Below, piece by piece: positions 1 through 53,360 of a DNA stretch of 53,360 bases (its first letter is position 1; every line of letters starts with the position of its first letter). The stretch spans positions 1-53,360 of the forward strand of contig NZ_JASAOI010000067.1 of NCBI RefSeq assembly GCF_029953285.1. Direction: 5' to 3'. The DNA comes from Yinghuangia seranimata (GTDB lineage: Bacteria; Actinomycetota; Actinomycetes; Streptomycetales; Streptomycetaceae). The position numbers were made by a program, and so were the translations under genes. The notes under the pieces are model-generated. The model searched no databases. It was not told where the DNA came from and saw only the letters and a program-made list of their open reading frames with translations.

Positions 1-73
1 GCGGGGGGCGGGGGGGGCCCCGCCCCCGGGGGGGGGGGCCCCCCCCCCGCCCCCCCCCCCCCGCCCCTCCTTC
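1..73. other. G/C homopolymer edge
   Basis: The first ~70 bases consist almost only of runs of G and C, unlike the rest of the window. No coding or regulatory signal is visible. It could be a real G/C tract, but it looks more like a low-quality contig edge or gap-fill. Reads spanning it would decide. Confidence 0.6.
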
Positions 74-94
74 GTGTTGTGCACCCTCGGCGCG

Positions 95-1330
95 TCAGTT
101 CGGCTGGTGCCCGTGGAAGTGCCCGTGCGGGCCGCTGCGGTGGTTGATGCCGTTCCACTTGTACAGCCGCGAGATCTCCCACAACGACAGTGCCGTGATG
201 ACGACCGAGCCGAGGACCGCCACCGCGGTCTTCAGGTTGTCCGGCACCGTCTCCTCGCCGCCGCTGATCTGCGCGATGTCGCCGCCGAGGTTGAGCGAAA
301 GGTCGTTGATCGTCAGCGTCCACGCCAGCCACATCGCCAGCAGCGCGGGCAGCAGCGGGTGGCCGTCGATCGCCGCGAACAGGTTCTTGGTGATCTGCCA
401 CAGCGCGCCGATGGAGAACAGGACGCCCCACAACGCGACCGCCGCGGCCGCCCACGAGAGGATCAGCTGCAGCTGGGTGCCGTCGGTGTTGAGCGGATAC
501 GCCTTGCCCCGCAGCCCGGCGGCCCGGTGCAAGCCGTACCAGAGGCCGAACGACGCGGCCGGGATCGTGATGAACAGCAGCAGCACCCGGATCGGGTGGC
601 CGAGCTGGCGCAGCGTGTTCTGCCGCGCGTGCGGGTGCGCCAGCATCACCAGCACCGCACCGATCACGACTATGCCGATCGCGCACGCGATCGGCGCCAG
701 GACGATGCGGTGGACGATCGCGGACGCGAGCTGGTTCACCGCGTCGCGGATCTCGCCCTCGGTGTTGGTGGACGCGACACCGCTCGTCGCCCCGCTGCCC
801 GTCCCCGGAGTGGCCGCCCCCGCGCCCGAGCCCGGGACGGCCGGCATGGTGAAGTTCGTCGGCAGCCCCGCACCGCCCGTCGGGAACTTCGTGGGGAAGT
901 TGGTCGGAAACGTCGGCATGCCGGTCGGGAGTCCGGTCGGCGCCGACGTGGCGAAGGCGTTCGCGCCCGGCAGGCTCGGGATCGACCCGCTCGCACCGGT
1001 GGGGGTCACGGCGGGCATCCCCGACGACTTCGCCGCCTTGTTCTTCTTGAAGATCGCGTACACGAACACCGTGATGACGATCGACAGACCGAGCCACGCG
1101 CGGATACGCGCGAACCGCTCCATCAGCGGATCCGGCCGTCCGTTGCGGTACTTCGGCTTGAGCAGCTTGCCGGCCAGGAAGATCGGAAGCACGGCGGCCG
1201 TGATGTTGCCCAGCCAGCGCCGCTCGGTCTCGATCGGCGTCTCGCCCCGGGCGTTGCGCGGCGGTTCTGGCGACCCTTGCGGCGCATGGCCGGTCATCGC
1301 GCCCGGCGGATAGTACGACGGGTTCGCCAT
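95..1330 (-). CDS. multi-pass membrane protein of unknown function
   Basis: A 411-residue protein with a polar, proline-rich N-terminus (MANPSYYPPG) and a first hydrophobic segment near residues 78-93 (LGLSIVITVFVYAIF). A Gly/Pro/Thr/Ser-rich linker of about 80 residues follows, with recurring FPT units. At least four more hydrophobic helices fill the C-terminal half, and the tail is His-rich (HGHFHGHQ). The ATG at 1330 is preceded by GGGGAGGG with 9 nt spacing, which fixes the start. It lies downstream of the LacI gene on the same strand, with a 137-nt gap. I do not recognise a named family. The low-complexity linker between the first helix and the helical bundle suggests an extracytoplasmic or flexible loop. 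Function is unknown. Confidence 0.75.
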   Translation of the reverse strand: MANPSYYPPGAMTGHAPQGSPEPPRNARGETPIETERRWLGNITAAVLPIFLAGKLLKPKYRNGRPDPLMERFARIRAWLGLSIVITVFVYAIFKKNKAAKSSGMPAVTPTGASGSIPSLPGANAFATSAPTGLPTGMPTFPTNFPTKFPTGGAGLPTNFTMPAVPGSGAGAATPGTGSGATSGVASTNTEGEIRDAVNQLASAIVHRIVLAPIACAIGIVVIGAVLVMLAHPHARQNTLRQLGHPIRVLLLFITIPAASFGLWYGLHRAAGLRGKAYPLNTDGTQLQLILSWAAAAVALWGVLFSIGALWQITKNLFAAIDGHPLLPALLAMWLAWTLTINDLSLNLGGDIAQISGGEETVPDNLKTAVAVLGSVVITALSLWEISRLYKWNGINHRSGPHGHFHGHQPN

Positions 1331-1467
1331 CGGTGTTGCCCTCCCCGTGAACCCTGTTAAACGGAATCAGGGACGGACACTAGCAATCGTGGCGCGCTGC
1401 GGTGCGAGAGATGCGGGCCGAATCGGAACTGCCGGGCGAAACCAGATTTTTGGGGCCGGGTTTCGGG

Positions 1468-2484
1468 TCAGCAGCCACAGCTGCGGCGCACCACCAGGCG
1501 GGCCGGGAAGCTGCGGACCCGGACCTCGCCGGGGGCCGCCGGCTCGCGTTCCAGGGCGAGTTCGACCGCGGCCTCGGCCATCGCCGCGCGGTCGGCCGCC
1601 ACGGTGGTGAGCGGGACGTCCGCGAACGCGGCCTCGGCGATGTCGTCGAAGCCGACGACGACGAGGTCCTCCGGCACCCGAAGGCCGAGCTCGCGGGCCG
1701 CGCGCAGGACGCCTATCGCCTGGTCGTCCGTCGAACAGAACAGCGCGGTGGGCCGGTCGGGTTCGGCGAGCAGCTCGCGGGCGACGCCGTAGGCGCCGAA
1801 GCGGTTGAACGGGGCGCCGCGCAGCAGCCCGTGGGTCGGCAGCCCGGACTCGTCCATCGCGCGCCGCCAGCCGGTGACGTGGTCGGTGACCGGGTCGCCG
1901 AGGTCGGGCGTGGACGGCGGGCCGCCGAGGCAGTGCACGCGCGTGAGCCCGTGCGCCTCGACCAGGTGCCGGGTCGCGAGGTACGCGCCCTGGACGTCGT
2001 CGAGCACGACGGCGTCGCCGCTGAGCGCGTTGGGCTGACGGTGCATCAGGACGACGCGGACGTCGCGCGTCGCGATCTCGGCGGCGGCGCGCTCGGACGG
2101 GCCCTGGCTGACCAGCACCAGCCCGGAGACCTGCATGCCGAGGAAGGCCCGCACGTAGTGCAGTTCGCGGTCGTCCTCGTAGTCGGAGTTGCCGATCAGG
2201 ACCAGCCGGCCCTTGTCGAACGCGGCCTTCTCGACGGTGTGCGCGAGCTCCGCGAAGAACGGCTGCCGTGCGTCGGGCAGCACCAGACCGATGAGGTTGG
2301 TGCGGCGGCTGGCCATCGCCTGCGCGACGCTGTCGGGGCGGTAGCCGAGTTGTTCTATCGCGGCGAGGACGCGCTCACGCGTCGCAGGGGCGACAGGCCG
2401 CGGTCCGTTGTTCACCACATAGCTGACCACCGCGGTCGACGTCCCCGCGAGGCGGGCAACGTCGTCGCGGGTCACCTTGGGCAC
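1468..2484 (-). CDS. LacI-family transcriptional regulator
   Basis: N-terminal LacI helix-turn-helix ([20 protein letters not shown]) followed by the hinge and a periplasmic-binding-protein-like sensor domain; it ends in RRSCGC. About 338 residues, normal for the family. An upstream ATG at 2517 exists. I chose GTG 2484 because it gives the usual MPKVTRDD start and lies 6 nt after a TACAAT -10 hexamer (2491-2496, minus strand), so the mRNA is probably leaderless. A close relative sits next to glnR in Streptomyces (recalled). The effector is probably a sugar, but the sequence does not show which. Confidence 0.9.
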
Positions 2485-2490
2485 CCCACC

Positions 2491-2496
2491 ATTGTA
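2491..2496 (-). promoter_or_regulatory. -10 hexamer TACAAT of the lacI-type gene
   Basis: TACAAT on the minus strand ends 6 nt before GTG 2484, so transcription should begin at or next to the start codon. No convincing -35 element is seen 17-18 nt upstream. This is the first of several such arrangements in the window. Confidence 0.5.
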
Positions 2497-2614
2497 GGGA
2501 CGGCGCCCTCCGCTCATATCCGCTGTGTCCCCGCTCGTGTGGAAATGCGTGACCGAATCTGTTCCTGGGAGTTTCCTGAAAGCCGCTCCCAGGCCGAAAA
2601 TCGCCCGGAACGGC

Positions 2615-3361
2615 TCAGGATGCCTGCTCCGACACCGCTTCCGCCACCGAAACGGTGGTTCCGCGCGCCTCCGGGTCGCTGCCGCGGTCCGGAACCACGA
2701 ACCGGTAGCCGACGTTGCGGACGGTGCCGATCAGCGACTCGTGCTCGGGGCCGAGCTTCGCACGCAGCCGCCGGACGTGGACGTCCACCGTACGGGTGCC
2801 GCCGAAGTAGTCGTAACCCCACACCTCCTGCAGCAGCTGCGCGCGGGTGAAGACCCGGCCCGGGTGCTGCGCGAGGTACTTGAGGAGCTCGAACTCCTTG
2901 AACGTGAGGTCGAGCACACGGCCGCGCAGCTTCGCGCTGTAGGTGGCCTCGTCGATCGTGAGGTCGCCGTTGCGGATCTCGGTCGGCTCGTCCTCGGCGC
3001 CCTGCGCGGCCTGCAGCCTGCCGATCGCCAGGCGCAGCCGCGCCTCGACCTCGGCGGGCCCCGCGGTGTCCAGCAGCACGTCGTCGACGCCCCAGTCCGC
3101 GGTGAGCGCGGCCAGGCCGCCCTCGGTGGTCACCAGGATGAGCGGGCACCCGACCCCGGTGGTGCGCAGCACCCGGCACAGGCTGCGGACCTGTGGGAGG
3201 TCGCGGCGGCCGTCGACCAGGATCACGTCGGCCGGTGGTGCGTCGACCAGCGCGGACGCCTCCGCGGGCGCGACCCGGACCTGGTGCAGCAGCAGGCCGA
3301 GCGCGGGCAGCACCTCGGCCGACGGCTGGAGCGCGTTCGTGAGCAGCAGCAGGGCACTCAA
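2615..3361 (-). CDS. glnR: GlnR, orphan OmpR-type nitrogen regulator
   Basis: A 248-residue response-regulator-like protein. The receiver-like domain (1-~120) keeps Asp50 in [10 protein letters not shown]. The C-terminal winged helix contains [20 protein letters not shown], the [16 protein letters not shown] recognition region and a VRNVGYRF end. From memory, this closely matches Streptomyces GlnR, the master regulator of ammonium assimilation, which has no paired kinase and is thought to work unphosphorylated. The TTG start at 3361 gives [12 protein letters not shown] and has a GGGGAG ribosome site 8 nt upstream; an in-frame ATG at 3517 would add an unlikely N-terminal extension. It is divergent from the hydrolase gene. 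Confidence 0.93.
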
Positions 3362-3612
3362 CTGGGCTCCCCTCGCCCGGTGCGGACACGCGGCGCCGCA
3401 CCTGTTCGGTGGCGGGTGTGCGGGCGCGCCAAGGACGTTGTGGGTCCGGGCCTGCGCCGCATCTTCACCTCCACGAAAACACGAAAGGACCCGGGGCGTC
3501 GTCGCCCGGATCCTCATGTCGAGCCCGTCGGGGTGGTGTGAACTGGTCCGGAGACATCAGGTCGGCACCTTCCAGCCCGGCCGCGTGATTTAACACGACC
3601 GTTTCCACCCCA

Positions 3613-4479
3613 GTGGACTCGCCAGTCAGGATAGCCGACATGCCGTGGCTTTCCGATGGTGCTGTCGATCGTCCCGCATCGCGGACGGCCGCCACCACGC
3701 AAACCGACCTGTTTGATCACCATGCGCTGCTCAGCGCGGATGGAGTAACGCTCAGCGCCGTCCACCATGCGGACGGTACCGGGGAAGGCGGGCGTGATCT
3801 GGCGTTCGTGGTCGCGCACGGGTTCACCGGATCGTGGCGTCTGCCGCGGGTCGGGGCGGTCGTTTCCGAGCTGCGCGCGTACGGCGGCGTGGTGGCGTTC
3901 GACTTCCGCGGCCACGGCGCGTCGGGCGGCAGCAGCACCGTCGGCGACCGCGAGGTCCTCGACCTGGACGCGGCGGTGCGCTGGGCCCGCGAGCTGGGCT
4001 ACCGGCGGATCGTCACGGTGGGCTTCTCGATGGGCGGCTCGGTCGTGGTGCGGCACGCGGCCCTGCGCGAGGACCACGCGCCGGTCGACGCGGTCGTCGC
4101 GGTGAGCGCTCCCGCGCGCTGGTACTACCGGGGCACGCCGCCCATGCGCCGGATCCACTTCGCCATCGACCACCCGATCGGCCGCCTCGTGACCCGCGCC
4201 GTGCTCAGGACCCGGGTCTCCGGGCGCCGGTGGAACCCGGTCCCGGAGGCGCCGAAGGACGTGGTCGGGCGGATCGCGCCGACGCCGCTGCTCATCGTCC
4301 ACGGCGACCGCGACGCGTACTTCCCCGTCGACCACCCCGAGCAGCTGTACGCGGCCGCCCGCGAGCCCAAGGAGCTGTGGATCGAGCCCGGCCTCGGGCA
4401 TGCGGAGAACGCCGTCGGCCCCGAGCTGGTCAAGCGGATCGGGGAGTGGGCGGAACGGGCTTCGAAGCGTCGTACGTGA
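3613..4479 (+). CDS. alpha/beta hydrolase
   Basis: A 288-residue alpha/beta-hydrolase. The catalytic triad is readable: nucleophile Ser139 in GFSMGGS, Asp234 in HGDRDAYFP and His263 in GLGHAEN. The oxyanion region is HGFTGSW. No signal peptide is seen, so it should be cytoplasmic. The GTG at 3613 is the longest plausible start; ATG 3640 is another, and the conserved fold only begins near residue 60. It is divergent from glnR and followed 119 nt later by the MoaD-like gene. Substrate unknown; an esterase or lipase-like activity is likely. Confidence 0.85.
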   Translation: MDSPVRIADMPWLSDGAVDRPASRTAATTQTDLFDHHALLSADGVTLSAVHHADGTGEGGRDLAFVVAHGFTGSWRLPRVGAVVSELRAYGGVVAFDFRGHGASGGSSTVGDREVLDLDAAVRWARELGYRRIVTVGFSMGGSVVVRHAALREDHAPVDAVVAVSAPARWYYRGTPPMRRIHFAIDHPIGRLVTRAVLRTRVSGRRWNPVPEAPKDVVGRIAPTPLLIVHGDRDAYFPVDHPEQLYAAAREPKELWIEPGLGHAENAVGPELVKRIGEWAERASKRRT

Positions 4480-4597
4480 CCCCTGGGGCCTTTGCGCTGT
4501 TACGGGGTTCGGATCCGGCGTGCGCGGGCGCGATGATGGGGCACTCTGGAGTCGCGCGACCGAGGGGCGCGACGAGCAGCGAACGGAAGTGGGCGTG

Positions 4598-4858
4598 ATG
4601 GCGGTCGGCACGATGCGGTACTGGGCCGCGGCCAAGGAGGCGGCGGGTACCGGCGAAGAGCCGTACGACGCGCCGACCCTGGCCGAGGCGCTGCGCGCGG
4701 CGAGGGAACGGCACGCCACGTCCCCGCGGTTCACGCCCGTGGTCGGGAACGCCTCGTTCATCGTGGACGGCGACCCGGTGGGCAAGCGCGACCACGCGAC
4801 GGTGGAGCTGACCGAGGGCGGCACCGTCGAGGTCCTGCCGCCTTTCGCCGGCGGATGA
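4598..4858 (+). CDS. MoaD/ThiS-family sulfur-carrier-like protein
   Basis: An 86-residue beta-grasp protein (MAVGTMRYWAAAKEAAG) ending in VEVLPPFAGG. The terminal Gly-Gly is the thiocarboxylation site in MoaD and ThiS. The ATG at 4598 has a GGAAGTGG ribosome site. Its stop overlaps the next start (ATGA at 4855), so the two genes are translationally coupled. No partner MoaE or ThiG is in the window. The sulfur acceptor pathway (molybdopterin, thiamine or other) cannot be told from sequence. Confidence 0.85.
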   Translation: MAVGTMRYWAAAKEAAGTGEEPYDAPTLAEALRAARERHATSPRFTPVVGNASFIVDGDPVGKRDHATVELTEGGTVEVLPPFAGG

Positions 4859-6219
4859 GCGGCGGCGCGCACGGGCCTCGGCCCGACGCACCGGGGTACG
4901 GGGACTGGGGCGTGCCGGAGCAGCAGCAGTACGGGCAGCCGGGGTACGGGCCCGACTACGGGGGCTACCCGCAGGAGGGGCAGTACGGCGGGGGCGCGGC
5001 CCCCGACGGGTACGCCGCGGGCTACTCCGACGCGTACGGAGGCGCGCCCGGCGACGGGTACCCCCAGGCGTACGCCGGTCCGGAGCAGCCGCAGGCGTAC
5101 GCGCCGGAGTACGCCCCGCCCGCGCCGTCGGGCCACCCGGCCGAGGGATACGCGGGCGGGTACGGCGAGCCCGCGCCGGGCCCGGGCGGATACCCGCCGG
5201 GGCCGACGTACGAGCCCGCCTACGACGAGGGCGGCGCCACGGCCTACGCGGCGGACTACACCGACTACGCGGACGTCGACACCGCGCAGCCCGCGGGGCC
5301 CGACGGCTTTGCCGGCCTCGACGACGAGTACGACCGGTTCGACCGGTACGAGGGGCACGAAGGGGACGCGGGGCACGACGGGCACGACGGGCACGACCAA
5401 CTCCCGACCGTCCCCGAACCGCGCCGCGCGGAACCGGCCGGGACCGCGGCCGAACGTGCCGCGCGCCGTGTGCCGATCTGGCACCCGCCCGGGCTGGTCC
5501 CGGCGCTGCTCACCGGCGGCGTCGCGGCCGTGGTCGCCGCGGGCGCGCTGGTCGGCGGCGCCGGTGCGGCGGTCGGCGTCGCGGTCCTCCAGGTGCTGAC
5601 CGCGGCCGGGTGGTTCCGGCTGCACGGCATGTGGCCGGCCCGGCAGGGCATCGCGCTCGCGGCGCTGGCGGGCCTCGCGGCCGACGCGGTGGTGCTGAAC
5701 GCGGGCGACGACGCGCTGCGGACGCTTCCGGGCGTCATGGCCGTCGTGCTGGGCGTCGCGCTGCTGCAGCAACTGGCGCGCCGCGACGGACGCCCGGAGC
5801 TGATGTCCGCGCTGACCGTGACCGCGACGGCGGCCCTGCTGACCGTGCTCGACGTGCTGTACGTGCTGGCGGCACGCGTCGAGGGCCCGGACGTCCGCGA
5901 CGGCGCGGTGGTGGTCGTAGGCGTCGCCGCGGCGGCGCTCGCCGTGCTCGTCGCGGCCCTCCCGCTCCCGGGCGTGATCGGCGAAACCGGAGGCCTGGCC
6001 GCCGCGGCGGCCGTCGGCTTCGCGGCCGGCGGCGCCTTCGGCCTGGGCACCCCAGGCCTCGCCCTGGGCACCGCCGCCGGCCTCCTGGCCCTCATGGGTC
6101 GCCGCACGGCGGGCTACGACCACCCGTCGAAGTTCGTCCACATGACGGCAGGCGTAGCCCTCCCCGTGGCCCTGGCCGCCCCGGCGGTCTACCTCCTGGG
6201 CCGGGTGGCCATCGGCTGA
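4855..6219 (+). CDS. Tyr/Gly-rich low-complexity membrane protein
   Basis: A 454-residue protein. Residues 1-~150 are a low-complexity Tyr/Gly/Pro/Gln domain with many YG and GY units (QQQYGQPGYGPDYGGYP). A short acidic and His-rich stretch follows (HDGHDGHDQ, ~176-184). From ~residue 205 there are about seven hydrophobic helices rich in Ala, Val and Gly. The start overlaps the stop of the MoaD-like gene. The disordered head is predicted to be cytoplasmic and could self-associate. I know of no function for the family. Confidence 0.8.
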   Translation: MSGGAHGPRPDAPGYGDWGVPEQQQYGQPGYGPDYGGYPQEGQYGGGAAPDGYAAGYSDAYGGAPGDGYPQAYAGPEQPQAYAPEYAPPAPSGHPAEGYAGGYGEPAPGPGGYPPGPTYEPAYDEGGATAYAADYTDYADVDTAQPAGPDGFAGLDDEYDRFDRYEGHEGDAGHDGHDGHDQLPTVPEPRRAEPAGTAAERAARRVPIWHPPGLVPALLTGGVAAVVAAGALVGGAGAAVGVAVLQVLTAAGWFRLHGMWPARQGIALAALAGLAADAVVLNAGDDALRTLPGVMAVVLGVALLQQLARRDGRPELMSALTVTATAALLTVLDVLYVLAARVEGPDVRDGAVVVVGVAAAALAVLVAALPLPGVIGETGGLAAAAAVGFAAGGAFGLGTPGLALGTAAGLLALMGRRTAGYDHPSKFVHMTAGVALPVALAAPAVYLLGRVAIG

Positions 6220-6234
6220 ACCCCCAACGAGGCA

Positions 6235-6766
6235 ACGGCCCCGAGCCCCGCCCGACGGCCTGAACAGCGAGGCCGTGGCCGCACGCCCGCACCGTGCGGC
6301 CCCGCCGCGCTGTGACGATCCGGCGCCGCGCGGTCGGGCAACGGCTGCGAGGCGAACGGCTGTGAGGCGCGGCAACGGGCTGAACAGGGCGCCCGTCCCG
6401 CGTGCCCCCAGCGTGCGGCCGCGCCGCCCTGCGACTGCCCGGCGCCGGACCGCCCGGCGCTTGCACCCTGACCCCGGTGTGCCGTTGAGGCCGTGGGCGC
6501 ACGCTGCCCGCGGCGTCATGCTGGAGCGGCGCGGGCGGCGGCGACGGCCCCGAGCCTCGACCGACGGGCTGAACAGCGAGGCCGTCCCGCTTGCCGGCAA
6601 CGTGCGGCCACACCGCGACATGACGACCCGTCGCGGCGGTCGGGCACCGGTGGCGAGGCGCGGATCGCCTCCCCGGCGTACTCGAACGCGGGACCGCCAG
6701 GCGCTTGCTGCACCCTGACGTCGGCACGCGGTTGACGCCGCAGGCGCATGCCGCTGGAGCGTCAGG
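6235..6766. repeat. decayed direct repeats in a non-coding stretch
   Basis: The ~830 bp between the membrane protein and the sigma factor holds no convincing gene. It contains three diverged copies of a 23-mer around CTGAACAGCGAGGCCGT at 6254-6276, 6374-6396 and 6563-6585. The first and third are preceded by the same CGGCCCCGAGCC block and all are followed by GTGCGGCC. A second motif (GACCGCC.GGCGCTTGC...CACCCTGAC) occurs near 6459 and 6699. This looks like two or three copies of a ~240-bp unit that have drifted apart. No open frame is conserved between copies. Confidence 0.55.
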
Positions 6767-7048
6767 GTGGTCCCCATGGGCGGAGTCGACGCCGCTGTAC
6801 GACCGTTCGGACCTGCTGGCGGCGTCGGCTTGGCCGGTCGCCCAACGGAGTCGCCTGGCAACGGCCGTTCCGTAGGTGGCCGTCGCCTCATCGTGTGCCG
6901 CGTCCGGCGCTTCCGCCGCCCACCTCGCCCGCTCGGTCGTCCGAAAATCGGACCGGTTGGCGTGGCGGGTGCGGAATTCCCGTCAACTCGCCCGCCCGTC
7001 GCGGCGATTCCTCTGGTGGCAGGCGGAAGATCGCGGGAGGATTCCGTC

Positions 7049-7813
7049 ATGGGGTGGAGACGCCGCCGGTTCGGATCCGGGGGGCGGGATGAACCGGAGC
7101 AGCCGCGCGTTCGTGCTGGGGATGTGACCGGGGAAACGGGCGTCGCGGGGGTGTTGCCTATGGTTGGGTCACCTCGGCTGGGGGACGCCACACCGCCGTC
7201 AGGGCGGAGGGCAGGTGCCGTGGTGCCGTTACCGGCTGAGCCGCGCGGGGAAGCGGCCGTGCCGCTGCGGGCCGAGGCCGCTTCAAGAGGGCTGCCCACG
7301 GCGGACGAAGCGGTGATCCGTGCGCTGTATCTGGAGCACGCGGGCCCGTTGCTGGGCTACACGCTGCGCCTGACGGCCGGCGACCGCTCGTGGGCCGAGG
7401 ACGTCGTCCAGGAGACGCTGCTGCGTGCGTGGCGGCACCCGGAGGCGCTGGACCCGTCGCGCGGGCCGGTGCGCGGGTGGCTGTGCACGGTCGCGCGGAA
7501 CCTGGTGATCGACGGCGGCCGGGCCCGACGCGCGCGCCCTCCAGAGACCGGGGACGCGCCGCTGATCGGGGTGGCCGACGAGCGCGCCGAGGACGAGTTC
7601 GACCGCGCGCTGCTGTCGTGGGAGGTGGCCGAGGCCCTCGGCACGCTGAGCCCCGAGCACCGCGCGGTGCTGCTCGAGACGTACTACCGCGGCCACTCGG
7701 TCGCCGAGGCCGCCAAAGTGCTCGGGGTGCCCGAGGGCACCGTTAAATCGCGGACGTACTACGCGCTGCGCGCGCTGCGTGTCGCCCTGGAGGAACGGGG
7801 GTTGGTGCCGTGA
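7049..7813 (+). CDS. ECF RNA polymerase sigma factor (SigK/SigL-like)
   Basis: A 254-residue protein. The conserved core begins near residue 85: sigma region 2 (YLEHAGPLLGYTLRLTAG, DVVQETLLRAWRHPE) and region 4 (LGTLSPEHRAVLLETYYRG, VAEAAKVLGVPEGTVKSR). The ATG at 7049 follows a strong GGGAGG at 7035-7040. A later GTG near 7219 would remove a disordered, poorly conserved N-terminus of ~57 residues. Its stop overlaps the GTG of the anti-sigma gene (GTGA), the usual layout for a sigma/anti-sigma pair. It probably controls an envelope or redox stress regulon and possibly its own operon. Confidence 0.9.
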   Translation: MGWRRRRFGSGGRDEPEQPRVRAGDVTGETGVAGVLPMVGSPRLGDATPPSGRRAGAVVPLPAEPRGEAAVPLRAEAASRGLPTADEAVIRALYLEHAGPLLGYTLRLTAGDRSWAEDVVQETLLRAWRHPEALDPSRGPVRGWLCTVARNLVIDGGRARRARPPETGDAPLIGVADERAEDEFDRALLSWEVAEALGTLSPEHRAVLLETYYRGHSVAEAAKVLGVPEGTVKSRTYYALRALRVALEERGLVP

Positions 7814-9192
7814 CCGGTGTCGACGGGCCCGGTGTCGACGGGCCTGGCGCGTCCTCGGTGCCCGACGGGCCGCCGGGCGCCGACGCGACGGCGGACGAGA
7901 CCACCGCCGTACCGCGCGAGCCCGGGCCTGCCCGCGGCGACCGCGCGGCCGAGCCGCCCGCGTTCGCGCCCGTGCCGCCGTACCCGTCGGGTCCGCCGCG
8001 GACGGCGCCCGCGCCGCTGCCGACAACCCCGGCGTTCGTGCCGGCCCGGCCGCTCGCCCCGCCGCCCGGCACTGCGGCGGCGGACGAGGTGCCCGACGCC
8101 GCGACGCCGGACGTCCCGCCCCTCGGGGTCCCGGCGCCCGCCACGCGCTCACCCGCACCGCCCGGGCACGGATCCGGCGACGCCGTACCGCCGACGTCCG
8201 AGCCCGAGCCTGAGGCCGCATTCCCGGTCACCGCACCCGCTCCGCCCCCCGTACCGGCCGTCGCGCCGCCAGCCCCCCTCTCCGAGACCGTGTCCACGCA
8301 GCCTTCCGCTTCCCCGCCCGACCCGCGCTCCGCGCCGTCCGCCGACCCGGCACCTCCCGCCGGCCCTGTGCGGATCGCGTCACTCACGCCGGATTCCCCG
8401 GCCTCCGAGGACCTCGATCCGGCCAAGCAGGTCTGCGGCGCGCTGCGCCTGGACCTCGGCGCGTATGTGCTCGGCTCGCTCGACGAGACCGAGACGCACT
8501 GGGTGCGCTCGCACGTCGCGGTGTGCCCCGACTGCCGTGCGGAGTACGAGGAACTCGCCGTGCTGCCGGTCTTCCTGGCCCGCCTGACGCCCGCCGAGGC
8601 GGAGGCGAGCGGGATGGTCGCGGCTCCGCCGCCCGAGCGGCTGTTCGAGGCCGCCGCGGTGCGGGTGCGCCGGGAGCGGCGGCGCCGCACGGTGCTGCTC
8701 GCCGCGGCGGCCGCCGCCGCGATCGCGGTGGCTTCGCTCGGCTGGGTGTTCGGCGGCGACGACGGCGGCAAGACGACCGCCCTGCCGCCCGCCTCCCCGT
8801 CGGTGAGCGCGTCCGCGTCCACCGGCGCGGCCCCGCAGGTTCCGCCGGCGCCCGGCGCCCGCACGGTGAAGCTGACCGACCCGCGCTCGGCCGCCGTCGC
8901 GACGGTCGAGTACCGCGAGGTCGAGTGGGGGACGACGATCCAGATGAAGCTCTCGGGGGTCGCCCCGGGCACGCGCTGCCAGCTCGACGTGTACGGCACC
9001 AAGGGCCGCCAGGAGACGGCGTCCTCGTGGGTGGTGCCCGACGAGGGCTACGAAGGTTCGTCGGACGTGCTGGTCCCCGGCGCGACGAGCATCCGGTCCG
9101 GGGAGATCGTCCGCTTCATGGTGACCGTCGTGGGTCAAGGCACTACGCTGCTGCGTGGAGATATCGGGCAAACCGCAACGAAATCCCCGTGA
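7810..9192 (+). CDS. membrane-anchored zinc anti-sigma factor (RskA-like)
   Basis: A 460-residue protein. Residues 1-~200 are Pro/Ala-rich and disordered. The anti-sigma domain follows (CGALRLDLGAYVLGSLDE) with the zinc motif His235-x3-Cys239-x2-Cys242 (HVAVCPDC). A single membrane helix lies near residues 295-315 after a basic RRERRRR stretch. An extracytoplasmic domain of ~140 residues is predicted to sense the signal. Translation is coupled to the sigma factor. The N-terminal extension of nearly 200 residues before the zinc domain is unusual, because most members start close to it. A second GTG near the domain would give a normal-length protein. Confidence 0.88.
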   Translation: MTGVDGPGVDGPGASSVPDGPPGADATADETTAVPREPGPARGDRAAEPPAFAPVPPYPSGPPRTAPAPLPTTPAFVPARPLAPPPGTAAADEVPDAATPDVPPLGVPAPATRSPAPPGHGSGDAVPPTSEPEPEAAFPVTAPAPPPVPAVAPPAPLSETVSTQPSASPPDPRSAPSADPAPPAGPVRIASLTPDSPASEDLDPAKQVCGALRLDLGAYVLGSLDETETHWVRSHVAVCPDCRAEYEELAVLPVFLARLTPAEAEASGMVAAPPPERLFEAAAVRVRRERRRRTVLLAAAAAAAIAVASLGWVFGGDDGGKTTALPPASPSVSASASTGAAPQVPPAPGARTVKLTDPRSAAVATVEYREVEWGTTIQMKLSGVAPGTRCQLDVYGTKGRQETASSWVVPDEGYEGSSDVLVPGATSIRSGEIVRFMVTVVGQGTTLLRGDIGQTATKSP

Positions 9193-9277
9193 GCCTGCAT
9201 CGCATCTCAACATGCGGGCATTTGCGTCTCGAAATATGACACGGGCATGACATTGCCGGTCATACGTCCCTACGATC

Positions 9278-9364
9278 GTGAACGTGAAGCGACAGGCAGA
9301 CCTCACCAAGCGGCGCGCAGTGGACCTGTGCCGCACCGCGACCTGCCTGTGTTGCCCGCGCTGA
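9278..9364 (+). CDS. Cys-rich leader peptide upstream of the sulfurtransferase
   Basis: A 28-codon frame, GTG 9278 to TGA 9362-9364 (or GTG 9284, 26 codons). It ends VDLCRTATCLCCPR, with four Cys codons in the last eleven. Short peptides with an RR.VDLCR...C signature precede sulfur-assimilation genes in many actinomycetes (recalled), and translation through the Cys codons is thought to sense cysteinyl-tRNA supply. It lies 301 nt before the sulfurtransferase start. I did not find a single clear terminator/antiterminator pair in that leader, though it is very GC-rich and could fold in several ways. Confidence 0.72.
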   Translation: MNVKRQADLTKRRAVDLCRTATCLCCPR

Positions 9365-9665
9365 CGCGCATCCGGGCGCACAGGTCGGCGGCCCTTTCCG
9401 CATGACCTCGGCGGCCAGCCCCCGAGCGCCCCGCACGCCGCGGTTCCCACCGCGAGCCTAAGCGGGACGCCGCGGCGCACGGCCCCACCACCCGACCCGG
9501 ACCCCGCCCGCCGCACGCCCGCGCCAGCCACCGGCCCCGCCGGACCGGCGCGCCCCGGCCGGCGCAGCGCGTCGCGAAGCGCTTCCCCCCGACTTCTCTT
9601 CCATCCGTGCAGAGCCCCATGGGCCTGCCGCCTCCGTGCGGCTGCCCACACACCGGAGGTAAACA

Positions 9666-10505
9666 ATGAGCCGCTCCGACGTCCTCGTAGACGCCGCCTG
9701 GGTCGAGGCCAACCTCGACAACCCGAAGGTCGTCCTGGTCGAGGTCGACGAGGACACCGCCGCGTACGAGAAGAACCACATCCGCGGCGCGGTCCGCATC
9801 GACTGGCGCAAGGACCTGCAGGACCCGGTCAAGCGCGACTTCGTGGACCAGGAGGCGTTCGGCGCGCTGCTGTCCGCCAAGGGCATCTCCAACGACGACA
9901 CCGTCGTCCTGTACGGCGGCAACAACAACTGGTTCGCGTCGTACGCGTACTGGTACTTCAAGCTGTACGGCCACGGCGACGTCAAGCTGCTCGACGGCGG
10001 CCGCAAGAAGTGGGAGCTCGACTCCCGCGAGCTGGTCGTGGAGGTGCCCGAGCGCGCCGCCACCACCTACGTCGCGCAGGCCCAGGACACCTCGATCCGC
10101 GCCTGGCGCGACGACGTCCTCGCCGCGATCGGCACCACGAACCTCGTCGACGTGCGTTCGCCCGACGAGTTCTCCGGCAAGCTGCTCGCCCCCGCGCACC
10201 TGCCGCAGGAGCAGTCGCAGAAGGCCGGCCACGTCCCGACCGCGAAGAACATCCCGTGGTCGAAGGCCGCCAACGACGACGGCACCTTCAAGTCCGACGA
10301 GGAGCTGAAGGCGCTGTACGAGGGCGAGGGCGTGGACCTGTCCAAGGACACCATCGCGTACTGCCGTATCGGCGAGCGTTCGGCGCACACCTGGTTCGTC
10401 CTGCACGAGCTGCTGGACCAGGCGAACGTGCGCAACTACGACGGTTCGTGGACCGAGTACGGCGCGCTGGTCGGCGTTCCGATCGAGCTCGGCTCCGGCA
10501 AGTAA
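9666..10505 (+). CDS. thiosulfate sulfurtransferase (rhodanese, CysA/SseA type)
   Basis: A 279-residue protein with two rhodanese domains. The catalytic Cys233 lies in AYCRIGERSAHTW, which matches the CRIGERS loop of mycobacterial CysA as I recall it. The enzyme transfers sulfane sulfur from thiosulfate to an acceptor thiol or cyanide in the cytoplasm. The ATG has a GGAGG-type ribosome site (cggaggtaaaca). A DUF1416 gene follows after 35 nt, a conserved actinobacterial pair. The Cys-rich leader peptide upstream suggests control by cysteine supply. Confidence 0.93.
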   Translation: MSRSDVLVDAAWVEANLDNPKVVLVEVDEDTAAYEKNHIRGAVRIDWRKDLQDPVKRDFVDQEAFGALLSAKGISNDDTVVLYGGNNNWFASYAYWYFKLYGHGDVKLLDGGRKKWELDSRELVVEVPERAATTYVAQAQDTSIRAWRDDVLAAIGTTNLVDVRSPDEFSGKLLAPAHLPQEQSQKAGHVPTAKNIPWSKAANDDGTFKSDEELKALYEGEGVDLSKDTIAYCRIGERSAHTWFVLHELLDQANVRNYDGSWTEYGALVGVPIELGSGK

Positions 10506-10540
10506 GCACAAGCGCGGCATTCAGGTAAGGGAGCAAGAAC

Positions 10541-10831
10541 ATGTGCGGCGCGAAGGCCGGCGGGCCGGATCTGGCAGGAGTTGACGTGGCGAACGAGACG
10601 ATCATCCAGGGTTCCGTGACCAAGGGCGGGCAGCCGATCAGCGGCTACGTCCGTCTCCTGGACGCGGGCGGCGACTTCACGGCGGAGGTCCCCACCTCGG
10701 CGACCGGCCAGTTCCGGTTCTTCGCCGCCCCGGGCACCTGGACCGTGCGGGCCCTGGTCCCCGGTGCGACCGTCGACCGCGCCATCGTCGCCGAAAAGGG
10801 CGGCGTGGCCGAGGTCGAGATCGCGGTCTGA
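10541..10831 (+). CDS. sseC: DUF1416 (SseC-like) protein
   Basis: A 96-residue protein beginning MCGAKAGG, followed by a small beta-sandwich-like region (GSVTKGGQPISGYVRLLD...GQFRFFAAPGTWTVRAL). The N-terminal CGAKxGG motif and its position right after a CysA/SseA sulfurtransferase match the SseC family. Its role is unknown, but gene pairing suggests sulfur handling with the upstream enzyme. It is likely in one transcript with that gene, and a hairpin terminator lies ~105 nt downstream. Confidence 0.88.
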   Translation: MCGAKAGGPDLAGVDVANETIIQGSVTKGGQPISGYVRLLDAGGDFTAEVPTSATGQFRFFAAPGTWTVRALVPGATVDRAIVAEKGGVAEVEIAV

Positions 10832-10936
10832 CCCTCGGGCGTTCCTCGGGTCACTTGACGGCGCGACCGCCGCGGGCCACCGGGTCTCCTCCGGACGTAC
10901 ACCCACGGTGCCCGGCCCCGCGACGGCCGCGCTGAC

Positions 10937-10986
10937 GCGAAGGGCGGCGTTCCTCCCCCGAAAGGGCGAGGGGCGCCGCCCTTCGC
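10937..10986 (+). terminator. hairpin terminator after sseC
   Basis: A 13-bp perfect stem (10937-10949 with 10974-10986, GCGAAGGGCGGCG) and a 24-nt G/C-rich apex that can itself pair. No U-tract, as is common in high-GC actinomycetes. Confidence 0.6.
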
Positions 10987-11077
10987 CGTCCCCCGGCGCG
11001 GAAGCCGTGTAGTCGGCGCGCCGGTCGGGCAAGATCGCCGTTGTGACCAACACATTGTCGGCAGAACGGATCGGTTG

Positions 11078-11401
11078 ATGGCCTGGGTGCTCGTCATCAT
11101 CGCCGGCATCCTCGAGACCGGCTTCGCGCTGCTGCTCAAGGCCAGCCACGGCTTCTCCCGGCTGTGGCCCACCATCGGCTTCGCGGCCTGCGCGATCAGC
11201 AGCTTCGGCCTGCTCACGCTGTCGCTCAAGACGCTGGACGTCGGACCCGCGTACGCCGTGTGGACGGGCATCGGCGCGGCCGGCACGGCACTCATGGGCA
11301 TCTGGCTCTACGACGAGTCCTCGTCGGTCCTCAAGCTCGTGTCGATCGCCCTCATCCTGGCGGGCGTGGTCGGCCTGAACCTGTCGGGGATCAGCCACTG
11401 A
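11078..11401 (+). CDS. SMR-family small multidrug/guanidinium exporter
   Basis: A 107-residue protein with four membrane helices. The N-terminus MAWVLVIIAGILETGFALL carries the SMR glutamate (Glu13) in helix 1. KASHGFSRLWP and VGPAYAVWTGIGAAGTALMG resemble the SugE/Gdx branch, known for guanidinium/proton exchange, more than EmrE. SMR proteins act as antiparallel dimers in the membrane. The ATG is used; an in-frame TTG lies immediately before it. The ribosome site is weak. No guanidine riboswitch was recognised upstream. Convergent with the first ASST-LGFP gene and separated from it by a shared terminator. Confidence 0.88.
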   Translation: MAWVLVIIAGILETGFALLLKASHGFSRLWPTIGFAACAISSFGLLTLSLKTLDVGPAYAVWTGIGAAGTALMGIWLYDESSSVLKLVSIALILAGVVGLNLSGISH

Positions 11402-11423
11402 CCCGACCGAGGGCGCAGAACGC

Positions 11424-11461
11424 CGTGAGGGGCGGCACCCGAACGGGTGCCGCCCCTCACG
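11424..11461. terminator. bidirectional terminator
   Basis: A perfect 17-bp stem (11424-11440 with 11445-11461) and a GAAC tetraloop between two convergent genes. It can serve both the SMR gene (plus) and the ASST-LGFP gene (minus). Confidence 0.8.
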
Positions 11462-11475
11462 ACGGGTACAGGGGG

Positions 11476-14400
11476 TCAGTTGTTTCTGGCGCTCCCGCAC
11501 TTGGCCTCGGCCACCCCGGTCGCCGAGTTCCAGACGATGCGGCCCCACGTGAACGTCTGATACCGGCTGCCCGCCGGAAGGCCCTTGTCGTAGGTGTTCG
11601 ATTCCCACCCGGCCGGCACGCCGAGGCAGCTCTGGTCGGCGCCCATCGACTGGTACTTGGCCCAGACACCGCCGTAGACCTGGAACGGGATTCCCCGCGC
11701 GTACGACATGTAGATGGCGCCGCGCTCGGCCACCACGACCTGGCCCTGTCCGTCGGCGGTCACCCGGACGTCGGCGATCGGCAGGCCCAGGTTGGGCTCC
11801 GCCCAGATCGCCGGGTTGAGCTCGTTGTCCGGCACCATCCGCGCGCCGAGGTCGGCACTCCAGTAGATGACCCCGTGCTCGAAATGCTGCACCTGGACCC
11901 CGGGATGGCCGTTCAGCGGCCACTCGTGCCCGCGCGGGAAGCCGAGCCAGCCCGAATCCCAGTTCTGCGACGCCCACTTGTCGGCCATCGCGCCGCGAAT
12001 GATGCTCGCCCCGGTGTTCGGGCTCCAGAAGACCGCGCCGCGCTGGTAGAGCTGGTAGGTGCCCCGGCCGCTCCCCGTGACGATCTCGTCGGTCATGGGG
12101 AAGCCGAGCCAGATCGCCCCGTTGTAGCCGTAGATGCCGTTCCGCCAGGTCTCCAGGATCGCCCCGTGCATCTCGTGCGCGCCCGTGTCAGCGGTCCACA
12201 CGACGAGCCCGCGTTGGAACGAGGTCGTCCGGGCGGAACCGGGGACGCCCTGGAGGTCGTGCTCGGTGTCCGTGGGATAGCCGAGGAAGCCCGTCGGGCC
12301 GCCGAGCTGGAGCCACTTCGTGCGGATGCCGCCGTGGACCTCGTGAGCCCCACTGCCGGGGCTCCAGTAGATCGAGCCGCGCTCGAACTGCGAGACGCGG
12401 CCGACGCCGTCGCCGACGTTGAGCTCGTCGGTCGTCGGGAGGCCGAGGAAGCCATAGGCGCCGCCGTTGGCCTGCCACTCCTGGTAGATGCCGCCGAAGA
12501 CGACGTGCACGTCGCCGTTCGGAGCCACCGTCACCGCACCGCGCTCGAACTGCTGCACGGTCGCGCCGTTGACGGTTCCCGCGGCACTGGTCGGGTAGCC
12601 GACCGCGGACTTGACCTGCTGCCACTTGGCGTAGACCGCGGGGGAGATCGGGAACGCGTTGGGCGAGTCACAGGTCGCCGCGTAGAGCCGGGTGAGCGCG
12701 AAGTCCTGCGTGCAGCCGGTCCCGGACGGGTCGGCGACCGGCTCGGCCACCGGGTAGCCGAACTCGGCCACCGGGTTCTTCGACGTCAACCATCCGTACG
12801 CGAAGCCGCGCTTGAGCAGGTACGTCGTGTTCGCCGGCGTGCGGATGAGCATTGATCCGTCGGCGACGACCACCGAGGAACCGCCGTCGGGGTACACGGT
12901 CATCGTGCTGCGGGGCGCCCCGAGCGGACCCGTGGCTCCACCCCGCGCCCGGTACTCGTCGGCGAGCGGCCCATAGACGAGGGCGGCCGCGCTGCCCCCG
13001 TTCGCGGGGCTGTAGTAGCCGAAGCCCTTGGTGAAGTCGCGGAACTGCCCGCCGTTCAGCGGGGTCATGAATCCGGTCGGCGTCCCCATCACGCTCGGAT
13101 CCGGAAGGGCGGCGACGAACTGGGTGACTACGTCGGTGTACGAGAACGGCGACGATCCATGAGGGAGCGGGTTGCCGGCGCCGTCGAGCGCAGTCACCAC
13201 CCATCCCATGGCCGTCGGAGGCAGGGGCGCCTCGAACGGGGTGCCGACGCCGGCGGACGGGACCGTCGCCAGCGGGGTCAGGTGGTCCTTGTCGGGGCCG
13301 GCGGAAATCCGCCACGCGGCGACGCCGGGCGCGCCGTTCCAGATCGCCGCGCCGCGCACCTTGCCGTCCGCCGTGGCGGAGGCGTTGACGAAGAAGTACG
13401 GGCTGGTCGACGTCCACGAGACGCGCTGAGCGCGTGCCGCCGGGACGCCCGCGGGGAGCTGGCTCTCGAACACGACGGTGCCGCCGGGCGTCACCTCGGC
13501 GACGGCGCCCTTGGCGCCGAACGTGACGAGCCGGTTTCCGTTGGGGAGCACCTGGTTGCCGCCCGTGCCGACGTCCTGGACCGGGTCGTCGGGAGTCCAA
13601 CGCCAGTCGAGCGAGGCGGTCTTGGCGCTCTCGTCGAGCGTGTAGGCCACCGAGCGCGCCGACTTCGAGGCGCTGTCGTCGAGGAAGGAGAGCCGGCCGG
13701 TCGCGTCGACGGTCGCGTCGATCGGGCGCGTCGGCGCGGCGTCGGTGCCGGCGAACGTGAACTCGTTGCGCTTGCCGCCGAGGATCCACGTGAAGCCGCC
13801 GGTCGCGCGGTCGAGCTTGTAGACCGAGCCGGTACCGGACGCGGACGCGAGGATGTCGCCGTTCTTGTCGTAGGACGCGGCGTTGAGGCCGACGTAGTCC
13901 ACGCCGGACGTGATGGTGCCGAGGCTGTCGCCGAGCGGCACCTGTCCGGGACCGGCCTTGAGCGACGCCCACTCGTACGTCGTCGCGCCGGTGGCGAGGT
14001 CGACCTCGCGCACGACGCTTTCGAGCACGCTGCCGTTCTTCGCCCCGCCGAACGTGGTCAGGTCGACGGTCGCGGGCCGCTGGAACGTGATCAGCGCTTT
14101 GGTGCCGTCGGCGTTGGTGCTGATCGCGGACCGCTCCCGCACGATGCCGGGGGTGTAGATCTCCCGGAGGTCGTTGTCGTCGCTGTCGATGACGGACCAG
14201 CGGTCCCAGCTCGGGACCGCCAGCGCGGGCTTTCCGAGATAGGTGATGCGCGTGAGGTTCCGCAGGTCGGAGCTGTAGACGATGCGGCCGCTGTTGTCGT
14301 AGATGAACGACGCTTCGGGGATCTTGCCGGACGCGCTGTTGCCCCCCAACAGGAGTCCGGGTGCAACGCCGTCGGTGACGCGTGTCGCGATCGGCGTCAG

Positions 14401-14625
14401 CGGGAATCCGTACTGCCACGGGGAGCCGGGGCTCGGCGGCGGCGTGATCGCCTGCGGCAGGACCGCCGGTGTTCCCGACGCGGCCGCGGGCGGCCTGCCG
14501 TTCGAGAACGTGGGGGGCACGGGCGAGGCCGCTGTCGCCGTGCCGGACACGCCGACGACGACACACGTCGTCAGAACGGCCGTCGAGCAGGCCCCGGCCA
14601 GGGCCCGTCTTATGGAGTTGCTCAA
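11476..14625 (-). CDS. secreted ASST-like/LGFP-repeat protein, copy 1
   Basis: A 1049-residue protein. Order: signal peptide (1-~33, RRALAGACSTAVLTTCVVVG then an ATA|ASP-like cleavage site); arylsulfotransferase-like propeller (~75-395) with SVYKLDRATGGFTWILGGKR at 267-286 and GGNQVLPNGNRL at 355-366; an Fn3-like module (~400-515); then about ten LGFP-type repeats to the end (for example WLGFPMTDE, WLGFPRGHE). Positions where I expect His in catalytic ASST proteins are non-His: GLNAAS (246-251) instead of HxNS, RPID (300-303) instead of QHD, and EWASL instead of EWHSL. The TTG start at 14625 has GGAAGGAA 7 nt upstream. Probably exported and wall-associated; sulfotransferase activity is doubtful. 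Confidence 0.85.
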   Translation of the reverse strand: MSNSIRRALAGACSTAVLTTCVVVGVSGTATAASPVPPTFSNGRPPAAASGTPAVLPQAITPPPSPGSPWQYGFPLTPIATRVTDGVAPGLLLGGNSASGKIPEASFIYDNSGRIVYSSDLRNLTRITYLGKPALAVPSWDRWSVIDSDDNDLREIYTPGIVRERSAISTNADGTKALITFQRPATVDLTTFGGAKNGSVLESVVREVDLATGATTYEWASLKAGPGQVPLGDSLGTITSGVDYVGLNAASYDKNGDILASASGTGSVYKLDRATGGFTWILGGKRNEFTFAGTDAAPTRPIDATVDATGRLSFLDDSASKSARSVAYTLDESAKTASLDWRWTPDDPVQDVGTGGNQVLPNGNRLVTFGAKGAVAEVTPGGTVVFESQLPAGVPAARAQRVSWTSTSPYFFVNASATADGKVRGAAIWNGAPGVAAWRISAGPDKDHLTPLATVPSAGVGTPFEAPLPPTAMGWVVTALDGAGNPLPHGSSPFSYTDVVTQFVAALPDPSVMGTPTGFMTPLNGGQFRDFTKGFGYYSPANGGSAAALVYGPLADEYRARGGATGPLGAPRSTMTVYPDGGSSVVVADGSMLIRTPANTTYLLKRGFAYGWLTSKNPVAEFGYPVAEPVADPSGTGCTQDFALTRLYAATCDSPNAFPISPAVYAKWQQVKSAVGYPTSAAGTVNGATVQQFERGAVTVAPNGDVHVVFGGIYQEWQANGGAYGFLGLPTTDELNVGDGVGRVSQFERGSIYWSPGSGAHEVHGGIRTKWLQLGGPTGFLGYPTDTEHDLQGVPGSARTTSFQRGLVVWTADTGAHEMHGAILETWRNGIYGYNGAIWLGFPMTDEIVTGSGRGTYQLYQRGAVFWSPNTGASIIRGAMADKWASQNWDSGWLGFPRGHEWPLNGHPGVQVQHFEHGVIYWSADLGARMVPDNELNPAIWAEPNLGLPIADVRVTADGQGQVVVAERGAIYMSYARGIPFQVYGGVWAKYQSMGADQSCLGVPAGWESNTYDKGLPAGSRYQTFTWGRIVWNSATGVAEAKCGSARNN

Positions 14626-14648
14626 GGGTGTTCCTTCCCCGCGGATTG

Positions 14649-14679
14649 CCGAAGGCCCGGCGGGCGGCCGGGCCTTCGG
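14649..14679 (-). terminator. hairpin terminator after ASST-LGFP copy 2
   Basis: A 13-bp perfect stem, CCGAAGGCCCGGC (14649-14661) with its complement (14667-14679), and a 5-nt loop. It lies 20 nt after the stop of copy 2 and 24 nt before the TTG of copy 1. The stem is the same sequence as in the terminator of copy 3. Confidence 0.8.
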
Positions 14680-14698
14680 GTCGAACTGTCGTGCACTG

Positions 14699-17600
14699 TC
14701 AGTAGGTCTTGCCGTTGAAGCACTTGGCGACGGTGGAGCCGTCCGGGTACCAGGTGATCGTGCCCGTGGTGAACTGCTGGCCCCGTGCGCCGGCCGGGCT
14801 CGTGTCGTACTCGTGCGACGTCGGCGTTCCGAGGCAGCTGTTGTGCGCGCCGAGGGACTGGTACTTGGCCCACACGCCGCCGAATACCGGGATGGTGAAC
14901 CGGGGGCTCGCGTACACGTTCGTGTACACCGCGCCCCGCTCGTACAGCACGTACTCCGCGCCGTTTCCGGCGACGGCCACGTCGCTGGTCGGCATGCCCA
15001 TGTTCAATTGATCCGTGTAGTCGAAGCCCGGCGGGAGGATGTGCGTACCGGTGTACGGGCCCCAGACGATCACGCCGTGCTCGAAGCGCTGGAGCCTCCC
15101 GGTCCCTGCCCTCTCCTCGTCGCTGATCGGGTAGCCGAGCGGTCCGGAGTTCCAGTTCTGCGAGGCCCACTTGTCGTTGATACCGCCGTGGATGATGTAC
15201 GCGCCGTTCTCCGGGGTCCAGAAGATCGAGGCGTTCTGGAACACCTGGTAGCGGCCTCGGCCGTCACCCGCCGCCATCTCGTCGGTCAGCGGGAAGCCGA
15301 CCCAGAATCCGAGGTCCGTCGTGCCGCCCCAGCGGCTGAAGATCCCGCCGTGCACTTCGTGAATACCGGTCGCCTGGTTCCACACGAGCGAGCCGCGCTG
15401 GAACGAGGCGATGAGTCCGCCCGCCGCGCTCCCGCCCATGACCCGCTGCGTGCCGACCGGGTAGCCGAGGAAGCTCGTCGGGCCGCCCAGTTGCAGCCAG
15501 CGGTCGCGGAGTTCCCCGTGCACCTCGCCGACACCGCTGTTCGGCGACCAGTAGACCGATCCGTGCTCGAACTGCGAGACGCGGCCGACTCCGTCGCCGA
15601 CCGGCAGCTCGTCGGTCGTCGGCAGGCCGAGGAACCCGGTCGGGCCGCCTTGCTGCTGCCACTGGTCGTTGATGCCGCCGAACACCCACCGGACGTCGCC
15701 CGCCTGGGTCTGGACGATCGTGCCGCGTGCGAACCGCTGCACGGTGTTGCCGTTGACCTTCTCCGGGCCGTCCACGGGGTACCCGAACCACTGTCGCAGG
15801 GTGTCCCACTTGGCGCCGATCGGGCCGGACACGGGGAATGCCACGGCAGCGTCGCAGGTGGGCGCATACAGGCGCGCGAGCGTGAACGTCTGGAGGCAAC
15901 CCGTCCCGGCCGGGTCGGTTCCCCCTTCCGCGGTCGGATAGCCGATCTCCGTCGCGGGCGAGGCGTACGCGCGCCACGCGTACGCCATCGGTCCGACGAC
16001 GCGGTGGGCGCCGGTTGCCGCAGACCAGACCAGCACGGAGTAGTCGCCCAGCACGACGGAGGAGCCCCCGTCGGCGTAGGTCTTCATCGACTCGAGCGGC
16101 GCTCCGTACGGGCCCGCCGGCCCACCCGCGGCCTTGTAGGCATCGGCGAGCGGTCCGTAGACCAGGCTGACGGTGCCCCGCTGCGGGTTGTAGACCCCGA
16201 CGCCGGTGCTGAAGTCACGGACCCAGAGCGTGCCTGTGTACGTGGGCAGGCCCAACGGGGTGCCCATAACCGACGGGTCGGGGAGCTGGCTGACCGCCTT
16301 GATGATCTCGTCGACGAAGCGGAACGTCGACGTGCCGCCCGGGATCGGCTTGCCGTCCTTGTCGAGCGCGGTCACCGCGTAGCCGACGTCACTCGGCGCG
16401 AACGGCGCCTCGAACCGCGTCTCCAGGCGGGTCGCGGGGGTCGTGAACGACGGCGTCAGGTGGTCCTTGTCCGGACCGACCGACACCTGCCACGAGACCA
16501 GTTCCGTGGCGCCGTTCCAGGAGGCGTACAGCGGGATCTTCCCGCCGGTGTACACCGTCTGGGCGGAGAGGTTGACCTCTGAATTGCCGGTCGACGTCCA
16601 CTCGGCACGCTGCGTCCGCGTGACCGCCGTGCCCGCCGGGATCTGGCTCTCGAAGACGACGGTGCCGTTCGGGGTGACCTCGACGACGGCGCCCTTGGCG
16701 CCGAACGTGATGAGCCGGTTCCCGTTGGGGAGTACCTGGTTGCCGCCGGTCCTGACGTCCGACACGGCGTCCTGCGGTGCCCACCGCCAGTCGAGCGCGG
16801 CCGACTTGGCGTTCTCGTCGAGCGTGTAGGCGACCGACCGCGCCGACTTCGCCGCGCTGTCGTCCAGGAACGCGAGACGCCCGGAGCCGTCGCGCGTGAC
16901 GTCGATCGGCCGGGTGGGCTCGGCGTCGGAGCCGGTGAACGCGAACTGGTTGCGCTTGCCGCCGAGGATCCAGGTGAAGCCGCCGGTGGCACGGTCGATC
17001 TTGTACACGGAGCCGGTTCCGGCGGCCGACACGAGGACGTTGCCGTCGGTGTCGTACGAAGCGCCGTTGAGGCCGGTGTAGTTGACGCCCTGTGCGATGG
17101 CGACCCGGCTGTCCGCGAGCGGAACCTGGCCGGGGCCCGCCGCCAGCGACGACCACTCGAAGGTGGTGGCGCCGGTGGACAGGTCGATCTCGCGGACGAC
17201 GCCTTCCACCACCGAACCGGCCTTGGCGCCGCCGTACGGCGTCAGGTCGGCGGTGGCGGTGCGCAGGAACGTCAGCAGGGCCTTGGTGCCGTCCCCGTTG
17301 GTGCGGATGTACCCCTCACCGGGCACGATGCCGGTCAGCGTGATCGTCCGGAGCGTCTTCCAGGCCGCGTCGTGGACGGTCCAACCGGAGCCGCCGGGCA
17401 GGGCGATCGCGGGTTTTCCGAGGTACGTGATCACCGCCGGGCCCCGCGTGCCGTCGCCGCCGCCGCGGCCGTACAGCGTGCGGCCGATGTTGTCGTAGAT
17501 CTGGCCGGTGGTTGCGGCGAAGTCGCTGCGCGCGTTGCCGGCGAAGAGCAGGCCGGGGGCCACAGCGCCGGACACCTTGGTCGCGACCGGCGTGACCATC

Positions 17601-17818
17601 AGCCCGGCCTGCGGGCTCCCGGCGGGCGGCGGCGGAGTGATCGTCTGCGGTGCGGTGAACGGGGCGCCCGGGGTGCTCGGCGCGGCCGCCGCGAACGTCG
17701 CGGGTACCGGATATGCGGGTGTTGCCGAAGCCGTGCCGGAGATACCTACGACGACACAGGACGACAGAACGGCCGCCGAGCAGACCCCGGCGAGGGTCCT
17801 TCTCACAGGACTGGACAC
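14699..17818 (-). CDS. secreted ASST-like/LGFP-repeat protein, copy 2
   Basis: A 1039-residue paralogue of the flanking genes with the same order: signal peptide (VRRTLAGVCSAAVLSSCVVV), ASST-like propeller (SVYKIDRATGGFTWILGGKR, GGNQVLPNGNRL), Fn3-like module (YASWNGATELVSWQVSVGPD) and about ten LGFP units. The expected His motifs are again substituted: GLNGAS, RPID and EWSSL. The last repeat has one Cys near LGTP and one close to the C-terminus (STVAKCFNG), a possible disulfide shared with copy 1. The GTG start at 17818 gives MSSPVRRT; the nearest G-rich site (GGGGGAG) is ~13 nt upstream, so initiation may be weak. Confidence 0.85.
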   Translation of the reverse strand: MSSPVRRTLAGVCSAAVLSSCVVVGISGTASATPAYPVPATFAAAAPSTPGAPFTAPQTITPPPPAGSPQAGLMVTPVATKVSGAVAPGLLFAGNARSDFAATTGQIYDNIGRTLYGRGGGDGTRGPAVITYLGKPAIALPGGSGWTVHDAAWKTLRTITLTGIVPGEGYIRTNGDGTKALLTFLRTATADLTPYGGAKAGSVVEGVVREIDLSTGATTFEWSSLAAGPGQVPLADSRVAIAQGVNYTGLNGASYDTDGNVLVSAAGTGSVYKIDRATGGFTWILGGKRNQFAFTGSDAEPTRPIDVTRDGSGRLAFLDDSAAKSARSVAYTLDENAKSAALDWRWAPQDAVSDVRTGGNQVLPNGNRLITFGAKGAVVEVTPNGTVVFESQIPAGTAVTRTQRAEWTSTGNSEVNLSAQTVYTGGKIPLYASWNGATELVSWQVSVGPDKDHLTPSFTTPATRLETRFEAPFAPSDVGYAVTALDKDGKPIPGGTSTFRFVDEIIKAVSQLPDPSVMGTPLGLPTYTGTLWVRDFSTGVGVYNPQRGTVSLVYGPLADAYKAAGGPAGPYGAPLESMKTYADGGSSVVLGDYSVLVWSAATGAHRVVGPMAYAWRAYASPATEIGYPTAEGGTDPAGTGCLQTFTLARLYAPTCDAAVAFPVSGPIGAKWDTLRQWFGYPVDGPEKVNGNTVQRFARGTIVQTQAGDVRWVFGGINDQWQQQGGPTGFLGLPTTDELPVGDGVGRVSQFEHGSVYWSPNSGVGEVHGELRDRWLQLGGPTSFLGYPVGTQRVMGGSAAGGLIASFQRGSLVWNQATGIHEVHGGIFSRWGGTTDLGFWVGFPLTDEMAAGDGRGRYQVFQNASIFWTPENGAYIIHGGINDKWASQNWNSGPLGYPISDEERAGTGRLQRFEHGVIVWGPYTGTHILPPGFDYTDQLNMGMPTSDVAVAGNGAEYVLYERGAVYTNVYASPRFTIPVFGGVWAKYQSLGAHNSCLGTPTSHEYDTSPAGARGQQFTTGTITWYPDGSTVAKCFNGKTY

Positions 17819-17982
17819 GGGTGTTCGCTACTCCCCCCAGTAGTTGGCAGCCCCATTGAGCAGCCTGACGGTTGGTCGCGTCAAGCGGGAATTCCGACCG
17901 GAGTCACCGCCCGACGCAGAGTCACTTTCCGGCCGCGAAAAGGGATTCCGGACGGCTGATGAGTCGACATATGGCCGTGCGT

Positions 17983-18015
17983 GCCGAAGGCCCGGCAAAT
18001 GGCCGGGCCTTCGGC
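17983..18015 (-). terminator. hairpin terminator after ASST-LGFP copy 3
   Basis: A 14-bp perfect stem, GCCGAAGGCCCGGC (17983-17996) with its complement (18002-18015), and a 5-nt loop, 31 nt beyond the stop of copy 3. The remaining 227-bp gap holds no other feature I can support, but must contain the start signals of copy 2. Confidence 0.8.
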
Positions 18016-18045
18016 GTTCGGTTCCGATTCCGGATCGCGGAATGC

Positions 18046-20829
18046 TTACCGGACGACGGTCCTCGTCTGCCCGGTGGCCGCGCTCCATTCGATGTACCCG
18101 TGCTCGAAGTCGCTGCGGCGCAGCCCGTCTGCCGGGCTGTACTCGTTCGACGTCGGGTAGCCCAGCCGCCCGCGTTCGGCGCCGGCGGCGACCCACGCGT
18201 CGCGGATGCCGCCGTGCACCTCGTGGGCGCCGGTCTGCGGCGTCCAGTACATCCCGCTGCGCTCGAAGAGCTGGTACGCGCCGCGGCCGTCGGGCGTCGG
18301 CATTTCGTCCGTCGTCGGGTAGCCGTAGTAGGCCTGTTCCGCCGGCGTGTGGCTCCAGAGCGCCCAGATGCCGCCGTGCACTTCGTGCGCGCCGGTGCCT
18401 GCCGTCCAGAAGACCACGCCGCGTTGGAACTGGTTGAAGGTGGCGATGGGGTCGAAGCCGACGTACACCTCGCCGCTCGTCGGGTAGCCCAGGAAGCTCC
18501 GGACGCCGCCGAGCGCCAGCCACTTGTCGCGGATGCCGCCGTGCACGGTTCCGGCACCCGACGAGGGAGACCAGTAGATGGACGCGTGCTGGAAGTGCTG
18601 CACTCGGCCTATGCCGTCTCCCGCCGGGAGTTCGTCGGTGGTCGGGGCGCCGATGAATACGTTGTCGCCCTTCCAGGCCACCGCCAGGATGCCGCCGAAG
18701 ACGGCGTGTGCACCGGTCTCGTCCGAGTACGTGATGATGCCGCGTTCGAAGTCCATTCCCCCCTGGTACGGCGCGAAGTTCGGGTATCCGAGGACACGCC
18801 GGCCTTCCTCCTTCATGCTGTTCCACTTGCCCAGCACGGGTTCGAAGACCGGGAACGCCCTGTTCCCGTTGACCAGGCTGCAGCCCTTGGCGTACATGGT
18901 CGCCTTGGTGAACTCCTGGTAGCAGCCGGTCCCGTACGGGTCGCTCTGCTGCTCACCCTTCGGGTAGCCGATGAACGTCGTCGGATCTCCAGAGATCACG
19001 CCTGGCAGGCCCATGTGCGAGTTCCAGTAGGTGTCCCACGACTGGGACATGACGCTCGCGATGAGGTGCGCCCCGGTCGCCGGAGACCACGCGATGTACG
19101 CGAAGTTGCGCAGCTTGACCGACCTTCCGCCGTCGGGGTGGACGCGCATCGTTGCGACCGGAGGGCCGAGGAAACCGTCCGGGCCGCCGTACTTGCGGTA
19201 CTCGGTCGCCACTGCGCCCGCGATCGCGGACACCTCGCCCGTGGGGGCGGTTCCGCCGGTCGTGTAGGCGAGGCCCTGTGTGTAGTCGCGCACCCACCCC
19301 TCGCCTATGCGGTACGGGAACGACGTGGCGACGCCCATGGACGCCGGGTCCGCGAGCCGAGCGACTCCGCCCGAGAGGACGTCGAGGTACGTGACAGGTG
19401 TCGTACCGACCGGCAGCGACGCGCCGTCCTTGTCGAGTCCGGTCACGGTGAACGCGGCGTCCGACGGCGCGAGCGGGATCTCCAGATTCACCGCGGTGTC
19501 GACCGCGGGCAGGGTGAACACCTTGTCGAGGTGGTCCTTGTCCTGCCCGGACCGGACCTGCCACGACACCAGTTCGGTCTGGCCGTTCCACCGCAGCCGC
19601 ATCGTGGCGGTCTTGCTGTCGAGCCGCGCCAGGCCGTCGTAGCCCAGGTAGGGCTCCTCGGTCGGTGCGGTCTTCCACGTGACCCGTTCGGTGCGGCTGA
19701 CGTGCACGCCGGCCGCCGCCTGGTTCTCGAAGACGACGTCGCCGTCGGCGGCGACCTCGACGACCTTGCCCTGCTCGCCGAAGGTGAGCAGCCGGTTCCC
19801 GTTGGGCAGCACCTGGTTGCCGCCGGTGAGCAGTCCCGTCACCGGGGTGGCGGGTGCCCAGTTCCACGTCCGCTGGGCCTTCTTCGCGTTGCCGTCGACC
19901 GCGTACGTGACCGAACGCGCCCCCGAACCGCCGTTGCCGGCGTCGAGGAAGCTCAGCGCGCCGTTCTCGTCCATCCGCGCGTCGATCGGGTGCGCGGGCG
20001 CGGCGGACGTGCCCGCCAGGCCGAACTGGTCGCGTTTGCCGCCCAGGATCCAGTCGAACGTCCCGGTGGCCTGGGCGAGCTTGTAGACGGATCCGGTGCC
20101 GCCGCCCGAGACGAGGATGGTTCCGTCGGGTGCGTAGGAGGCGGCGTTGACGCCGAGGTAGTCGGCCGCGGCGGGGGTCAGGCTGTCCTGGACGGGCACC
20201 CGCGCGGTCTCGCTGCCCAGGGAGTTCCATTCGAACAACGTCTTGCCCGAGCTGAGCTCCACTTCGCGGACGACGCCCGCGAGGACCTTGGCGTCCTTCG
20301 CTCCGCCGGTCGCGCTGAGGTCGACGGTCGCCCAAGCGCTGCCGGTGATCAGCGCCTTGGTGCCCTGGGTGTCGGTGGACAGGTGGTCGGCGGTGTTGAG
20401 GTACGGCGCAGGTACGCGACCGACCTGCTCACCATGCGTGTTCGTGAGCCGCCAGCCGCCGTACGGGCTGCGGTCCGCGAGAACCGGCGAGCCCTTGAAC
20501 GCGACGACAGTTGTTCCGGTCGTGTCCCCGGCCCGGTAGAGCACGCGGCCGGTGTTGTCGTAGACGAGTCCTTCGGGCCCCCGGCCGGGGGCGCTGTCCG
20601 TGCCGCCGATCAGCAGGCCCGGCGCCGCGCCGGCGGTCACGTGCGTGGTGCCTGCCGGGCCGCCCTCGGCCGCCGACACGCGCGCCGGCGCGGTGGACGG
20701 CGTGTCGACGACGCCTCCGGTGCCGGGCGGCGGGGTTGGATCGGCCGAAGCCGCGGTTCCTGTCACCAGCGTTGCGACGAACGCCGTAGAGCAGACGGCC
20801 GCCAGAGACCGTCTCGATATGCGCGCCAA
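18046..20829 (-). CDS. secreted ASST-like/LGFP-repeat protein, copy 3
   Basis: About 927 residues and the most diverged of the three. Signal peptide MARISRRSLAAVCSTAFVA ending TAASA|DP; ASST-like propeller (SVYKLAQATGTFDWILGGKR, GGNQVLPNGNRLLTFG); Fn3-like module (LRWNGQTELVSWQVRSGQD); eight LGFP units, about two fewer than its neighbours, which explains the shorter length. His-motif positions read GVNAAS, HPID and EWNSL. The His of HPID is two residues off the usual QHD position. The frame extends to GTG 20865, but TTG 20829 places the twin-basic signal peptide at the N-terminus and follows a G-run, so I prefer it. Confidence 0.83.
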   Translation of the reverse strand: MARISRRSLAAVCSTAFVATLVTGTAASADPTPPPGTGGVVDTPSTAPARVSAAEGGPAGTTHVTAGAAPGLLIGGTDSAPGRGPEGLVYDNTGRVLYRAGDTTGTTVVAFKGSPVLADRSPYGGWRLTNTHGEQVGRVPAPYLNTADHLSTDTQGTKALITGSAWATVDLSATGGAKDAKVLAGVVREVELSSGKTLFEWNSLGSETARVPVQDSLTPAAADYLGVNAASYAPDGTILVSGGGTGSVYKLAQATGTFDWILGGKRDQFGLAGTSAAPAHPIDARMDENGALSFLDAGNGGSGARSVTYAVDGNAKKAQRTWNWAPATPVTGLLTGGNQVLPNGNRLLTFGEQGKVVEVAADGDVVFENQAAAGVHVSRTERVTWKTAPTEEPYLGYDGLARLDSKTATMRLRWNGQTELVSWQVRSGQDKDHLDKVFTLPAVDTAVNLEIPLAPSDAAFTVTGLDKDGASLPVGTTPVTYLDVLSGGVARLADPASMGVATSFPYRIGEGWVRDYTQGLAYTTGGTAPTGEVSAIAGAVATEYRKYGGPDGFLGPPVATMRVHPDGGRSVKLRNFAYIAWSPATGAHLIASVMSQSWDTYWNSHMGLPGVISGDPTTFIGYPKGEQQSDPYGTGCYQEFTKATMYAKGCSLVNGNRAFPVFEPVLGKWNSMKEEGRRVLGYPNFAPYQGGMDFERGIITYSDETGAHAVFGGILAVAWKGDNVFIGAPTTDELPAGDGIGRVQHFQHASIYWSPSSGAGTVHGGIRDKWLALGGVRSFLGYPTSGEVYVGFDPIATFNQFQRGVVFWTAGTGAHEVHGGIWALWSHTPAEQAYYGYPTTDEMPTPDGRGAYQLFERSGMYWTPQTGAHEVHGGIRDAWVAAGAERGRLGYPTSNEYSPADGLRRSDFEHGYIEWSAATGQTRTVVR

Positions 20830-20930
20830 GGTGGCTTGTCCCCCCGATCGACAATGCGACGACACATTTCACCAGCCGCCCGGTTGTCGGCGTCAAGGGG
20901 GTTGTTTATGCCGCGGCGTACCGTGGAGTT

Positions 20931-21125
20931 GTGCGTAGGCGTAAGCGGATTTACTTCGCGCTCATGGGCACGTGCCTGACGTTGTTCGTGCTCTCATGGG
21001 GCGTCATCCGCTTTGTGTCCATTCCGGCCGCGGTCGCCATGAGCGCGGTGGCCATGGTGATCCCGCCGGTCGCGGCGATCATCGCCAATCGCCGCGATCC
21101 GGGGGAGCGGTGGTTCGACGAATAG
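20931..21125 (+). CDS. DUF3099 small membrane protein
   Basis: A 64-residue protein: basic N-terminus (RRRKRIYFALMG), two membrane helices (TCLTLFVLSWGVIRF; AAVAMSAVAMVIPPVAAII) and a polar tail ending RWFDE. This matches the actinobacterial DUF3099 family. The GTG at 20931 lies 6 nt after TACCGT (20919-20924), so the mRNA may be leaderless. It is divergent from ASST-LGFP copy 3 and convergent with the DsrE gene, 17 nt away. Function unknown. Confidence 0.82.
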   Translation: MRRRKRIYFALMGTCLTLFVLSWGVIRFVSIPAAVAMSAVAMVIPPVAAIIANRRDPGERWFDE

Positions 21126-21142
21126 GACGTGTGCGGCCGGTG

Positions 21143-21505
21143 TCAGTAGACGAGGGCCTGCGCGTCGTCCGCCATCGCCTCCTGGACGAAGACCTGCGCG
21201 CCCGCGATGCGCACTCCTTCGATGACGTCGGCGCCGGTGATGCCGCGCCGGGCCGCGCACTGCGTGCACAGGGTGACCTTGCCGCCGGCCAGGACCGCGT
21301 CGAGGAGGTCGGTCAGCGGCGCGGCCTCCGGAAGGGTGAACTCGGCCGCGCGGCCCGGGAGCGCGAACCACGCCGACTCGCCGGTGAGCCACAGCGACAC
21401 GTCGACGCCGCCGGCGAGCGCGACCGCGGCCACCGTGAACGCCTGCGAGCAGCGCTCGGGCGAGTCGAGGCCCGCCGTCACCTTCAGTACGAGAGATCGC
21501 TTCAT
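21143..21505 (-). CDS. DsrE/DsrF-like family protein
   Basis: A 120-residue protein, MKRSLVLKVTAGLDSPERCSQAF, with a Rossmann-like pattern and a CTQC pair (LCTQCAARRGI) in the position used by DsrE/TusD-type sulfur carriers for a reactive Cys. It probably handles persulfide sulfur or is a structural relative of such proteins. The ATG at 21505 is chosen because the upstream codons lack similarity. Convergent with DUF3099. Confidence 0.78.
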   Translation of the reverse strand: MKRSLVLKVTAGLDSPERCSQAFTVAAVALAGGVDVSLWLTGESAWFALPGRAAEFTLPEAAPLTDLLDAVLAGGKVTLCTQCAARRGITGADVIEGVRIAGAQVFVQEAMADDAQALVY

Positions 21506-21678
21506 GCGCGACACGCTAATGCGGACGGCCCGCCGGTCCGCGCCTTGCGGGTGACGCCGCGGCGAGCAGGGTGAAGTACGGCACCCTGACCGGATCCGGG
21601 CGGGTGCCGCGCCGTACACTGATCGCGATTCGCCCTGCGCGCGGCTCACGCGCGGCACTTCGTCCGAGGAGCACCAAG

Positions 21679-21777
21679 GTGCACGTCTTCTTCATCGCGC
21701 TGCTGGTCCTGGTGGCCATCATGGTCGTGTGGTTCTCCGGGCTCACCGTGGCGAAGCTGTTCAAGGGCCAGAGCTGA
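21679..21777 (+). CDS. 32-residue single-pass membrane peptide
   Basis: GTG 21679 to TGA: MHVFFIALLVLVAIMVVWF, one membrane helix, then SGLTVAKLFKGQS. The ribosome site AGGAG (21666-21670) sits 8 nt before the GTG, which supports this start over the longer open frame beginning at 21571. It precedes the nitrobindin gene by 55 nt and may be cotranscribed with it. Function unknown. Confidence 0.62.
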   Translation: MHVFFIALLVLVAIMVVWFSGLTVAKLFKGQS

Positions 21778-21832
21778 TCCCAGCCAGGTAGGCTCGGGCC
21801 TCGAAACCCGTTCCCGTACCAGGCCGGATGAC

Positions 21833-22345
21833 ATGATCGAAATTCCGGACGACATGCACCCCGACGTCGTCCCGCTCGCCTTTCTGCTCGGCACCTGGGA
21901 AGGCGCCGGAGTCGGCGACTACCCGACGATCGAGGCGTTCCGCTTCGGTCAGCAGGTCACCTTCACGCAGGACGGCCGGCCCTTCCTCGCCTACACGTCG
22001 CGCACGTGGCTGCTCGACGACGACGGCAACCGGGTCCGCCCGCTTGCGACGGAGACCGGCTACTGGAAGTCGAAGCTCGACGGCAGCGTCGAGGTCACCC
22101 TCGCGCACCCGACCGGCATCGTGGAGATCTGGCTCGGCGAGACCGACAACGGCCGGGTCGAGATGCGCACCGACGTGGTCGCGCGCACGGTCGACGCCAA
22201 GGAGTACAGCGCGGGCCACCGGCTGTACGGCCTGGTCAAGGGCGAGCTGATGTACGCCTACGACATGGCCGCGATGGGGCAGCCGATGCAGGCCCACGTG
22301 TCCGCGCAGCTCAAGCGGGTCGACGCGGCGATCGCCGCCGAGTAG
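21833..22345 (+). CDS. nitrobindin-family heme protein
   Basis: A 170-residue beta-barrel protein with the GTWEGAGVGDYP motif typical of nitrobindins (GxWxGxGxGxYP). A His near the C-terminus (MQAHVSAQLKR, His ~157) fits the proximal heme ligand. Family members bind ferric heme and react with NO or isomerise peroxynitrite. Cytoplasmic, full length. The following hairpin separates it from the convergent LCP gene. Confidence 0.88.
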   Translation: MIEIPDDMHPDVVPLAFLLGTWEGAGVGDYPTIEAFRFGQQVTFTQDGRPFLAYTSRTWLLDDDGNRVRPLATETGYWKSKLDGSVEVTLAHPTGIVEIWLGETDNGRVEMRTDVVARTVDAKEYSAGHRLYGLVKGELMYAYDMAAMGQPMQAHVSAQLKRVDAAIAAE

Positions 22346-22352
22346 TGGTCAC

Positions 22353-22376
22353 CGGGCGGCCGTGGCCGCCCGGTCG
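22353..22376. terminator. bidirectional hairpin terminator
   Basis: An ACCGGGCGGCC stem (22353-22363) pairs perfectly with 22366-22376, with a tight loop, between the convergent nitrobindin and LCP genes. Confidence 0.65.
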
Positions 22377-22403
22377 TCGTCCGTGGTCCGGGCCCGGCGC
22401 GGG

Positions 22404-23672
22404 CTACGAGACGACGTCCGACAGCCCGTCGTTGGGATACCGGCGGGTGTAGATGTCGAGCGTGTCGGCGCGCATGTTGGTCCACAGGAACGCCGACTTC
22501 TCGGGCGCGAGGATGACCGCGTCCTGTCCGTTGATGTTCTTCAGCTCGGACACCGGCGCGGTCATGAACCGCACGTCGTCGCCGCGGATGTCCCGCAGGC
22601 TCCACACCAGGTCCCGCAGGTCGCCGTTGGACATGCGGTCGTCGACGCTGATCGAGGCGGTGACCGCGTCCAGGAGCTTCGGCAGGCCGAGCGGGTCCTT
22701 CAGCGAACCGCCGGTCAGCAGCTTCTGCATGATCGCCCGCATGAAGTTCTGCTGGCGCGCGACGCGGTCGAGGTCGCCGCGCGGCAGGCCCTTGCGCTCG
22801 CGCACGTACATGAGCGCGTCGGCGCCGTTCATGTGGTGCTTGCCCGCGGTCCAGGCGCGGGCGTCGTTCTCCGCCGGGATGTCGTGCGCGACCTCGACGT
22901 CGACGCCGCCGAGCGCGTCGGTCAGGCCCTTGAAGCCGGTCCAGTCGATCGCCGCGAAGTGGTCGACGCGGATGTCGGTGAGCCGCTGCACCGTGTCGAT
23001 CAGCAGCGGCGGCCCGCCCCACGAGAACGCCGCGTTGATCTTGGCGTCGCCGCGTCCCGGTATCGCCACCCACGCGTCGCGCGGCACGGACACGACGTAC
23101 GCCGACTTCCGGTCGGCCGACAGGTGCAGCAGCATCGTCGCGTCGCTGCGCTGCATGCCCTCCTGCCACAGCGGGCCCTTCGCGTTCCGCCCGGTCGTCG
23201 GCATGTCCGACCGCGAGTCGAGGCCCACCAGCACGAAGTTGGTGCCCTTGCCGCGCGGCGGCTGCTGGTCGAGCGGGAGCTTGGGGAAGGCGTTCTCGAT
23301 GCGGTCGACCTTGCTCGCGTAGTGGTCGATGACCCACCACACGCCCACGGCGGCGAGTACCACCAAGGCGGTCATCGTCGCGATCGTGGTCAGCAGGATC
23401 GTGCGCAGCCGACGGCGCTGCCGGCGCTTGCGGCGGCCGTGCTCGGGGGGCGTGTCGCCCTCGGTTCCCGGCCCGCCGGGTCCGCCGTCGCCGGCGCCGT
23501 CGGCATCGCCGTCCGGCTCGGGCGACGTGTCGAAGATGTTCAGCCCGGCGCCCGGGCCGGGGTCACGGGGGCCCGGAGGATCCGCGAACGCCCGGTCGAC
23601 GTACGCGGCGTGGTCCCCGCCGTACGCCCGGTCACCGCCGCTCGCCCGCTCGTCGTCGTCCACGAGGGGCAT
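22404..23672 (-). CDS. LytR-CpsA-Psr (LCP) family cell-wall glycopolymer ligase
   Basis: 422 residues: acidic Gly/Pro/Asp-rich cytoplasmic head (~1-110), a basic stretch (GRRKRRQRRRLR), one membrane helix (TILLTTIATMTALVVLAAVG) and an external LCP domain. Conserved LCP elements are readable: FVLVGLDSRSD, VSVPRDAWV, KINAAFSWGG, and YVRERKGLPRGDLDRVARQQ with its phosphate-binding Arg residues. The family transfers teichoic-acid-like or arabinogalactan polymers from lipid carriers to peptidoglycan. The ATG at 23672 is chosen over the longer frame because of a nearby G-rich site. Divergent from nur, with 66 bp between them. Confidence 0.9.
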   Translation of the reverse strand: MPLVDDDERASGGDRAYGGDHAAYVDRAFADPPGPRDPGPGAGLNIFDTSPEPDGDADGAGDGGPGGPGTEGDTPPEHGRRKRRQRRRLRTILLTTIATMTALVVLAAVGVWWVIDHYASKVDRIENAFPKLPLDQQPPRGKGTNFVLVGLDSRSDMPTTGRNAKGPLWQEGMQRSDATMLLHLSADRKSAYVVSVPRDAWVAIPGRGDAKINAAFSWGGPPLLIDTVQRLTDIRVDHFAAIDWTGFKGLTDALGGVDVEVAHDIPAENDARAWTAGKHHMNGADALMYVRERKGLPRGDLDRVARQQNFMRAIMQKLLTGGSLKDPLGLPKLLDAVTASISVDDRMSNGDLRDLVWSLRDIRGDDVRFMTAPVSELKNINGQDAVILAPEKSAFLWTNMRADTLDIYTRRYPNDGLSDVVS

Positions 23673-23726
23673 TGTGGCCCCGCCGAGCCGCTCACACGTG
23701 CGAATCCGCAATCTTCCGGGGGTGCC

Positions 23727-23732
23727 TAGAAT
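23727..23732 (+). promoter_or_regulatory. -10 hexamer TAGAAT of nur
   Basis: TAGAAT ends 6 nt before GTG 23739, predicting a leaderless nur mRNA. The 66-bp region shared with the divergent LCP gene leaves little room for other signals. No clear -35 is seen. Confidence 0.5.
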
Positions 23733-23738
23733 TCAACG

Positions 23739-24227
23739 GTGACGATCGACTGGAAGCGCGAGCTGCGGGACAAGGGCTACCGGCTGACGCCGCAGCGCCA
23801 GCTCGTGCTGGAAGCGGTGGACACGCTCGGTCACGCGACCCCCGACGAGATCCTCACCGAGATCCACAAGACGGCGAGCGGCATCAACATCTCGACGGTC
23901 TACCGGACCCTCGAACTACTCGAACAGCTCGACCTCGTCAAGCACACCCACCTCGGGCACGGCGCGCCGACCTACCACCCGGCCGGCAGCAGCGACCACC
24001 TCCACCTGGTGTGCCGCGACTGCGAACGGGTCACCGAGGTCGAGCTCGGTCTCGCCGAGCCGCTCGCCGAGACCGTCGAGTCGCGTTTCGGCTTCGACAT
24101 CGACCTGCGGCACTTCGCGATCTTCGGGCGCTGCGGCGACTGCACGGCGGCGCGCGCGGCCGCCGACGGCGCGGACGGGACGAGCGCCACACCGGCCGCT
24201 CCGCCGTCCGCCGCGCCCGGTACCTAA
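23739..24227 (+). CDS. nur: Fur-family metalloregulator, Nur (nickel) type
   Basis: A 162-residue Fur-family protein: winged helix (YRLTPQRQLVLEAVDTL, NISTVYRTLELLEQL) and a dimerisation domain with a CxxC zinc pair (VCRDC, Cys92/95) and a second pair near the end (GRCGDC). It is strongly similar to my recollection of S. coelicolor Nur. The putative nickel-site His69, His71 and the C-terminal His of RHFAIFG are kept, as are His32, His87 and His89 of the second site. One further expected His is Ser85. The C-terminal tail is Ala/Pro-rich. It probably represses nickel uptake and Fe-SOD genes when nickel is bound. Confidence 0.85.
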   Translation: MTIDWKRELRDKGYRLTPQRQLVLEAVDTLGHATPDEILTEIHKTASGINISTVYRTLELLEQLDLVKHTHLGHGAPTYHPAGSSDHLHLVCRDCERVTEVELGLAEPLAETVESRFGFDIDLRHFAIFGRCGDCTAARAAADGADGTSATPAAPPSAAPGT

Positions 24228-24237
24228 GCTGGACGTC

Positions 24238-25203
24238 ATGGCAGCCACAAGTCCCCTGCTCTCCCTGCCCGGTGCCGTCGCCGCCGAGGCGCCGGACGAA
24301 GGCGTCGCCGCGCACTACGGCGACCCGCTCCGCGAACAGCGCCGACTCGCCGCCGGCCAGGGCTTCGTCGACCTGTCCCACCGCGGCGTCGTGCGCGTCT
24401 CCGGACCCGACCGGTTGTCCTGGCTGCACTCGCTGACGACCCAGCACCTCACCGAGCTCAAGCCCGGCGAGGCGACGGTCACGCTGGTGCTCAGCCCGCA
24501 CGGCCACATCGAGCACGCGCTGTACGCGGTGGACGACGGCGAGGCGCTGTGGGCGCACGTCGAACCGGGCACGGCGCCCGCGCTGGTGGCGTTCCTGGAC
24601 AGGATGCGGTTCCTGCTGCGCGTCGAGGTCGAGGACCTGACGGACGCGTACGCGGTGGTGTTCGAGCCGGTCCCCGAGGCGCCCGCCGCCGACGGGCCGC
24701 TCGCGGACGTCCAGGTCCGCGTCACCGCCGACGGGCGCGAGCTGTTCCTGCCGCGCGAGCGCCTCGCCGACTACGGGGCCGGGCACGCCGACCCGGCGGG
24801 GATGTGGGCGTACGAGGCGCTGCGCGTCGCGGCGTACCGCCCGCGCGTCGGCAACGAGACCGACCACCGCACGATCGTGCACGAGGTGGGCTGGCTGGAG
24901 ACCGCCGTGCACCTCAACAAGGGCTGCTACCGCGGCCAGGAGACGGTCGCGCGCGTGCACAACCTGGGCCGGCCGCCGCGCCGCCTGGTGTTCCTGCACC
25001 TCGACGGCACCGAGGAGAAGCTGCCCGCCACCGGCTCACCGGTGGAACTCGACGGCCGCCAGATCGGGTTCGTGACCAGCTCGGCGCGGCACTACGAGCT
25101 CGGCACCGTGGCGCTCGCGCTGATCAAGCGGAACACGGCCGTCGACGCGGTGCTCACCGCGGACGGCGTCCCCGCGACCCAAGAGGTGGTCGTCCCGGCC
25201 TGA
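24238..25203 (+). CDS. ygfZ: YgfZ/GcvT-like folate-binding protein
   Basis: A 321-residue protein of the GcvT-related YgfZ family with the signature KGCYRGQE (Cys230). The N-terminal half has GLxxxRVSGPDRLSWLHSL-like features (VRVSGPDRLSWLHSLTTQHL). Family members bind tetrahydrofolate and help make or repair certain iron-sulfur clusters. The ATG lies 7 nt after TAAGCT (24225-24230), whose TAA is also the nur stop, so ygfZ may have its own leaderless transcript inside the end of nur. Confidence 0.9.
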   Translation: MAATSPLLSLPGAVAAEAPDEGVAAHYGDPLREQRRLAAGQGFVDLSHRGVVRVSGPDRLSWLHSLTTQHLTELKPGEATVTLVLSPHGHIEHALYAVDDGEALWAHVEPGTAPALVAFLDRMRFLLRVEVEDLTDAYAVVFEPVPEAPAADGPLADVQVRVTADGRELFLPRERLADYGAGHADPAGMWAYEALRVAAYRPRVGNETDHRTIVHEVGWLETAVHLNKGCYRGQETVARVHNLGRPPRRLVFLHLDGTEEKLPATGSPVELDGRQIGFVTSSARHYELGTVALALIKRNTAVDAVLTADGVPATQEVVVPA

Positions 25204-25216
25204 GGGCGGGGACCGG

Positions 25217-25248
25217 TCCGGGGCGTGCGCGACACGCGCCGCCCCGGA
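25217..25248. terminator. bidirectional hairpin terminator
   Basis: TCCGGGGC (25217-25224) pairs with 25241-25248, with a further internal GCGCG/CGCGC stem, between the convergent ygfZ and small membrane genes. Confidence 0.65.
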
Positions 25249-25256
25249 AACCGCCG

Positions 25257-25445
25257 TCAGGGCAGGCGGCGGTTGTGCATGTTGCGGATCCTGCGACGCT
25301 GGCTGCGGTCGAGCGTCAGCCACGCGACGACGGGGATGCCGATGAGCGCGCCGATGACCAGCCAGCCCACCCAGCCGGGGAGCACGAAGAACGCGATGAC
25401 GGCCAGGATGACGCCGACGGCGATGTAAGGGCCGCGGTTGGACAT
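25257..25445 (-). CDS. small two-helix membrane protein
   Basis: 62 residues: MSNRGPYIAVGVILAVIAFF, a GW-rich turn (LPGWVGWLVIGALIGIPVV) and a basic tail (DRSQRRRIRNMHNRRLP). Two membrane helices with both ends predicted inside. A GAGGGGG ribosome site before the ATG at 25445 supports translation. It lies downstream of dtd on the same strand with an 89-nt gap. Function unknown. Confidence 0.72.
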   Translation of the reverse strand: MSNRGPYIAVGVILAVIAFFVLPGWVGWLVIGALIGIPVVAWLTLDRSQRRRIRNMHNRRLP

Positions 25446-25534
25446 GTCGAACCCCCTCGGAAGGTCTTCGGCTCCCATTGTCCGTCGCCGCGGCGGTTCC
25501 CCACAGGGGGATATCCCCCCGGTCGGCCCAGCGG

Positions 25535-25960
25535 TCAGATGTCGATGACGAGGGTGATCGGCCCGTCGTTGACGAGCGCGACCTTCATGTCGGCGCCGAA
25601 CGAACCCGTCTCGACGTGCGCCCCGAGCGCCCGCAGCTCCGCGACGACCGCCGCCACCAGCGGCTCGGCGACGTCCCCGGGCGCGGCCGCGTTCCAGGTG
25701 GGGCGGCGGCCCTTGCGGGCGTCCCCGTACAGCGTGAACTGACTGATGACGAGGAGCGGCGCGGCCAGGTCGGAGCAGGACTTCTCCCCGTCGAGGATCC
25801 TGACGCTCCAGAGCTTGGCGGCGAGCCGCTTCGCGTGCTCGGTGGTGTCGTCGTGCGTCACTCCGACCAGGACACAGAGCCCCGGCCCGAGGATCGACCC
25901 GACGACCTCCCCGCCGACGGTCACCGACGCTTCGGACACCCGCTGCACGACTGCTCGCAT
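25535..25960 (-). CDS. dtd: D-aminoacyl-tRNA deacylase
   Basis: A 141-residue protein with the family signatures [15 protein letters not shown] at the N-terminus, [15 protein letters not shown] in the middle and [11 protein letters not shown] at the end (the Gly-Pro motif). It hydrolyses D-amino acids, and glycine from mischarged tRNA(Ala), as a cytoplasmic homodimer. Full length. It is divergent from rsiG, with 136 bp between the starts. Confidence 0.94.
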
Positions 25961-26096
25961 GAGCCCATTCTGACGAGCTTCCGAAACGGCCGGGACCGCG
26001 CCCCCGAGCGGGCCCGGTGGCTCGTCGGGGTGGCGGGGACCCGTCCGGGGCGATTCGCCCCTGTACGGCACGCGTCATCACGGTCGCCGTGGCACG

Positions 26097-26753
26097 ATGC
26101 GTGCCATGGCAGATCCGCTGAAGCCGCCCGCGCGTGGTCCGGAAGGCCGACCGGCGCCACCGGAGGACGTCCCGCCGTCGGCGGGGCGGGAGCCCGGCGG
26201 GCCCGCGCCCGAGCCGGCCGGTGACGCGGTGCCTCCGGTGTCCGCGCCGGTCGCGGACGTGCGGTCGCTGGACATGGACGCGGTACGCCGTATGCGGCGG
26301 GAGGCGCAGCGCGAGGAGAGCGACCTGTCGTACCTGCGGCGGCTGCTGCAGGGGCGGATCGACATCCTGCGCGCCGAGCTGGCGCGCCGGGCGGATCCGG
26401 CGTCGGCGGCGCCGTTCGGTGGGCCCGCGCCGGTGATGGCGAAGCTGTCGGAGATCCTGTCGGAGCCGCCGGCGCCCGCGCGCGGGGCGCGGCACGTGAC
26501 GGTGCATCCGCCGCGCACGTCGCGGTACCGGACCACGATCGAGCGGATGCTCGCGGACGTCGAGCTGTCCGACCTCCCGGCGCTGGGCGACGCCGCGCTG
26601 CGCCGCGCCCTGGAGGGCCTGACCGGCTATGAGCACGAGGTGTCCGCGCTGCGCCAGGAGCTGCAGCGGGAGGCCGACCGTTGTGGGGCGGAGATCGCGC
26701 GCAGGTACCGTGAAGGGGAGGCCAGGGTCGACGACCTGCTCTCCGGGCGCTGA
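26097..26753 (+). CDS. rsiG: RsiG, c-di-GMP-dependent anti-sigma factor for WhiG
   Basis: A 218-residue protein. After a Pro-rich N-terminus (1-~55) come two long helices, each bearing the RsiG c-di-GMP signature E-x3-S-x2-R-x3-Q-x3-D: Glu74/Ser78/Arg81/Gln85/Asp89 and Glu179/Ser183/Arg186/Gln190/Asp194. In Streptomyces, RsiG with c-di-GMP holds the sporulation sigma factor WhiG inactive. Two perfect signatures make the call strong without a search. ATG 26097 or ATG 26106 could be the start, and no good ribosome site separates them. It implies a sporulating life cycle. Confidence 0.93.
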   Translation: MRAMADPLKPPARGPEGRPAPPEDVPPSAGREPGGPAPEPAGDAVPPVSAPVADVRSLDMDAVRRMRREAQREESDLSYLRRLLQGRIDILRAELARRADPASAAPFGGPAPVMAKLSEILSEPPAPARGARHVTVHPPRTSRYRTTIERMLADVELSDLPALGDAALRRALEGLTGYEHEVSALRQELQREADRCGAEIARRYREGEARVDDLLSGR

Positions 26754-26888
26754 TGGGCGGCCGGGAGGGCGCGGCGGCCGGGGGTGAGATCCCCGGGCGG
26801 TGCGACGGGGCGGCGGTCCCGGCCTCGTCCGTGCCCCGGCGGGGCGCGGTCCGGCCCTGCCTGTGTCGACCCGAGGAAGCACGCCACT

Positions 26889-27890
26889 ATGACCGTCCCG
26901 TCCCCGTCCTCCGTGCCGGGCGCGATACCCGCGTCCGTCGATGCCGTCGAACCGGTGCTGGCCGAGGTCGTCCGCTCCGGCTTCGTCGAGGGCCGGCACC
27001 GCGGCGCGCTGGTCGCGCTGGACGCCGACGGCTCGGTCGCGTTCTCGATGGGCGACGTCACGCGGCCGGTGTTCCCGCGTTCGACGACCAAGCCCGCGCA
27101 GGCGGTGGCCACGCTGCGGGCGGGCGTCGACCTCGACGGTGAGCTTTTGGCCCTGGCGGCGGCGAGCCATTCGGGTGAAGGTTTTCACCTGGACGGGGTG
27201 CGCAAGATCCTCGCCGCCGCGGGCCTGGACCCGGCGGCGCTGCGTACGCCGGCGCAGTTCCCGTTCGGCGAGCAGGCGTTCGAGGACTACCTGCGCGGCG
27301 GCAAGGCGCCGGACCCGCTGGTGATGAACTGCTCGGGCAAGCACGCCGGGTGGCTGGCGGCGTGTGTCGCGAACGGCTGGGACACCGAGACGTACCTCGC
27401 CCCGGCTCATCCGCTGCAGCAGCTGGTGCTGCGCACGATCGAGGAGCTCGCGGACGAGCGGGTCGCGCACCTGGGCGTCGACGGCTGCGGTGCGCCGGTG
27501 CCGGCGATCAGCCTGACGGGGCTGGCGCGGCTGTTCCGTTCGATGGTGAGCACGTGCGCGGGCAGCCCGCAGCGGCGGGTGGCGGCGGCGATGCAGGCGT
27601 ACCCGGAGTACGTCGCGGGGACGGGTCGTGTCGACACACTGGTGATGCGCGGCGTCCCCGGGCTGATCGCGAAGATGGGCGCGGAGGGCGTGCAGGGCGT
27701 CGCGCTTCCGGACGGGCGGGCGCTGGCGTTCAAGGTCGACGACGGCGGCGTACGCGTCCTGGGGCCGATACTCGCGGCCGCGCTGCGGCGGCTGGGCGTG
27801 GACGCGCCGGTGCTGGACGAGATCGCGGAGGTGCCGCTGCTCGGCGGCGGTGTCCAGGTGGGCGCGATCCGGGCGGCGTTCGCCGCGTAG
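26889..27890 (+). CDS. asparaginase
   Basis: A 333-residue protein of the asparaginase type common in actinomycetes (Pfam Asparaginase_II). Readable motifs are VEGRHRGALVALDADGSV, STTKPAQAVATLRAG, AAASHSGEGFH, MNCSGKHAGWLAA and VDGCGAPVPAISL. It is unrelated to the classic AnsA/B fold. It should release ammonia from L-asparagine in the cytoplasm. The ATG at 26889 with upstream GAGGAAG is preferred over an upstream in-frame start at 26784. The 135 bp after rsiG contain no gene. Confidence 0.85.
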   Translation: MTVPSPSSVPGAIPASVDAVEPVLAEVVRSGFVEGRHRGALVALDADGSVAFSMGDVTRPVFPRSTTKPAQAVATLRAGVDLDGELLALAAASHSGEGFHLDGVRKILAAAGLDPAALRTPAQFPFGEQAFEDYLRGGKAPDPLVMNCSGKHAGWLAACVANGWDTETYLAPAHPLQQLVLRTIEELADERVAHLGVDGCGAPVPAISLTGLARLFRSMVSTCAGSPQRRVAAAMQAYPEYVAGTGRVDTLVMRGVPGLIAKMGAEGVQGVALPDGRALAFKVDDGGVRVLGPILAAALRRLGVDAPVLDEIAEVPLLGGGVQVGAIRAAFAA

Positions 27891-27899
27891 CCCGGCCCG

Positions 27900-28319
27900 T
27901 CAGGCCTGCGGCAGTCCCTCGGTCGCCTCGCGCGCGTCGTAGGCGGCGCGCGCCGCGGCGATCTCGTTCTGGTGCGCTTCCGTCCAGGCGACCAGGGCGC
28001 GGATGGGGTCGTGCAGCGTGGCGCCGAGCGGCGTGAGCGTGTAGTCGACGCGCGGCGGGACGACGGCGTACACGGTGCGCTCGACGAGCCCGTCGCGCTC
28101 GAGCTGGCGCAGCGTCACGGTGAGCATGCGCTGGCTGATGCCGTCGATCTTGCGGCGCAACTCGGTGAAGCGCAGCGTCTGTTCGTCGAGCAGGGCGATC
28201 ACGAGCAGCGACCACTTGTCGGCGACGCGGTCGAGGATCTGCCGCACTTCGCAGTCCTGCCGGTCGACGCCTGTGCACGCGTCGGACGCGGTCGCCGAGT
28301 GTTCTTCCATGTCAGCCAT
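27900..28319 (-). CDS. HxlR-family transcriptional regulator
   Basis: A 139-residue winged-helix regulator. The N-terminal Cys motif DCEVRQILDRVADKWSLLV, the LRFTELRRKIDGISQRMLT recognition region and the VPPRVDYTLTPLG wing are typical of HxlR. The N-terminal Cys may sense oxidants or aldehydes in this family. The start lies directly after a 34-bp perfect inverted repeat (28321-28354) that includes its ribosome site. It follows the reductase gene on the same strand, so the two may form an operon, and it is convergent with the asparaginase gene. Confidence 0.9.
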   Translation of the reverse strand: MADMEEHSATASDACTGVDRQDCEVRQILDRVADKWSLLVIALLDEQTLRFTELRRKIDGISQRMLTVTLRQLERDGLVERTVYAVVPPRVDYTLTPLGATLHDPIRALVAWTEAHQNEIAAARAAYDAREATEGLPQA

Positions 28320-28320
28320 G

Positions 28321-28354
28321 GTTCCCTCTTGTGCCTATGAGCACAAGAGGGAAC
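28321..28354. promoter_or_regulatory. 34-bp perfect inverted repeat before hxlR
   Basis: GTTCCCTCTTGTGC, a 6-nt centre, then the exact complement. It starts 2 nt upstream of the hxlR ATG and covers the AGAGGG ribosome site. It could be the HxlR operator (autoregulation) or an RNA hairpin that ends the reductase transcript and hides the hxlR ribosome site. Confidence 0.7.
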
Positions 28355-28414
28355 CGTCAAGGTCGGTCGGCGGGCTCAGCCGCGCAGCTCCTGCGACGGG
28401 CGCGGCGCCGGTGG

Positions 28415-29311
28415 TCAGCGCCGGCCCAGGACCTCCGCGACCCGGATGAAGCCGTCCGCCCCGTGGCCGAGCGCGACGGTGCGTCGGGCGAGGCCTTCGG
28501 CCGCGCGCATGACGCTCGCGTTGATGCCGTGCGACTCGGACGCGTGCACGATGTGCGCCAGCGACGACACCGCCGACGTCAGCGGGTTGATCGCGCCGGA
28601 GTAGGTGCCGTTGTCGAAGTCCTCGGCGAACTCCTCGAACAGCGGCGGCAGGATCGCCCCGATGCCCTGAGCGAACGGGGCGAGCTCGCGCGCGGTGACG
28701 CCCTCCGCCTTCGCGATCGCGAGCGCGTGCGCGTAGCCGGCCATCGACGTCCAGAAGACGTCGAGCAGCGCGATGTCGTACGCGGCGGCCCGGCCCGGGT
28801 CCTCGCCCAGGTGGGTGTGGGTGCCGCCCAACGCGTCGAGCACCGCACGGTGTTCGGCGTACAGCTCGGCGGGGCCGCTGTGGATGAAGACGCCCTGCGG
28901 CGTGCCGATGGTCGGGGCGGGGGTCATGATCGCGCCGTCCAGGTAGCGGACCCCGTGGTCGGCGGCCCACGCGGCGGTGTCCCGCGCCCGGTCGGGGGTG
29001 TCGGCGGTCAGGTTGACCACGGTGCGGCCCTTGAGCGCGGTGGTGACGGCGTCGGTGCGCAGAACCGCGTCGGAGGCGTCGTAGTTGACGACGCAGACCA
29101 CGGTGAGCGGGCTCGCCGCGACGGCCTCGGCGGCGGACGCGGCGGCGTGCACGCCGCGCTCGGTGAGGTCGCCGTCGCGTCCCGGCGTACGGTTCCACAC
29201 CGTCGTGCGCACCCCGGCGGCCAGGAACGCGCCGGCCAGCGCGCGACCCATCGGGCCCAGTCCGAGGACGGTGACGGCAGACTGTGAGGTGCACCGCGAG
29301 GTGTACGACAC
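28415..29311 (-). CDS. NAD(P)-binding 6-phosphogluconate-dehydrogenase-like/imine-reductase-type protein, odd 5' end
   Basis: A Rossmann-fold reductase: VTVLGLGPMGRALAGAFLAAG, VWNRTPGRD, LTVVCVVNYDAS, TVVNLTADTPDRARDTA and YLDGAIMTP, then a helical C-terminal domain. This resembles imine reductases and beta-hydroxyacid dehydrogenases. The 5' end is abnormal: no ATG precedes the glycine loop. The nearest in-frame start is GTG 29311, which gives MSYTSRCTSQSAVTVLG, and those first codons lie antisense to the remnant of another HxlR gene. The native start and promoter were probably lost in a deletion at ~29280. The gene may be poorly expressed. Confidence 0.65.
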   Translation of the reverse strand: MSYTSRCTSQSAVTVLGLGPMGRALAGAFLAAGVRTTVWNRTPGRDGDLTERGVHAAASAAEAVAASPLTVVCVVNYDASDAVLRTDAVTTALKGRTVVNLTADTPDRARDTAAWAADHGVRYLDGAIMTPAPTIGTPQGVFIHSGPAELYAEHRAVLDALGGTHTHLGEDPGRAAAYDIALLDVFWTSMAGYAHALAIAKAEGVTARELAPFAQGIGAILPPLFEEFAEDFDNGTYSGAINPLTSAVSSLAHIVHASESHGINASVMRAAEGLARRTVALGHGADGFIRVAEVLGRR

Positions 29312-29438
29312 GCTGCCGCTCAAGACCGAGTACTCGCTGACCCCGTTCGGCCGCGACCTCTCCGACGCCCTGGCCCCGATCTCCGACTGGGGCCACCGCC
29401 GCCTCGACCGCCTGGCCGCCGCCCGCGACGCGTCCTGA
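29280..29438 (+). pseudogene. 3' remnant of a second HxlR-family regulator
   Basis: The plus frame reads REVYDTLPLKTEYSLTPFGR and then DLSDALAPISDWGHRR before a stop at 29438. This is the C-terminal half of an HxlR protein (wing and dimerisation helix). Everything 5' of ~29285 is antisense to the reductase, so the DNA-binding half is missing. It was probably divergent from the reductase before a deletion removed both 5' ends. Confidence 0.75.
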
Positions 29439-29704
29439 CGCACCGTCCCCTCCCCTCGTGCTCCCCTCGCACCGGAACCCCGGTGGCCTCCCGGCCGCTT
29501 GCGACCAGCCTCTCCGCCCCCGCCGGCACCGACAAGTACCCACAAAAAAGTGGCTATGCCCCGTCGCGGGGTGCCCGCGCGGCGAGGAACATCCCCGGTC
29601 GGCGGCGCCCGCGGCCGCCGCCGCGTGCCGTGTGTCCTGTGTGTTGCGTAACTCTCGCAAGCAGGTTGCTTGCAATAGTTAGCACGACGCGGCACGCTGG
29701 GGGC
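29439..29704. promoter_or_regulatory. region before the XRE gene with inverted repeat
   Basis: No gene is seen in this 266-bp stretch. At 29657-29673 is the perfect inverted repeat GCAAGCA-GGT-TGCTTGC, followed by an AT-richer CAATAGTTAG patch that could be the -10 region. The repeat is 32 nt before the ATG of the XRE gene and is a candidate autoregulatory operator. Confidence 0.45.
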
Positions 29705-30178
29705 ATGGCCGGTCTCAACATGGGTTCCCTCGGGGAGTACATCCGCGAGCAACGTCGCAACGCGCAGTACTCGTTGCGGCAGCTGGCGGATGCGGCGGGG
29801 GTGTCGAATCCGTATCTGAGCCAGATCGAGCGCGGGCTGCGCAAGCCCAGCGCGGAGATCCTGCAGCAGATCGCGAAGGCGCTGCGGATTTCGGCGGAGA
29901 CGCTGTACGTCCAGGCGGGGATCCTCGAGGAGCGGCCGCACGAGGTGCGCGAGGTGCAGAGCGCGATCCTCGACGACACCGCGATCAACGAGCGGCAGAA
30001 GCGCGTCCTGCTGGAGATCTACGAGGCCTTCCGCAAGGAGAACGCGCTGACCGCCGAGGGTGGGGAAACGCCTGGGGCCACGCCCGAGGCGAAGGCCAAC
30101 GGGCACGGGGAGTACGACGCTTCGGCCGTCGTCGTACCGCGTGCCGAGACACTTCACGACAACCCCGATGGGGAGTGA
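29705..30178 (+). CDS. XRE-family transcriptional regulator
   Basis: 157 residues: an N-terminal helix-turn-helix (LGEYIREQRRNAQYSLRQLA, GVSNPYLSQIERGLRKPS), a short helical middle (INERQKRVLLEIYEAFRKEN) and a disordered tail. It is followed after 9 nt by an HBHA-like gene and then DUF2516. The same trio occurs in mycobacteria (Rv0474-Rv0475-Rv0476, recalled), so it probably regulates this operon. The ATG at 29705 is chosen; the open frame extends far upstream without similarity. Confidence 0.88.
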   Translation: MAGLNMGSLGEYIREQRRNAQYSLRQLADAAGVSNPYLSQIERGLRKPSAEILQQIAKALRISAETLYVQAGILEERPHEVREVQSAILDDTAINERQKRVLLEIYEAFRKENALTAEGGETPGATPEAKANGHGEYDASAVVVPRAETLHDNPDGE

Positions 30179-30187
30179 GGAACCACC

Positions 30188-30838
30188 ATGGCGATCGCCA
30201 CGGACATCCGTAAGACCCTGACCGACGCCACACCGCTGTACGCCGTGGTCGGCGCCGGCGACCTCGCGGTCGAGAAGATCCGCGAGGTGCCGGACCGGCT
30301 CTCCGGCGTCACCTTCGAACGGCCGAAGTTCGAGGTGCCGAAGATCGACCTGCCGAAGTTCGAGGTCCCGAAGTTCGAGGTCCCGAAGTTCGAGATGCCG
30401 AAGTTCGAGCGCCCCGACGTGCCGACCGACCCGAAGGTCATCCGGGAGAAGGTCGCCGGCGCGGCGACCGAGGTGCAGAAGCGGGCCACGTCGACGTTCT
30501 CGGCGCTGAGCGAGGCCGGCAAGGACGCCCGGGACACGCTGCCGGGCAAGGCGCAGGACTTCGCGAAGGTCCAGTACGGCAAGGCCGGTGACTATGCGGA
30601 CCGGCTGCGTGAGATCTACGAGGAGCTCGCGGTGCGCGGCCACAAGGTCGTCGACCGGCTCACGCACAAGGAGCAGGCGGAGTCGCCCGCCGCCGAGGAG
30701 CCGGCGGCCGAGCCGGTCCCCGAGCCCGTCGCGGAGCCGGCCGCCGAGCCCGCGGCCGCGGAGGCCAAGCCGGCCCCGAAGCCGAAGCCCGCCGCGAAGC
30801 GCGCCGCCAAGAAGGCCACGCCGCCGCCCGCCGAGTAG
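30188..30838 (+). CDS. HBHA-like heparin-binding hemagglutinin homologue
   Basis: 216 residues without a signal peptide. The N-terminal segment TPLYAVVGAGDLAVEKIRE resembles mycobacterial HBHA. Residues 46-75 are six tandem pentapeptides of the form PKFEV (PKFEV, PKIDL, PKFEV, PKFEV, PKFEM, PKFER). A helical, coiled-coil-like middle (~90-160) follows. The C-terminal tail is Glu/Ala/Pro-rich and then Lys/Ala/Pro-rich (KPAPKPKPAAKRAAKKA), like the heparin-binding tail of HBHA. In a saprophyte the basic tail more likely binds nucleic acid, wall polymers or the membrane. GGAG lies just before the ATG. Confidence 0.82.
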   Translation: MAIATDIRKTLTDATPLYAVVGAGDLAVEKIREVPDRLSGVTFERPKFEVPKIDLPKFEVPKFEVPKFEMPKFERPDVPTDPKVIREKVAGAATEVQKRATSTFSALSEAGKDARDTLPGKAQDFAKVQYGKAGDYADRLREIYEELAVRGHKVVDRLTHKEQAESPAAEEPAAEPVPEPVAEPAAEPAAAEAKPAPKPKPAAKRAAKKATPPPAE

Positions 30839-30973
30839 CGGTGGGCCCGGCCGGGCGCCGGGCACGGGTTTCCATGCGGCGGCCGCGGGGATGTATGGAG
30901 TCCCGCGGCCGCCGCGTGCGTGCGAGACTTGCGGGACCGGAAGCCGCGGGACCGTGAACGGCGAGGAGGAGCG

Positions 30974-31318
30974 ATGCCCGAGCAGACGATGGCCTCAGGT
31001 GCCCTGTTGGCCGCGTTCGGGAGCGTCACATGGGTGCTCTTCATGGGCCTGATGCTGATGAAGCTGTTCTGCTTCGTCGACGCGGTGACCCGCCGCGAGG
31101 ACGCCTACCGGGCCGCGGACAAACAGAAGAAGGTCTTCTGGGTGGCGATCCTGGGGATCTCCGTCGCCTTCGACTTCTTCTTCGGCGGCCTGCTGAGCTT
31201 CATCTCGATCGCCTCGCTGGTCGCGGCGATCGTGTACCTGGTCGACGTGCGGCCGGCGCTCAAGCAGGTCGGCAACGGCCGGCGCGGCGGCACGATGGGC
31301 CCCTACGGCCCCTGGTAG
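30974..31318 (+). CDS. DUF2516 membrane protein
   Basis: 114 residues with three hydrophobic segments (VTWVLFMGLMLMKLFCFVDAV, WVAILGISVAFDFFFGG, FISIASLVAAIVYLVDVRPAL). It matches the family that follows hbhA in mycobacteria. Strong ribosome site GAGGAGGA before the ATG. It ends at a bidirectional terminator. Function unknown; the conserved position suggests it works with the HBHA-like protein. Confidence 0.85.
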   Translation: MPEQTMASGALLAAFGSVTWVLFMGLMLMKLFCFVDAVTRREDAYRAADKQKKVFWVAILGISVAFDFFFGGLLSFISIASLVAAIVYLVDVRPALKQVGNGRRGGTMGPYGPW

Positions 31319-31333
31319 GACACCGAGAACGAC

Positions 31334-31374
31334 CGAACGGCCGGACCACCCCCCGAGGGCGGTCCGGCCGTTCG
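31334..31374. terminator. bidirectional hairpin terminator
   Basis: A 14-bp stem, CGAACGGCCGGACC (31334-31347) with 31361-31374, between convergent DUF2516 and the NlpC/P60 gene. Confidence 0.8.
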
Positions 31375-31395
31375 TGTGCGGCCTGGCGCGGCGGC

Positions 31396-32877
31396 TCAGC
31401 TTCCGCCGGTCGTGGTCTGGGTGCCGGCCTTGGGCGAGTCCGTCGGGCTCGACTGCGGCGGTGTCGTCGCCGGTGTGTTGGTGGTGCCGCCCGAACCGGT
31501 GCCCGTCGGCTTGGTCGGCGTCGGGGTGGGGGTCGGGGTGCCGCTGCCGCCCGGCGTGGTCGTGCCGCCGCCGGGGGTGGTGGTCCCGCCGCCCGGGGTC
31601 GTCGTACCGCCGCCGGGTGACGTCGTCCCGCCGCCGGGGGTGGTGGTCCCGCCGCCGGGCGTGGTCGGCGTGGTGGTCGTGGGCGGCGGCGAGGTGGTGC
31701 CGGGGTCCGTCGTGGCCGGCGGAGGCGTCGTCGGCGGCGGGGTGGTCGGCGGGGGCGTGCCCGGCACCGGCGGCAGGTTCGGGACGGCCGGGGACTGCAC
31801 GGTGCCCGCGCCGCCGTCGGGGCGGACGACGCCGAGGATCGGCATCGAGCCGGCCTGCGCGATGGTGATCGTCCGGCCGGGGCGCGGTGCGTGGATGATC
31901 AGGCCGTTGCCGACGTACATCGCGATGTGGCTCGCGTCGCCGAAATAGACGATCAGGTCGCCGGGCCGCATGTCGGCGACCGGCACGCGCGGCAGCCGCG
32001 CCCACTGCTCCTGCGAGGTGCGCGGGATCTGGACGCCCGCGAACAGCCAGGCCTGCGACGTGAGTCCGGAGCAGTCGTAGCCGTCCGGGCCGGTGCCGCC
32101 CCAGATGTACGGCTTGCCGAGCTTGCTCAGCGCGAACCTGATGGCCTGCTCGGCGGCCTTGGTGGTGAGCTGGTCGGGCTTGGCGAGGATGCCGTACTGC
32201 TGCAGCTGCGCCTGCCCGGCCTCCGCTACCTGGGCCTCCAACTGCTGGAGCTGGACCAGCTGTTCGGGGGTGAGCGTGGCGACGAGCGCCTCGGCCTCGG
32301 AGACCTTGGTCTGGATGTCGGTCTTGGCCTTCTCCGACTCCTTCTCGAGGCGCGCGTTCTCGGCGAGCTGCGCGTCCTCGCTCTTCTGCATGTTCTTGAG
32401 CTGGCGCTCGGCCTGCTTCTGGCGCTCGATCGTGTCGGCCTGGACCTGGCTGATGCGCGCGAACGTGGGCGCCTGGCGCAGGAACTCGGCCGGGTCGGAT
32501 GAGAGCATCAGGGACAGCACCGGGTCGACGCCGCGGGTGGTGTACTGCAGCCGCGCTATGCGGCCGACCTCGTCGCGGTTCTGGTCGATCTGCTGCTGCG
32601 TCCACGCGATGCCGGCGCGCACGTCGTTGACCTTGACCTGCTGCGCGGTGCGGCGCTCGTTGGTGGCGTTGTAGCGCTCGGTGGCCTGCTCGGCCTGGCG
32701 GTACAGATCCTGGAGCCGGGTCTGCACGTCGGCCAGATTGAAGGCGATCAGCGGCGGCGTCGGGTCACCGGGTGCGGCGACCGCCTGACCGGTGAACAGC
32801 GCGGCACACAAGAGCGCGACGCCGCACGCCGCCGCGGCGCGGGCCCAACGGCTCGACGTTCCCCCCACGTTCGCCAT
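31396..32877 (-). CDS. secreted NlpC/P60 peptidoglycan hydrolase with repeat tail
   Basis: 493 residues: signal peptide (1-~35, ending AVAAPG), a coiled-coil region (~50-225, rich in Gln, Glu and Ala) and an NlpC/P60 domain (~240-345). The catalytic residues are readable: Cys269 in DCSGL, His317 in SHIAMYVG and His329 in IIHAP. Residues ~365-493 are a Pro/Thr/Gly tail with five or more PGGGTTTP-like repeats. RipA-like enzymes of this layout cleave the D-Glu-DAP bond of stem peptides, with the coiled coil as a regulatory or inhibitory part. The repeat tail is unusual and may span or anchor in the wall. Confidence 0.92.
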   Translation of the reverse strand: MANVGGTSSRWARAAAACGVALLCAALFTGQAVAAPGDPTPPLIAFNLADVQTRLQDLYRQAEQATERYNATNERRTAQQVKVNDVRAGIAWTQQQIDQNRDEVGRIARLQYTTRGVDPVLSLMLSSDPAEFLRQAPTFARISQVQADTIERQKQAERQLKNMQKSEDAQLAENARLEKESEKAKTDIQTKVSEAEALVATLTPEQLVQLQQLEAQVAEAGQAQLQQYGILAKPDQLTTKAAEQAIRFALSKLGKPYIWGGTGPDGYDCSGLTSQAWLFAGVQIPRTSQEQWARLPRVPVADMRPGDLIVYFGDASHIAMYVGNGLIIHAPRPGRTITIAQAGSMPILGVVRPDGGAGTVQSPAVPNLPPVPGTPPPTTPPPTTPPPATTDPGTTSPPPTTTTPTTPGGGTTTPGGGTTSPGGGTTTPGGGTTTPGGGTTTPGGSGTPTPTPTPTKPTGTGSGGTTNTPATTPPQSSPTDSPKAGTQTTTGGS

Positions 32878-32908
32878 CCCCTAGACCCTTCCGGGCGCTC
32901 GATGCGAC

Positions 32909-32955
32909 GGAACCGGTTCTCAAGAGGACGGAGGTGGCTCTTGAGAACCGGTTCC
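32909..32955. promoter_or_regulatory. 18-bp perfect inverted repeat in the NlpC/P60 5' region
   Basis: GGAACCGGTTCTCAAGAG (32909-32926) is exactly mirrored at 32938-32955, with an 11-nt centre. On the NlpC/P60 mRNA strand it begins 32 nt upstream of the ATG, and its loop reads CCACCTCC, an anti-ribosome-site-like sequence. It could be an operator or a 5'-UTR hairpin. I could not match the rest of the 251-bp gap to the ydaO c-di-AMP riboswitch that precedes some wall hydrolases. Confidence 0.7.
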
Positions 32956-33128
32956 AGCGTGGGATCCTCGCATGTTCCGGCGGCAAAGGGCAGGGGCGCG
33001 CAGAAAGAATTCCCGGTTACCACCGAGTTCATTGGCACACTGATGTGACGAACAGTCAGATCGGGATCTTGTCGGAGCCCCGCGGACCCCGCGCCGGGCG
33101 GCGGCCGACACCCGCCTAAAATCGGGGC

Positions 33129-33965
33129 ATGGCGGTCAGAGGCGGAGGGTCCGGAGGCGCGCCCCGGCCGCACCGGACCGCCGGGAAGCCGACCGGCGTC
33201 ATCACCCGCGGCACCACGAACCCGAACCGGCTCCGCCGCGTCGACCGCTGGATCGCCGCCGAGCACGCGCGGCTGCTGCGCGCCGCCGACGACCCGCTGG
33301 TGGTCGACCTCGGCTACGGCGCCTCCCCGGTGACCACGCTCGAGTTCCTGCGCCGGCTGCGGGGCGTGCGCCCCGACGTCGAGATGGTCGGGATCGAGAT
33401 CGACCCGGAGCGGGTCGCGGCCGCGCGGCCGTACGAGGAGCCGGGCCTGTCGTTCGTGCGCGGCGGGTTCGAGGTGCCGGTGCCGGGCCGCCGGCCCGCG
33501 CTCGTGCGGGCGTTCAACGTGCTGCGGCAGTACGGAGAGGACGACGTCGCGCACGCGTGGTCCGTCATGTGCGCGCGGCTCGCCCCCGGAGGCCTGCTGG
33601 TCGAGGGCACCTGCGACGAACCCGGCCGCCTCGCCGCCTGGCTGGCGGTCGGCCCGGACGCGCGGCCCCGCTCCCTGACCCTGGCGGCCCGCCTCGCCGC
33701 CCTGGAGCGCCCGTCGGCGCTCGCCGAACGGCTCCCTAAGGCGCTGATCCACCGCAACGTCCCGGGCGAACCCGTCCACGCGTTCCTGGCCGCCTTCGAC
33801 CGCGCCTGGGACACCTACGCGCCCCTCGGCGCCCTGGGCGCCCGCCAGCGCTGGGCCGCGGCCGTGGCCGCGCTGGCCGCCGACTGGCCCGTGCGCACCA
33901 CCCCGTCCCGCGCCCGCGGCGGCGAGGTCACCGTCGATTGGGCGGCCGTGGCACCACGCGGCTGA
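33129..33965 (+). CDS. class I SAM-dependent methyltransferase-like protein
   Basis: 278 residues. Motif I reads VVDLGYGASPVTTLEF and motif II VGIEIDPERVAAA; later LAPGGLLVEGTCDEPGR matches motif III surroundings. The N-terminus is basic and Gly-rich. The ATG lies 6 nt after TAAAAT (33117-33122), so the transcript is probably leaderless. It sits next to mshA, but a link to mycothiol is not shown. Substrate unknown. Confidence 0.82.
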   Translation: MAVRGGGSGGAPRPHRTAGKPTGVITRGTTNPNRLRRVDRWIAAEHARLLRAADDPLVVDLGYGASPVTTLEFLRRLRGVRPDVEMVGIEIDPERVAAARPYEEPGLSFVRGGFEVPVPGRRPALVRAFNVLRQYGEDDVAHAWSVMCARLAPGGLLVEGTCDEPGRLAAWLAVGPDARPRSLTLAARLAALERPSALAERLPKALIHRNVPGEPVHAFLAAFDRAWDTYAPLGALGARQRWAAAVAALAADWPVRTTPSRARGGEVTVDWAAVAPRG

Positions 33966-34085
33966 CGGGCGAACCCGACGCCGGCGTACGGTACCCGCCC
34001 GACCGTGACCGTCCGTGAGCACGCTGTGACCGGGCTACCTCACATCGCGGACGGGAATCCGGCGACAGGGTCGATCGGTTATCAC

Positions 34086-34163
34086 TTGACTGGGGGTGTT
34101 GTCGCCCCAATTTCTACTGCCGCGCGCGGGTCCTCCGCGCGCGGCAGCGGCTGGCCTAGGAGG
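34086..34163 (+). promoter_or_regulatory. mshA 5' region: -35-like TTGACT, hairpin and ribosome site
   Basis: TTGACT at 34086-34091 is a good -35, but the -10 is unclear. An 11-bp stem (34118-34128 with 34136-34146) with loop GGTCCTC follows, then AGGAGG at 34158-34163, 7 nt before GTG 34171. CCTCC in the hairpin (34132-34136) could pair with GGAGG of the ribosome site. Confidence 0.45.
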
Positions 34164-34170
34164 TTTACGC

Positions 34171-35505
34171 GTGAGTCACCACGTGCCGCGAGCGGTCGTA
34201 TCCGGGGCGCGCAAGCACACCCTGGCCGGCCGCCGGGGGGCGCCACGCAGGATCGCGACTCTCAGCGTCCACACCTCGCCGCTGCACCAGCCCGGGACGG
34301 GCGACGCGGGCGGCATGAACGTGTACATCGTCGAGATGTCCAAGCGGCTCGCGGCGCTCGGCGTCGAGGTGGAGATATTCACCCGCGCCACCCGCCGGGA
34401 CCTGCCGCCCGTCGTCGAGATGGCGCCCGGAGTCCTGGTGCGCCACGTGACCGCGGGGCCCTTCGAAGGGCTCTCCAAGGAGGACCTTCCGTCGCAGCTG
34501 TGCGCCTTCACCTCGGGCGTGCTGCGCACCGAGGCGATGCGCGAACCCGGCTACTACGACCTGGTGCACTCGCACTACTGGCTGTCCGGCCAGGTCGGTT
34601 GGCTGGCCAAGGAGCGCTGGGGCGTGCCGCTGGTGCACACCATGCACACCATGGCCAAGGTGAAGAACGCGTCGCTCGCCGCGACCGACTCGCCCGAGCC
34701 GTCGGCGCGCGTGATCGGCGAGAGCCAGGTGGTCGAGGCGGCCGACCGGCTCGTGGCGAACACCGTCGAGGAGGCCGACCAGCTCGTCGGGCTGTACGAC
34801 GCCGCGCCCGACCAGGTCGCCGTCGTGAACCCCGGCGTCGACCTGGACACCTTCCGGCCCGGCGACGCCGCCGAGGCGCGCCGCCGCGTGGGGCTGCCGG
34901 TCGACGCGACCGTCATCCTGTTCGCCGGCCGCATCCAGCCGCTCAAGGCGCCGGACGTGCTGCTGCACGCCACTGCTCATCTGCTGCGCGCCCAGCCGAG
35001 CCTGCGCGAAGACCTGGTCGTCGCGGTCGTCGGCGGCCCGAGCGGCACCGGACTGGCCGCGCCCGAGCACCTGCACAAGCTGGCCGCGTCCCTCGGCGTC
35101 CAGGACGTCGTGCGGTTCCGCACGCCCGTCCCGCAGGACGTCCTCGCCGACTGGTACCGCGCCGCGACCGTGGCGGTCGTCCCCTCGTACAACGAGTCCT
35201 TCGGCCTGGTCGCGATCGAGGCGCAGGCGTGCGGCACCCCCGTCGTGGCCGCCGCGGTCGGCGGGCTGCCGACGGCGGTACGCGACGGCGTGTCGGGGAT
35301 CCTCGTCGACGGCCACGACCCGGCGGACTACGCGGAGGCGATCGCCCGGCTCATCCGCGCGCCGCGGCTGCGCGAGGAGTACGCGCGGGGTGCCGTGCGG
35401 CACGCGGCCAACTTCGGGTGGGCGGCCGCGGCCGCGTCGATGGCCGACGTGTACGCGCAGACCATCGCCGACGCGGGCCGCGTCTCGAGTCTCGCCGCCC
35501 GATAA
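34171..35505 (+). CDS. mshA: D-inositol-3-phosphate glycosyltransferase (mycothiol step 1)
   Basis: 444 residues of GT4 (GT-B) fold. The N-terminal domain has [21 protein letters not shown] (UDP-GlcNAc loop) and [15 protein letters not shown]; the C-terminal domain has [15 protein letters not shown] and the EX7E-like [20 protein letters not shown]. It transfers GlcNAc from UDP-GlcNAc to inositol-3-phosphate, the first committed step of mycothiol synthesis in the cytoplasm. The GTG start with AGGAGG is preferred over an upstream ATG at 34096. Followed 66 nt later by the YbjN gene. Confidence 0.93.
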
Positions 35506-35571
35506 CGTGGGGCCGTCGCACGGCACTTGCGCGTGACGGTACGACCGACAGCACGGCCGAGAGGGCACACC

Positions 35572-36096
35572 GTGGAGCAGACCCGGGCGCGGGCCGCCGA
35601 GGCGATCCGGCTCGCCCTCGACGACGCCGAGGTCACGTGGGAGCGGCCCGACGAGACCACGTTCGTCGTGACGCTGCCGGGCGAGCGCAAGCTCAAGACG
35701 ACGTGCGCGCTGCGCGTGGGCCGGCACACGCTGTCGGTCAACGCGTTCGTGGTGCGCCGCCCGGACGAGAACCACGCGGCGTTCTACCGCTGGATGCTGG
35801 CCCGCAACGTGCGGCTGTACGGCGTCGCGTTCTCCGTCGACAAGCTCGGCGACGTGTACCTCACCGGGCGGCTTCCGCTGCACGCCGTCACGGCCGAGGA
35901 GGTCGACCGGCTGCTCGGCGTCGTGCTGGAGACCGCCGACGAGAGCTTCAACACGTTGCTCGAGCTCGGCTTCGCGACGTCGATCCGGCGCGAGTGGCGC
36001 TGGCGGACCGAGCGCGGCGAGTCCACCCGCAACCTGGACGCGTTCGCGCACCTCATCGCCCGTGACGAGGAGAAGGACGCCGAGCCGGCGCCGTAG
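35572..36096 (+). CDS. YbjN-domain protein
   Basis: A 174-residue protein with the YbjN domain (TTFVVTLPGERKLKTTCALR, AAFYRWMLARNVRLYGVAFS, DVYLTGRLPLHAV), a fold related to type III secretion chaperones. The GTG at 35572 follows GAGAGGG. Its place between mshA and gpmA is conserved in actinobacteria (recalled). Molecular role unknown. Confidence 0.85.
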   Translation: MEQTRARAAEAIRLALDDAEVTWERPDETTFVVTLPGERKLKTTCALRVGRHTLSVNAFVVRRPDENHAAFYRWMLARNVRLYGVAFSVDKLGDVYLTGRLPLHAVTAEEVDRLLGVVLETADESFNTLLELGFATSIRREWRWRTERGESTRNLDAFAHLIARDEEKDAEPAP

Positions 36097-36174
36097 GACG
36101 GGCGGCATTCGCCCGGTACGGACAGGTTCGGACCGGGCCGAAGCGCCCGGCGGGCCTCCATTACGCTCGGGCCC

Positions 36175-36933
36175 ATGGCCGACACCGCATACAAGCTCGT
36201 GCTCCTCCGCCACGGTGAGAGCGACTGGAACCTCAAGGGTCTCTTCACCGGATGGGTCGACGTCGACCTGACCGAGACCGGTGAGAAGGAGGCCGCCCGC
36301 GGCGGCCGGCTGCTCACCGACGCGGGCGTGCTGCCCGACGTCCTGCACACGTCGCTGCAGCGCCGGGCGATCCGCACCGCGCAGCTCGCGCTCGACGCCG
36401 CCGACCGGCACTGGATCCCGGTGCGCCGTTCGTGGCGGCTCAACGAGCGCCACTACGGCGCGCTGCAGGGCAAGGACAAGGCCGCGACGCTCGCCGAGTT
36501 CGGCGAGGAGCAGTTCATGCTGTGGCGCCGCTCGTACGACACCCCGCCCCCGCCGCTCGCCGACGACGACGCGTTCTCGCAGGTCGACGACCCGCGTTAC
36601 GCGGGCCTGCCGAACGAGATCCGGCCGCGCACCGAGTGCCTCAAGGACGTCGTCGAGCGCATGCTGCCGTACTGGTACGACGCGATCGTCCCGGACCTCG
36701 AGGCCGGCAACACCGTGCTGGTGGCCGCGCACGGCAACTCGCTCCGCGCGCTGGTCAAGCACCTCGACGGCATCTCGGACGACGCGATCGCCGGCCTGAA
36801 CATCCCGACCGGCATCCCGCTGCTCTACGAGCTGGACTCCGACCTGCGCCCGGTCGTCCACGGCGGCCGCTACCTCGACCCGGAGGCCGCCGCCGCGGCC
36901 ATCGAGGCGGTCAAGAACCAGGGCCGCAAGTAA
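36175..36933 (+). CDS. gpmA: 2,3-bisphosphoglycerate-dependent phosphoglycerate mutase
   Basis: 252 residues. The phospho-His loop is [34 protein letters not shown] and [10 protein letters not shown] (second catalytic His) are all present. It interconverts 3- and 2-phosphoglycerate in glycolysis. Full length. The ATG lies 7 nt after TACGCT (36162-36167), suggesting a leaderless transcript separate from the YbjN gene. Confidence 0.95.
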
Positions 36934-36994
36934 CAAGGGAGTAGGCGGTCGACACCGCCGCACACACGCAGCCGTACGCGTCCGCGAGGACGTG

Positions 36995-37035
36995 CACAGG
37001 GGGCGCCCGTCACGGAAGGGTGGGCGCCCCCTGTG
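36995..37035 (+). terminator. strong terminator after gpmA
   Basis: A 14-bp stem, CACAGGGGGCGCCC (36995-37008) with 37022-37035, followed by TCCTTTTA on the plus strand. One of the few hairpins here with a T-rich tail. Confidence 0.85.
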
Positions 37036-37068
37036 TCCTTTTATGCGCCCGGCGGGGGCGGCGGGCGG

Positions 37069-37260
37069 TCAGCCGCGGCAGCTGCCGCCGCAGTTGCAGG
37101 ACGACCCGGACTTGCAGCCGCAGCCGCACGACGACGGGCAGCTGCACCCGGGCGCCGGGGCGCCCCCGGGCCGGTGCGACGCGGTGCGCGTCGGCGGGGC
37201 GGGCGTGACGTCCGTGACGCTGATCAGTCGGCGCTGGGTCTCAATCACCGGTTCGGGCAT
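37069..37260 (-). CDS. Cys-rich metallothionein-like small protein
   Basis: 63 residues. A normal-looking N-terminus (MPEPVIETQRRLISVTDV) leads to a C-terminus with eight Cys at 39, 41, 45, 47, 49, 55, 57 and 61, in CxC and CGCGC patterns spaced by Ser and Gly. A CGGAGG ribosome site 6 nt upstream of the ATG makes it a real gene. It probably binds soft metals (Cu(I), Zn, Cd) or is a precursor peptide; no modification enzyme is nearby. It is divergent from phoR, and a PHO-box-like GTTCACCTGTTCGG lies just upstream of its start. Confidence 0.78.
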   Translation of the reverse strand: MPEPVIETQRRLISVTDVTPAPPTRTASHRPGGAPAPGCSCPSSCGCGCKSGSSCNCGGSCRG

Positions 37261-37273
37261 GAACGACCTCCGT

Positions 37274-37506
37274 TCACCTGTTCGGACCATGCGGCGGGCA
37301 CCCCGTACTGCGCACCGTCCGTATCCGAGTCAACCCGTATCGCATCTACCCGTCAACGGGCACAACCGACCAATGCGCACGTCCGCCCACATCTGCGCAA
37401 GATCTGTTCGGTCTGAACCGGGTACGGCCGATCGGTGAACAGTCGATGAAGTCATCCGGTCGGCGGTACCCGGAGTGGGTTCACCCGTTCGGGGCAGCTT
37501 TACCCT
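37274..37506. promoter_or_regulatory. intergenic region before phoR with PHO-box-like elements
   Basis: Two similar 15-mers occur: GTTCACCTGTTCGGA (from 37274, 14 bp upstream of the Cys-rich gene) and GTTCACCCGTTCGGG (from 37479). The second overlaps the expected -35 of a TACCCT -10 (37501-37506) that lies 7 nt before the phoR GTG. GTTCACC is the core of the actinomycete PHO box, but clean 11-nt direct repeats are not visible. Confidence 0.45.
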
Positions 37507-37513
37507 GGGTTCT

Positions 37514-38758
37514 GTGGACGTGAACGTGGCCGCGGCGGCCGTAGCCGCCCTCTCCGGGTTGGCCGTCGGCGTTGCCGGGACCTTGGCGTTCCGGTGGAGC
37601 GAACGCGCCCAGGGCACCGGGAGCGCGGCGAAGCCCACGGGCGCCGTGCTGCCGCCCGGCGTGGCCATCGTGCTGTCCGTCCTGCGTTCGTCGGCCGTCG
37701 TCCTCGACGAGCACGACGCCGTCGTGAAGGCCAGCTCGGCCGCGTACACCTTCGGCCTGGTCCGCGGCGACCAGCTGGTGCCCGACGAGCTGCTGCGGAT
37801 GGCCCGGGAGACCCGGCGCGACGGCGAGATAAGGCAACGGGACCTGCTGCTCGCCCGCCGCGACGGCCAGGAGCTGGAGGTGTCGGCGCGCGTCGCGCCG
37901 CTCGGCTCCCGGCTGGTCCTGCTCCTGGTCGAGGACCGCACCGAGGCCCGCCGCGTCGACGCGGTGCGCCGCGACTTCGTCGCGAACGTCAGCCACGAGC
38001 TCAAGACCCCGGTCGGCGCGCTGTCGCTGCTGGCCGAGGCGGTCCTGGACGCCAGCGACGACCCCGAGGCGGTGCGCCGGTTCTCCGGCCGCATGCAGGT
38101 GGAGTCCGCACGGCTGACCAACCTCGTGCAGGAGCTCATCGACCTGTCCCGGGTGCAGAACGACCACCCGCTGCAGGACATCGCGCCCGTCCCGGTCGAC
38201 GAACTCGTCGCCGAGGCGGTCGACCGGTGCCGCCAGGTGGCGCAGGCCAAGCAGATCACCCTGGCGGTCGGCGGCGACCCCGGCCTGGTGATCCCCGGCG
38301 ACCACAACCAGCTCGTCATGGCGCTCGGCAACCTCGTCGAGAACGCCGTCAACTACAGCCCCGAGCGCACCCGCGTCGACATCGACGTGCGCGTGACCGG
38401 GCGCAAGGCCGTCCTGGCGGTGTCCGACCAGGGCATCGGCATCCCGCACCGCGACCTGGACCGGATCTTCGAGCGCTTCTACCGGGTCGACCCGGCGCGC
38501 TCGCGGGCCACCGGGGGGACCGGGCTCGGGCTGTCGATCGTGAAACACATCGTGGCCGGACACGGGGGAGAGGTCACCGTGCGCAGCCTGGAGGGCGTGG
38601 GAACCACGTTCACCCTGGTGCTGCCGCTCCTGCCCGCCGACGACCGGGGCGGCGCCTCGGACGCGGCATCCACGCCGACCAGGCCCGGCGCACCGTCCGC
38701 GCCGAATGGATCGACCGATCTGGCCGCGTCGTACAACTCCCGGGAGGGTTCCGGATGA
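37514..38758 (+). CDS. phoR: PhoR (SenX3-type) phosphate-sensing histidine kinase
   Basis: 414 residues: one N-terminal membrane helix (AAAAVAALSGLAVGVAGTLAF), a PAS-like region (~50-145), the dimerisation domain with phospho-acceptor His161 in NVSHELKTP, and a HATPase domain (NLVENAVNYSPE, DQGIGIPHRDLDRIFERFYR, GTGLGLSIVKH). It phosphorylates PhoP when phosphate is short. The GTG at 37514 follows TACCCT by 7 nt (leaderless). phoP overlaps its stop by ATGA. phoU, which I expect divergent from phoR in Streptomyces, is absent from this position. Confidence 0.93.
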   Translation: MDVNVAAAAVAALSGLAVGVAGTLAFRWSERAQGTGSAAKPTGAVLPPGVAIVLSVLRSSAVVLDEHDAVVKASSAAYTFGLVRGDQLVPDELLRMARETRRDGEIRQRDLLLARRDGQELEVSARVAPLGSRLVLLLVEDRTEARRVDAVRRDFVANVSHELKTPVGALSLLAEAVLDASDDPEAVRRFSGRMQVESARLTNLVQELIDLSRVQNDHPLQDIAPVPVDELVAEAVDRCRQVAQAKQITLAVGGDPGLVIPGDHNQLVMALGNLVENAVNYSPERTRVDIDVRVTGRKAVLAVSDQGIGIPHRDLDRIFERFYRVDPARSRATGGTGLGLSIVKHIVAGHGGEVTVRSLEGVGTTFTLVLPLLPADDRGGASDAASTPTRPGAPSAPNGSTDLAASYNSREGSG

Positions 38759-39435
38759 CCCGTGTGCTCGTCGTCGAGGACGAGGAGTCCTTCAGCGACC
38801 CGCTGGCGTTCCTGCTGCGCAAGGAGGGTTTCGAGGTCGCCGTGGCGGTCACCGGGCCCGACGCGCTCGAGCAGTTCGACCAGGGCGGCGCCGACCTGGT
38901 GCTCCTCGACCTGATGCTGCCCGGCCTGCCCGGCACCGAGGTGTGCCGGCGGCTGCGCGCCAAGTCCAACGTGCCGGTCATCATGGTGACCGCCAAGGAC
39001 AGCGAGGTCGACAAGGTGGTCGGCCTCGAGATCGGCGCCGACGACTACGTCACCAAGCCGTTCTCGTCGCGCGAGCTGGTCGCGCGCATCCGCGCGGTGC
39101 TGCGCCGGCAGGGCGAGCCGCAGGAGATCGAGCCGACCGCGCTGGAGGCCGGCCCGGTCCGCATGGACGTCGACCGGCACCGGGTCACCGTGGACGGCGT
39201 GAAGGTCGAGCTTCCGCTCAAGGAGTTCGACCTGCTCGAGCTGCTGCTGCGCAACGCGGGCCGCGTGCTCACCCGCATGCAGCTGATCGACCGCGTGTGG
39301 GGCGCCGGCTACGTCGGCGACACCAAGACGCTCGACGTCCACGTGAAGCGGCTGCGCGCCAAGATCGAGCCGGACCCGGGCGCCCCGCGCTACCTGGTCA
39401 CCGTGCGCGGCCTGGGCTACAAGTTCGAGCCCTGA
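38755..39435 (+). CDS. phoP: PhoP (RegX3-type) response regulator
   Basis: A 226-residue OmpR-family regulator. Receiver domain with the phospho-site Asp52 in LVLLDLMLPG and Lys in VTKPFSSREL; C-terminal winged helix (LLRNAGRVLTRMQLIDRVWG, TKTLDVHVKRLRAKIE, VRGLGYKFEP). It controls the phosphate-starvation response and represses many antibiotic pathways in Streptomyces. Translationally coupled to phoR, with GGGAGGG upstream of the ATG. Confidence 0.95.
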   Translation: MTRVLVVEDEESFSDPLAFLLRKEGFEVAVAVTGPDALEQFDQGGADLVLLDLMLPGLPGTEVCRRLRAKSNVPVIMVTAKDSEVDKVVGLEIGADDYVTKPFSSRELVARIRAVLRRQGEPQEIEPTALEAGPVRMDVDRHRVTVDGVKVELPLKEFDLLELLLRNAGRVLTRMQLIDRVWGAGYVGDTKTLDVHVKRLRAKIEPDPGAPRYLVTVRGLGYKFEP

Positions 39436-39560
39436 CAGACGCGTTCGCCGAGGCGTCGGCAGGGTCGGTAGGGCGATCCGGCCGGCGCCTCGGCGACGTG
39501 CGTGCCCCCTGACGGGCGCGGTCCCGTTCCGACGGCACCGCGCCCGTCGGCGTTGTGTGG

Positions 39561-39630
39561 GGGGCTGAGAGGCCGTCAGAGGGCTGCAGAAGGCCGCAGA
39601 TGGCCGAAGAGGACCGAAGAGGGCCCAGGA
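39561..39630. repeat. 10-bp-phased tandem repeat downstream of phoP
   Basis: Seven imperfect decamers in exact 10-bp register, GGCCGTCAGA, GGGCTGCAGA, AGGCCGCAGA, TGGCCGAAGA and so on, giving a purine-rich G/A-skewed strand. It lies in a 252-bp non-coding gap just before the terminator. Confidence 0.6.
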
Positions 39631-39637
39631 AACGCAC

Positions 39638-39667
39638 GAGCCCGCCTCCGGAAGTCCGGGGCGGGCT
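39638..39667. terminator. bidirectional hairpin terminator
   Basis: GAGCCCGCC and CCGG pair with CCGG and GGCGGGCTC across an AAGT loop, with one bulged T. It serves phoP (plus) and the lipoprotein gene (minus). Confidence 0.7.
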
Positions 39668-39687
39668 CTGGGCGTTGGAGCGGCGGG

Positions 39688-40386
39688 TCAGCCGTTCGTG
39701 GTCGGCGTGCCCGACGCCTTGCCGGTGGCGGCCGACGTCGTGGTGGCCGAACCGGTGGCGTTCGGGGTGCCCGACGGCTGGCCGGTCGCGGAGCCGGTGG
39801 TGGTGGCCGCGGCCGGCGCGCTCGACGACGGGGCGGCGGTGGTCGGGGCAGCGGTGGTGGCCGGGGCGCTCGTCGGGGCCTCGGGCTTCAGCTGCTTGAA
39901 GTAGTCCTCGGGGGTGTGCACGGTCACCGACAGCGTGGTCTCGCCGACCGTGCTGAAGCCGAGCGTCACCTTGTGGGAGGTGCCGGGCGCGATCTCGGTC
40001 GCGTTCTTCACCACGACGCGGTCCTTGCCGCCGGTCAGGTAGACCGCGCTGTGCGCCGGGATGGTGATCGGGCCGGTGCCCGCGGAGGAGGCCAGCTCGG
40101 CCGGGGCCGGGGCGCCTTCGACGGAGACCTTGGTCAGCGTCTCGGGCTTGTCGCCGTCGTTGATGAACGCGCCGCCGAGAGCCACCAGGCCGGTGCCCTC
40201 CTCGCCGGTGACCAGGGTGAGGTTCTGGACCTTGAGGTTGCCGATCGTGGTGTTCGCGGTGTCCGGCTTGACCTTGCTGGTCGCCGCGTCCGTACCGCTG
40301 GAGCACGCGGCCGCCAGGGGGGCCAGCGCGAGGGCGAGGGTTGCGGCGACGGCGGCCTGTCGACGGCTGCGGATGCTGCGGCTCAC
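39688..40386 (-). CDS. secreted lipoprotein (DUF461-like)
   Basis: 232 residues. A lipoprotein signal peptide ends in the lipobox LAAAC|SSG (Cys ~28). A beta-rich domain (~40-165; TIGNLKVQNLTLVTGEEG, GGAFINDGDKPETL, VTLGFSTVGETTLSVTV) resembles DUF461/PCuAC-like proteins of actinomycetes but lacks an obvious Met/His copper motif. A Thr/Ala/Ser/Pro-rich tail of ~60 residues ends the protein. It is predicted to be membrane-tethered on the outer face. Divergent from carD. Confidence 0.82.
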   Translation of the reverse strand: MSRSIRSRRQAAVAATLALALAPLAAACSSGTDAATSKVKPDTANTTIGNLKVQNLTLVTGEEGTGLVALGGAFINDGDKPETLTKVSVEGAPAPAELASSAGTGPITIPAHSAVYLTGGKDRVVVKNATEIAPGTSHKVTLGFSTVGETTLSVTVHTPEDYFKQLKPEAPTSAPATTAAPTTAAPSSSAPAAATTTGSATGQPSGTPNATGSATTTSAATGKASGTPTTNG

Positions 40387-40758
40387 GGCGGGCGTATCTC
40401 CTTGGGTCCTTTGGCAGGCTCAGCGGTTCCCGGTCGTGGGGACCGGCGACAGCCTACTCACGCCTCAAGGGCCACTTGTACGCGGCTCTGACCGGTCACC
40501 GGGACGGGCGATCCCGCGACACCCCCGGGCTCCGCGCTGCTGTCCAAAAACAGATGGGTCCGGGCGGTGTGTCCAGGAACGCCGATAGTCGCTTCTGTGT
40601 TCGAATGAACACCGGGACAAGTTGACCGTTTTGCCCGGTTTATGGATCACCCTGTATGCGTGCGAGGGCTGGGACAAGCACGTCCGCGGGGCCGTTGTCA
40701 AGCCCCGACTAAGGCCCTGACCTGCGGAAACGCCATTCAGGCGGGGCGTGACCCGTGT

Positions 40759-40787
40759 TACCCTAGAAAGCCACGGAAGGGGTACCT
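40759..40787 (+). promoter_or_regulatory. carD promoter and ribosome site
   Basis: TACCCT (40759-40764) is a plausible -10, identical to that of phoR, followed by GGAAGGGG (40775-40782) 10 nt before the carD ATG. A separate TTGACC at 40622-40627 could mark a second promoter. The rest of the 406-bp gap shows no gene. Confidence 0.4.
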
Positions 40788-40792
40788 GTCAC

Positions 40793-41275
40793 ATGACGTT
40801 CAAGGTTGGCGACACGGTGGTCTACCCCCATCACGGGGCCGCGCTCATCGAGGCGATCGAGACTCGCACCATCAAGGGCGAGGACAAGATCTACCTGGTG
40901 CTGAAGGTAGCCCAGGGCGACCTCACGGTACGAGTCCCCGCTGACAACGCGGAGTTCGTCGGCGTGCGCGACGTGGTGGGCCAGGACGGCCTCGATCGCG
41001 TCTTCGAGGTGCTGCGGGCTCCGCACACCGAGGAGCCGACGAACTGGTCGCGACGCTACAAGGCGAACCTGGAGAAGCTCGCTTCCGGTGACGTTATCAA
41101 GGTTGCCGAGGTCGTGCGCGACCTTTGGCGCCGGGAGCGTGACCGCGGCCTGTCGGCCGGCGAGAAGCGGATGCTGGCGAAGGCTCGGCAGATCCTGGTG
41201 AGCGAGCTGGCGCTCGCGGAGAACACCAACGAAGACAAGGCCGAGGCGATCCTCGACGAGGTTCTGGCCTCCTGA
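40793..41275 (+). CDS. carD: CarD-family RNA polymerase-binding regulator
   Basis: 160 residues. The N-terminal RNAP-interaction Tudor-like domain starts [20 protein letters not shown]; the C-terminal helical DNA-binding domain includes [35 protein letters not shown] and the conserved Trp. CarD binds the RNAP beta subunit and stabilises open promoter complexes, especially at rRNA promoters. The carD-ispD-ispF order is conserved in actinobacteria. Confidence 0.95.
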
Positions 41276-41305
41276 CCGCGTAGCGCCGGGCGGAATCGGG
41301 GGTCT

Positions 41306-41647
41306 CACCCAATCGGGTGATGACCCGGGCGACGATACGTCGCCCGTTCCCCGTCCGCACCGGCCTGGCGACCGTTCGACCCGTCGGTGCTGACCGGCAG
41401 GTCCGGCACGGCCGTTTCCCGGGCTCACGCGGCCCGGTCCGTCGGCGCGCGCCGGGCACGAGCCCGGTGCGCGCGGCGGCGGACAACAGCCGGCGGTGGT
41501 CCGCGCCCACGGATGCGCGTGCCTGCCGGCGTCCCGCCGGGCACCTTCCCCGGCCCACGAGCGCATACACACGGTTGCGTCCCGGTACCTTCGGACCGGG
41601 CGCGCACAAGCGTGCGCGCTCGCGTACGCGCGCCACCCGATCGGGTG
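41306..41647. promoter_or_regulatory. carD-ispD intergenic region with twin palindromes
   Basis: In this 397-bp gap the 14-mer CACCCAATCGGGTG (41306-41319) and the perfect palindrome CACCCGATCGGGTG (41634-41647) differ at one base and lie 328 bp apart, near the carD stop and the ispD start. A 9-bp hairpin, CGGGCGACG-ATA-CGTCGCCCG (41326-41346), follows the first and is the likely carD terminator. No gene is visible between them. Confidence 0.55.
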
Positions 41648-41672
41648 AACGTGCCGGGTGTGAGGGATCTCG

Positions 41673-42416
41673 GTGAGAGCTGCTGTTCTGGTGCCCGCGG
41701 CGGGGCTGGGTCTGCGCCTCGGCGGCGGGCTGCCCAAGGCGCTGCGAGAGCTCGGCGACGTGCCGATGCTGGTGCACGCGCTGCGCGCGCTGCTGGCCGC
41801 GCCCGCGGTCGGCGCGGCCGTCGTGGCGGCACCGCGGGACGACGTCGACGGCGTACGCGCCCTGCTGGCCCGCGAACTCGGATCCGACGCGCCGGTCACG
41901 GTGGTGGCGGGCGGAGTGACCCGGCAGGAGTCGGTCGGCCGCGCGCTGGCCGCCCTGGACGCCGACTGCCCGGTGGTGCTCGTCCACGACGCGGCGCGGC
42001 CGTTCGTTCCCGTGTCGGTCGTCGAGGCGGTCGTCGAGGCCGTCGAGGCGGGTGCCGGCGCGGTGGTGCCGGCGCTTCCGGTGGTGGACACCGTGAAAGA
42101 GGTCGCCGACGCGGACGGGGCGGAGCACGTCGTCCGCACCGTCGACCGGGCGTCGCTGCGCGCGGTGCAGACCCCCCAGGGCTTCCGGCGTGACGTGCTC
42201 GCGGCCGCGCACGCGCGGTCGGCGGGCGGCGACTCGACCGACGACGCGGGGATGGTGGAGCGCATGGGCGTCACGGTCGCCGTGGTCCCCGGCTCCGAGG
42301 ACGCCTTCAAGGTCACCCGGCCGTTCGACCTGCTGCTGGCCGAGGCACTGTTGAACCGCCGGCGCGCCGAGGCGGCGGCGGACGTGGACGTCGATGCGGA
42401 GCACACCGTTGTCTGA
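41673..42416 (+). CDS. ispD: 2-C-methyl-D-erythritol 4-phosphate cytidylyltransferase
   Basis: A 247-residue protein with the nucleotidyltransferase loop [45 protein letters not shown] and TDDAGMVE. It converts MEP and CTP to CDP-methylerythritol, step 3 of the non-mevalonate isoprenoid pathway. GTG start. ispF overlaps its end. Confidence 0.94.
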
Positions 42417-42933
42417 GCAAGTCTCCGGGCGGACCACTGCCCCCGGAACCGGGTTCCCCCTGCCGCGCACCGGGATCGGGGTGGACGTCCACCCGTTCGA
42501 GGAGGGCCGCGACCTGTGGTGCGCCGGGCTGCACTGGCCCGGGCAGACCGGGCTCGCCGGGCACTCCGACGGCGACGTGGCCGCGCACGCGGCGTGCGAC
42601 GCGCTGTTCTCGGCGGCCGGGATCGGCGACCTGGGCGCGCACTTCGGCACCTCGCGGCCCGAGTACGCGGGTGCCTCGGGCGCGGTGCTGCTGACCGAGG
42701 CGGCGCGGCTGGTGCGCGCGGCCGGCTTCGAGATCGGCAACATCGCGGTGCAGGTGATCGGCGTACGGCCGAAGATCGGGCCGCGCCGGGCCGAGGCCGA
42801 GGCGGCGCTCGCGGCGGCGGCCGGGGCGCCGGTGTCGGTGTCCGCGACGACGACGGACGGGCTCGGACTCACCGGGCGGGCCGAGGGACTAGCGGCGATC
42901 GCCACCGCGTTGGTCGTACGTACCGGCGGATGA
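42394..42933 (+). CDS. ispF: 2-C-methyl-D-erythritol 2,4-cyclodiphosphate synthase
   Basis: 179 residues. Metal ligands Asp31 and His33 (GVDVHPF) and His65 ([11 protein letters not shown]); HSDGD (57-61), IGDLGAHF and a [11 protein letters not shown] end. It cyclises CDP-ME-2-phosphate in the MEP pathway as a trimer. From ATG 42394 it overlaps ispD by 23 nt; TTG 42409 is an alternative giving a shorter N-terminus. The ~25 residues before the fold are an extension of unknown use. Confidence 0.93.
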
Positions 42934-42950
42934 GGGAAGAGGACACCGAC

Positions 42951-43343
42951 ATGGCCGACAAGCTGACCGACGCAGCGCGCGCGCTGATCGACGCGCCGAA
43001 CTTCGCGACGATGGCGACGATCCAGCCGGACGGACGGCCGCAGCTTTCCGTCGTGTGGTTGAAGACCGACGGGGACGACGTGCTCGTCTCGACGGTCAAG
43101 GGCCGCCGCAAGCACCTCAACATCGTGGCGGACCCGCGCGTGACGCTGCTGGTCTACCCGGCGTCCGACCCGTACCGGTACGTCGAGGTCAGGGGCACCG
43201 CGACGCTCGAGGACGCGGGGGCGCCGGAGCTCATCCAGGAGCTGTCGCACCGCTACGACGGGAAGCCGTTCCGCGAGGGCAACCCGGACAACGAGCGCGT
43301 CATCGTCAGGATCGCGCCGGACCGGATCGTGACCCGGGGCTGA
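42951..43343 (+). CDS. PPOX-class F420-dependent oxidoreductase-like protein
   Basis: A 130-residue split-barrel protein (NFATMATIQPDGRPQLSVVW, GRRKHLNIVADPRVTLLV, YRYVEVRGTATLED). The fold binds FMN or F420; short actinobacterial members are often F420-dependent. ATG 42951 has GGGAAGAGGA upstream. ATG 42930, overlapping the ispF stop, is an in-frame alternative. Likely cotranscribed with ispDF. Substrate unknown. Confidence 0.85.
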   Translation: MADKLTDAARALIDAPNFATMATIQPDGRPQLSVVWLKTDGDDVLVSTVKGRRKHLNIVADPRVTLLVYPASDPYRYVEVRGTATLEDAGAPELIQELSHRYDGKPFREGNPDNERVIVRIAPDRIVTRG

Positions 43344-43385
43344 ATCCGGGAGCTTCCCCGCCCTGCCACCCCGTAAACTCGCAGG

Positions 43386-44798
<1,413 letters not shown>

Positions 44799-44820
44799 CC
44801 CGCACCGTTTGATCTGTTCC

Positions 44821-44843
44821 GGCCCCGGGCCCGACCCGGGGCC
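44821..44843 (+). terminator. terminator after cysS
   Basis: GGCCCCGGG (44821-44829) pairs with 44835-44843 across a 5-nt loop, followed by GGGTCTTTCC. The remaining ~150 bp to rlmB show no gene. Confidence 0.75.
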
Positions 44844-44994
44844 GGGTCTTTCCACCAGTCGCCGCCTCACGGCGGTTCGCGTACGACCGGCCGCGCGCCC
44901 GGCGCCGGCCCAGGACAGCCCTCGGGCGGCCGGGCCCCGCGCCCCGCCGTACGGTTGTACGTGCGAGACGAGTACATCGAAGGGACGTCACGAC

Positions 44995-45960
44995 ATGGCC
45001 GGCAACAGCCAGCGCCGCAACAAGCGCAACCCGGGGAGCAAGAAGGGGCCCCAGGTCGGCACCGGCGGGCACAGCCGCCGTGCGCTGCGCGGCAAGGGCC
45101 CGACGCCGCCGGCCGAGATGCGCAAGGGGCACGCGAAGCAGCGCGCCGCCAACGCCGCGGCCAAGCGGGCCGCGAAGCCCGGCGGTCGCACCGGCGTCGC
45201 GCGCGGGCGCGGCGGCAAGGGCACCGCGGAGCTCGTGTACGGCCGCAACTCGGTCGTCGAGGCGCTGCGTGCGGGCATTCCGGCGAGCGCCATGTACGTC
45301 GCGCAGTACATCGACTCCGACGACCGCGTGCGTGAGGCCCTCAAGTTCGCGAACGAGCTGTCGATCCCGCTGCTGGAGGCCCCGCGCCCCGAGCTGGACC
45401 GGCTCACCGAGGGCGGGCACCACCAGGGGCTCGCGCTGCAGATCCCGGCGTACGAGTACGCGCACCCGGACGACCTGGTCGAGGTGGCCCACGAGAACGG
45501 AGAGGTGCCGCTGATCGTGGTGCTCGACGGCATCACCGACCCGCGGAACCTGGGCGCGGTCATCCGCTCCGCGGCGGCGTTCGGCGCGCACGGCGTCGTC
45601 GTGCCGGAGCGGCGCGCGGCGGGCATGACCGCGGGCGCGTGGAAGACCTCGGCGGGCGCCGCGGCGCGCGTGCCGGTCGCGCGCGCGGCCAACGTGCGGC
45701 AGGTGCTCGAGTCGTACCAGAAGCAGGGCCTGTTCGTGGTCGGCCTCGCGGCCGACGGCGGCGTCGAGCTCGGCGACCTGCGCACGGCGGAGGAGCCGCT
45801 GGTGATCGTGGTCGGCTCCGAGGGCAAGGGACTGTCCCGCCTGGTCGGCGAGACCTGCGACGAGACGGTGGCGATCCCGATGGCCGCCGGCAACGAGTCC
45901 CTGAACGCGGGCGTCGCCACGGGCATCGTGCTCTACGAGGTGGCGCGCCAGCGTCGCTGA
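44995..45960 (+). CDS. rlmB: SPOUT-family 23S rRNA (guanosine-2'-O-)-methyltransferase RlmB
   Basis: 321 residues: a basic disordered N-terminus (1-~75, many Lys/Arg/Gly), an L30e-like substrate-binding domain (ELVYGRNSVVEALRAG) and a SpoU domain with DGITDPRNLGAVIRSAAAFG, VIVVGSEGKGLSRL and IPMAAGNESLNAGVA (the three SAM-knot motifs). It methylates a guanosine 2'-OH in 23S rRNA. Its last 97 nt recur immediately downstream. Confidence 0.93.
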   Translation: MAGNSQRRNKRNPGSKKGPQVGTGGHSRRALRGKGPTPPAEMRKGHAKQRAANAAAKRAAKPGGRTGVARGRGGKGTAELVYGRNSVVEALRAGIPASAMYVAQYIDSDDRVREALKFANELSIPLLEAPRPELDRLTEGGHHQGLALQIPAYEYAHPDDLVEVAHENGEVPLIVVLDGITDPRNLGAVIRSAAAFGAHGVVVPERRAAGMTAGAWKTSAGAAARVPVARAANVRQVLESYQKQGLFVVGLAADGGVELGDLRTAEEPLVIVVGSEGKGLSRLVGETCDETVAIPMAAGNESLNAGVATGIVLYEVARQRR

Positions 45961-45963
45961 CCG

Positions 45964-46094
45964 GAGGTGGCCCGCCAACGGCGCTGACCGCCGGCGCGGT
46001 GGCGATCCCGATGGCCGCCGGCAACGGGTCCCTGAACGCGGGCGTCGCGGCGGGCATCGTGCTCTACGCGGTGGCCCGTCAACGGCGCTGACCG
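45964..46094 (+). pseudogene. tandem copies of the rlmB 3' end
   Basis: 45867-45963 (end of rlmB plus stop) is repeated at 45998-46094 with about 8 mismatches in 97 nt. The copy still reads IPMAAGNGSLNAGVAAGIVL and then YAVARQRR-stop. Between them, 45964-45997 is a short extra copy of the final codons (EVARQRR-stop). It has no start of its own, so it is a duplicated tail and not a gene. Confidence 0.88.
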
Positions 46095-46572
46095 CCGGCG
46101 CGGTGGCCGCGCTGATCGTAGGACGAGAACACCGGTGCTGTGGACGGCTCGCGCGGTTGCGCGGGCCGTTCCTGCTGTACCCCCCGGGTGGGGGGCCGTG
46201 GTCCGGCCCCCGCGCACGACGGGGAGGCGGCCGCGGGCCCAGGCGTGGCGCAGCATGCCGTGCGACAGGCCGACCCCGAACGGCGTCCACCCGGGTGCCC
46301 GGACACGCGCCGCGTGGACTCCGGCGCCGCAGCCGATCTCCGGACACGGTCCGGCGCCGGGGGGCGATCCGACTGCTCCGCGCTTCGGTGGCGGCCCGGG
46401 CCGGCCTTTTCGAGCGGCCCTCGTCGGCGCCTCCGCAGGGGCGAATGCCGCTCTCGTTCGGGTGATTCCTTGCGGCGTGTCGGTCGTCCCGGCCTCGGGG
46501 GTGGGGAGGCGGGCTCGAAGATAGATGGTCGGATACCCGCATCCTCCCGCCCGGATCGGCTGTTAGTGGTGT
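46095..46572. other. non-coding gap between the rlmB tail copies and the DoxX gene
   Basis: About 480 bp of GC-rich DNA. Open frames exist but none shows recognisable composition or a ribosome site. A CCCCCCGGGTGGGGGG near-palindrome near 46175 might act as a terminator. No promoter is clear. Confidence 0.5.
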
Positions 46573-47964
46573 GTGGAGACCAGATCGGACGGCTACTCCG
46601 GTGGTGGCCAGCGTGATCAGGACCGGCTGACGCCGACCGGCGGGGGGCCCGCGGACTTCGGGGCGACCCTCGTGCGTGACGCCGGCGACCCCGCGGCGGT
46701 GTCCGCGACCACCCGCAGCCTCCGGGTGGTGATCGGCCCGCCGCCCACCGCGCGGGACCCGCAGGTGCCGGGCCCGCGCCGTGCCGGGTCGGCCGACCCG
46801 CTCGCCGTCACCGCCGAACTCCCGCGCATCACCCCCGACATGGATGCGCCCGTCGGCGCGACCCCCGCGGTCACCGAACCGGGCGCCGGCAGGGCCGCGC
46901 CGCGGGTGTCGGCGCGCACCGCCGCCCGCAAGGACGCCGCACGGGCGTCCGCGCGGAAGGCCGCGGCGCGCTCGGCGGCCGCGAAGCCGGGGCCCGGCGC
47001 CGCGGCGGGGCGGCGCGCGCCCCTGCAACCCGGCATGTTCCTGCTGCCGCTGCGCGTGTTCCTGGGCGCCGCGTTCCTGCTGGAGGGCCTGCGCAAGCTG
47101 TACGACCCGGCGTTCCTCGACCCGGACGCCCCCGGCTCGTTCGCGCACCGCATCCACGTGCTGCACGACGGCAGCCTGTTCCCGTCGGTGATGAACCTGG
47201 CGTCGCAGCACGCCATCTCGGCGGGGCTGCTGTTCGCGTTCGGCCAGGTGGTCGCGGGTGTCGGGGCGCTGCTGGGGCTGTGGACGCGGTTCATGGGCAT
47301 GATCGGCATGCTGCTGTCGCTGGGCGTGCTGATCGCGGTCGGTGTGAGCTCGTCGCCGTACCACGCCGCGTACATCGTGTTCCTCGCCGCGTGGAGCCCG
47401 CTCGCACTCGCGGGCGCGCCGATGTACTCGGTCGACTGCTGGCTCTCGCTGCGCACGTGGCGCGGGCCGCTGACGCTCCCGGTGCGGGCTCGGCGCCGCA
47501 AGCTCGGCTACGGGTCGATCATCGCCGGGCTGGGCGTCGGGCTGACGCTGCTGGCCGGCGCGGTGTTCGGGCACTCGACGGCGCCGGACACGTCGCTGCC
47601 GGGGGCGGACACCCCGGAGACCACGGTGACCGGCCCGCCGGCCGCCGGTGTGGCGCCGGCCTCGGTTCCGGTGCCACCCGCGGCGCCGAGCGCGGCGTCG
47701 GCGTCGCCGTCCGCGAGCGCCTCGCCGAGCGGCACGAAGGGCGCGTCGCCGAGTGCGTCGGCGTCGCCGAAGGCCAGTGGCGGCAGCACCGCCAAGCCGG
47801 CCACGTCGGGCGCCCAGCCGGCGCCCCGCGGCTCAGCGGCCGACGGCGGCAACCCGCCGCCCGCGCAACCCGCGAGCCCGCCGAAGGCCACGACCAAACC
47901 GGCGGCCGGCGGCACCGGTGGCTCTTCGGGCGGATCGCCGCTCGGCGGACTGCTGGGGGGGTGA
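46573..47964 (+). CDS. DoxX-family membrane protein with long disordered ends
   Basis: About 463 residues. Residues 1-~150 are Ala/Arg/Pro-rich and cytoplasmic. The DoxX-like bundle of four helices spans ~155-290 (FLLPLRVFLGAAFLLEGLRK, AFGQVVAGVGALLGLWTRFM, GMLLSLGVLIAVGV, AYIVFLAAWSPLALAGAP). One further helix (~318-335) is followed by a Ser/Ala/Pro/Thr-rich tail of ~125 residues ending LGGLLGG. DoxX proteins are linked to redox and sulfur or thiol stress. GTG 46573 is uncertain; the conserved part begins near residue 150. Confidence 0.78.
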   Translation: METRSDGYSGGGQRDQDRLTPTGGGPADFGATLVRDAGDPAAVSATTRSLRVVIGPPPTARDPQVPGPRRAGSADPLAVTAELPRITPDMDAPVGATPAVTEPGAGRAAPRVSARTAARKDAARASARKAAARSAAAKPGPGAAAGRRAPLQPGMFLLPLRVFLGAAFLLEGLRKLYDPAFLDPDAPGSFAHRIHVLHDGSLFPSVMNLASQHAISAGLLFAFGQVVAGVGALLGLWTRFMGMIGMLLSLGVLIAVGVSSSPYHAAYIVFLAAWSPLALAGAPMYSVDCWLSLRTWRGPLTLPVRARRRKLGYGSIIAGLGVGLTLLAGAVFGHSTAPDTSLPGADTPETTVTGPPAAGVAPASVPVPPAAPSAASASPSASASPSGTKGASPSASASPKASGGSTAKPATSGAQPAPRGSAADGGNPPPAQPASPPKATTKPAAGGTGGSSGGSPLGGLLGG

Positions 47965-48088
47965 TCGGGGGGCTGGATGATGGACGCCGAAGCGGGTGAC
48001 CGGGGGCGGGGGAAGCACCGGGGTCACCCAGGTACTCAGGTAGTAGCGGAGCAGGCGCCGCGACCACGCGGCGACGAATGCCGGACGA

Positions 48089-48130
48089 GGCGACGATGCG
48101 AACGCGACGATGCGACGACGCGACGACGCA
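48089..48130. repeat. simple GCGACGAYG direct repeat
   Basis: Repeats of GCGACGATG and GCGACGACG in a row within the 187-bp gap between the DoxX (plus) and PPOX (minus) genes. Probably a slippage-prone microsatellite; no hairpin or gene assigned. Confidence 0.5.
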
Positions 48131-48151
48131 GACGGTTCTCCGGCGCGAAGG

Positions 48152-48592
48152 TCAGTCCGAGACACCCTTGTGCGCCACCACGTGGTGGATGTGCACGCGG
48201 ACCAGCAACTCGCCGGGCACGCCGTTGCGTTCGCCGTACTCGACGGCCCGGTCGGCGCCCATGTAGCGGCCGCCGATGCGGGTGGCCCAGGCCCTCAGCT
48301 CGGCGGAGTCGTCGATCATGCGGGCCTCGCCCTCGATGACCACATAACTGAACGGCGGCCGGTCGTCGTCGACGCACAGGCTGAGCCGCGGGTCGTTGAG
48401 CAGGTTGCGGCCCTTGACCGACGTCTCCGCGGTGTTGAAGACGATCTCGATCGCGGTGCCGTCCAGTTCGTCGACGTCGAACCAGATCGGGGTGACGTGC
48501 GGGCGCCCGTCGGGCCGCACGGTGGCCAGCTTTCCCGTGCGCGGGCCTGCGGTGAGGAAGGCGAGGACCTCGTCCGGGCTCATGCGTTCCAT
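48152..48592 (-). CDS. PPOX-class F420-dependent protein
   Basis: A 146-residue split-barrel protein (VLAFLTAGPRTGKLATVRPD, HVTPIWFDVDELDG, SVKGRNLLNDPRLSLCVDDD, SYVVIEGEARM). It resembles FDOR-B-type F420 or FMN proteins and is distinct from the short homologue after ispF. ATG 48592 or 48583. Separated from msiK by a terminator, so it is an independent transcript. Confidence 0.85.
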   Translation of the reverse strand: MERMSPDEVLAFLTAGPRTGKLATVRPDGRPHVTPIWFDVDELDGTAIEIVFNTAETSVKGRNLLNDPRLSLCVDDDRPPFSYVVIEGEARMIDDSAELRAWATRIGGRYMGADRAVEYGERNGVPGELLVRVHIHHVVAHKGVSD

Positions 48593-48638
48593 GTCCGCAG
48601 TCTGCCGCTTCGCGGTGACAGGGGCACGGCCGGATACG

Positions 48639-48678
48639 CGTACGGCCCCACCGAACCCTCAGACGGTGGGGCCGTACG
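48639..48678 (-). terminator. terminator after msiK
   Basis: A 15-bp perfect stem, CGTACGGCCCCACCG (48639-48653) with 48664-48678, and a 10-nt loop, 12 nt beyond the msiK stop. Confidence 0.82.
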
Positions 48679-48690
48679 AACGCACGGGCG

Positions 48691-49800
48691 TCAGTCGGCC
48701 AGGCGCAGGTCCGTCTTCGTGGAGAACAGGTGGGTCTCGCCCGCCTGCGCGACGACGTGCAGCGTCTCGCCCTTGTTCGGCACCTTGCGGCCGGAGACGC
48801 GCACGACGAGGCTCTTGTGCTCGCCGTCGATCTTGGCGGTGCCGTAGACGTACGCGTCGGAGCCGAGCTCCTCGACGACGTCCACGACGACGGGGAGGCC
48901 GTTGCCGGTCTTCTCCAGCGCGTCGGCGGTGCGGACCACGAGGTGCTCGGGGCGGACGCCCAGGATCACCTTGCGGGCGCCCTCGGCGACGGCGCTCTCG
49001 CGGGCCTCGCGGGAGACCGGCACGACCGCGTCGCCGAACCGGACGCCGTCCTCGGTGAGGTCGACCTCGAGCAGGTTCATGGCGGGCGAGCCGATGAAGC
49101 CGGCGACGAAGACGTTCGCGGGGCGGTCGTACATGTTGCGCGGGGTGTCGACCTGCTGGAGGAGGCCGTCCTTGAGCACGGCGACGCGGTCGCCCATGGT
49201 CATGGCCTCGACCTGGTCGTGCGTGACGTACACGGTCGTGATGCCGAGGCGGCGCTGCAGCGACGCGATCTGGGTGCGGGTCTGCACGCGGAGCTTGGCG
49301 TCGAGGTTCGACAGCGGCTCGTCCATGAGGAAGACCTGGGGCTCGCGGACGATCGCGCGGCCCATCGCGACGCGCTGCCGCTGGCCGCCGGAGAGCGCCT
49401 TGGGCTTGCGGTCGAGGTACTCGGTGAGGTCGAGGATCTTGGCGGCCTCTTCGACCTTGGCGCGCCGGGTCTCCTTGTCGACGCCCGCGATCTTGAGCGC
49501 GAAGCCCATGTTGTCCGCGACCGTCATGTGCGGGTAGAGCGCGTAGTTCTGGAACACCATCGCGATGTCCCGGTCCTTCGGCTCGAGGTAGGTGACGTCG
49601 CGGTTCCCGATGTGGATGGAGCCGTCGGTGACCTCTTCGAGGCCCGCGAGCATGCGGAGCGACGTGGACTTGCCGCAGCCGGAGGGGCCGACGAGGACGA
49701 GGAACTCGCCGTCGGCGATCTCCAGGTCGAGGGCGTTGACGCTGGGGCGCTCGGCACCCTTGTAGGTGCACGTGGCGGTGCGGTAGCTGACCGAAGCCAT
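48691..49800 (-). CDS. msiK: MsiK-type multi-sugar ABC transporter ATPase
   Basis: 369 residues. Walker A GPSGCGKST (38-46), Q-loop FQNYALYPHMT, signature LSGGQRQR, Walker B VFLMDEPLSNLD, H-loop VTHDQ; C-terminal OB-type regulatory domain (FIGSPAMNLLEV, GVRPEHLVV). This is the MalK/UgpC class. In Streptomyces one such protein, MsiK, powers several sugar importers (cellobiose, maltose, chitobiose) whose operons lack an ATPase. No permease genes lie beside it here, consistent with that shared role. Start ATG 49800 with GGGG upstream. Divergent from a LacI gene. Confidence 0.92.
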   Translation of the reverse strand: MASVSYRTATCTYKGAERPSVNALDLEIADGEFLVLVGPSGCGKSTSLRMLAGLEEVTDGSIHIGNRDVTYLEPKDRDIAMVFQNYALYPHMTVADNMGFALKIAGVDKETRRAKVEEAAKILDLTEYLDRKPKALSGGQRQRVAMGRAIVREPQVFLMDEPLSNLDAKLRVQTRTQIASLQRRLGITTVYVTHDQVEAMTMGDRVAVLKDGLLQQVDTPRNMYDRPANVFVAGFIGSPAMNLLEVDLTEDGVRFGDAVVPVSREARESAVAEGARKVILGVRPEHLVVRTADALEKTGNGLPVVVDVVEELGSDAYVYGTAKIDGEHKSLVVRVSGRKVPNKGETLHVVAQAGETHLFSTKTDLRLAD

Positions 49801-49855
49801 GGTGATGTCCCCTTCACCGGCAGGAACGTGCCGGACGATCCGAGTGGAGGGCGAA

Positions 49856-49867
49856 TGGTCTAGTCCA
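49856..49867. promoter_or_regulatory. dre-like (DasR) site upstream of msiK
   Basis: TGGTCTAGTCCA differs at one base from the DasR core TGGTCTAGACCA (recalled). It lies 56 nt upstream of the msiK ATG, where it could block transcription. DasR is the GlcNAc-responsive GntR regulator of chitin use, and MsiK energises the chitobiose importer. Confidence 0.6.
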
Positions 49868-49976
49868 TTTGACCGGACCAGAGGGACACCGTACCCGGAC
49901 ATTCCGGTGTCTGGCCAGACCCCGCTGCGCGGGGCCGCGCGAAACGGCCCGGCCGGCGGCGGTGCGAGGCCGCTGC

Positions 49977-50000
49977 TGCAAGGATTTGCACCGGATGCAA
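49977..50000. promoter_or_regulatory. TGCAA/TTGCA operator candidate
   Basis: TGCAA-N4-TTGCA-N5-TGCAA forms two overlapping inverted repeats 46 bp before the LacI gene. LacI-family operators in Streptomyces often contain TTGCA half sites, so this is a likely autoregulatory site. TACGCT (50032-50037) is a candidate -10 for the LacI gene. Confidence 0.5.
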
Positions 50001-50045
50001 GGCCGTGACGGATCCTGCAGAAACCGTCAACTACGCTGGTCGGCC

Positions 50046-51197
50046 ATGAAGACACGGCTGGCGGACATCGCCGCCCAGGCGGGGGTCAGCGAGGCGACCG
50101 TGAGCCGCGTGCTCAACAGCCGCCCCGGAGTCGCCGAGGACACCAGGCGCGCGGTGCTCACCGCGCTCGACGTGCTGGGGTACGAGCGGCCCGCCCGGCT
50201 GCGGCGGCGCAGCGCGGGCCTGGTCGGGCTGATGCTGCCCGAGCTGGACAACCCGATCTTTCCGGCGTTCGCGCAGGTCATCGAGCGGGCGCTGGCGCAC
50301 CACGGCTACACGCCGGTGCTGTGCACGCAGACACCGGGCGGCGCGACCGAGGACGACTACACCGAGCTGCTGCTCGAACGCGGAGTGTCCGGGATCATCT
50401 TCGTCTCCGGGCTGCACTCCGACTCCGGCGCGGACCTGTCGCGGTACGTGCGGCTGGTCGAGCGCGGCCTTCCGGTCGTGTTCGTCAACGGCTGGGCCGA
50501 GGGCATCGACGCGCCGTTCATCTCCAGCGACGAGTCGGTCGCGGTCGAGCTCGCGATACGGCACCTCGCGTCGCTGCGGCACCGCCGCATCGGCCTCGCG
50601 GTCGGGCCCGAGCGCTATGTGCCGACGGCCCGCAAGATCGCCGGGTTCCGGCGCGGCCTCGCCGAGACGTTCGGGATCGCGGACGCCGAGCCGTGGATCG
50701 AGCGCTCGCTGTTCTCGGTCGAGGGCGGCCAGGCCGCCGCGGGCGCGCTGCTGGACCGGGGCGCGACGGCGATCGTGTGCGGCAGCGACCTGATGGCGCT
50801 CGGCGTGATCCGCGCCGTGCGTGAGCGCGGGATGACGGTGCCGGGCGACGTGTCGGTGGTCGGCTACGACGACTCGCCGCTGGTCGCGTTCACGGATCCG
50901 CCGCTGACCACGGTGCGGCAGGCGGTCGCGCCGATGGGCGCGGCGGCGGTGCGCGCGTTGCTCGACGAGATCGGCGGCGGGCGCGCGCCACGCACCGAAC
51001 TGGTCTACCGGCCCGAGCTGGTGGTGCGCGGGTCGACCGGCCCGGCGCCGGACGCGGCCGGCCCGGGCGGGGCGGGGGAGCCTCCCGCGTTGCGGGACAC
51101 GGTCGTGCTGCCGAAAACCGTCCCGGCGGACGGGCTCGCGGCGGTCGTCGCCGCCCCGGCGGACCCCGTGGTGGCCGCCGTGCGTTCCGACATGTGA
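50046..51197 (+). CDS. LacI-family transcriptional regulator
   Basis: 383 residues. N-terminal HTH (TRLADIAAQAGVSEATVSRVLN), hinge and sugar-binding sensor domain (GLVGLMLPELDNPIFPAFAQ, SGIIFVSGLHSD, GDVSVVGYDDSPLVAFTDPP). A ~50-residue Pro/Ala-rich tail follows the normal end. It is divergent from msiK and may control it or its own promoter through the TGCAA elements. Sugar effector unknown. Confidence 0.9.
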   Translation: MKTRLADIAAQAGVSEATVSRVLNSRPGVAEDTRRAVLTALDVLGYERPARLRRRSAGLVGLMLPELDNPIFPAFAQVIERALAHHGYTPVLCTQTPGGATEDDYTELLLERGVSGIIFVSGLHSDSGADLSRYVRLVERGLPVVFVNGWAEGIDAPFISSDESVAVELAIRHLASLRHRRIGLAVGPERYVPTARKIAGFRRGLAETFGIADAEPWIERSLFSVEGGQAAAGALLDRGATAIVCGSDLMALGVIRAVRERGMTVPGDVSVVGYDDSPLVAFTDPPLTTVRQAVAPMGAAAVRALLDEIGGGRAPRTELVYRPELVVRGSTGPAPDAAGPGGAGEPPALRDTVVLPKTVPADGLAAVVAAPADPVVAAVRSDM

Positions 51198-51308
51198 ACG
51201 TCGTCTTGCCGCCGCCGACGACGACCGGTCTACTCCATTAGTGTCGATCTTCAGCCCTTGGAAGGGTTCGGCACAGGAAAAGACAAGGCGGGGCGGGGGC
51301 GTACCACC

Positions 51309-53135
51309 GTGGCACCACACGAAGGCCGACGCGGCGATTTCGGGCGTGCGGCCGAAGGCGTCGGCGACTCGACACAGGAAGCACACGGCGAGCTGGCCAT
51401 GGCCCGGCTCGCGCTCGCCGACGGTGAGGTCTCGCACGCGGCGGTGCACGTCGCGAACGCGTTGTTCTGCGAACCGCGGCTGCCCGAGGCGCACGAGCTG
51501 CTCTGCGCGCTGGCCGCGCGCAGGGACGACGGCGGCCTCGGGCTCTACGGCCCGGACGAACAGGGCGGCATGTTCGCGGGCAGCGCCGCCGCGCTCGCCC
51601 ATCTGCAGGCCGCGGCGGGCGACTTCGACCGGGCCCTGGGCACGCTGGCGCAGGTCGCCGCGCACGAGCCGCACCGCCCGTGGGGCGCCTCCGCGGTGTG
51701 GCTGGGCCCCGGCATCGTCGGCCGCCTCGACCCGGACGGACTCGCCCGCACGCTCCTCGGCATGGTCCAGCTGCTCGGCGACCCGGTCGACGACGCGCAG
51801 TCGGCCGCGCTGGCGCCGTTCGCGGACGTCGCGCGGCTGATGGTGGAGGCGCATCCCGGGCACGGCTTCCTGCTCTGGGCGGGCTCGTCGTTCATGCGGC
51901 GGCTCGACGCGCTCGACGAGGCCGTCGACTGGGCGTTCCGCGCGTGGACCCGCGACCGGTCGCTCGAGGCCGCGATCATGCTCGGCAACGCGTGGCGGCG
52001 GGTCGGGCGCACCGCCGACACCGAGAAGCTGTGGGCGGCGGTGCTGCGCGACCACCCCGAGGACCTCGACCTGCACGTCGACCTCGGCGAACTCATCGCC
52101 GCACAGGGCCGGTTCGACGAAGCGCTGGGCTGGATCCAGCGCGCGCTGGCGGTCGACCCGCACCATCCGAAGGCGGCTCCGGCCGCACACGGCGTGCGGT
52201 GGGCCCGCGACCGCGACATCGCGCACCTGGTCGCGCTCGTCGACCACCTGCGGGAACACCCCGACCACGGCTACGCGCACGAGCTGATCGCGCGGGCGTG
52301 CTCGGGCGCGTGGCTGCGGCATGTGCCGTACCCCACCGAGGCGTTGACGAACACGCTGCGGCAGCTGCTGGACCAGGTCGAGCCCGGCGACGCCGACATC
52401 TCGATATCGCTCAGCGCCCTGGAGCCGCCCAGCGCGCTACTCGCGGTGCGGGGCGTCTTCCCGCGCTTCGGGCTGAGCGTGCAGTCGGTGCCGGAGCCGG
52501 ACCTGCGGGTGCCGTTGCGGCAGGGGCGGTGCGCGGTGTGGTCGTACGCGCCCGGCGACGTCGAGGCGCGGGCCGTGCCCGGGCCACCGGACCCCGCGGT
52601 CGCCGAGGCGGTGCGGGCGATCGCGGAGCCCTCGTGGCCGCACCCGGCGCTCGCGTACGACCGGGCGGTGCTGCTGGCCGGCTGTGCGCTGGAGGACCTG
52701 CTCGGCGTGCTCGTGCACCCGCCCGCGCCGGACGACAGTGAGCTGGGCACCACCTTCGCGCGGCACGAACCCGCTTTGTGGGTAAGGCTGGTGCAGATCT
52801 GGGCGTGCCTGGGGATCGCGCACCACCGGCCGGACGAGCCGTGGGCCGGTTCGGTGCGCCGGTCGGTGCTGGTCGACCTGGCGTTCGGGCCCGAGGACTG
52901 GGTGAGCGACGCGGCCCTGTTCGCGCTGGTCGCGACGGCGTGGCTGGAGCCGGCCGTGCGCGAGGACGTCGCGGAGCTGGTCGGGCACCGCTTCCTGGAC
53001 GCCAAGCTGGCGTACCGCACCCGCGAGGTGACGCTGCTGCGCTCGCTCGCGGAGTTGGTGCTGGCGACACCGGACATGCCGGCGCAGGTCCGCGCGTCGG
53101 CGGTGGAGCAACTGGCGGAGCTGGAGCGGGGGTAG
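51309..53135 (+). CDS. large TPR-repeat protein
   Basis: About 608 residues, soluble. Degenerate tetratricopeptide-like helical hairpins occur across residues ~25-320 (MARLALADGEVSHAAVHVAN, AHLQAAAGDFDRALGTLAQV, LHVDLGELIAAQGRFDEALG with IQRALAVDPHHPKAAP). The C-terminal half lacks a recognised domain (ALWVRLVQIWACLGIAHHRP). No signal or membrane segment. The GTG at 51309 is the likely start; the frame stays open to a TTG at 51258. A TPR protein beside msiK is a conserved Streptomyces neighbour as far as I recall. Function unknown. Confidence 0.8.
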   Translation: MAPHEGRRGDFGRAAEGVGDSTQEAHGELAMARLALADGEVSHAAVHVANALFCEPRLPEAHELLCALAARRDDGGLGLYGPDEQGGMFAGSAAALAHLQAAAGDFDRALGTLAQVAAHEPHRPWGASAVWLGPGIVGRLDPDGLARTLLGMVQLLGDPVDDAQSAALAPFADVARLMVEAHPGHGFLLWAGSSFMRRLDALDEAVDWAFRAWTRDRSLEAAIMLGNAWRRVGRTADTEKLWAAVLRDHPEDLDLHVDLGELIAAQGRFDEALGWIQRALAVDPHHPKAAPAAHGVRWARDRDIAHLVALVDHLREHPDHGYAHELIARACSGAWLRHVPYPTEALTNTLRQLLDQVEPGDADISISLSALEPPSALLAVRGVFPRFGLSVQSVPEPDLRVPLRQGRCAVWSYAPGDVEARAVPGPPDPAVAEAVRAIAEPSWPHPALAYDRAVLLAGCALEDLLGVLVHPPAPDDSELGTTFARHEPALWVRLVQIWACLGIAHHRPDEPWAGSVRRSVLVDLAFGPEDWVSDAALFALVATAWLEPAVREDVAELVGHRFLDAKLAYRTREVTLLRSLAELVLATPDMPAQVRASAVEQLAELERG

Positions 53136-53360
53136 GGCGGGGTGGGCGGTGTCGCGTCGGCCGTCGTCCGTCGGCCGGGGCGGGCCCCGAGCACCTCTGG
53201 TCGTCTCCGGGCGGCCCGTTCTCCGGCGGACTGTTCGTGTCGTACCGCCCGTGGATCCCGTCGACCCTGATCGCCGCGCTGCCGCCTGCGTCGTGCTGCG
53301 GGACGGGCAGGCCGACACGTTGGTCGCTGAGGTCGTGGGCGCACGTGGTAGGCGGCGGCG
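53136..53360. other. window end without assignable gene
   Basis: 225 bp after the TPR gene. Open frames run off the edge on both strands, but none shows a recognisable motif or ribosome site. Confidence 0.4.

Follow-up and report, generated by a model that had tools for sequence, protein, structure and literature searches.

The window, that is the whole stretch of 53,360 nucleotides that was analyzed, carries three complete open reading frames arranged head to tail on the reverse strand in a member of the genus Yinghuangia (Streptomycetaceae). Gene 1 (P0001, 11476..14625) encodes 1049 aa from a TTG start and gene 2 (P0002, 14699..17818) encodes 1039 aa from a GTG start, both identified from the ORF list, the translations and Pfam; gene 3 (P0003, 18046..20865; ORF list and Pfam) encodes 939 aa from a GTG start. 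An alternative TTG start of P0003 at 20829 fits the end that the initial annotation gave to the group, although the longer ORF reaches 20865. GC at the third codon position of P0001 was 0.94. The initial annotation had described three paralogues with an ASST-type propeller, an Fn3-like module and LGFP repeats, and the ORFs and Pfam matches bore this out, the domain order in each being signal peptide (recognized by eye), ASST-like propeller, Fn3-like module and LGFP array. The propeller and Fn3-like module together occupy residues 81–498 of P0001 (13132..14385, reverse strand), 80–503 of P0002 (16310..17581, reverse strand; the region modelled with AlphaFold) and 74–495 of P0003 (19381..20646, reverse strand). 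The LGFP repeat regions, delimited by PF08310 matches on the same strand, lie at 11509..13086 in gene 1, 14738..15943 in gene 2 and 18034..19170 in gene 3, where the last match overruns the stop by a few bases. With signal peptides judged by eye, all three proteins are probably exported. A promoter and terminator scan of the locus returned no sites, and consensus promoters may differ from those of this organism. A GC-rich inverted repeat was seen by eye between genes 1 and 2 (14640–14682); it is absent from the terminator scan output.

The initial annotation had proposed comparison with Pfam. All three proteins exceeded the curated cut-off of 27 bits for PF14269 (Arylsulfotran_2; 58, 65.8 and 53 bits for P0001, P0002 and P0003) and the cut-off of 22 bits for the LGFP family PF08310 (296, 288.5 and 257.6 bits over 9, 10 and 7 stretches), and fell below that of 24.2 bits for PF05935 (23, 22.6 and 18.5 bits). 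NCBIfam gave nothing relevant on the three proteins, its one match being weak, unrelated and to P0001. The nearest solved structure was Cpz4, to which residues 125–492 of P0002 were matched using phmmer (PDB 9kf4/9kf6, E 2.6e-31), with 26% identity as aligned by Foldseek, and whose entries are labelled in Foldseek as a Streptomyces caprazamycin sulfotransferase, 9kf6 being a reaction intermediate. Foldseek also placed 9kf6 (1.9e-21) and 9kf4 (6.5e-20) at the top with the AlphaFold model of P0002 residues 80–503, a ranking that lends weak support since this model, built from five rows, was poor (pLDDT 59.5, pTM 0.52). Cpz4, described in the accessible text of PMC13426309 as an active PAPS-independent arylsulfate sulfotransferase, resembles P0001–P0003 in having a propeller followed by a C-terminal Fn3-like module, into which the match extends. 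It differs in being a 472-residue chain without an LGFP array and in retaining the equivalents of His252, His356, Arg374 and His436. These residues are numbered after E. coli AssT (PDB 3elq, 3ets, 3ett, 4p04), an enzyme not known to carry LGFP repeats, to which the window proteins were related at the profile level (E 2.1e-6). E. coli AssT differs further in being active through sulfated His436 and in having an N-terminal beta-sandwich, according to the same accessible text (PMC13426309).

For the mapping of active-site residues, a profile built from 10 canonical relatives was aligned with Cpz4 and E. coli AssT 3elq. His436 could be placed from QHTA in 3elq, which is QNTA in the 4p04 chain; it is the residue described in the account available from PMC13426309 as sulfated and as highly conserved in every known member. 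The mapped residues are named there, as is Thr501. In the profile alignment, with codons on the reverse strand, the His436 equivalent was Ile302 of P0001 (13720..13722), Ile305 of P0002 (16904..16906) and Ile294 of P0003 (19984..19986). That of His356 was Gly246 (13888..13890), Gly249 (17072..17074) and Gly238 (20152..20154), respectively, and that of Arg374 was Ser263 (13837..13839), Ala266 (17021..17023) and Gly255 (20101..20103). The Asn358 equivalent is Asn in all three. For the stretch around His252 of 3elq the aligned segment stayed below threshold, at −2.2 bits, making this equivalence weaker than those of the other sites, and the residue assigned there depends on the alignment: Ala, Tyr and His in P0001, P0002 and P0003 with MAFFT (P0003 DHLST), and Ser, Gly and Asp in the profile alignment.

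The claim of the initial annotation that the catalytic histidine site was lost holds for His436, which is Ile in all three copies and absent from all ten LGFP-fused members found in this work (see below), and the motifs it quoted are present (GLNAAS, GLNGAS and GVNAAS; RPID, RPID and HPID; EWASL, EWSSL and EWNSL in P0001, P0002 and P0003). Loss of the upstream His of the HEF segment, corresponding to AssT His252, stands for P0001 (Ala) and P0002 (Tyr) and is doubtful for P0003, which has His in the MAFFT alignment. The His of EWHSL does not hold as a fixed catalytic residue, its position being variable in intact enzymes (EWDSL in Cpz4, EWHSL in L131, from another Actinomycetota genome). A near-invariant His does lie a few residues past EWxSL (DHV) in 86 of the 89 non-LGFP rows covering it and in none of the ten LGFP-fused members. 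Loss of Arg374 in all three copies is a further change, missing from the earlier list. By sequence the three proteins are of the ASST family, and by this active-site test they are outside the enzyme class.

The same residues were followed across relatives in a census of ORFs longer than 150 aa (loci L001–L122) aligned to a combined profile, in which 127 aligned rows were reduced to 105 after repeats were dropped. Eleven rows carried LGFP, one of them (L043) without the propeller; the other 94 lacked it and include a few that derive from a single gene in pieces. His436 was present in 90 of the 90 non-LGFP rows covering the site (4 gaps) versus 0/10 LGFP-fused members, a contrast exceeding chance. 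His356 was found in 85/90 versus 1/10, Arg374 in 89/90 (one Lys) versus 3/10, and Asn358 in 90/90 versus 7/10. The five non-LGFP exceptions at His356 form a separate short subfamily in which His436 is retained. In this Streptomycetaceae ASST-like subfamily (L019, L020, L022, L023 and L089) His356 is replaced by Leu or Met, and the catalytic His is followed by Cys or His. In the ten LGFP-fused members the His436 site holds Ile, Leu, Phe, Gln or Glu, and the Asp following it is retained in eight.

The initial annotation had raised the possibility that conserved histidines reach the active site from other segments. None was found by sequence: in the alignment of the ten members no propeller column held His in more than three, and the single widely common His (9/10) sits in the Fn3-like module. 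The propeller of P0001 contains no histidine at all, so no substitute could be common to the three copies. A substitute His from another segment was rejected as a candidate on the lack of a common propeller column.

Two trees were built without rows shorter than 260 residues, repeats, broken pieces and the short-subfamily loci L033–L035. The ten LGFP-fused rows formed one clade in the careful tree, for which 46 of 89 rows were selected (100/100; 200/200 bootstrap trees), and again in the quick tree of all 89 rows (support 99). In the latter the clade was joined by L131 (support 99; = L099, genome G1102, Actinomycetota; 4117–7014, forward strand), which like the LGFP fusions has an ASST propeller, an Fn3-like module and a C-terminal extension, the last matching FG-GAP weakly and LGFP not at all; unlike them, it retains His252, His356, Arg374 and His436. 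Within the clade P0001 paired with L030 of Yinghuangia soli (100/98) and P0002 grouped with the Y. soli tandem pair L029 (98/68), so the duplications are older than the species split. P0003 was the most divergent of the three window copies, and long branches led to L041 and L117. L041, L005 and L032 have Arg374 and lack His356. L031 splits off before the six remaining members of its own branch and has His356, with Gln at the His436 site and Thr at Arg374. Since one member still has His356 and three have Arg374, the nucleophile was probably lost first, in the common ancestor; by parsimony judged by eye, the simplest reading would then involve two or more losses of His356 and a single loss of Arg374.

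Five ASST-LGFP fusions were found in the window's genome, P0001–P0003 together with L005 (contig C5) and L041 (contig C57; PF14269 at 17.9 bits, under the cut-off), and five in Y. soli (KLBMP 8922), namely the pair at L029, L030, L031 and L032. No intact ASST was found in either genome by PF14269 or PF05935, each match being an LGFP-fused member. A third Yinghuangia genome gave LGFP matches and no copy of the fusion by PF14269, PF05935 or the family profile (best 4 of 44 candidates). A wider search used overlapping draws of 394, 394 and 396 genomes; at most the best 4 candidates per genome were scored, and listed matches at E 1e-10 with open frames of at least 700 aa were fetched, up to 30 loci at a time and in some cases covering just a portion of the frame. 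Among the matches listed, no LGFP fusion lay outside the window's genome and Y. soli. A wider family extending beyond the two species was rejected, the fetched matches from outside both genomes being without LGFP among the matches listed.

Six more LGFP proteins of the window's genome bear other modules (L038, L039, L040, two at L042, and L043). A glucose/sorbosone dehydrogenase-like match and PKD stand ahead of LGFP in L038 (2515–5919, reverse strand), L039 (1371–4631, forward strand) and L040 (1992–5144, forward strand). One of the two L042 proteins has a sub-cut-off Ig-like match. In L043 (2739–4532, reverse strand) the N-terminal part aligns solely with the Fn3-like module, as though the propeller had been deleted.

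In Y. soli one of the copies, L030, is flanked by the same neighbors as the window genes, with a sulfurtransferase (98% identity), a DUF1416 protein (100%) and an SMR protein (92%) on one side and a DsrE-like protein (79%), a heme-binding barrel (94%), a LytR-CpsA-Psr protein (81% over 310 residues) and a Fur-like protein (88%) on the other. In the copy-free member of the genus and in a genome of the same family (G005), SMR adjoins DsrE with no ASST-LGFP gene between; two others of the family (G004 and G013) gave no SMR match there and are uninformative on this junction. The ASST-LGFP genes would have been either gained in the lineage of the two species or lost in the other. The ASST-LGFP genes thus lie in a conserved block whose flanks (9666–11401 and 21143–22345) include sulfur-related genes (rhodanese-type sulfurtransferase, DUF1416, SMR and DsrE-like), a neighborhood that may be meaningful or fortuitous.

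Selection was estimated as dN/dS using a simple counting method, the values of which are rough on GC-rich codons. Between the syntenic orthologues P0001 and L030, dN/dS was 0.39 overall, 0.32 in the propeller and 0.40 in the LGFP region; between P0002 and L029a it was 0.42, 0.35 and 0.41. The propeller no longer evolved more slowly in more distant pairs, with propeller and LGFP values of 0.52 and 0.51 (L005–L032), 0.74 and 0.75 (P0002–P0003) and 1.16 and 0.81 (L041–L005). Whole-gene dN/dS was below 1 in 8 of 8 pairs (range 0.34–0.87), and all ten LGFP-fused frames are open (795–1061 aa). The dN of P0001–L030 was 0.28, versus 0.00–0.05 in six of seven flanking genes and 0.20 in LCP; dN/dS of the flanking genes was 0.00–0.11, with LCP at 0.41. 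By this rough method the ASST-LGFP genes appear to be maintained and yet fast-changing.

Column conservation was then compared around the old active site. Within ±4 columns, conservation in 8 of the tree set's 79 canonical rows was 0.638 versus 0.457 elsewhere, a value reached by 4 of 352 shifts, so that in these relatives the active site is the better conserved part. The six close LGFP rows gave 0.638 versus 0.586 (123 of 316 shifts as high) and all ten LGFP rows 0.455 versus 0.405 (99 of 316 shifts); at ±6 columns the six close rows gave 0.588 versus 0.588 (174 of 321 shifts). For single segments in the six close rows the values were 0.35 at His252, 0.65 at His356 and 0.79 at Arg374, versus an average of 0.59. 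Column conservation in the LGFP rows thus gave no sign of a binding pocket conserved where the active site had been, which weighs against a simple account of a ligand in the pocket.

Residues 666–917 of P0002 matched the LGFP array of Corynebacterium glutamicum PS1 (PDB 6swz, 6sx4), which we take to be MytA. In the available portion of PMC11299179, MytA is given as the only reported LGFP structure, and its LGFP domains are said to interact with peptidoglycan-arabinogalactan components. MytA is described there as a mycoloyltransferase domain with 5 repeats (PMC11299179), whereas P0001–P0003 have an ASST-like propeller with 7–10 repeats. By analogy, the LGFP array probably tethers P0001–P0003 at the cell wall. 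To our knowledge, corynebacterial-type wall arabinogalactan is not expected in Streptomycetaceae, so the target of LGFP in the Yinghuangia wall may differ.

Taken together, these data make it somewhat probable that the proteins are secreted pseudo-arylsulfotransferases, in which the sulfohistidine chemistry has been dismantled and the propeller has become a fast-diversifying, non-catalytic binding module held in the wall by the LGFP array. The sulfohistidine route as described could not run without His436. The propeller and an Fn3-like module of the Cpz4 type would persist as a binding surface for a glycan, an aryl ester or a protein; the steps of export, of wall binding by LGFP as in MytA and of ligand differences between copies are ones that we infer. 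The steps supported by sequence are the open genes, their place in the Cpz4 branch, the disappearance of His436 from all ten members along with most other active-site residues, the single clade, purifying selection, and tandem and dispersed copies. Fast change, tandem copies and presence or absence between genomes fit a role in surface recognition. A more ambitious form of this reading, which we hold only tentatively, is that a dead sulfotransferase gave rise to genus-restricted wall receptors, the nucleophile being lost first and the other residues in lineage-specific orders, and that duplication multiplied the propeller as a diversifying recognition surface, with the wall glycan, aryl ester or partner read by it differing from copy to copy.

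That the old active site is not clearly better conserved than the remainder of the propeller argues against one ligand held in a conserved pocket, and it keeps in play a rather unlikely reading in which the propeller is a structural head or spacer, tolerated baggage, while the LGFP array does the work, for example in wall cross-linking or masking. Consistent with this are L043, which has Fn3 and LGFP without a propeller, the LGFP arrays behind quite different modules, the faster change of P0001 than of most flanking genes (dN 0.28 versus 0.00–0.05 in six of seven; LCP 0.20) and the faster propeller of L041–L005 (dN/dS 1.16 versus 0.81). Against it, propeller dN/dS was lower than that of LGFP in the two clearest cross-species pairs (0.32 versus 0.40; 0.35 versus 0.41), and the six close members have numerous invariant positions in the propeller. 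The regular form of the replaced segments in these six (GxNxA, TGSVYK, P-x-D), together with Asn358 in 7/10 members, Asp after the His436 site in 8/10 and the His356 and Arg374 segments somewhat above average in the six (0.65 and 0.79 versus 0.59), could also be expected of an enzyme of altered chemistry, carrying out another reaction or transferring sulfate through a non-His residue. Catalysis by other residues would be compatible with the sequences; nevertheless we think such an enzyme improbable, as the nucleophile was lost in all ten members with five different replacements, unlike a new common catalytic residue, the propeller has no common His, and the old active-site segments were jointly not clearly more conserved than the remainder. 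The mosaic loss of active-site residues, the fast protein change and the lack of a copy found in the third genus genome might finally be read as genes decaying and on their way out. This we regard as very improbable in view of the ten open frames of 795–1061 aa, the five copies in each of two species, whole-gene dN/dS below 1 in 8/8 pairs (though one propeller-only value was 1.16) and the syntenic orthologue retained in Y. soli. Simple gene decay was rejected on synteny, open frames and dN/dS, and the view of the initial annotation that the loss is old and selected, not decay, is supported by the single clade (100/100), the duplications predating the Y. soli split, the open frames and the dN/dS of 0.39 in the syntenic pair.

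For pseudo-arylsulfotransferases of this kind the parts are each known, and no account of an ASST propeller that lacks its nucleophile and is joined to LGFP came up in the open PMC literature; searches there found nothing for LGFP with arylsulfotransferase or for arylsulfate sulfotransferase with pseudoenzyme, and no mention of 9KF4. The Pfam arylsulfotransferase label carried by most of the ten members is, judged from their active-site residues, probably misleading on activity. According to the accessible text of PMC13426309, more than 40 years have brought to light no natural sulfuryl donor for these sulfotransferases, and most of them, though not Cpz4, still lack a known natural acceptor. 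A lineage in which the chemistry has been discarded and the propeller kept under selection could be used to probe for the ligands of the fold. Its members also make up a graded set of pseudoenzymes, with the nucleophile gone throughout and His356 or Arg374 surviving in some, and in this streptomycete relative LGFP arrays serve as a tail that can be exchanged between several modules. The sequences suggest that an old enzyme of a soil bacterium has been turned into a non-enzymatic surface protein.
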